Source: Candidatus Sumerlaeota bacterium
GTDB taxonomy: Bacteria; Sumerlaeota; Sumerlaeia; JAFGJS01
Direction: 5' to 3'
Length of the DNA: 31,694 bases
Assembly: GCA_016928995.1 (NCBI GenBank)
Contig: JAFGJS010000135.1
Location: forward strand, 1-31,694
In this document: piece after piece, positions 1 to 31,694 of the stretch
How positions within the stretch are numbered: the stretch's first letter is position 1
Layout: each line of letters begins with the position of its first letter
Made by a program: the position numbers and the translations under genes
The notes under the pieces: model-generated
What the model was told of the DNA's origin: nothing
What the model saw: the letters and a program-made list of their open reading frames with translations, nothing else
Databases searched by the model: none

Positions 1-143
1 TCCTTATCAGCGCTGAAAGCGCTGCGTATCAAAGCCCAGGCCAGAGCGTAGGCCGCTTGCGGCCGTGAGCGCCGGCCTGGGTAGACGGTTAAAACAATCC
101 CCAGGCTGGCGGGATTTTTGCCCCGCAAAAATCATGACAGCCG
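1..143 (-). repeat. Structured dispersed repeat, copy 1 (may continue past the window edge)
   Basis: Nearly identical to 2770-2911. It contains a 7-bp hairpin (8-14 with 18-24, loop GAA), an 8-bp stem (35-42 with 74-81) enclosing a GGCCGC/GCGGCC hairpin (51-56 with 59-64), and a 9-bp hairpin GATTTTTGC/GCAAAAATC (113-121 with 125-133). In copy 2 the first hairpin changes C to T, turning a G-C pair into G-U and keeping the stem. Read on the minus strand, the element ends in GATAAGGA, which looks like a ribosome binding site, so it could be the leader of a gene beyond the left edge. It lies about 40 nt downstream of the BNR_4 gene. Minus orientation is inferred. Confidence 0.75.
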
Positions 144-183
144 TAAATGTGCGTTGCCGTTCTCGGTCATGATTCCCACTTGA

Positions 184-1542
184 TTAAGGCGCCGTTAGCT
201 TGTACAGCCTCAACATGGCCGGCTCGGGCAACTCGCCTTCGCGAGGACGGTCGCGATGCTGCGGCAAGGTTTCCCAACGCAGAACGTAACGCGAGGCGGG
301 ATCATTGTCTTCGCCCATGTCCTCGGCCCAACGAACCTCCATGCCTTCGTATGCCGATTCCAGTTTCCACAACCCCGCCGGATAGCGTGGCGGTTTCGCC
401 TCCACGCCCAGCGGCTCCAGCGTCTTTTCATCCAGGATCAGCAGTCCATCGCCATACTTCACATGCGTAAATGGAAGCGCCAAACGTCCCTCGTCATGCG
501 GACGCACGGCGCCGAGCCGAATTTCAAAGATGATCGATCCCCAGCCTTCGAACGACCAGCGGTAATCCCAATCGCTGACTTGCCGCGGAATCCAGCGCCC
601 ATCCTCGAAGCGCGCCACATAGGCCTGCGTGTTTCCGTTTTCGTCGAACTTATGATACGACGCCAGCGCCTGCGCCGCGCTGTCGAAGCCGATACGCAGG
701 CAGCCGTTGATGATACCCCCCTGCGTGGTGACGTTGTCGATCAAGACGCCTGAAGTCTCCAGCGTGATCGGCAAGGTAACCGGCTTCCCGTCGATCGTTT
801 CCCAGTGGATCAGATCGCTGCTGCGCGCATAGGACGGATCATGATTAGTCTGACAATCCGGCGTGTCGCGCCAAACCCAGCAGAGATGAAAACGCCCGTC
901 CGGACCTTTTAACGGACCATGCATATACGCGTTCATCAAGTCCTTGCCATCGGTGAGTGGAGTGTCGAGCAGCCGCTTCCATGTTTTTGTCTTCGTGTCG
1001 TACACATTATAAATCTCATTGCCATGTCCGCTGCCGCCGTCGCGATAGTGAAAGATCAGTTCGCTGTTCGCGCCGCGCATGAATTGCGGATAAGTGCAGC
1101 TCTGCTCATTCTCGCCGGTCATGCTTTCGATCTTTTCAAACGTCGCGATGTCCCACGGCTGCGACGTGCGAAAATAAATCAACGGCACATTGTGCATGTT
1201 GCCGCTGAGATGCAGACAGCCATCGTCATCCGCGGCCATCGCGATGGAGTTATGGCTGTCCCATCCCACTTCGGTGGGAAGCGTCTGATATTGCCATTCC
1301 TCCGCGTCGAGCGCGCGACAGGCCACGGTCATGCGGCGCTCCTCGTCGTAGTACGCAGCATATTGCCGTTCGCCAGCGGTCAGCAGGCAAAAGCCCACGG
1401 GAAATCCCGCCGGAACTCTGGCGATAGGGAGCGACATTGCGATCTCAGGTTCGTTCACGCGATTCTCCTTTTCTTCCGCCGGTCCTGTTGCGACGCAGAC
1501 CATGACGGTCATGAGGATGGCAGCCGGAATGACTCGATGCAT
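184..1542 (-). CDS. Secreted BNR_4 family protein, possible polysaccharide lyase
   Basis: The 452-residue product has an N-terminal hydrophobic stretch (about residues 3-20) that looks like a signal peptide, so it is probably exported. The body resembles the BNR_4 beta-propeller family. It contains WDSHNSIAMAADDDG (from about 94), NMHNVPLIYFRTS (from about 116) and HYRDGGSG (165-172), an arrangement of His and Tyr-Arg motifs seen in ulvan-lyase-type families PL24/PL25. By analogy H97, H117, Y166 and R167 are candidate active-site residues, but the substrate is not shown by the sequence. ATG at 1542 is preferred over an upstream in-frame TTG at 1548, since AAAGGT precedes it at suitable spacing. 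The family assignment is fairly firm; the lyase activity is inferred. Confidence 0.8.
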   Translation of the reverse strand: MHRVIPAAILMTVMVCVATGPAEEKENRVNEPEIAMSLPIARVPAGFPVGFCLLTAGERQYAAYYDEERRMTVACRALDAEEWQYQTLPTEVGWDSHNSIAMAADDDGCLHLSGNMHNVPLIYFRTSQPWDIATFEKIESMTGENEQSCTYPQFMRGANSELIFHYRDGGSGHGNEIYNVYDTKTKTWKRLLDTPLTDGKDLMNAYMHGPLKGPDGRFHLCWVWRDTPDCQTNHDPSYARSSDLIHWETIDGKPVTLPITLETSGVLIDNVTTQGGIINGCLRIGFDSAAQALASYHKFDENGNTQAYVARFEDGRWIPRQVSDWDYRWSFEGWGSIIFEIRLGAVRPHDEGRLALPFTHVKYGDGLLILDEKTLEPLGVEAKPPRYPAGLWKLESAYEGMEVRWAEDMGEDNDPASRYVLRWETLPQHRDRPREGELPEPAMLRLYKLTAP

Positions 1543-1548
1543 TTTCAA

Positions 1549-2600
1549 GACCTTTATTCTATGCGCCTGTTGATCCGGCGGTTTTGGCGCAGCTAATCAT
1601 AACGCGGGAATCCCTGTCAAACCAATAGCGGGTTTGAACGACCGGTCATACCGGATCGCTTCATTAGGAGAGTAGTCGCATTGGCTGTCATGAACTTACG
1701 CCGGTTATCCATCATAGAAATAATCCGATGCACATTTTTGGACATTGCGACCATATATCGGTTTATACAACCAAACAAAAACCCACCTCAATATCACAAA
1801 TTTATTGAGCTATGGAGCTATCAAAATGTGATCGTATATGACAAAATGCGAAGAATTGACATTCAAGCTGTTAACGATATTTTATACGCATCAAAAAGCA
1901 GCGCCCATCGTTTTATGAGCTGCCTCAAATCCGGCGATTGATAGGGGATACAAAAATTTTGCTCAAGCATCATTTTGTTCTCATGAAAACGGCGTTGCGG
2001 ACGATAAAGAAAGTAAGCGTTGAGAGATCCAGATCGAGCATCATCAAGGGAAGCGATGAGTCAGCGAATCTGGCTATGTGAATAGGGGAGAGTCCCTGAA
2101 TGTGCATCATGACTGGTTCTGCTTAACGTGAGGTTGCCTTTCGAAAGGGGGGAGAGACCGCGGAGCGCTCAAAGCGTGCATGGTTCATTGGATCCATTGA
2201 GTTTTTCGTGTTTCGCGTGTGGGGTGAATGTAGTTGGTTGCAGCAAGGACGTCCTTGTTCTAAACGTGATCAAGCGCCGGCAACACGATCAAGTTTCGTT
2301 CTCGGAAAGGACAGGGTGGAGTAAGGCCGTGGGGGAGCATGCCCGGACTTTTAAGGAGGCGGGCGATTCGAGGTAGAAGCATGCGATTGGGCGCCGCTTG
2401 GCGCGTTGATTCGCGCGAGGCGGCGAATACCAGAAGGATGAGCAATAACACTGATAGACACGAACAGGACGAAAATGTAAGAACAGCGATCATTGACGCC
2501 AATGAAATTTCGGATCAGCGATGCAGTGACATATAACAGGAACTGATTTCAGGAAAAAATCATCCGAAGATGAATCCTTCGCGGATTCTGCGCGTATCAC
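1549..2600. other. Sparsely coding intergenic stretch
   Basis: No recognisable gene. 1690-2000 is clearly AT-rich. 2000-2560 is GC-richer and contains the palindrome CCTTTCGAAAGG near 2137. Open frames exist on both strands: a plus-strand frame ending at 2538 whose last 32 codons begin with an ATG at 2440, and a minus-strand frame 2502-2260 that starts with a hydrophobic segment. Neither has a convincing ribosome binding site, and they cannot both be genes. The stretch may be decayed or non-coding RNA-bearing DNA. Confidence 0.4.
1681..1941 (+). CDS. Doubtful small ORF, hypothetical
   Basis: An 86-codon frame starting at TTG, preceded by TAGGAG about ten bases upstream. The product contains aromatic and basic residues (a YRFIQPNKNPPQYHKF segment, then a basic C-terminal third) and resembles nothing I recognise. 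The base composition is far more AT-rich than the neighbouring genes. This suggests recently acquired DNA, a remnant, or no gene at all. The ribosome site is the only positive evidence. Confidence 0.25.
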   Translation: MAVMNLRRLSIIEIIRCTFLDIATIYRFIQPNKNPPQYHKFIELWSYQNVIVYDKMRRIDIQAVNDILYASKSSAHRFMSCLKSGD

Positions 2601-2604
2601 AAAA

Positions 2605-2645
2605 ACAAAGCCGCCGTCTCTGTGGAAAGAGGCGGCGGTTTTTGT
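2605..2645. terminator. Bidirectional Rho-independent terminator
   Basis: CCGCCGTCTC (2611-2620) pairs with GAGGCGGCGG (2629-2638) through ten pairs including one G-U, closing a short loop. On the plus strand the stem is followed by GGTTTTTG; on the minus strand it is followed by CTTTGTTTTT. It can therefore end transcripts from either side, and it closes the small minus-strand unit that begins near 2946. A minus-strand open frame reading through it is a by-product of the hairpin. Confidence 0.8.
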
Positions 2646-2712
2646 GTGATGCTGTTTGATTGGGATCGTGCGATCCATTATCGATGTCCTTTTATCATCG
2701 CGTCCTTTTATC

Positions 2713-2766
2713 TCAAGGCGGGGCGCAACTCTCTTCAGCTTCGGAGGTATCAATCTCTTCGATCAT
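2713..2766 (-). CDS. Candidate 17-residue peptide downstream of the structured repeat
   Basis: Read on the minus strand, repeat copy 2 ends in GATAAGGAGCC followed directly by ATG (2766). A 17-codon frame follows, MIEEIDTSEAEESCAPP, ending in TGA at 2713. The peptide is acidic with one Cys. The AAGGAG site is strong, but its spacing to the ATG is short (2-3 nt), which weakens the case. The distal half of the frame is one arm of a 21-bp inverted repeat whose other arm lies upstream of the structured repeat, so translation could be masked by RNA pairing. Function unknown. Confidence 0.3.
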   Translation of the reverse strand: MIEEIDTSEAEESCAPP

Positions 2767-2946
2767 GGCTCCTTATCAGCGCTGAAAGTGCTGAGTATCA
2801 TAGCCCAGGCCAGAGCGTAGGCCGCGAAGCGGACGTGAGCGCCGGCCTGGGTCAAAGGTCAAAGCATCCCAGGCTGGCGGGATTTTTGCCCCGCAAAAAT
2901 CATGACAGCCGTTTGGGGCGTTCGTAGCTGAAGAGAGTTGCGCCCC
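2720..2946. repeat. 21-bp perfect inverted repeat enclosing structured repeat copy 2
   Basis: Positions 2720-2740 and 2926-2946 are perfect reverse complements (the right arm begins AGCTGAAGAGAG and ends GCGCCCC). They are separated by 185 nt that contain all of repeat copy 2. A transcript from either strand could fold into a long closing stem with the hairpins inside. The arms are not found beside copy 1 on its visible side. No short direct repeats flank the arms, so a transposon reading is not supported. Confidence 0.8.
2770..2911 (-). repeat. Structured dispersed repeat, copy 2
   Basis: About 142 nt, nearly identical to 1-143. The 3' half, from CCAGGCTGGCGGG to the GATTTTTGC/GCAAAAATC hairpin and CATGACAGCCG, is unchanged. 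Differences fall mainly in loops and in the inner GGCCGC hairpin, which here reads GGCCGCGAAGCGGAC and still pairs at its core. The first hairpin has a C-to-T change that leaves a G-U pair. Minus orientation is proposed because that strand leads into AAGGAG-ATG and then a terminator. It could be a cis-regulatory RNA or a small mobile repeat. Confidence 0.75.
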
Positions 2947-2970
2947 TCAAGGCGCGTCCGCATATTTTTT

Positions 2971-3487
2971 GCTTGCTATTTACACATATTGAGCTTACGT
3001 TAAAAAACGAATGCTGAGAATTTATTCTTCGAGTGGGAAGTGGCAAAGGGACGAAGTCCAACCGTAAAAATCACAACAGCTGACGAAAGAAAAATTTGGT
3101 TTTGATGTCAGATCCCAAAGGATTGCTTTTTTTTTGCGATGTTTTTTTACTATCAGTAGGGTGATTGAAATTGCTTAACATAGAGCGCTTGACGATGAAC
3201 ACATCAGAATAAAGGAGGTGGTGTGCAACGACGTAATGCATCGAGGAAAGGGCATCTTTTTTCTCATTCTCTGGATGCCTTGCGGTCAGTAAGGAATGTG
3301 ATTGATGGATTGTTAAATTGTGATCGTGTGTCAGATTGTTAAGGCGGGAATCCCAATCAAATAAACGCGTTCAAAATGATGCGATTGATGGCGTTCTCGT
3401 CCTTTTCGCTGCCCAGTGGAATGTATTCACTGAAACAATGGGGAAGAAGACTCAAACCACAAACACAATCAAAATGGGGAGAAGAAG
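2971..3487 (+). promoter_or_regulatory. Long 5' leader of the first RICIN-GH16 gene
   Basis: About 500 nt without a full gene. Blocks shared in order with the leader of the second GH16 gene are: GCTTGCTA at 2971; a segment at 3042-3090 containing GGAC-GAA-GTCC (3049-3059); a run of nine or more T near 3127; AAAGGAGGTGGTGTG at 3211-3225; and a downstream ATGTGATTG stretch. In the second leader the small stem reads GGGT-GAG-GTCC, so both substitutions keep wobble pairs, which suggests an RNA element. Promoter position is not clear. The conserved GGGGAGAAGAAG just before the start codon is the ribosome site. Confidence 0.55.
3221..3292 (+). CDS. Candidate leader peptide (uORF) of GH16 gene 1
   Basis: A perfect AAAGGAGG (3211-3218) is followed at very short spacing by GTG at 3221. 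This opens a 23-codon frame beginning VCNDVMHRGKG and ending in TAA at 3292. The same AAAGGAGGTGGTGTG stands in the second leader, where the frame begins VCSCAMRR and has 14 codons. The ribosome site is stronger than that of the main gene. Another GTG at 3223 gives a 39-codon frame, but its counterpart in the second leader stops at once. It could be a translated leader or an anti-SD-like regulatory site; no expression evidence is possible here. Confidence 0.35.
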   Translation: MCNDVMHRGKGIFFLILWMPCGQ

Positions 3488-4570
3488 ATGATGAAAAGGT
3501 TAATCGAACTCGTTGTGGTAGTCTCTTGCGTTTGTCTGCTGATGACTGAAATCGCGCAAGCCCAGACCGGAAGCAATATGACCGTCACCAACCGCAAAGC
3601 CGGCAAGGTGCTGGACGCTTTCGGCTCCACAGCCGGCTCCAACGTCGGCATTTACACCGATTATGGCAATTCCAATCAGCGCTGGACCATCGCCGCGAAC
3701 GGCAGCGGCTACACCTTCCGTGAGCAGAAAGCGAACTTGGCGATGGACACCTGGAACTGGGGCACGGCTAATGGCACCAACATCGCCGTCTATACGTATT
3801 GGGGCGGCTCTCCGCAGACCTATCTGCTGACGGCTGTCGGCGATTATTATCGCATCACGCCATCGATCTCCACCGGCCAGTGCGTGGACGCCTACGGCAC
3901 GAGCAGCGGCTCGAACGTCGGCACGTGGTCCTACTGGGGCGGCACGAACCAGCAGTGGTCCATTGAAGCCCCTTACGAGGGCAGCACGGACTGTGGCAGC
4001 GGCTGGAGCATCGGCTATCCATGGGGCCGTACGCACAACGGCACGGTCTACATGGCCTGGTGCGGCGACACGATGGTCGCGGTTCAGCCCGGCGCCAACG
4101 GCTACAAGTATAATTCCGGCGCTTCCTATAGCACTACGAAGCTCTACATGTGGTCCGGCGACTCCTCCGCGGGCGCCCAGGCTTACTGCAGCGCTCCGAC
4201 GGCCACCGGCACCTGGCCGGCCTTCTGGATTACGACGGAAGGCGCCTGGACCGGCGAGGTGGACATCGCCGAATGGAAAGGCAGCGGCACGGTGTGGCAG
4301 AACACCTATGACGGCAGCTGGGAAACCAAAACGACAAGTTCAAATAACACGTATTATAAAGTTCACATGCAGCTGAAGAGCACGGCGGACGGCGAGACCG
4401 ACGCGTGGGTTTGGCTGTACATCAACGGTTCCTGGACCGCGACCCATACGGGCAGCGATTTTCGGAACAAAAACTTCTGGCTGATCCGGAACCTTCAGAT
4501 GGAAGGCTCCTCCGGTTCGCCGGGGCCAACCAGCGCCTCTTATACCTGCCGCAGCATCTCGCAGTGGTAG
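3488..4570 (+). CDS. Secreted RICIN (CBM13) + GH16-type glycoside hydrolase, copy 1
   Basis: The 360-residue product has a signal peptide (about 1-25, ending EIAQAQ). Next comes a ricin-type beta-trefoil carbohydrate-binding domain (about 28-160) with three QxW-like repeats (QRW 64-66, QTY 110-112, QQW 155-157). The C-terminal domain (about 165-360) resembles the GH16 jelly-roll. GTWPAFWITTEG is followed by GEVDIAEWKG, and the signature ExDxxE gives E257 as likely nucleophile, D259, and E262 as acid/base. GH16 enzymes cut beta-1,3/1,4-glucans and galactans; the substrate here is unknown. The domain is short for GH16. The start could be the second ATG (3491), which aligns with the paralogue at 5580. 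A terminator follows. Confidence 0.85.
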   Translation: MMKRLIELVVVVSCVCLLMTEIAQAQTGSNMTVTNRKAGKVLDAFGSTAGSNVGIYTDYGNSNQRWTIAANGSGYTFREQKANLAMDTWNWGTANGTNIAVYTYWGGSPQTYLLTAVGDYYRITPSISTGQCVDAYGTSSGSNVGTWSYWGGTNQQWSIEAPYEGSTDCGSGWSIGYPWGRTHNGTVYMAWCGDTMVAVQPGANGYKYNSGASYSTTKLYMWSGDSSAGAQAYCSAPTATGTWPAFWITTEGAWTGEVDIAEWKGSGTVWQNTYDGSWETKTTSSNNTYYKVHMQLKSTADGETDAWVWLYINGSWTATHTGSDFRNKNFWLIRNLQMEGSSGSPGPTSASYTCRSISQW

Positions 4571-4614
4571 TTATTGCTGGCTTGATCATATTGATGTCGT
4601 GGAATGAGAAAATG

Positions 4615-4650
4615 ACAGCCGCCTCTTTCAACCGAGGCGGCTGTTTATTA
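4615..4650 (+). terminator. Rho-independent terminator of GH16 gene 1
   Basis: ACAGCCGCCTC (4615-4625) pairs perfectly with GAGGCGGCTGT (4634-4644) around an 8-nt loop. The stem is followed by TTTATTATA. It lies 45 nt past the stop codon, so each GH16 copy is probably transcribed alone. Confidence 0.9.
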
Positions 4651-4900
4651 TACATATTATACGTGATACATACTTCGAGTGATTATGTGATATATAACAG
4701 CTTGTCCATGCCTCTTCCATACGTTTGTGAGCTTGTGTACCGCAAAATGTCGCTATAACACGTTTATTTTCAATTGATCATAAGATACATCGAAAGGCAC
4801 TATTTTATTCCAGGCCGCATACATATATCAATTATTGATTCATGATTTTTAATAGAATGAGATATATGTGATGAAATTTGAGTATATACACACACTTTAA
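4651..4900. other. AT-rich spacer with a 9-bp inverted repeat
   Basis: No gene is visible. The sequence is strongly AT-rich compared with its surroundings. ACATATATC (4821-4829) and GATATATGT (4861-4869) form a perfect inverted repeat with a 31-nt spacer. This could be a regulator site for the second GH16 gene but may be chance in such AT-rich DNA. Confidence 0.4.
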
Positions 4901-5085
4901 GCTTGCTAATTCTATTATTTGGGATTAGAGTATAAATCGGAAACTTGGAAATCCTCTTTTATCTGGGAAGAATTGCTCGTTAAAGCAGCGGGCAAGAGGG
5001 TGAGGTCCGACCGAGAAAGTCTCAGCAGCCACCGGAAGACGCCATTTTATACGGATGTCCTTTCCCTAGTGCTGTTTTTTTTTCC

Positions 5086-5271
5086 TTGCATTGTATTTTT
5101 GACCAGAAGACGCGGTACGAACAAGACGAAGTGCGCCAAGAGTTTCTTTTGCTTGCGGATAGAATCGTCCAAACGATTCTCATGCAACTGAAAGATGGCA
5201 TCTTCTATATGTTCGACTGCGATGGATCATGGGCGGTTCAAGCCAATAGGACGTTGTATTCAAACGTTTGA
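5086..5271 (+). pseudogene. Gene-like fragment inside the second GH16 leader
   Basis: A 61-codon open frame beginning at a TTG inside the T-rich region, with no ribosome site. The translation looks protein-like, with a helical, charged first half (RYEQDEVRQEFLLLADRIV) followed by GIFYMFDCDGSW. It occupies the extra length absent from the first leader. It is most simply a remnant of a gene, or a chance frame. I do not recognise the family. Confidence 0.25.
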
Positions 5272-5321
5272 TTTTTTTGATGTGCCGATGAGAACGATGA
5301 AATACATGGTCAAAGGAGGTG

Positions 5322-5366
5322 GTGTGTAGTTGCGCGATGCGCCGGTCAACGGCGCAGCATCCTTAG
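5322..5366 (+). CDS. Candidate leader peptide (uORF) of GH16 gene 2
   Basis: AAAGGAGG (5312-5319) precedes GTG (5322) and a 14-codon frame, VCSCAMRRSTAQHP, ending in TAG at 5366. Counterpart of the 23-codon frame at 3221. The start region is shared (Val-Cys, then Met at position 6) but the lengths differ. This leaves open whether the peptide or only the ribosome-binding sequence matters. Confidence 0.3.
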   Translation: MCSCAMRRSTAQHP

Positions 5367-5579
5367 CAAGGATGTTTCCTATGTCATGACTTTGATCGTC
5401 AGCGTAAGATGTGATTGTGTGCCAATAAGCGAAGATGGGAATGCGATCATTCAAACGGACTTGATGGATCAAGATGAATGCGTTTCCAACCCATCCGCCG
5501 ATAGGCGGAAGGGATTCGCGAGAGTCGATGAGGTAAGATGGCGCTAGCCGCCTACTCAATTTATGGGGAGAAGAAGATT

Positions 5580-6665
5580 ATGAAAAAGCTAGTAGCACTT
5601 GCTGTAGTAGTCTCTTTTGTGTGTCTTGCTCTGAGTGAAATCGCGCAAGCCCAAACCGGAAGCAACATGATCGTCACCAACCGCAAAGCCAACAAGGTGC
5701 TGGACGCTTTCGGCTCCACGGCCGGCTCCAACGTCGGCATCTACACCGACTATGGCAGTTCCAATCAACGTTGGGCTATCGCTGCCAATGGCAGTGGTTA
5801 CACTCTCCGTGAGAAAAAAGCCAATCTGGCGATGGACACTTGGAACTGGGGCACGGGCAATGGAACCAACATCGCCGTGTATACCTACTATGGCAACGGC
5901 GCCCAGACCTTCTTGATTCAAGACGTGGGCAGCGGTTATTATCGCATCACACCGTCGATCTCCACCGGCCAGTGCATCGATGCTTACGGCACGAGCAGCG
6001 GCTCGAACGTTGGCACGTGGTCCTACTGGGGCGGCACCAACCAGCAATGGAAGATCGCGAGCGGCAGCTATGAAGGCAGCACCGATTGCGGCACGGGCTG
6101 GAACATTGGCTATCCATGGGGCCGCACACACAACGGCACCGTCTACATGGCCTGGTGCGGCGACACGATGGTCGCGGTTCAACCGGGCGCCAACGGCTAC
6201 AAATACAACTCCGGCGCCTCCTATAGCACCACGAAACTTTACATGTGGTCCGGCGACGCCTCCGCGGGCGCCGAGGCATACTGCAGCGCTCCGACGGCCA
6301 CCGGCACCTGGCCGGCTTTCTGGATCACGACCGAAGGCGCGTGGACCGGCGAAGTGGACATGGCTGAATGGAAGGGCAGCGGCACGGTTTGGCAGAACAC
6401 CTACGATGGCAGCTGGGAAAACAAACTCACAAGCTCGAACAATACGTACTATAAGGTCAGCATGGCGCTGAAAAGCACCGCGGACGGTTCGAATGACGCG
6501 TGGGTTTGGCTGTATATCAACGGCTCGTGGACCGCGACCCATACGGGCAGCAGTTTCAGGAACAAAAACTTCTGGTTGATCCGCAACCTGCAGATGGAAG
6601 GCGATTCCGGTTCTCCGGGACCGACCAGCGCCTCCTTCACTTGCCGCAGCATCAGCCAGTGGTAA
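5580..6665 (+). CDS. Secreted RICIN (CBM13) + GH16-type glycoside hydrolase, copy 2
   Basis: Paralogue of the gene at 3488 with the same layout: signal peptide (MKKLVALAVVVSFVCLALSE), beta-trefoil with QRW, QTF and QQW repeats, then the GH16-like domain with GTWPAFWITTEG and GEVDMAEWKG (ExDxxE kept). Amino-acid identity is high and strongest in the GH16 domain. Many synonymous codon differences show that the duplication is not recent and that the protein has been under purifying selection. ATG at 5580 is chosen, with GGGGAGAAGAAG just upstream exactly as in copy 1; the in-frame upstream ATG at 5538 lacks this. It probably acts outside the cell on the same class of polysaccharide as copy 1, or on a related one. 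Confidence 0.85.
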   Translation: MKKLVALAVVVSFVCLALSEIAQAQTGSNMIVTNRKANKVLDAFGSTAGSNVGIYTDYGSSNQRWAIAANGSGYTLREKKANLAMDTWNWGTGNGTNIAVYTYYGNGAQTFLIQDVGSGYYRITPSISTGQCIDAYGTSSGSNVGTWSYWGGTNQQWKIASGSYEGSTDCGTGWNIGYPWGRTHNGTVYMAWCGDTMVAVQPGANGYKYNSGASYSTTKLYMWSGDASAGAEAYCSAPTATGTWPAFWITTEGAWTGEVDMAEWKGSGTVWQNTYDGSWENKLTSSNNTYYKVSMALKSTADGSNDAWVWLYINGSWTATHTGSSFRNKNFWLIRNLQMEGDSGSPGPTSASFTCRSISQW

Positions 6666-6705
6666 GTTTCAGTCTGGCTTGAATGAAACATGGCATGAAT
6701 AACAA

Positions 6706-6743
6706 TGCGGCCGTCCTGATATATTCGGGACGGCCGCGTTTTA
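6706..6743 (+). terminator. Rho-independent terminator of GH16 gene 2
   Basis: GCGGCCGTCC (6707-6716) pairs with GGACGGCCGC (6728-6737), extended by wobble pairs at both ends. The stem is followed by GTTTTATT. It lies about 40 nt past the stop codon, as in copy 1. Confidence 0.9.
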
Positions 6744-6842
6744 TTGCGCGATGCCCATGCGGGACAAAAGATAGATTTGGCGACGCGCGAGATGAGCTGT
6801 TCCTGACGCCGAAAAGTTGAGAGCGGTTCTTGCTCTGTAGAT

Positions 6843-7522
6843 AACTTTTTTCGTACTCGTACTCAGCGTAGCGATGCTTGTACTCGATTGAATCGCTACT
6901 TCGCTTGTTTGAAACTGATTTTCGAGAACGAAGACGAGAACGAGTGTGATTTCCAAAGGATTTCAACAGAGCAACCAGTTCTATATTTTTTCAGCCTGAA
7001 AGGCTGATCTTTCTTAGCCGAGGGCAACGCCCTCGGAAAAATCGTTGATCTTATTCATGCCCTGCAGGGGCATGACAAATGACCGCGTATGGATCGATAT
7101 AGCGCCGCTTGTGCCGCCCTTGCAGGGCTTGGCAAATGTGGTCTTCCTTCCGAGGGCGTTGCCCTCGGCTACTAACTTATCGCCTTTCAGGCGACTGTTC
7201 ATGCGACTCTCGAAAGACTTTCTGCACTCTTATAGCATCTCATCAAGTTTATACCGTATACCAGCTCTTCCTCACGATCAGGCAATTCATGTGGCGACGC
7301 GGCATGAACTTGCGAGAAATGTTCTGCCCCGACCTTCTCACCACGATGAATAAGATTGTAATTATATCGTGGTTGAGACCGAGTATTCTTGCTCTTGCTC
7401 GTGCTTTTGCTCTCGATCAAAAAAAACAGTGTGTGGCTGGGCATGAAGAGCAAGAGCACGACCAAGAGCAAGTGAAGCAATTATTCACTGCCAAAAATAT
7501 ACTGAGTGGTGAGAAATTCGGA
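6843..7522. repeat. Gene-free spacer packed with inverted repeats
   Basis: Three elements in a row. (1) 6850-6950 has ACTCGTACTC-type repeats facing GAGAACGAGT-type repeats, with TAGCGAT/ATCGCTA (6869-6875 with 6892-6898) inside. (2) 6991-7195 is a long imperfect inverted repeat: GCCTGAAAGGC followed by GCCGAGGGCAACGCCCTCGG on the left, mirrored on the right. (3) 7388-7413 and 7447-7472 are 24/26 complementary arms built of GAGCAAGAGC units. A 7-bp CCACGAT/ATCGTGG hairpin sits at 7341-7372. Open frames here follow the repeats and are not genes. Such intergenic palindromes are typical of dispersed small repeats. Confidence 0.7.
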
Positions 7523-8473
7523 CTAATCCGCCGGAGGGAGCAGCTGGATCTGAACGGGGCGGTCTCTGTCGCAGCTGAGCAAGCCATGATGGATTTCCAG
7601 CTCCGCGACCTGGATGGAACTGCGGCGCTGGGCGTGTGCGTCGCTCTGCCCCGGCATTTGTTGATGACGGCCGGGATGCGTGAAGTAGAACAGGTAAGCG
7701 CGATCTCCGCTGACGACAACGCTGGCATGATGGCCCTTTCCCTGATCATCCGGACCTTTGCCGGGAGTCTGCAGCAGGTTTCCCGGCTGACGGATCCAGG
7801 TCAAAAGATCATCGGACTGATAGACGCCAAGGCCGTCCCAGACGTCCGTAATCATCCAATAGCGTCCCTGCCAGGCGAAGACCGCCGGACCTTCGCCCTG
7901 TTGATCATCCACCGCCTTGCCCCGATCCGTCCAATGATAGAGGTCCGGGCTATCGGCGAAATAAATCGATTTACGATCTTCTTCATTGTTGTACCACAAG
8001 CGCCAGCCGCCGTCCGGCAACGGCCAGACCGAGGCGTCGATCGTTCGGCCGGATGACAGGTTGAGCGTTGATTGATATTCCCAGTCCAGCATGTCCTGGC
8101 TGGTCAGATGCAGAATGTCTCGCGGGTGATCCCAGGTTTCAAAGATGCCCGGCACATAGGTCAAGTACATGTGATAAACGTCCGCGTGGCAGATGACGTC
8201 CGGCGCCCAATAGGTGTGCTCGCGATCCTCCGCATAATGAATCCGGGCGGTTCCGCGGTATTTCCATGAGACGCCGTCGGGCGATTCCGCCATGCCGATT
8301 TCGCTGCCATGCACCCATGTCACTCCGGGCGCGTCCTCAACATTTGCGCGCCGGTTCGTATAGAACATCACCCATTGCTTTTCGGCGCGGTTCCAGCACA
8401 CCACTGGATCCGTCGCTCCGTCGAACACGGGATCGCGAAACAACGGCTTGTCCGCCACGTTAGTCGGGCTCAT
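7523..8473 (-). CDS. GH43-like five-bladed propeller glycosidase, cytoplasmic
   Basis: The 316-residue product has no signal peptide. The sequence has the pattern of GH43/GH32-type five-bladed propellers: ATDPVVCWN (D22, candidate base), TYWAPDVICHADVYHMYLT (a typical blade, from about 88), TIDASVWPLPDGGWRLWY (D146, candidate pKa modulator) and GEGPAVFAWQGRYWMITD (E194, candidate acid). Such enzymes release arabinose, xylose or related sugars; lack of an export signal suggests action on imported oligosaccharides. AAGGGA precedes the ATG at good spacing. It is last in the minus-strand gene run and about 90 nt from the gene before it, so membership of the same transcript is uncertain. Confidence 0.75.
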   Translation of the reverse strand: MSPTNVADKPLFRDPVFDGATDPVVCWNRAEKQWVMFYTNRRANVEDAPGVTWVHGSEIGMAESPDGVSWKYRGTARIHYAEDREHTYWAPDVICHADVYHMYLTYVPGIFETWDHPRDILHLTSQDMLDWEYQSTLNLSSGRTIDASVWPLPDGGWRLWYNNEEDRKSIYFADSPDLYHWTDRGKAVDDQQGEGPAVFAWQGRYWMITDVWDGLGVYQSDDLLTWIRQPGNLLQTPGKGPDDQGKGHHASVVVSGDRAYLFYFTHPGRHQQMPGQSDAHAQRRSSIQVAELEIHHGLLSCDRDRPVQIQLLPPAD

Positions 8474-8563
8474 GATTTTCCCTTATTGATGCCGCCGGGA
8501 TTCAGGATCTGATGCGTTGCATTTGCGCTGGAGCAAACGCCGGAGACCGTCGATCATCCGGTT

Positions 8564-9355
8564 CTATTCCTTATTGAGCATATAATCCATCATGCGTTGA
8601 AAGGCTTGCGAGTCTTCTGCAGAGCCGTTTTCCAGGTTCAGCGCCAACTTGCCAAGCACGCGTTTTTGCGCTTCATCCAATTCATGTTTCTCTTCTGCGG
8701 TCATTTCATTCTCACCGAGGCCGACCTCAAACCACTCGCCGCCCTCCACCTCTCGTCCTCTGGTTATCAGGTATTCGCCCAAGTCGCGTTTGAATTCATC
8801 CGGACAGGAATTCAGCGCGCTGGTGGTGTTCGCATAATTGAGCGTCAGGTTCACATGCTTTTCGAACTCCTCGATTTCGCCCTTCTCATAATAGACCATT
8901 GCCAGGTAGGCATGGACGATTTTCAGCGCGTCTTTGTTGCCGGCCAATCGATCAATGGTTTTGTCATCCAGCAACGTCAGTATTTTATCCTGCGAACCGG
9001 CCAGGTATGCGTATTTGACAGCGTTGAGCAGATGCATATAGTACCTGGTTGCTGGATTTCGCAGCCAGCGTTTTTCATAAATAACCGCCAGGCCCGCATT
9101 ATTGTTTTGCCGGGTGTATTGCCGGATCTTGTATTTTTCCGTGTTCATTTGATATTTCGGCACAGTGATCAGGAGAATGATCACATTGAGCAATGCGAAC
9201 AGAGTTATGAGAACCCACTTGTCGTAGCGCCGGATGAATTCCAGGTAATCATCCAGCGCGCCGGAATGACCGGGCAGATTTTGCGGTGTGGGGCTGGAGG
9301 ATTGATGCTGGGCCGGCGACGGCTGCGCGTTGGATTTTGTGCGTCTTCGTGCCAT
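8564..9355 (-). CDS. Single-pass membrane protein of unknown function
   Basis: The 263-residue product has an N-terminal Ser/Pro/Gln-rich cytoplasmic stretch (1-30) and one membrane segment (about 48-67, WVLITLFALLNVIILLITV). A soluble, helix-rich domain with TPR-like spacing follows (DALKIVHAYLAMVYYEKGE near 135). No catalytic motif is visible. AGGAGG lies upstream of the ATG, at rather long spacing. It follows the pilin-motif gene by 69 nt and shares its strand, so the two may work together at the membrane. I do not recognise the family. Confidence 0.75.
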   Translation of the reverse strand: MARRRTKSNAQPSPAQHQSSSPTPQNLPGHSGALDDYLEFIRRYDKWVLITLFALLNVIILLITVPKYQMNTEKYKIRQYTRQNNNAGLAVIYEKRWLRNPATRYYMHLLNAVKYAYLAGSQDKILTLLDDKTIDRLAGNKDALKIVHAYLAMVYYEKGEIEEFEKHVNLTLNYANTTSALNSCPDEFKRDLGEYLITRGREVEGGEWFEVGLGENEMTAEEKHELDEAQKRVLGKLALNLENGSAEDSQAFQRMMDYMLNKE

Positions 9356-9424
9356 GTGGATCGTGTTGCCTCCTGGATAGTGTCAATCTCTTGCGCGGGA
9401 ATGACTGCGTTTTTCCATCGTTGA

Positions 9425-9859
9425 TCAGAATCCCTGGATGATGTGATCGTCGTCCGTGCCATGCCCATAATTAGCGCCGATCGAGCAGGAGCACACGGTT
9501 CCCAGGGGATTCAGGGTGTATTTCCCGACCGAGGGGCAAGCCAACGGCCCCTTTTGCGGCAAATACGGCATAATCTCCTCCCAGGTCACATTTCCCGCGA
9601 CGCGTCCGGATTCCTGAGCGAATTTTCTTTTAGCCGTCTCGATCGCCTGCAGGTTTGAGCGGCATTGCCGGGCGAATTCCAAGGATCCGCTGTCGGGCTG
9701 ACGCTTGACTCCTGCGGCTTTATTCACGGCGGCTTGCGATTTGCGCAGGGCTTGGCGGGTTTCGCGCCGTGCGTCGCGCCAATTCCACATGCCGAGATAA
9801 AACGTATAACCGGCAAGGGCGATTGCGAGAATGACGATGAGTTTGGACCACCAGCGCAT
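9425..9859 (-). CDS. Small membrane protein with a pilin-type Cys C-terminal motif
   Basis: The 144-residue product has an N-terminal membrane helix (about 6-24), then a charged helix. CRSNLQAIETAKRKFAQESG (66-85) and CPSVGKYTLNPLGTVCSCSIG (108-128) match the tail seen in many pilin-like pseudopilins of environmental bacteria, where a mid-protein Cys precedes an alanine-lysine helix and a C-terminal CPxxGxYTLxxxGxxxxCSxG segment. The usual N-terminal prepilin peptidase site (G before F-T-L-x-E) is absent, so this seems to be a pilin-derived domain on an ordinary membrane anchor. It is 37 nt downstream of the PSP1 gene and in the same run. Confidence 0.75.
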   Translation of the reverse strand: MRWWSKLIVILAIALAGYTFYLGMWNWRDARRETRQALRKSQAAVNKAAGVKRQPDSGSLEFARQCRSNLQAIETAKRKFAQESGRVAGNVTWEEIMPYLPQKGPLACPSVGKYTLNPLGTVCSCSIGANYGHGTDDDHIIQGF

Positions 9860-9896
9860 TTATCCGAGCCTGTCCGCGTTTTTACCGGGATTTGCC

Positions 9897-10667
9897 TTAA
9901 TCGTTCGCCGCGGTTTGTTCGACTTCCTCTTCGTCTTGCGGGCTTTGCCCGTCATCGTCCTGCGCGCGCTGTTTTTCCGCGGCGGTCTCTTTCTTTTCCG
10001 CCGCGCCGTTCAGATAGGAGTTATGCTCGAATGTCAGGCAGCACCGCAGGCGTCCGCATAATCCGGCCAGTTTGGCCGGGGCGCGCATGATGTCCTGATC
10101 GCGAGCGTGCTTGATCGTCACGGGATCGAATTTTCTCATCCACGACGCGCAGCAGATCTGGTTGCCGCAAACATCGACTCCGTCGATCAGCTTCGCTTCG
10201 TCGCGTACGCCGATCTGCCACAGCTCGATCCGCGAACGCAACGCTCCAGCCAGGTCGCGCACCAATTCGCGAAAGTCGACGCGTTGATCGGCGGTGAAAT
10301 TGAACACGATTTTATTGTTCTTCTTGTCGATCCGGCACAACGTGACTTTCATCTCCAGGCCGTGCTTGCGCACTTTTTCGCGGCAAATGCGCAGATACTC
10401 GTCTTCGCGGTCTTTGGTCTGGCGCCATTGGACGATCTCATCCGGGCGCGCCTCGCGCAGGATGCGCGGCAGCTCCTGGCGTTGAAGCTGACAGTCACAA
10501 CGGCTTTCCAGCGCAGCGATATAGCCGACGCGCTCGATGCTGTTTTCCAGATCCTCGCAAAGATAGAAATCATCTATTTCCACATCGCCGGCATACCGAT
10601 AGTATCTTGGCATATCCAAACGATGAAATTTCACCGCGGCGACATAACCCATATTCCCCACGCCCAT
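9897..10667 (-). CDS. ricT: PSP1 / YaaT (RicT)-family regulator
   Basis: The 256-residue product carries the PSP1 domain. RVDFRELVRDLAGALRSRIE (129-148) is followed by QIGVRDEAKLIDG, CGNQICC (167-173) and CGRLRCC (204-210). The Cys clusters are those proposed to hold iron-sulfur clusters in the RicA-RicF-RicT (YaaT) complex, which in Bacillus works with RNase Y in RNA processing. The C-terminal tail (222-256) is acidic and low-complexity. Two starts are possible: ATG at 10667, whose upstream AAGGA is too close, and ATG at 10652, which is better spaced. It lies 40 nt after the DUF151 gene. The family call is firm; the RNA role is carried over from Bacillus. Confidence 0.9.
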   Translation of the reverse strand: MGVGNMGYVAAVKFHRLDMPRYYRYAGDVEIDDFYLCEDLENSIERVGYIAALESRCDCQLQRQELPRILREARPDEIVQWRQTKDREDEYLRICREKVRKHGLEMKVTLCRIDKKNNKIVFNFTADQRVDFRELVRDLAGALRSRIELWQIGVRDEAKLIDGVDVCGNQICCASWMRKFDPVTIKHARDQDIMRAPAKLAGLCGRLRCCLTFEHNSYLNGAAEKKETAAEKQRAQDDDGQSPQDEEEVEQTAAND

Positions 10668-10707
10668 TCCTTGACAATCGGCAAATATAATCTCGCGGTC
10701 TGCCGTT

Positions 10708-11142
10708 TTAGATTTCCGGCTCCTCGTCCGGCGAGGGTGGATTGACTTCGCTTAACACGGAGTCGTCCACATAAACCGGCACGCCTTTCTTCATCGCCAG
10801 CACTAATGCATCGCTTGGCCGGCTATCCACGCGGACTTCCGAGCCGGAGGCGGTGCGCAGCACAAGCTTGCCGAAGAAGGTGTTGTCCCGGAGCGCATCG
10901 ACCTGGATTTCTTCCAGCGACGCTCCCAGGTCTTCGATGGCGTTGATCAGCAGATCATGCGTCATGGGCCGGATGCTGATTTCACCGTGCACCGCTGAAT
11001 CCAGCGCCCACGCTTCGCGGTGTCCGATGAAAATCGGCAGGGTGCGCGTGCCTTCACGCTCACACAACACCACAACCGGCGATTCAAAGGGATCGTTCCC
11101 GATTTGAATCTGGATTTCCCGCAATTCCATTGGAATCATCAT
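10708..11142 (-). CDS. DUF151 / bifunctional nuclease (BFN) family protein
   Basis: The product has 144 residues from ATG 11142, chosen because GAAAGG lies upstream and the family begins at this point; the longer frame from 11211 adds 23 atypical residues. The DUF151 pattern is clear: MELREIQIQIGNDPFESPVVVL, LPIFIGHREAWAL, RPMTHDLLINAIEDLG, then SRPSDALVLAMKKGVPVYV near the end. Members of this family have been described as nucleases with both DNase and RNase activity, first in plants. The protein is soluble, presumably cytoplasmic. It sits between the aconitase-like gene and the PSP1 gene, both on the same strand with short gaps, so joint transcription is likely. Confidence 0.88.
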   Translation of the reverse strand: MMIPMELREIQIQIGNDPFESPVVVLCEREGTRTLPIFIGHREAWALDSAVHGEISIRPMTHDLLINAIEDLGASLEEIQVDALRDNTFFGKLVLRTASGSEVRVDSRPSDALVLAMKKGVPVYVDDSVLSEVNPPSPDEEPEI

Positions 11143-11279
11143 TGCCAGCGATCGCCTTTCACGTTTTAATGCGTGTAAAGCGCAAAGATAATTATCATGC
11201 GGCTGATGCAAGGCGCAATCAGAAAATGCGGGATCGCTTTGGCGCGTGAATGCGATCGATCAAGGCCGGCGCGACCCGA

Positions 11280-13565
11280 TCAGCGTGGTTTTTGGCGGGC
11301 GCGGATGTAGTTGAGCAAGCCGCCAGCCAAAATGATTTCAACTTGCCGGTGAGTCAAGTTGTGCGACACGTGATAATCGCGATGCTTGGTGCGGTTCTGC
11401 AGCACCAGCGGCTTGTCGTTTTGCAGCATGTGCCGCACAAACGGCACTTCCAGCCGGTCGCCGGGATGGATCGATTCGGCCTGAGTGGGATCGGTGAAAG
11501 TCAGGGGCAGAATGCCGAAGTTGATCAGGCTGATGCCGTGTGTGCGTGAGAAGGATTTGGCCAGTACGGCGCGGATTTTGAGATACATCATCGCCATCGC
11601 GGCGTATTCGCCGCTGGCGCCCTGCCCGTAATTTTCTCCGGCCAGAATGAAGCCGCCGCCTGCTTCGCGCGCGTGCTGGATGAAATGGGGGTCCAGCGAG
11701 TGGAACAGATATCGCGCCAGCGCCGGTATGTTGCTGCGCTGCAGTTGATTGTCGGCGTTTTGCGCCAGGATTTGATCCACGGAGAAAAAATCGCCGGTTT
11801 GCACCAGCACTTCGCCCTTCAAGTCATCCGGCAGCACATCGTTCGTGGGGACGGGACGGATGTTCGGTCCTCGTATAATCTGTACTGTTGCGCCCTTCGC
11901 CGGCGGAACGACTATCAGGGCATTGGAAGGTTTTGCGGTTTTGGGGTGTTTCGCCGGAGCAGTCGAGGAGATTGCTTTCGCGCTGGTCAACGCTCCCCGG
12001 ATCGCGCTTTGCGCGGCGGTTTCCACGCTGCAGATGCACATCCGGATGCCCCTGGCGCCATTAAGTTCCTGCAGGTTGCGATGCGTTGTGCGCAGCGAGA
12101 ATTGTTCGCAGCCCGGTACTTGTCCAATGCCGACGCTGATGCCGTTGCCAGGCTCCAGGATCCGCGCACCTGCATCGAGCAGATATTTCAATTCGCCGGT
12201 TTCCTGCAAGGCGGTCAGCGCCGTGAGCGACGCTGGAGCGATCACAAGGCTGACGTCGGGATGCGCCGTGCGGCCTTTTAGAATGCGCGCGGCGATGGAT
12301 AGGTCGTGGTAGCCGCCGTTGACGGCGCCGCCGATGACGACCTGATGCACGGGACTGGCGGGCAGTTTCCGCACTGGACAGGCGGGCTCGGCGCCGCCGG
12401 CTTGCGCCGCCATCGGCTCCAACTGGTGCAGGCTGATTTCCATTTTTTCGTCGTAATGGCATTGTTTATCCGGCGCGAGCGCCTTCCAGTCTCGCCCTCG
12501 GCCATGCGCGGCGAGATAGGCCTTGGTCTGCTGATCGCTGGGGAATATCGCGCTCACCGCGCCCAGTTCGGCGGTCATGCCGGCGATGGCGGCCCGCTCT
12601 TCAACGTTCAACGACCGGACTCCTTCGCCGGTGAACTCGAAAATCTTGCCGGCGCCGCCGTTGCTGCCGAGCCGGCGCAGCAATTCCAGCGCCAGGTCTT
12701 TGGCTGATACCCATTTGCGCATCTTGCCCTTGAGAATGACATTGCAGACGCTTGGCATCAGCAGGTGATAGGGCCGTCCGCACATCGCCAGGGCCACATC
12801 CAGTCCGCCGCAGCTGAAGGCCAGCATGCCCAGCGCGCCGGCCATTGAGGCCAGCGGATCCGTTCCCAACAGCGTCCGTCCGGCCTTGCCGAAGCGCTGC
12901 ATATGGACATGATGACAATTGCCGTTTCCCGCTTTTGAAAACTGCACGCCATACCGGGCCGCCACGGTTTGCAGGTAGATCTGGTCGTCCGTGCTTTCGT
13001 GTCCGGTCTGCAACGTGTTGATGTCCACATAACTTGCGGAGATTTCCGTTTGCACGCGTGAGAGCCCCATGGCCTCGAATTGCAAATAGGCCATCGGCCC
13101 CATGGCGTCCTGAGTCAATGTCTGATCGATCTTGATGCCGATCTCCACGCCTGGCATCAATTCGCCATGCCGTATGTGATCACGCATGATTTTTTCGGCA
13201 AGGTTGCATCGCGCGGGCGCTTTCGCTTTTACGCTGCGTCTGGAAGATATTTGTTTGACGGATGTTTTTTTCTGCTTCGCTGCTGTTTTAGGCGTTGATG
13301 GTTTTTTCGATTTCACGGGCTTTTTTAATTTCGACGGCGTTTGTGTTTTAGCTTTGGATTTTATTGGCGTTTTGGTTTTTGGCGGAGTTTTGGCTTTTGT
13401 ACGCGCTGTTTTTTTTGCCGCTGTTTTGGATTTTACGGAGACGCTCTTGTGTTTGGCCTTTTGCGGTTTCGCTTTTGCTCGCAAGGATTTCGATGCGACA
13501 GCTTTGGTTTTTGACGCCGCTTTTTTCGCCGGCCGCTTCTTCGTGGTTTTTTTGGACACAGCCAT
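11280..13565 (-). CDS. Aconitase-like pseudoenzyme with a lysine-rich histone-like tail
   Basis: The 761-residue product aligns by eye from about 122 onward with the Aquifex-type aconitase family: GNCHHVH, FEFTGEGVRSLNVEERA, HPDVSLVIAP, GENYGQG and FGILPLTF are recognisable. The active site is broken. The expected DSHT reads DPLA (236-239). The cluster ligand motif GSCTNS reads GGAVNG (412-417). The ACGPC pair reads PGNGIS (472-477). GSSREH reads GASGEY (649-654). All three [4Fe-4S] ligands are therefore absent, so dehydratase activity is unlikely. Residues 1-119 hold 38 Lys and 6 Arg with no acidic residue, like bacterial histone-H1-type tails, suggesting nucleic-acid binding. AAGGA precedes the ATG. 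There is no frameshift across the fusion. Confidence 0.85.
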   Translation of the reverse strand: MAVSKKTTKKRPAKKAASKTKAVASKSLRAKAKPQKAKHKSVSVKSKTAAKKTARTKAKTPPKTKTPIKSKAKTQTPSKLKKPVKSKKPSTPKTAAKQKKTSVKQISSRRSVKAKAPARCNLAEKIMRDHIRHGELMPGVEIGIKIDQTLTQDAMGPMAYLQFEAMGLSRVQTEISASYVDINTLQTGHESTDDQIYLQTVAARYGVQFSKAGNGNCHHVHMQRFGKAGRTLLGTDPLASMAGALGMLAFSCGGLDVALAMCGRPYHLLMPSVCNVILKGKMRKWVSAKDLALELLRRLGSNGGAGKIFEFTGEGVRSLNVEERAAIAGMTAELGAVSAIFPSDQQTKAYLAAHGRGRDWKALAPDKQCHYDEKMEISLHQLEPMAAQAGGAEPACPVRKLPASPVHQVVIGGAVNGGYHDLSIAARILKGRTAHPDVSLVIAPASLTALTALQETGELKYLLDAGARILEPGNGISVGIGQVPGCEQFSLRTTHRNLQELNGARGIRMCICSVETAAQSAIRGALTSAKAISSTAPAKHPKTAKPSNALIVVPPAKGATVQIIRGPNIRPVPTNDVLPDDLKGEVLVQTGDFFSVDQILAQNADNQLQRSNIPALARYLFHSLDPHFIQHAREAGGGFILAGENYGQGASGEYAAMAMMYLKIRAVLAKSFSRTHGISLINFGILPLTFTDPTQAESIHPGDRLEVPFVRHMLQNDKPLVLQNRTKHRDYHVSHNLTHRQVEIILAGGLLNYIRARQKPR

Positions 13566-13690
13566 TATACATCCTTGCGGTGGAATAGTTTAAAGATATG
13601 CCTCTGAATACTACGAAGGTTAAGCAGAAGAGTGCGCGTTTGGCAATAAGAAACTGATTGTTTTGTGCGATTTTCAATAATTGTTCGCTG

Positions 13691-13718
13691 TCAAGCCGAT
13701 TTGCATTACACGGCTTGA
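13691..13718. other. Hairpin between glmS and the aconitase-like gene
   Basis: TCAAGCCG (13691-13698) and CGGCTTGA (13711-13718) form a perfect 8-bp stem with a 12-nt loop, just past the glmS stop codon. No T-run follows on the minus strand, so it is a weak terminator or a transcript-stabilising hairpin. Confidence 0.45.
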
Positions 13719-13748
13719 TTCGAATGTGGATGACTTTGATTACTGATG

Positions 13749-15623
13749 TTACTCAACAGTGACGGTTTTCGCCAGGTTGCGGGGTTGATCGATGTCCTTG
13801 CCCCGTAAATCAGCCGTATGGTACGAAAGCAGCTGCAGCGGAATGCCCAGCAGGATCGGCGAAAGCATCTCAGGCATCGGCGGAACCCATACCATATCGT
13901 TCGGTTGGGCGGAAAAATCATCCGATTCAGCGTGAGGATCCACGCCCGCGTCAGGAATTCTTGCGTCCCCGTCCGTGGCGACGACGATCATCGGTCCGGA
14001 GCGCGCTTTGATTTCCATGATGTTGCCGATCATCTTCTCATAGACCTCGCCGGCGATGGCGATGGCCACAGTGAAACATTTGGGTTCGATCAGGGCGATC
14101 GGGCCGTGTTTCATCTCGCCTGCGCTGTAGCCTTCTGCGTGGATGTAGCTGATTTCTTTCATTTTCAGCGCGCCTTCCATCGCCGAAGGCACGTTCACAC
14201 CGCGCGCAAGGTACAGCGCGTCGGTGCGCTCGTAGTGCTTCAGGGCCACCTCACGGATCGCATCCTCGCGCGCCAATAACACCTTCGCGGATTCCGGCAG
14301 CCGCAGCAGTTCTTGCCGGTAGGATCGCAATTCGTCTTCCGTCAGCGTGCCGCGAACCTGGGAGAAGTAAAGCGCCAGCATGGTCAGCGTCAATGTTTGC
14401 GAGGTGTAACATTTGGTGGAGGCGACGCCGATTTCCGGGCCGGCTTGGATGTAAATCACACCGTCCGATTCACGGGCGATGGAGCTGTCCACCACGTTCA
14501 GCACGGCCAGGATTTTCGCGCCTTTTTCCTTCATGCTGCGTAGCGCGGCCAGTGTGTCGGCCGTCTCGCCGGACTGGCTGATCACGACGCACAGCGTGTG
14601 ATCCAGCACCATGGGATCGCGGTCGCGCAGTTCGGCGGCCAGATCGACCTCGGAAGGAATGCGGGCAAGTTTTTCCATCAGGAAACGGCCCGTCATGCCC
14701 GCGTGGTACGCCGTGCCGCATGCGGTGAAGACTACCCGCCGCATGTTCCGGATTTCGTCCTCGGACAGCCCCAGTCCGTCCAGCATGATCGGTCTGTCGG
14801 GCGAAGCCACGCGGCCGGTGAGGCAGGCGCGGATCGTGTCGGGCTGTTCATGGATTTCCTTGTGCATGAAGTGCTTATGTCCGCCTTTTTCCGCCGCTTC
14901 GGCGGGCCAGGGGATGACAAAGACTTCGCGTTCGATGGCGGCGCCATCCAGGCCGGTCAGCTCAACTCCCTCGGCGGTCAACGAAGCCACTTCATTGTCA
15001 TCGATCACGTAGACTTTATCGGTCTCTTTGCGGATCGCGCCCATGTCCGAGGCGATGAAGTTTTCCCCTTCGCCGATGCCGACGACCAGCGGGGAGAATC
15101 GCCGCACGGCCACGAGCTGGCCCGGGCTGTCCGCGCAGATCACGCCGAAGGCGAAGGCTCCGTGCAACTCGCGCACGGCGCGGCAAACGGCCTCGCGCAG
15201 GTCGCCATCGTAGTGCTTCTGCACCAGGTGCGCCATGGTTTCCGAGTCGGTCTGGGAGGCGAATTTCACGCCGTCCCGGATCAATCCTTCGCGCAACTCC
15301 TGGTAATTTTCGATGATGCCGTTATGCACGACGGCGATGCGGCTGTTGCCCGAAATATGCGGATGCGAATTTTCCTGCGACGGGCGGCCGTGAGTGGCCC
15401 AGCGCGTATGGCCGATGCCCAGCGCGCCGGAGAGCGGCTTTTGCTGCAGCGCTTCGCACAGGATGGATAATTTGCCTACGGTTTTGAGGCTGTTTAATTG
15501 GCCGTCTTCGGTCAACACGGAGATGCCGGCCGAGTCATAGCCGCGATATTCCAAGCGTTTCAGGCCGTCGAGACAGATTCCGGACGCCTGGCGTTTGCCA
15601 ACGTATCCCACGATGCCGCACAT
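13749..15623 (-). CDS. glmS: Glutamine--fructose-6-phosphate aminotransferase
   Basis: The enzyme makes glucosamine-6-phosphate from fructose-6-phosphate and glutamine, the entry step to UDP-GlcNAc for peptidoglycan and other envelope polymers. At 624 residues it is full length. It starts MCGIVGYVG, with Cys2 as the amidotransferase nucleophile. LEYRGYDSAG, GIGHTRWATHG and HNGIIENYQELR mark the glutaminase domain. SQSGETADTLAAL and the ending DQPRNLAKTVTVE mark the two sugar-isomerase domains. AAGGAAA lies upstream of the ATG at good spacing. The upstream gap is only about 120 nt and shows no glmS-ribozyme core. It is the most certain gene call in the window. Confidence 0.97.
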   Translation of the reverse strand: MCGIVGYVGKRQASGICLDGLKRLEYRGYDSAGISVLTEDGQLNSLKTVGKLSILCEALQQKPLSGALGIGHTRWATHGRPSQENSHPHISGNSRIAVVHNGIIENYQELREGLIRDGVKFASQTDSETMAHLVQKHYDGDLREAVCRAVRELHGAFAFGVICADSPGQLVAVRRFSPLVVGIGEGENFIASDMGAIRKETDKVYVIDDNEVASLTAEGVELTGLDGAAIEREVFVIPWPAEAAEKGGHKHFMHKEIHEQPDTIRACLTGRVASPDRPIMLDGLGLSEDEIRNMRRVVFTACGTAYHAGMTGRFLMEKLARIPSEVDLAAELRDRDPMVLDHTLCVVISQSGETADTLAALRSMKEKGAKILAVLNVVDSSIARESDGVIYIQAGPEIGVASTKCYTSQTLTLTMLALYFSQVRGTLTEDELRSYRQELLRLPESAKVLLAREDAIREVALKHYERTDALYLARGVNVPSAMEGALKMKEISYIHAEGYSAGEMKHGPIALIEPKCFTVAIAIAGEVYEKMIGNIMEIKARSGPMIVVATDGDARIPDAGVDPHAESDDFSAQPNDMVWVPPMPEMLSPILLGIPLQLLSYHTADLRGKDIDQPRNLAKTVTVE

Positions 15624-15743
15624 ATTGCTTTTCCTTCAATTCGAAGATGTTGAACCGGTGATGTATTGGCGAATATTCGTATCCCGCCGAGGCAGGAAAC
15701 GCAAACTCTTTCTTTGATCGCGAGTCTTGCTTCACTCCGCGTT

Positions 15744-18700
15744 TTATGGTTGTTCGGCAGCGTTCGTTTCCGGTTTCAATTTCGCCAGCCGCCGTTCGAT
15801 ATCGTCCAGACCGGGGATGAGCTTCACGATTTCTTCCACCGCCTTCAGGTACGGCTGAAGATCCGCCTCGGGTGTTTTTTCCGCCAGATATTCCGCCATT
15901 CCCAGCGACGACAATGCGTAAATTCGTAAAATGCCCTTCTGCCGTTCAAGATTGAACGTGGGCATGGAACCTAAACTGCGCAGCTGCGGCGCCAGCGCGG
16001 CAAGGGCGCGCCGGTAATAATCGAACGCCTCATCGCGTTTATTTTCCAGACTCAGGATTTCTCCCATCATCGTCAGCGCCCAATAGTTGTCCGGTTGACT
16101 TTTAATTTTGCGCCGGAGCTCATCGAATCGCAGCAGTTCCTGCACGGACCGGTCGTCCGGATTGATTTCACGGGCTTTGGCGTACTCCTGATGCGCCTCG
16201 ATCATCTCATTGTGACGGTAATGCTCATGTCCCTGAATGATATGCGGCAACGCCTCCGCGTAAGGCTTCATGCGCTCAGCAAGGTCCGCCGGGGCGTGCG
16301 CAGGATCCACGCAACTCATGGCGTCTTTGCGGTGATCGGCCAGCAGCCGCAGGTTGTCGAGCATGGCCTGGTCGCCATAGCCGAAGAGCGGCGATTTGAA
16401 CTCCAGGTACGGATTGTTTTCCGTATTCAGCAGTTCCGCTTCGGCGGGATCGCCATACAGCGCATCGTGCAGCGCCCCGGCGTCCGTGATGAAGCAGCTC
16501 AGCAGCTTCTCCACACTGTCCAGTTCGATCTCAGCCAGATCCGCTTTCACGCTCGGGATCGCCAGTTTTTCCGCCATCCGGTTCACGTTGATCTTCAGCG
16601 GATTATCATCGTGCGTTCCCAGCAGCAGGATGTAGTGTGTTGAGTAATTGTTCATGTAGTAGATTTGCATGTTGGCGAACACATGGTTGAACGTGCGCAG
16701 CGCTACGAGGAACGCCTCCCGGCTCAGACCAGCCAGCGGCATCCAGACGACCACCATGCCTTTGGGGGTGATGTGGTCGCGGCAAAGTTCGAAGTACTCC
16801 ACGTCGTACAGGTTGGCGTTGGTCTTGTAGCGCAGATCGGTGCAATCCGTGGCGATGATGTCATACTGCTCGTCCGTGAAGCGGAGGTAGCTGCGGGCGT
16901 CTTCGATGATTAACGCATAGCGTTTCCGCAACTTTTCCATCTCCGGCGTTTCGTCCAGCAAGCCGTGGTTCGATGCGCGCAGGAACGGCGCCATGCGCGG
17001 CGCTGTGCGGCAGATCTCCACGCAGTGCACTCTTTTCAGATACGGGTGCGTCAGGTACGACCATGAGGCGCCGCCGCTGCCGAAGCCGACGGTCAGGGCG
17101 CTTTTCGGCTCGTCGATGAAGAGCGCCGGCACATGCGCCAGGCTCTTTTGATCGGTCAACAGAATCTTATCCGTGCCGGCCACGCCGACGTTGTCGATCT
17201 CCAGCGTACGGTCGCCGATGCTGTTTTGCACCACGGCCACCGTGGCCATCGGGCCTTCCAGATACGCCACGGCCAGCTGTTGAGGCGGAGTTTTACGGCC
17301 GTTTGGCAACGTTTTTTGCACGCGATGCAGGAATCCCGCGACGTCGCTGGTGAACTGCCGCAAGCGCTGAGGCGGCATATCCGCGAGCGACTCGGTCGGC
17401 GATTTAATCGAGAGTTGCGAGTGAATCTGGTAAGGATCGGGCATGCGCCACCATACGAGCGCCGCAGCCACAACGATCAGCACGGCCAGCAGGTTCTTCT
17501 GCTGCGGCGTCACTTCCTCCAGGTTCATCATCAGCCAGAGGCCGAATCCGCAGTTGATCAGAGCCAGGACATATAAGGAAAAGGTCAGGCCGAAGAGACG
17601 CACGATGACCAGTCCGCCGATGATCGCCCCGGCGATCGCGCCAATGGTGTTCAGGGCGTAGAGCCGGGCGACGGCGCGGCCCGCGTCGCGCGTGGTGACG
17701 ACGCATTTCACCGCCACGGGATACGCCAGACCCATCAGGAAAGTGGGCAGCAGGATGCCGCCTGCGGTTTGCGCCAGCATATTCATCACGGAGCCGAAGA
17801 ACGTGCCGCCTTGCGCATCAATCGGCACAAAGGGCTGCCAGCCCGGCACGATGCTGAAGATCATGTAAAAGGACAAGATGCCGCAAACGCCGATGCCGAA
17901 CTGGATGATGGCGAAGGTGCGCACGGGATGCGTCAGGGTGTCCACGACCTTGGAGCCGATGGACGAACCGAGCGCCAATCCAATCAGAAACACCGCCAGC
18001 ATCGCGGAAAAAGCGTAGGTCGTGTTTTTCAGGTCTTGGAATGAGAAAACCAGCGAGCGGAACCAGACGACTTGATAGGCCAGCGCGACGAATCCCGAGC
18101 CGCAATACACCCACGTAACGAGCCGCTGGAGTTTCGGCGTGATCGGTTCGATCACTGCGCCGCTGGTCAGCGGTTCATCAGGCAAGGACTTTGCATCGAG
18201 AGGCGCCTCGCCCTTGGATAGCCCAAAAGCCAGCGCCGCCACGAGCAGATTGATCGCGGCCGCTGCGCCAAGCGTGCCCAGCATGGTGAGATGGGACAGG
18301 CCAAGGAATCCGGCGAACAGCACACCCGCCACGGCGCCGATGGTGTTGGCGGCATACAAGCGGCCGATGGAGACGCCGATCACGTCCTGCTTGCGCGCGG
18401 CCCAGCGCGAAAGCACGGGCAGCGTGGCGCCCATGCAGGTGGTCGGGATCAGCAGCACGAGAAAGGCCAGCGCAAAACGCACGAGCGGGAAAACCAGCGG
18501 CGCGCCGTAGAGCGCGCCCAGCAGCGGGTTCATGGCTTTGATCAGCGCGGGCGACAGCGCCGCCGATACGCCGACGATGAGTTCCAGCAGGGCGTAAAGC
18601 TTCAGCGGATTCGGCGAATGGTCCGCGCGTTTACCGATCAGCCAGCTGCCCAGCGCCAGTCCGCCCATGTAGGCCGCCAGCACCGTGACGATGGCCATCA

Positions 18701-18869
18701 GCGTGGCGCCGAAGAGGTAGGTGAGCATCCGGCTCCAGACCACCTCATAGATCAATCCGCTGGCGCCGGAGGCGACGAACATCGTCAGCACCAGCCATGT
18801 GCGGCCACTCCAATCCACCGGGCTGAGCTGAACCGCCTGGGCGTTGCTTTCCGATTTTTCCGGACTCAT
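15744..18869 (-). CDS. Polytopic membrane / spermidine-synthase-like fusion with TPR tail
   Basis: The product has 1041 residues from ATG 18869, chosen because AGGGAG sits 7 nt upstream; the longer frame from 18995 adds 42 unlike residues. The order is an MFS-like membrane region (about 20-500, many hydrophobic helices, opening TMFVASGASGLIYEVVWSRM), then a spermidine-synthase-type Rossmann domain with ALTVGFGSGGASWSYL (the glycine loop) and YDIIATDC. A C-terminal helical region with TPR-like spacing (EAHQEYAKAREINPDD, then YWALTMMGEILSLENKRDEAFDYYRRAL) completes it. Fusions of this type are common in environmental bacteria and their substrate is unknown; true polyamine synthesis should not be assumed. 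A 120-nt gap leads to glmS. Confidence 0.8.
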   Translation of the reverse strand: MSPEKSESNAQAVQLSPVDWSGRTWLVLTMFVASGASGLIYEVVWSRMLTYLFGATLMAIVTVLAAYMGGLALGSWLIGKRADHSPNPLKLYALLELIVGVSAALSPALIKAMNPLLGALYGAPLVFPLVRFALAFLVLLIPTTCMGATLPVLSRWAARKQDVIGVSIGRLYAANTIGAVAGVLFAGFLGLSHLTMLGTLGAAAAINLLVAALAFGLSKGEAPLDAKSLPDEPLTSGAVIEPITPKLQRLVTWVYCGSGFVALAYQVVWFRSLVFSFQDLKNTTYAFSAMLAVFLIGLALGSSIGSKVVDTLTHPVRTFAIIQFGIGVCGILSFYMIFSIVPGWQPFVPIDAQGGTFFGSVMNMLAQTAGGILLPTFLMGLAYPVAVKCVVTTRDAGRAVARLYALNTIGAIAGAIIGGLVIVRLFGLTFSLYVLALINCGFGLWLMMNLEEVTPQQKNLLAVLIVVAAALVWWRMPDPYQIHSQLSIKSPTESLADMPPQRLRQFTSDVAGFLHRVQKTLPNGRKTPPQQLAVAYLEGPMATVAVVQNSIGDRTLEIDNVGVAGTDKILLTDQKSLAHVPALFIDEPKSALTVGFGSGGASWSYLTHPYLKRVHCVEICRTAPRMAPFLRASNHGLLDETPEMEKLRKRYALIIEDARSYLRFTDEQYDIIATDCTDLRYKTNANLYDVEYFELCRDHITPKGMVVVWMPLAGLSREAFLVALRTFNHVFANMQIYYMNNYSTHYILLLGTHDDNPLKINVNRMAEKLAIPSVKADLAEIELDSVEKLLSCFITDAGALHDALYGDPAEAELLNTENNPYLEFKSPLFGYGDQAMLDNLRLLADHRKDAMSCVDPAHAPADLAERMKPYAEALPHIIQGHEHYRHNEMIEAHQEYAKAREINPDDRSVQELLRFDELRRKIKSQPDNYWALTMMGEILSLENKRDEAFDYYRRALAALAPQLRSLGSMPTFNLERQKGILRIYALSSLGMAEYLAEKTPEADLQPYLKAVEEIVKLIPGLDDIERRLAKLKPETNAAEQP

Positions 18870-19068
18870 GCTCGACTCCCTGCGCAGGATCTCTCGACGA
18901 CGCTTTTCCGCAATGCGCGTGATTATAAAAAAATGTCGATAAATCGTCCTTTTCGACGACCAAGCGTTTATGGAGAGCCCGGCCGGGATTGTCAAAAAAA
19001 ATCGCCTCTTGTATGAATTGCGGCCTTATCAAGTTGCGTTGCTATCAAGTGGCGATGCTGAAAAGCAA

Positions 19069-19097
19069 TTGACGGAAATGCGTCGTTTAGCGACAAT
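19069..19097 (+). promoter_or_regulatory. Candidate sigma-70 promoter for the kinase-like gene
   Basis: TTGACG (19069-19074) and GACAAT (19092-19097) are separated by 17 nt, about 80 nt before the start codon at 19180. The -35 box is good and the -10 box is weak. The position in a divergent intergenic region fits. Confidence 0.4.
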
Positions 19098-19179
19098 AGA
19101 ACGGCTGTTTCTGTTACATCGAATCGATATCGCACAATTTTCCGGCGCCGCCGGATTTACCGCAAAGGCTTAAAGTTTT

Positions 19180-21147
19180 ATGAAAGCACCGTCCGATCTT
19201 TCCGCCGCCGCATCACAGCAGGCCGTGCAACGCAATGTGCGAGTTTTTGGGGTGGATTATCTGCATTTGGATCTGCCTGAAGGGGATCTCTATCTTACGG
19301 AATTCGGCCAGCCGTTTATGCATTGGCTGATGCCGGACCAGTGGAATGATCTCGCTTATTATCAAAAGCCGGATAACCGCGAAAATCGCGTCCGTCTGGA
19401 AGGATCGGCCAATCCGTTCAAGATCCGCACCAAGCCCGTGGATGGCAAGGCCATCGACATTGTGGTGAAATGGTGCCGGGTGGGGAGCCAGGTGCAGATT
19501 TATCAATCGCATCGCGCGGACCATCTGCCCGAGGCGGATTTGTCATCCATCCGCTGGAACAGTCCGTTTGAGGAATTCGGCCTACTGAAGGAGCTGCGCG
19601 ACAGCAACCATTACTATCAGCCGCGGATCTTGACTCAACGGCCGTTCGCGATTTATTCGCCCAAGGATACGTTCCCGTTGTGGCAGCTGGGCCGGGAGCA
19701 CTCGTCCTGGAAGCATCATCAGCGCAAACTGGCGCAGGATCAATACGGCCTTTGCGCCGAGGAGGCGATCGAGTTCGACATCCAGCGGGTTTACGCCGTG
19801 ATCTACGGCTGGGTGAAAGGCGAGGATGCCGCGAAGCTTTTTCCGAAGTTGGAACTTTCGGCCGAGGAGTTAGAGGAGTTTACAGAGCACGTCTATTACC
19901 AACTGTTGCTGCAACGCGGCTACGAAGTGGCGGACACCAAACCGGCGCATTTCATCCTGCGGCAGAACGGCAAGGACGTGCTGCGCGACGAGCATGGCCG
20001 TCCGCAATTCGCGCTGATCGATTTTGAGCTGCTTTCCCGGACGCCGGATTATGAAAACAAGTTCCGTAGCGCGCAGCGGCACAAATATTTCCGCATCCAA
20101 AGCATCAAGGACGTCAAGGTCAAGAGTCTGCCGCCGCTTTGCGAGTATCAGAATGTTTTCGGCGTGGACTACACCTTTACGCACGCGGCGAACAACGGAC
20201 GACTATGGATCGTGGGCAGCCAGCCCGATCTGGTGGATTTCTTCGAGCCGTCGCGCTGGAGGAGCCAGCCGCGCGTACAGCTCTCCAGCATCTGCTTTCG
20301 CACCTGCAGCCAGGACAATGTTCAGATCATCTACCGGATTTCGCGTTGCGGCATTTTTCCGGATGTGAATCTCAATCGCGCGGAGGGCCGGCGCATCCGC
20401 CAATTCGGCTATAACAGCCCCTTCGAGGTCGTGGCGCTCGCCGAGCAGCTGCGCGCGCTGGGCATTCCGACGATTTATCCGCGGGCGATTTACCGCACGT
20501 CGCATGAATCGCTGCCGGCGGAATGGCTGCTGGATGAATCGCGCTACGAGAGCCATAAGAATCTGCGCGCGCCGGACGGGGAGCCGCTGCTCAGCCACGT
20601 GCATGATTACTTCACGCTTTGGGGGCATTGGCGCGGACATGATCCGCTGCAGGGCTACCGGCACGCCGGTCATTGGGGTTTGATCGACCTGGAGCAGGCC
20701 GTGGAGAAACATGTGATCAGCGAGGATGAGTATCAGCGTTTCTGGCAGAACATGCGGCCGGAACTCAAAACCATCATCGACAAGGGGCGCATCCGCAACG
20801 ACCGGATCTCCCTGCACTTTGAGGATGGTCACCTGGCTCGCGACAAAGACGGGCGGCTACAAGTCACCATCACCGTGAATGGGACCTACGCTTTACTTTA
20901 TGGCTTGATTTCCAAGAAGAAATACAATGCGCTGCTTCGGTCGATCCACAACAGGCTTGCGATACATGGTTACGAGGCGCTGAATCTGAAGGGGGATCAT
21001 CTGATCATGCCTACGGATAATCGTGCGCGGCTGCGTCCCGATCCGGCCAATCCCGATTTGCCCCACGCCGCGCTGTGCAATTTCTCCCTGATCCGCGCGC
21101 CCTGGATGCATTACAACGTAGCGCATCCGCGCAAGGCGGGGGAATAG
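19180..21147 (+). CDS. Protein with two tandem kinase-like domains, second degenerate
   Basis: The 655-residue product is soluble, with no signal or membrane segment. Two halves share a plan. Half 1 (about 20-310): IDIVVKWCR (K97, as in the kinase beta-3 Lys), WNSPFEEFGLLKEL (126-139, alphaC-like), VYAVIYGWVKGEDAAKLF, then ADTKPAHFILRQ (251-262) and ALIDFELLSR (278-287), reminiscent of the catalytic and DFG-type motifs of APH/Kdo-type kinases. Half 2 (about 323-640): VQIIYRISR (Lys position holds Tyr-Arg), YNSPFEVVALAEQL, TYALLYGLISKKKYNALL, KGDHLIMPTD and LCNFSLIR, without metal-binding Asp. I infer an active half and a pseudo-half; the substrate is unknown. The kinase call rests on motifs only. 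Confidence 0.65.
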   Translation: MKAPSDLSAAASQQAVQRNVRVFGVDYLHLDLPEGDLYLTEFGQPFMHWLMPDQWNDLAYYQKPDNRENRVRLEGSANPFKIRTKPVDGKAIDIVVKWCRVGSQVQIYQSHRADHLPEADLSSIRWNSPFEEFGLLKELRDSNHYYQPRILTQRPFAIYSPKDTFPLWQLGREHSSWKHHQRKLAQDQYGLCAEEAIEFDIQRVYAVIYGWVKGEDAAKLFPKLELSAEELEEFTEHVYYQLLLQRGYEVADTKPAHFILRQNGKDVLRDEHGRPQFALIDFELLSRTPDYENKFRSAQRHKYFRIQSIKDVKVKSLPPLCEYQNVFGVDYTFTHAANNGRLWIVGSQPDLVDFFEPSRWRSQPRVQLSSICFRTCSQDNVQIIYRISRCGIFPDVNLNRAEGRRIRQFGYNSPFEVVALAEQLRALGIPTIYPRAIYRTSHESLPAEWLLDESRYESHKNLRAPDGEPLLSHVHDYFTLWGHWRGHDPLQGYRHAGHWGLIDLEQAVEKHVISEDEYQRFWQNMRPELKTIIDKGRIRNDRISLHFEDGHLARDKDGRLQVTITVNGTYALLYGLISKKKYNALLRSIHNRLAIHGYEALNLKGDHLIMPTDNRARLRPDPANPDLPHAALCNFSLIRAPWMHYNVAHPRKAGE

Positions 21148-21226
21148 GCCGAATTAAACGTAATGTGCGGGTAAGATGCCGTGCTAGCAATGAACGTCGG
21201 CGCCTCTTGTCCTGTTGGAGTCTGTT

Positions 21227-21538
21227 TTATGGTTCTTCGTATTCGATCTCGGCCAGATGTTCTGGTACAGGCGACGAAATCGGCAGCGTCATGGGACCGT
21301 CAGGGGTTAGCAGCGGTCGACTGCAATCGAGATAATGGAAAAAAAAGGCCCACCGACCGCCCATGGCATCCAAGGGGCGCTCATCCCAAGGCACTTGCCA
21401 GTTGTCTTTGGATTGTCCGGGATCTTCCTGGGTTATTCCACCCCAATCGTAATCGAGATATGGGGGATTGAGTTCTACCTCGATGAGACAGCACGGTTCA
21501 GGAGCTTCGACCGAATGGACGCCGAGTATGTTGATCAT
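21227..21538 (-). CDS. Conserved-looking hypothetical protein
   Basis: The 103-residue product starts at ATG 21538 with GGAGG nine bases upstream; an in-frame TTG at 21553 overlaps that site and is rejected. The product MINILGVHSVEAPEPCCLIE, then WGGITQEDPGQSKDNWQVPW and RWAFFFHYLDCSRPLLTPDG, reads like a compact soluble domain of a small family of unknown function I have seen annotated only as hypothetical. Its isolation, in a convergent position after the kinase-like gene, gives no clue to its role. Confidence 0.65.
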   Translation of the reverse strand: MINILGVHSVEAPEPCCLIEVELNPPYLDYDWGGITQEDPGQSKDNWQVPWDERPLDAMGGRWAFFFHYLDCSRPLLTPDGPMTLPISSPVPEHLAEIEYEEP

Positions 21539-21711
21539 CTTTTTGTCCTCCAAAGTGTTACCGCTCAGCTAGCGGCGAAAACGACTTCTAATAGTGGAAT
21601 GACAGCTTTGTCTTTTGGACGCCGTGTCGCGCGTATATTCATCAGTATCCGTTGCAGACTCAACGCAGACCAGCGGCAGACAGGCCGACAATCATGAATC
21701 GCGCATGATAT

Positions 21712-21912
21712 TCAGTCATTGCGCGAAGAAATTGAATCGAATTTGCGGAAAAGAGAATGTCGTCCAAGCTTCAACAGCCTCCTCAGACGGACGCCCGGGG
21801 GATCCAGCAGGTTGCGCAGGGTGCGCTGCACTGTATGCGGATCCGCATCGGGATAGCGATCCATCACAGCCTCAAACTTAGCGCGCAGCCATGCAATCTG
21901 CTCTTCAGTCAT
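21712..21912 (-). CDS. Small hypothetical protein
   Basis: The 66-residue product starts from ATG 21912 (MTEEQIAWLRAKFEAVMDRY); seven further residues are possible upstream at 21933. The N-terminal half is an amphipathic acidic helix, followed by PDADPHTVQRTLRNLLDPPG and a basic tail. No strong ribosome site is seen, and the family is not recognised. The MITE-like element begins just upstream, so its promoter region may have been disturbed by that insertion. Confidence 0.4.
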   Translation of the reverse strand: MTEEQIAWLRAKFEAVMDRYPDADPHTVQRTLRNLLDPPGVRLRRLLKLGRHSLFRKFDSISSRND

Positions 21913-21948
21913 GAGTGTAATTATCGCATACAAATTCGCTGATGCAAT

Positions 21949-22120
21949 CTATTTAACTGATGTTACGCGGGTGCTGTTTCTTTGGAGTGCGCAGGCCATG
22001 CCTGCGCCTTTAATCAGCGCGATTTTATCGATCATCCGGGCGAAATTTCAACACAACGCAAGGCGGCGGCATGGCCGCCGCAGTCCAAGGCGTCAAGGGC
22101 GCGTAACATCAGCTATTTAA
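21949..22120. mobile_element. MITE-like element with 13-bp terminal inverted repeats and 8-bp target duplication
   Basis: CTGATGTTACGCG (21957-21969) and CGCGTAACATCAG (22100-22112) are perfect terminal inverted repeats. They are flanked immediately by the direct repeat CTATTTAA (21949-21956 and 22113-22120), the signature of a transposase insertion. The 156-bp element has no coding capacity. After an 11-nt mismatch the arms match again over about 29 nt with a few substitutions (TTGGAGTGCGCAGGCC facing TTGGACTGCGGCGGCC), giving two subterminal palindromes. No source transposase is in the window. An 8-bp duplication fits several DDE transposase families. Confidence 0.85.
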
Positions 22121-22157
22121 CATAATCCGATTGAAACGGCGGATCGCAGGCGGTCTT

Positions 22158-23132
22158 TTATCGAGTTTTGGATGAAGATTGGTTCTGCTGCTGGGCGAGG
22201 GTGTTGCGTTCCCAGAAGACGCCGCCGGTGTAGCCCTGAATTGTGGGATCGGTTTCGACGAGTTCAAGACGGCGTTCGGCGAGCAGACAGTATTCCTCAT
22301 TCTGCTCGATGCCGATGTAGCGGCGGCCGAGTTTTTTGGCTACGACGGACGCGGCGCCGGAGCCGAGGAAGGGATCAAGCACGAGATCGTCCGGATGGGA
22401 ACTGGCGAGGATGACCTTGGCCAGCAATTTTTCCGGCTTTTGCGTGGGATGATCGGTGTTTTCCGGCATGGACCAGAACGGAACGCTGAGGTCAGTCCAG
22501 AGATTGGAGGGATGCGTCAGGCGGAAGTTGCCATCATCGCCGGCGTTCCAATCCTTGGGCTGGCCGTCATCGTGTTTGTACGGCGCGATGACGCGGCGTT
22601 TGAGTTTCACGGCGTCCACGTTGAAGCAGTAATCGTTCGAGGCCGTGCAAAACCAGACGTCTTCATGGCTGTTTTTCCAGTTGGCCTTGGCGCCGCGGCC
22701 TTTTTCGCGTTCCCAGGTGATGCGGTTGCGCACCTTGAAGAATTTCGACGCGGCGTGGTAGATCGCAGGGGAGGAGCGCCAGTCGCCGCAGATATAAATC
22801 GACGCGCCGGGTTTCATGATGCGCTGAAGCAACGCCAGCCAGGATTCGAGCCACTCCTGGTATTGCTGGAGTTCATCCGGGTTGAAATTGACGCTGTTGA
22901 AGGGCTGCTTGAGATTGTACGGCGGATCGGCGAAGACCAAGTCGGCGCAGGCATCCGGCAGGAGTGGGAGAGCCTTGAACACATCCTGATGGATGGTGGT
23001 ATTCACAATCGCATCGAGTTTCGCGGGAGCATCCAATGTTTGCAGACGCGGTTTCAATCGCCGCCGGTCGTCATCCGAGAGGGTGAGTGTGCGGTTGCGC
23101 GGGGCGCGCTTGGATTGGGGTGTGTTTGTCAT
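22158..23132 (-). CDS. Site-specific DNA methyltransferase (N6-adenine/N4-cytosine type)
   Basis: The 324-residue product carries catalytic motif IV DPPYNL (69-74) ahead of the SAM-binding motif DPFLGSG (253-259), the order of beta-class methyltransferases. HPTQKP (228-233) precedes the latter as usual. DPPY favours N6-adenine over N4-cytosine. The basic N-terminus (8-30) may contact DNA. No restriction endonuclease gene is adjacent, so it is an orphan methylase on this evidence. Its ATG overlaps the folB stop (TAATG), implying translational coupling. The recognition sequence cannot be read from the protein. Confidence 0.92.
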   Translation of the reverse strand: MTNTPQSKRAPRNRTLTLSDDDRRRLKPRLQTLDAPAKLDAIVNTTIHQDVFKALPLLPDACADLVFADPPYNLKQPFNSVNFNPDELQQYQEWLESWLALLQRIMKPGASIYICGDWRSSPAIYHAASKFFKVRNRITWEREKGRGAKANWKNSHEDVWFCTASNDYCFNVDAVKLKRRVIAPYKHDDGQPKDWNAGDDGNFRLTHPSNLWTDLSVPFWSMPENTDHPTQKPEKLLAKVILASSHPDDLVLDPFLGSGAASVVAKKLGRRYIGIEQNEEYCLLAERRLELVETDPTIQGYTGGVFWERNTLAQQQNQSSSKTR

Positions 23133-23548
23133 TAGTCGTTTCCGTTTTGCCGGGCGTCGCCGGTGTAATCGTTCCGGTAATGTGTGCTGATAAAGGCGGA
23201 GTATCGCGCGGATTTCAAGGCCTTGGGTTTTTTCAATTTGAGCCTGAGCGCCAGCAGTTGCGGAAAGTGTTGGAATAGCGTGGCGGCGAGATCTTCGGCC
23301 AGAGCTTCGATAAGGTTGTACTCGTGTTGCGCGAGGCGCTCCTCGATCAGCGATTGCGCGCGGACGTAGTCGATGGTGTCATCCAGGCAGTCCGAACGCT
23401 GCGCCTTGGCGGAGTCGAAATAGAGTTTGACGTTGATGCGAATCGGCTGCCGGCGGCGGCGTTCTTCGCTCGTCACGCCCAGGCAGGCGCAGCCTTTCAG
23501 ACCGCGAAGTTCCAGGCAGTTCATCGCATTCAGATCGGGACGGTTCAT
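23132..23548 (-). CDS. folB: Dihydroneopterin aldolase
   Basis: FolB cleaves 7,8-dihydroneopterin to 6-hydroxymethyl-dihydropterin in folate synthesis. The 138-residue product begins with LRGLKGCACLGVTSEERRRRQ (E28 the expected active-site Glu), continues with DTIDYVRAQSLIE and YNLIEALAEDLA, and has the LKLKKPKAL segment with the catalytic Lys (about 107). It is slightly longer than the usual 120 residues because of an extra C-terminal tail. GAGGA lies 7 nt before the ATG. The other folate genes are absent nearby; the partner in the transcript is the downstream methyltransferase. Confidence 0.9.
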   Translation of the reverse strand: MNRPDLNAMNCLELRGLKGCACLGVTSEERRRRQPIRINVKLYFDSAKAQRSDCLDDTIDYVRAQSLIEERLAQHEYNLIEALAEDLAATLFQHFPQLLALRLKLKKPKALKSARYSAFISTHYRNDYTGDARQNGND

Positions 23549-23679
23549 GCAAGTTCCTCATGCCAGGCGCGCTGCGATAAATTCAGCGCTGTTCGTAATT
23601 GCCTTGAATTCAACGCAACGGTATTTCTAATATTATCCGAAGGCGTCAGGCAAGGGCGATTTGAGAAAAGGACGGACGA

Positions 23680-24366
23680 ATGAAATTTCGTGCTGCAGTG
23701 AGGTTGTTACGCGTATCTCCGTGCATTTTTCTGATGGGGTGCCGTTTGCTGGGCTTGTCCGGTTCAAATACGGGCGAAGGACCGGAGCGCGTGTATCCAC
23801 TGTTCTTTCAGCCGGATGTGGGGCTGGCGCATGAGATGGAAGTCAGCCTGACGCAACGGCTGTATATCTCGAACCATGACATTTTCTATCAGGAAGGGCC
23901 GAAATATTACCCGGTGCTCGTGCATGGGGCGCCGAAGATCGTGGGCCTTTCGGACAACCGGCAGTGCCTGGCGTTCATCGAGCCAGCTGTATTCGAGCAG
24001 GTCGGGAATTTATACATCTTCGATTTTACCAAGAAATCATTGCGCCCCTTGACGCAGAACGAGCCCGATTCGCAGACGTCGGTGAAAGATGCGAAATGGA
24101 AAGATGGGCGATTGTATTACATCGAGGGCTTTGCGCTGGGCACGCAATCCGAGGGCGGTTCGTTGTATTGGGTGGATCATGACGGCATCCAGCGGCGCTT
24201 GCTTTATGATGAGCATGGGGAGGATGGCACGGCGATGGAAGTGGTTGCTTTCGAGTTCGCCCCGAACGGCTCATTGCGTCTCACTCTGCGTTCGAGCGGG
24301 CATGCCGGCAACGGCAAGGAACGGGTCGTCTATATTGACGCCAATGGGGATGTTTTGAAGCGATAA
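23680..24366 (+). CDS. Hypothetical lipoprotein
   Basis: The 228-residue product has a short signal sequence ending in the lipobox LMGC (C21). The mature part contains beta-propeller-like segments such as KDAKWKDGRLYYIEGFALG and GGSLYWVDHDGIQRRLLYD. These resemble a stretch found in DUF4652-type domains, but that match is weak. AAGGA precedes the ATG at 8 nt. It lies divergent from folB and convergent with the dehydrogenase gene. It is probably an outer- or inner-membrane-anchored protein of unknown role. Confidence 0.7.
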   Translation: MKFRAAVRLLRVSPCIFLMGCRLLGLSGSNTGEGPERVYPLFFQPDVGLAHEMEVSLTQRLYISNHDIFYQEGPKYYPVLVHGAPKIVGLSDNRQCLAFIEPAVFEQVGNLYIFDFTKKSLRPLTQNEPDSQTSVKDAKWKDGRLYYIEGFALGTQSEGGSLYWVDHDGIQRRLLYDEHGEDGTAMEVVAFEFAPNGSLRLTLRSSGHAGNGKERVVYIDANGDVLKR

Positions 24367-24401
24367 TATATCGTATAAGGCGACGGCGCACCGGCGCATT
24401 A

Positions 24402-24422
24402 GAATGGCAATTGATGCCATTC
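24402..24422. terminator. Hairpin between convergent genes, weak terminator candidate
   Basis: GAATGGCA (24402-24409) pairs with TGCCATTC (24415-24422) around ATTGA, lying in the 72-nt gap between two convergent genes. No T-run follows on either strand, so termination would be inefficient or Rho-assisted. Confidence 0.4.
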
Positions 24423-24438
24423 CATTAATCCTGCCAAG

Positions 24439-25728
24439 TTACAGCCGCCAGTACGGACGGTTGGGGAACTGGTCTTTATTGAAGATGCCCTTGACGTCGA
24501 CCACGGGAGCGTTGGGTTTGAGGATCTGTTCGATCCATTGCGCGCCCCGTTCGACGTATTCGCGATGCGCCACGGCGACGATGACGCCGTTGAGGTCGTT
24601 GAGCTCTCCGTTCGCGCTCAATTCGACTTGATATAACTCCCGCGCTTCCTTCGGCAGCGCCCAGGGATCGTGCACCAGCGGCTGCATGCCGTAGCGATGG
24701 CATTCGGCGAGAATGTCCACGACGCGGGTGTTGCGCAGGTCGGGCAGGTTTTCCTTGAAGGTAAGCCCCAGCACGCCAATACGCGCATTTTTGGGGCGGA
24801 TGTCGCTTTGGATCATCAGCTCCAGCAGTTTCCGTGCGATGAACTCGCCCATGCCGTCGTTGATGCGGCGGCCGGCCAGAATGATTTGCGGATGGTAGCC
24901 GATCTGCTCGGCTTTGTAAGTCAGATAATAGGGATCCACGCCGATGCAGTGGCCGCCTACGAGCCCGGGGCGAAATGGCAGAAAGTTCCATTTCGTGCCG
25001 GCGGCTTCCAGCACTTCCAGGGTGTCGAGACCCAGGCAGTTGAAGATCATCGCCAGTTCGTTGATCAGGGCGATATTCAGATCGCGCTGGGTGTTTTCGA
25101 TCACCTTGGCCGCTTCGGCGGTCATGATGCTGGGAGCGCGATGGACGCCGGCGGCGACAACGGTTTCGTAAATGGCGGCGATGATTTCCAGCGTTTCAGG
25201 CGTCTGGGCGGCGACGACCTTCACCACGTTTTCCAGCGTATGCTGCTTGTCGCCGGGATTGATCCGCTCCGGCGAATAGCCCAGGAAGAAATCCTCGCCG
25301 CATTTCATGCCCGAATGGCTTTCGAGCAACGGACCGCAAATCTCCTCGGTGAGACCGGGATAGACGGTCGATTCAAAGACGACGATGGCGCCGCGGCTCA
25401 TATTTTCGCCGATCACGCGGCAGGCGTTTTCCAGCGGGCTGAGATCGGGGCGCTTGGCGGAGTCCACGGGCGTGGGCACGGCGACAATAATGACATCAGC
25501 GTTTTTGATTTCAGCGGCATCGCCGGTGAAGACGAGGCGTTCATTCCGCAACGCCTCAGCCTCGATTTCCTTGGTGCGATCACATCCGGCGCGGAGTTCC
25601 TGCACGCGTTGCGCGGATGCGTCGTAGCCGATGACAGGATAGGCGCGCGCCAGCGCCACGGCCAATGGCAGACCAACGTAGCCTAATCCGATGAGCGCGA
25701 TGTGATGTTGAGAGTTGTGGTCGATCAC
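24439..25728 (-). CDS. tviB: UDP-N-acetylhexosamine 6-dehydrogenase (TviB/WbpO type)
   Basis: The 429-residue product belongs to the UDP-sugar dehydrogenase family, which oxidises a UDP-N-acetylhexosamine to the uronic acid with two NAD. IALIGLGYVGLP (10-21) is the dinucleotide-binding loop. FESTVYPGLTEE, FFLGYSPERINPGD, K208 and N212 (AAKVIENTQRD) and GGHCIGVDPYY with catalytic C261 are all present. GVLGLTFKENLPDLRNT marks the UDP-binding domain. The YSPERINPGD and YPG signatures favour the Vi/WbpO-type subgroup acting on N-acetylated sugars over plain UDP-glucose dehydrogenase. It supplies activated uronic acids for surface polysaccharide. No partner epimerase or transferase is adjacent. 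Confidence 0.93.
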   Translation of the reverse strand: MIDHNSQHHIALIGLGYVGLPLAVALARAYPVIGYDASAQRVQELRAGCDRTKEIEAEALRNERLVFTGDAAEIKNADVIIVAVPTPVDSAKRPDLSPLENACRVIGENMSRGAIVVFESTVYPGLTEEICGPLLESHSGMKCGEDFFLGYSPERINPGDKQHTLENVVKVVAAQTPETLEIIAAIYETVVAAGVHRAPSIMTAEAAKVIENTQRDLNIALINELAMIFNCLGLDTLEVLEAAGTKWNFLPFRPGLVGGHCIGVDPYYLTYKAEQIGYHPQIILAGRRINDGMGEFIARKLLELMIQSDIRPKNARIGVLGLTFKENLPDLRNTRVVDILAECHRYGMQPLVHDPWALPKEARELYQVELSANGELNDLNGVIVAVAHREYVERGAQWIEQILKPNAPVVDVKGIFNKDQFPNRPYWRL

Positions 25729-26298
25729 GAAAATGCCATTCCTTTGTCGCGGGTATTCCGGTGAAAACGCCGGTTGATTCCAAGCGATTCAATCAATCGC
25801 GGTTTTTGAATCCGCTTCCGATGCCGCCGATTCAAATAGCCGTTGCGCCGCCCGGATGCAAGCCAGAAATCATGAAAGAGCAGATAAGGAAGCCGGAAAC
25901 GAAGGAAGATAATGCTGTTTTTTTAAGGTCTGATACGTGAAAGTGTGGGATATTGGATCATGAATCCGTTCATTGTGATCATCACCACGAGGGTATGATA
26001 CTGGATCAGCACTGTTTGAAATTCGGACAATAGGCCTGTTCATATTTCAAACACATCGTACTGAAGTCTGCGATGGATTTTCCGGAAATACGGACTTATT
26101 CCGTTCGAAAAAAGGTGCGCAAGACCTTGATTGCGGAAGAGTTGCTTCAATTTTAGCACAATTTATATTTTTGGCACGTGTTTTGTAACATATAGAAGCA
26201 GCGCGGCCTGGAAAGCGATTGACAGGCGTCATAGTCATTTGGAATAATTATCGAGAGAAAGCGCATGGAAAATCTCGTAAAACACGGGGTGAAATAAA
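25729..26298. promoter_or_regulatory. Divergent intergenic region with palindromic site and sigma-54-like promoter
   Basis: 570 nt with no gene. TTGGCACGTGTTTTGTA (26171-26187) matches the -24/-12 consensus TTGGCACGnNNNTTGCA except that GC of the -12 element is GT and the base after TTGGCACG is T, not a purine. About 150 nt upstream of the implied start site, TGTTTGAAAT (26013-26022) and ATTTCAAACA (26044-26053) form a perfect 10-bp inverted repeat with a 21-nt spacer, well placed for a sigma-54 activator or a repressor. The tviB gene starts on the other strand. Confidence 0.45.
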
Positions 26299-28686
26299 AT
26301 GAAGGCTATCAAAGTCGGCGACATTGTTGATGAGAAGTATGAAATACTTCACGTTCTGGGTCAGGGCGGCATGGGAGCGGTCTATTCCGCCCGGCACATC
26401 GAACTCGACAGCATTCGAGCGTTGAAGATCCCCGATCCATCGCTCTTGGACGATGAGATCGGCCGGCGGATGTTTGTCCGGGAGGCCCAGGCTGTCGAGC
26501 GTTTGAGCCATCCGAACATCGCCCGTGTTTATGACGTGGTGAACAAGCCCGACAAGATGTACATCGCAATGGAGTTTATCAAGGGCATCGAAGTCAGCGA
26601 GTACCTGAACAAAAACCGGGAACAGCTGACGGTGAACAGCGTGTTGAATTTGCTGGAGCAGATTTGCCAGGCGCTGGATTACGCCCATGACCAGGGGATC
26701 ATTCACCGCGATATCAAGCCGAACAACATCATGGTGACTGTGGACGAGGAGCGGGTGAAGGTTCTCGATTTCGGCATCGCGCGGATTTCGGGCAAGACGA
26801 TGGCCGATTTCACGCTGAAGTCGGCGGGCACTCCACGCTACATGGCGCCGGAGCAGTTCCGCGGACTCGATTCCACGCGCCAGACCGACCAGTATTCTCT
26901 TGGCGTCATCGTGTATCACATTTTCGCCGGTCATCCGGTGTTTGCCGCGGAGACCTCGGACGCGCTGGGCTATCAGCACGTGAACGAGCCGCCGCCGCCG
27001 CTCCAGACACATAATGCGAAATTGCCGAAGACCTTGAACGACTGCGTCCTGAAGGCGCTGTCCAAGAACGCGGCGGACCGCTATCCGACCTGCACGAATT
27101 TCTATCAGGCCTTGCGCGCCAGTCTGATCCACTGCATCGAGCAGCCGTTGACGGAGTTCCTGGAGAAAGGACCGCAGCGGGAAATGTCGGACGATGAGCT
27201 GGTCGGCGCGACGGTGCCCTTGACGATGCGCGCGGGCGAGACGAAGAAGACGACGATGCATGGGCAGAAGACGGTGCTCGATGTGGCGAAGAAGAGCCCG
27301 TTGATCAAGATCGGCCTTGGCGTCGCGGCGGTCGCGATCATCGCCATCGGCCTGATGCTGATGATGAGCCCAGGTCCGGATAAGGTAAGCGACAGCGGCG
27401 CGGGATCGCAGCAAATTGCGCAAAGCGGCGGCGTCAAGCCGGCTGGCGGCGAAACCAGCGGAATATCGACTCCGGAAACGGGCGCCGGCGGCCAAGTCAC
27501 GCAACCCCCGGTTCAGGTTGCGGTGAATCCGGTGACGAAGGAAATGGCCGGGCTTAAGATCGTGATGGACTCGCTGGATAGCCTGAGTTTGGAACGAGAA
27601 AAGGTGAAGGTGGCTCTGGCCGAAGCCGATGCTTCCTGGAAGGCGGAGCAGAGCATTGACGCATCGACGCAGGAACTGATCAAGGAATACTACTCGAATC
27701 AGGACGCTCTGCGCGAGAAAAACAGAGTCGTGGGAGACCTGTTAACCAAGAACAAGGAACTCGTGGAGCGCGGCCTTGAGTTGCGCAAGAGCGACTGGGT
27801 GGACAGCATCGAGGCTTCGCCGTTGCCATCCGACAGCAGCTGGAAGGCGGATTCGCTGAAGGCCCTGCTCAGCGAGCCGTACAGCGCGGGACAGGATGCG
27901 CTGTATGCCTCGGCGGAAAAGGAACTGGAGGGCTTGGCGGAGATTATCGGCAAAGTGGAGGCTTCGTCCAGCAAGCGCCGGAACGAGGAACTGGCGCGGC
28001 TTCGCGGCGAGTATCAGTCGCTGGACAAAGAAGTGGGCGAACTGGCGAAACTCGGCGAACCGCTCGCGGGCCAGGCTGAACTCAAGCCGCAATACGACCG
28101 GATCACGTTGATGGAAGCGGATGTGAAAGACCGTTCGCGCATGCTGCAGCTGCAGCCGGAGGACTACAGCAAGACCGCCATCGAAGAGCATAACAACGCG
28201 CTGAAGGAGCTTTACAGCGAATATCAGGCGGTGCGCAAGGCGCTGTACCAGAAGCCGATCATCACAACCGCGATCAACGATAGCGCCGTGGAAATCGACT
28301 ACGACTTCGAGGCTGAGAAGGCCGCGCTGAAACAAGCGTTTATCAACGACAAATATCTTCTGATTGACGAGGATGTGGAGAATGACGCAATCTTCAACAT
28401 CGAGATCACCTTCAAGGCGCAACAGAAAAACAAACACGAGGGCGCGGTCGGCGAGGTTAGCGACTGGTATCACTACTACGAAATCAAACTGAAAAACGGC
28501 AAACAGGTGCTGGACACCTTGAGCGACAGTGTGAATTTAGTCGGATATGCCTCGAGCCAGCGTTATCAGAAGGCTTACAAGGATAAAGTGGCGAAGTTCG
28601 AGGCTGGATTCGCGGAAAACATGCAGGTGATTTCGAACAAGATCGACGAAAGATTCGCGGAGTTCAAACAGAGCCTGGAGAAATAA
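26299..28686 (+). CDS. Transmembrane Hanks-type Ser/Thr protein kinase with coiled-coil outer domain
   Basis: The 795-residue product opens with a complete cytoplasmic kinase domain (about 14-275): GQGGMG (21-26), K43, HRDIKPNN (136-143), DFG (157-159) and GTPRYMAPEQ (177-186). A juxtamembrane linker rich in Thr and Lys (290-333) leads to one membrane helix (about 335-356) and a Gly/Ser/Pro-rich spacer. A long outer region of heptad-like helices (about 400-640) ends in a small beta/alpha part (about 670-795) with DAIFNIEITFKAQQ and KNGKQVLDTLSDSVNLVG. That last part loosely resembles LpoB/CsgG-like domains. No PASTA repeats. It heads a five-gene operon of lipoproteins, suggesting envelope sensing. 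Confidence 0.93.
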   Translation: MKAIKVGDIVDEKYEILHVLGQGGMGAVYSARHIELDSIRALKIPDPSLLDDEIGRRMFVREAQAVERLSHPNIARVYDVVNKPDKMYIAMEFIKGIEVSEYLNKNREQLTVNSVLNLLEQICQALDYAHDQGIIHRDIKPNNIMVTVDEERVKVLDFGIARISGKTMADFTLKSAGTPRYMAPEQFRGLDSTRQTDQYSLGVIVYHIFAGHPVFAAETSDALGYQHVNEPPPPLQTHNAKLPKTLNDCVLKALSKNAADRYPTCTNFYQALRASLIHCIEQPLTEFLEKGPQREMSDDELVGATVPLTMRAGETKKTTMHGQKTVLDVAKKSPLIKIGLGVAAVAIIAIGLMLMMSPGPDKVSDSGAGSQQIAQSGGVKPAGGETSGISTPETGAGGQVTQPPVQVAVNPVTKEMAGLKIVMDSLDSLSLEREKVKVALAEADASWKAEQSIDASTQELIKEYYSNQDALREKNRVVGDLLTKNKELVERGLELRKSDWVDSIEASPLPSDSSWKADSLKALLSEPYSAGQDALYASAEKELEGLAEIIGKVEASSSKRRNEELARLRGEYQSLDKEVGELAKLGEPLAGQAELKPQYDRITLMEADVKDRSRMLQLQPEDYSKTAIEEHNNALKELYSEYQAVRKALYQKPIITTAINDSAVEIDYDFEAEKAALKQAFINDKYLLIDEDVENDAIFNIEITFKAQQKNKHEGAVGEVSDWYHYYEIKLKNGKQVLDTLSDSVNLVGYASSQRYQKAYKDKVAKFEAGFAENMQVISNKIDERFAEFKQSLEK

Positions 28687-28689
28687 AAC

Positions 28690-29406
28690 ATGCAAAAACG
28701 CTGGTTTGGCCCGTTCGGGCTATTGGCGATGGGGTTGTTGTTACAAGGTTGTTTGACAAGCGGACAAAAGGCGATGGATGTGATTTCGCCGTCCACATTG
28801 CGCGATGCGCGGATCATCGTGGTTCAGTTGCCGGAGAAGCCGCCGACGGTGTCCAAGGAACTCTGGTCTCGCTCGATGGCCGACTTCGGCCTGGAGAGCG
28901 CGATGATCGAGACGCTGATGGATAAGACGGAAGCGCAAGTGCTGACCGGTCGCGTGGTGAATGCGGCGATCTCCGCCGAAAACAAAGCCCGCATGGAGCG
29001 CGTGAAGGAATTCAGCGACGCCGTGAGCAGCGCGCCGAAAGCCTCGCGCCGGTTGTCGGCCGTGATCGAGGAGAACTTGCCGAAACTGGCGCCGCTGGTC
29101 GAGGCGGACTACGTGATGGCCGGCTGGATCTCCACGTTCAGCGTGATGGGCACGACGAAGACATACATCGGCCCCGCGAACAGTCAAAGCCGCGACTGCC
29201 GGATCATCGCGAATATCGCGCTGTACGACATCAAGGCCAAAACGCTGCTGCGCAACGTCGCCAAGGTGGAGTACTCGGTGAGTTCGATGGGGCTGATGGT
29301 GACGCCCACTGCGGTGATTACGGACTTCGATCTCAGCGCGGCGAACTCGGCGTCGCAGGACGCTCTGCAACAGGCGGTGAAAAATTTATTTAACAGAACA
29401 ATATAA
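28690..29406 (+). CDS. CsgG/LpoB-like lipoprotein
   Basis: The 238-residue product has a signal with lipobox LQGC (C21). The mature protein shows a pattern of CsgG-like periplasmic domains: an early beta strand (ARIIVVQLPEKPP), EADYVMAGWISTFSV in the middle, RDCRIIANIALYDIKAKTLL, then a C-terminal helix DALQQAVKNLFNR. Such domains occur in outer-membrane secretion channels and in penicillin-binding-protein activators. The start follows the kinase stop by 3 nt with GGAGAAATAAAAC overlapping it, so the two are translationally linked. Family resemblance is moderate and the function is inferred. Confidence 0.75.
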   Translation: MQKRWFGPFGLLAMGLLLQGCLTSGQKAMDVISPSTLRDARIIVVQLPEKPPTVSKELWSRSMADFGLESAMIETLMDKTEAQVLTGRVVNAAISAENKARMERVKEFSDAVSSAPKASRRLSAVIEENLPKLAPLVEADYVMAGWISTFSVMGTTKTYIGPANSQSRDCRIIANIALYDIKAKTLLRNVAKVEYSVSSMGLMVTPTAVITDFDLSAANSASQDALQQAVKNLFNRTI

Positions 29407-29421
29407 TGTAAGGAGTGGTTG

Positions 29422-29868
29422 ATGAAAAATGGTATTGGGATTTTAGCCGCGGCAGCGGCGTTTCTGGTTGTCACGAGCGCCGATTCAGTTTGGGGGATTT
29501 TTGAGACGGAGAAAAAAGAAGTTATTCTGGTCACCAGCGAGGGGATGACGCGAAAAGCAGTGAAAAACAGAGATCATGAGCACGATTCTCTGAATCACCC
29601 GCGAACGAGCATTGAGGCGGCCCGGTCGCAGGGCCGGAAAATCTGGGTGAACCGCCAGGCCATGCAAATGGCGATTGTGGATTCGAAGATCAACACGGAC
29701 CGCGTTTATGAGTATTACTATTCGGTTCCGGAATTGAAACGGCAGAGGCTTTCGCAAGCGCTTTATATGACAAAATATGCAAATTCGAGAGAAGCCGCAG
29801 ATCAGCTCAATGCCACCTTGAGCGCGGAAAGAATCGGCACAGCGGGCAGAAACTACCGCTTCCGATGA
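29422..29868 (+). CDS. Small exported protein of unknown function
   Basis: The 148-residue product starts at ATG 29422, with TAAGGAG (29409-29415) at good spacing; an in-frame TTG just upstream is rejected. The N-terminal hydrophobic stretch (GILAAAAAFLVVTSA) ends before SVWG, a plausible signal peptide. The rest is charged and helical, with TDRVYEYYYSVPELKRQRLS and YANSREAADQLNATL. No known family. Its place between lipoprotein genes of one operon suggests a periplasmic partner of the kinase's outer domain. Confidence 0.75.
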   Translation: MKNGIGILAAAAAFLVVTSADSVWGIFETEKKEVILVTSEGMTRKAVKNRDHEHDSLNHPRTSIEAARSQGRKIWVNRQAMQMAIVDSKINTDRVYEYYYSVPELKRQRLSQALYMTKYANSREAADQLNATLSAERIGTAGRNYRFR

Positions 29869-29927
29869 GCGCTGAAGGCGGCCGATGAGAGCGGCGGAGC
29901 GCCAGCGCGGCGAGTGAGGAGCGCAAA

Positions 29928-30140
29928 ATGCATTGGGATGCAAACATAATGACCGCGGCGTTGAGCATGACGGCTCTGGCGGCGTTTACGATGCTGGCCT
30001 TGACCGGATGCTCCGCGACGCGGCCGGAACCGGCGATGGCCGGCGAGCCGGCGGTGCATCAGCGGGTGAGTCCCTTGAACGATCCGATGACGCACGATCA
30101 GACGCTGATCATTCAGAGCGCCGGGTCAACGATGCGCTGA
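29928..30140 (+). CDS. Small lipoprotein
   Basis: The 70-residue product has an N-terminal hydrophobic segment ending in lipobox LTGC (C28) and a short, Pro/Thr-rich mature part with no fold signature. GAGGAG lies 8 nt before the ATG. The next in-frame Met (position 8) would give a shorter signal and is possible. It is part of the kinase operon, 59 nt after the preceding stop. The length resembles small entericidin-like or anchor peptides; nothing firmer can be said. Confidence 0.65.
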   Translation: MHWDANIMTAALSMTALAAFTMLALTGCSATRPEPAMAGEPAVHQRVSPLNDPMTHDQTLIIQSAGSTMR

Positions 30141-30222
30141 GCGGGAAACATGGCGCGGCGCGAGTCCGCAAAAGATGATTTGAATATATAAGCAGATGAT
30201 TCATAGGAAGAGAGGGAGCATC

Positions 30223-30930
30223 ATGAAAGAGATCTGGATTCATAGTCTGGCCCTGCTTGCGGCGGCGTGTATCTTGAGCGGCTGCGTGGCCAATCGCTCG
30301 GTGGAATACGACAGCGGCGCGGCGCAGGCGGATAATTATGTTGCGGCTTCGATTCCCAGCCGTCCCGCGGGAGTGGAGAAGATTCCCGTCGGCGTGATCC
30401 TCGCCATCAAGAACGAGGACATCGAGCGTTATCCGCAGTTGAAGGAGAACAACATCGGCCTGGGGCTGAAGTCGCTGGTGAACGAGCAGATGCTGGACTC
30501 CGATTGGTTCCAGATCTGCACCGTGGATACTCAGGTGCTGAAACAGATGATGAACTTGCAAGAATATTACTATCACGGCGAAATCGATGAAGGCAAAATT
30601 CACGAGTCTGCCATGCCGGAGTATATCGTGATGGTCAATATCACCCGTGTGAGTCAGATCGGCAACGAGAGCGTGCGCGGCGGAGTGAAAAAATTCACCG
30701 GCTCCTGCGAAGTGCGTGTGAGCTACGAGGTCTTTCCATTGCTTTCGGAGGGCAGTTTTAATCTGCTGGCAGTCGCATCGGGCACGGGCAACGTGCCGGT
30801 GCAGGACATCAGCAGCATCTTCAACGGCGGGCAGAATTTCCGCAGCAGCGCCTTTGGCACGGCCACGGAGCGCGCGATTCACAACGGCTTGCCCAAGCTG
30901 ATCGAAAAACTCGAGCGCGTCCGCAAATAA
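30223..30930 (+). CDS. CsgG/LpoB-like lipoprotein, second
   Basis: The product has 235 residues from ATG 30223, chosen because AGAGGGAG lies just upstream; a longer frame from 30196 adds nine residues and lacks a site. The lipobox is LSGC (C21). VEKIPVGVILAIKNEDIERY, PEYIVMVNITRVSQIG, SCEVRVSYEVFPLL and a final ERAIHNGLPKLIEKLERV helix follow the CsgG/LpoB plan (helix plus central sheet). It is distinct in sequence from the lipoprotein at 28690 but shares this plan. It is last in the kinase operon, and a terminator follows. Confidence 0.75.
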   Translation: MKEIWIHSLALLAAACILSGCVANRSVEYDSGAAQADNYVAASIPSRPAGVEKIPVGVILAIKNEDIERYPQLKENNIGLGLKSLVNEQMLDSDWFQICTVDTQVLKQMMNLQEYYYHGEIDEGKIHESAMPEYIVMVNITRVSQIGNESVRGGVKKFTGSCEVRVSYEVFPLLSEGSFNLLAVASGTGNVPVQDISSIFNGGQNFRSSAFGTATERAIHNGLPKLIEKLERVRK

Positions 30931-30956
30931 AAGTCTATCGTCGCTAGAAAGAAACA

Positions 30957-30996
30957 GCCGCCGGTTGCATCTTCGCAGCCGGCGGCGCTTATTTTT
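30957..30996 (+). terminator. Rho-independent terminator of the kinase operon
   Basis: GCCGCCGGTTGC (30957-30968) pairs with GCAGCCGGCGGC (30975-30986) through twelve pairs including one G-U. The stem is followed by GCTTATTTTTT. It stands 27 nt after the last gene, making 26299-30996 one transcription unit. Confidence 0.9.
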
Positions 30997-31152
30997 TCCG
31001 CTTGATCCGAGCAGGACACGTGAAGTCGAATCCGCTGGGCCGGCCAGAATCGCCAGGAGCAAAAAACAGCTTGTCAAAGGATGTCTGGAAACGGAGAATT
31101 TTTGCTGATGTATATCGCTTATCGTTAGACTTTGGCAGGGGGCGGTTTTTTT

Positions 31153-31694
31153 ATGCGAACGATTATTTGTGTATTGACGGGGCTTCTTCTGATCGCATCT
31201 TCCCTGGACTCTCCCGTCTTTGCATTATTTGGCGACGGCGCAGCTGCGGAGAGCGCAGCGCCGGCCGCCGGGATTCATCCGGCGCCGCGTACGATTCATA
31301 TGAATGGCCGCACAGCCGAGTTCGCCAATCCGGCATTGGTGGTTCCGATTGATTTGGCCGGCACGCTGGCGGCGGAGCGGATGAAGCAAGCGCTGGCGGA
31401 ATTCGGCATGGCTGACATTCCGGTTCTGAGCGAGGACGCTCCAATTTTCAAGCATGACTGCGTGTTTTACATCGGCATGCACTATCCGCGCTGTCCGACG
31501 CTGGCGTCGATGCGCAAGCGTGGATTCGGCGATGCGCCAGATCGCAACCGGCGCCAGGCGTACGTTCTCATGACGGCGCCGATCGACGTAGAGCGGGCGC
31601 TGCCGGCGCAGGTGTTTCTTTTAGCCAACAGCATGCCCGCCATGCACTCCGCGATTGAGTCTTTGCGGCAAACGCTGGCGAACTACAATCCCGA
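31153..31694 (+). CDS. Secreted protein, N-terminal part (runs off the window)
   Basis: 180 codons are visible and the frame remains open at the edge. It begins MRTIICVLTGLLLIASSLDS, a typical signal peptide ending near SPVFA. AGGGGG lies 13 nt upstream, a slightly long spacing. The segment after about 40 (ALVVPIDLAGTLAAERMKQA, then CVFYIGMHYPRC and QVFLLANSMPAMHSAIESLR) resembles the N-terminal, non-catalytic domain that precedes GH84/GH20/GH67-type glycosidases. That would fit the other sugar-active genes here. The catalytic part lies beyond the window, so the enzyme class is open. Confidence 0.7.
   Translation, partial: MRTIICVLTGLLLIASSLDSPVFALFGDGAAAESAAPAAGIHPAPRTIHMNGRTAEFANPALVVPIDLAGTLAAERMKQALAEFGMADIPVLSEDAPIFKHDCVFYIGMHYPRCPTLASMRKRGFGDAPDRNRRQAYVLMTAPIDVERALPAQVFLLANSMPAMHSAIESLRQTLANYNP

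Follow-up and report, generated by a model that had tools for sequence, protein, structure and literature searches.

The 31,694-nucleotide stretch of Sumerlaeota DNA analysed here (the window) carries a gene whose product, judged from its residues, is very probably a pseudoenzyme: the aconitase fold appears to have been kept and the catalytic residues lost, with the gene under continuing selection. The gene is a minus-strand open reading frame (13565..11280) of 761 uninterrupted codons, with an ATG at 13565 and a stop codon at 11280-11282; the first-pass annotation of this DNA had described a frame open for 761 codons, and this is what the minus strand contains. As read from the ORF, Pfam and NF005558, the whole coding sequence (11280..13565, minus strand, 761 aa) specifies a lysine-rich tail followed by the putative aconitase-fold pseudoenzyme. 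A Shine-Dalgarno-like AAGGA is found in the upstream sequence 6 nt before the ATG (13572..13576, minus strand) and no methionine occurs between residues 1 and 127, which together favour a start that includes the tail. The ORF is real and complete and belongs to its Sumerlaeota MAG (G000; 4.55 Mb, 161 contigs, 92% complete): the tetranucleotide profile of the window correlates with that of its own genome at r = 0.992, compared with 0.67-0.87 for other Sumerlaeota genomes.

The window gene is the sole full PRK07229 homologue within G000 and is flanked by glmS and a bifunctional-nuclease-domain gene. Except for the gene itself, no gene neighbourhood common to the window and its relatives was found. 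In genome G003 an intact PRK07229 aconitase adjoins an isocitrate/isopropylmalate-dehydrogenase-like gene (L040:6618-7676), unlike the neighbours in the window.

Three other loci of the window were noted. Two closely similar plus-strand genes (3488-4570 and 5538-6665) presumably encode secreted ricin-B-lectin-domain proteins. A 655-aa ORF without a Pfam match (19180-21147, plus strand) apparently contains two copies of a module beginning with FGVDY. On the minus strand, an N6/N4 DNA methyltransferase gene (22158-23132) adjoins a FolB-like gene, with no restriction partner noted.

Fold and active site of the core

Residues 120-761 (11283..13208, minus strand) make up the aconitase-fold core, which contains PF00330 and PF00694. 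Residues 120-758 match NF005558, the model for PRK07229-type single-chain aconitases, above its cut-off (678 bits; cut-off 612), in agreement with the earlier assignment of the C-terminal part as an aconitase homologue. The core aligns end to end with the Aquifex-type single-chain aconitases (PRK07229/TIGR01342) and is 43-52% identical to its closest relatives; it differs from these enzymes in the loss of three cluster cysteines and most catalytic residues, in its 119-residue tail and in a TIGR01342 score below the cut-off (638 versus 719). As the NF005558 cut-off is passed, automatic annotation would label the protein an aconitate hydratase.

Structure prediction, a check put forward in the first-pass annotation, returned an aconitase fold for the core (AF2; pLDDT 88.9, pTM 0.90). 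Superposed on bovine mitochondrial aconitase, the model matches over 642-645 residues with Z 46-47 and rmsd 2.0-2.3 (Z ~47 over 644 residues for the whole core), and a control model of an intact relative (pLDDT 92.7) has the same topology. Based on these results, the aconitase fold of the core is predicted with confidence. A drop in model confidence at the cluster loops was considered as a mark of a pseudoenzyme and rejected, as the control model of the intact enzyme falls there too (to 71-82, against 62-78).

Residue positions were mapped through an alignment to bovine aconitase and a family alignment, and the protein was scored at 20 residues that we take, from general knowledge, to be the canonical aconitase active site. 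Eleven are replaced (H101I, S166P, H167L, N258G, C358A, C421N, C424S, N446H, R452L, S642A and R644G) and nine are kept (Q72, D100, H147, D165, E262, R447, D568 (here D597), R580 and S643). No substitution of the three cysteines, H101, S166, H167, R452, S642 or R644 is seen in any of 88 canonical family members.

According to the alignment, all of the changes lie along the minus strand as follows. Catalytic H101 is replaced by I182 (13020..13022), and N258 by G329 (12579..12581). DSHT has become DPLA (residues 236-239; 12849..12860), in which P237 and L238 stand for S166 and H167 and D165 is kept. Each of the three [4Fe-4S] ligands is lost: GSCTNS is GGAVNG (412-417; 12315..12332), with A414 for C358, and E-x-A-C-G-P-C is EPGNGIS (471-477; 12135..12155), with N474 for C421 and S477 for C424. 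NRNFxGR is HRNLQEL (495-501; 12063..12083), where N446 is a histidine, R452 is L501 and R447 is kept. Finally, GSSREH is GASGEY (649-654; 11604..11621), in which the catalytic base S642 is A650, R644 is G652 and S643 is kept.

The four motif changes of the first-pass annotation (DPLA, GGAVNG, NGIS and GASGEY) are thus as it stated them. Its broader claim, that every catalytic and cluster residue is replaced, applies to the three cluster cysteines and has to be narrowed for the active site, where only 11 of 20 residues have changed; the loss of a substrate arginine is also correct, except that two are gone, R452 and R644. It can safely be inferred from these residues that the cluster and the aconitase chemistry have been lost, and the protein is expected to have neither a cluster nor activity.

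Relatives of the window protein

Cluster-free members were sought in 40 Sumerlaeota genomes and among the best 80 of at least 593 pattern matches in other contigs, a search that the first-pass annotation had also suggested. The same three cysteines are lacking in L041, from a genome (G005) of another Sumerlaeota family (C358S, C421Y and C424S), the motifs of which are GGSTNS and EPGYGPS, compared with GGAVNG and EPGNGIS in the window protein. L041 differs from the window protein in keeping the DSH motif and nearly all non-cluster active-site residues (H101, S166, H167, N258, S642 and R644) and in having only a basic leader of ~10 residues rather than a long tail. No member lacking all three cysteines was found among the best 80 of the at least 593 pattern matches.

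In a tree constructed without the motif columns, the window protein, L041 and the pair L038/L039 of family f10 are grouped at 83/82, with their internal order left open. A sister relationship between the window protein and L041 is not settled: it received 89/75 in a larger tree, yet the tree joining the window protein with L038/L039 scored better there, and in a smaller tree the two arrangements differ by no more than 0.4 lnL. S357G, C424S and a Pro-Gly before C421 are common to the window protein and L041 and favour one shared cluster loss, although they do not settle it. L041 is a possible intermediate that would suggest the order of loss.

A separate subfamily, found in Sumerlaeota and KSB1 (L037:3233-5185, L048:5600-7298 and L119:1083-3008), has a serine for C358 in GSSANPG, a GCNGC loop and an otherwise nearly intact set of residues, with L048 split between two frames. 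Its members possibly have a different cluster or substrate.

The lysine-rich tail and candidate functions

The N-terminal tail, residues 1-119 (13209..13565, minus strand), is composed of 38 K, 6 R, 19 A, 15 S, 14 T and 10 P, among others, with no D or E and a net charge of +44; its lysine, arginine and acidic residues had been counted correctly before. Only one of 722 ORFs in a 317-kb sample of G000 has such a polybasic stretch, this being the window ORF, and polybasic tails as a general habit of the genome were rejected on this count. Elsewhere in the family, the N-terminal extension is no longer than 12 residues in 75 of 80 members. L038 and L039, both catalytically intact, carry Lys/Ala tails of ~50-53 residues (15 basic, 0-1 acidic), and comparison of the two gives an omega of 0.19 for the tail, below neutral, and 0.022 for the core. 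Because these tails are found on fully catalytic enzymes, tail and cluster loss are separate matters: the tail either arose before the cluster was lost or has no connection with that loss, and is a feature of some Sumerlaeota aconitases that is longer in the window protein. The earlier view of the tail as part of the make-up of a cluster-free protein does not fit these intact enzymes, nor the cluster-free L041, which has no long tail.

Codon use differs between the two parts of the gene. In the tail (13209-13565) lysine is encoded by AAA 32 times and by AAG 6 times, compared with 16 AAA and 11 AAG codons for the core (p = 0.04); the GC3 values are 0.45 for the tail and 0.73 for the core. These differences hint at a different origin, or an expansion, of the tail.

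The tail had been called histone-H1-like, and this description is appropriate insofar as it is a Lys/Ala/Pro/Ser/Thr-rich, acid-free region of low complexity; it has no regular KPAA repeat. In the histone-H1-like proteins AlgP and PhaF, Lys/Ala/Pro tails have been reported to bind DNA and to organise granules (PMC9239181). The window protein resembles these in having a Lys/Ala/Pro-rich, presumably disordered region on an unrelated domain, but in AlgP and PhaF this region is C-terminal and built of tandem KPAA repeats, whereas in the window protein it is N-terminal, non-repetitive and attached to an aconitase fold, and no sequence homology has been shown. Given its composition, nucleic-acid or other polyanion binding by the tail is plausible.

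The window protein very probably has a different job from that of aconitase. The best explanation overall, held with moderate confidence, is that it is a pseudoenzyme docked by its tail on a polyanion. By electrostatic attraction, the 119-residue tail would tether the folded core to nucleoid DNA, to RNA or to polyphosphate, and by analogy such binding may well be its function.

A more specific proposal in the first-pass annotation, that the lost cluster and the tail work together as a single device for binding RNA, as suggested by IRP1, fares less well. The RNA-contacting cleft arginines of IRP1 are R536, R541, R699 and R780, of which R699 is presumably the equivalent of bovine R580. The window protein keeps two cleft arginines (R496 and R610) and has lost the equivalents of R541 and R780 (L501 and G652), which speaks against recognition of RNA by the cleft in the manner of IRP1; the catalytic orthologues with tails and L041 without a long one also count against a single device. 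IRP2 is a vertebrate member that has been kept for RNA binding. IRP1 and IRP2 share with the window protein an aconitase fold with a cluster-free state, but belong to another subfamily (Z 32 between the AF2 core and IRP1, versus 47 for mitochondrial aconitase), and the window protein differs from them in that its cluster cysteines are gone altogether, half of the four cleft arginines are missing and a basic tail is present instead. IRP1 itself is switched by cluster assembly (PMC7589414). It is conceivable, if rather doubtful, that the window protein and L041 represent a Sumerlaeota clade of cluster-free aconitases in which the cysteines were lost first and the catalytic residues later, and that the window member is now dedicated to regulation while bound to a polyanion, or to service as a nucleoid protein, a permanently switched bacterial counterpart of the reversible IRP1.

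The yeast mitochondrial aconitase Aco1p differs from the window protein in being an active enzyme with a cluster, and we know of no lysine-rich tail of the window kind in it. Aco1p acts in mtDNA maintenance, a second role on DNA (PMC11431987).

A close rival to tail docking, given the carboxylate-binding residues that remain, is that the pseudoenzyme works chiefly by sensing a ligand, by regulation or by partnering another protein, such as AcnA or some other enzyme, with a tail that is incidental and inherited from tailed active aconitases. This possibility, which we regard as tentative, is consistent with the retention of Q72, D100, H147, D165, E262, R447, R580 and S643, with the occurrence of tails on active enzymes and with the nearly complete non-cluster active site of L041; as half of the carboxylate-binding residues are kept, the core might bind an anionic metabolite. 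Against it, an acid-free tail of this length, seen once in the sampled ORFs, is unlikely to have been kept without use.

Less probable still is a repurposed, cluster-independent enzyme that uses the cleft for a different chemistry or metal site. Close to half of the active site is retained (D100, H147 and two arginines that bind carboxylates are among the residues kept), and the protein has ten cysteines elsewhere, among them C252, C262, C369, C396, C486 and C510, which are rare or absent at those family columns. However, the S642 base, S166/H167, H101, R452 and R644 are lost, and the non-ligand cysteines are scattered in sequence, with only C486 falling just after a cluster loop. Docking of the pseudoenzyme by its tail remains the reading that we prefer.

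A second aconitase and selection on the old copy

Contig C110 of G000 encodes an AcnA (1315 bits) in which every motif is present. Of 39 genomes of the class, 10 have PRK07229 without AcnA and 19 have AcnA with no PRK07229 match passing the chosen threshold; both are missing from nine, and both are present in one, G000 (Fisher p = 0.0012 for mutual exclusion, a value that overstates independence because the genomes are related). As G000 is the only genome with both, AcnA presumably took over catalysis. In genome G008, a degenerate PRK07229 copy (L047, 1486-3417) is found alongside an intact mitochondrial-type aconitase (L187). L047 has the motif DPRTP and the changes S166P, H167R, N258G, R452G, R580W, S642V, S643C and R644S but keeps all three cluster cysteines, and its degeneration is apparently independent of that of the window gene. 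The two genomes suggest that, where another aconitase is present, the old PRK07229 copy is relieved of its task. AcnA takeover does not cover L041, as the search of G005 (72% complete) turned up no aconitase besides L041.

Under the proposed course of events, the window gene would be descended from a single-chain PRK07229-type aconitase of the Sumerlaeota. The presence of AcnA, the presumed cause, would have freed this old copy from metabolic duty, and the freed copy would then have lost its [4Fe-4S] cluster and catalytic base, with fold and frame kept for another purpose.

The presence of AcnA would also make the window gene dispensable as an aconitase, and its end branch is very long (1.7-2.4 changes per site, where the median is about 0.5), as might be expected of a recently silenced gene in neutral decay. 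Such decay is nevertheless very unlikely for three reasons. First, of the residues at family columns with a conservation of 97% or more, the window protein keeps 110 of 142 (77%) outside the active site versus 8 of 18 (44%) inside it (p = 0.008), and neutral drift would treat both classes alike; retention also drops from 77 to 60, 45 and 24% as family conservation drops. Second, in a codon model with genomes of the same class as the closest relatives compared, omega = 1 on the window branch was rejected by 33 lnL units; the estimate for this branch (0.05, versus 0.03 elsewhere) is a rough figure, as synonymous sites are saturated. Third, neutral simulations that started from an intact relative and ended once 11 residues of the active site had changed produced a mean of 14.5 stop codons and a minimum of 2, with none of 300 stop-free, in contrast to the intact 761-codon frame. 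The first-pass annotation had concluded that this was not ordinary decay and had named dN/dS as a check; constraint outside the active site, codon model and simulations all bear the conclusion out, as does the confident prediction of the fold. Least probable of all, to the point of being negligible, is an assembly or binning artefact (a chimeric gene or contaminant contig): the host genome is fragmented, but the tetranucleotide profile of the window fits it, homology runs unbroken through the core and L041 has the same cysteine losses.

Pseudoenzymes (PMC7435893) and moonlighting aconitases (PMC11431987) are known, but the open literature yielded no example of a bacterial aconitase that has lost its cluster ligands. 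As far as that literature shows, the window protein would be an undescribed bacterial aconitase without iron-sulfur ligands, kept under selection and with a possible intermediate relative. It would provide a testable case of an enzyme released to a new role once a different isoenzyme takes its reaction.
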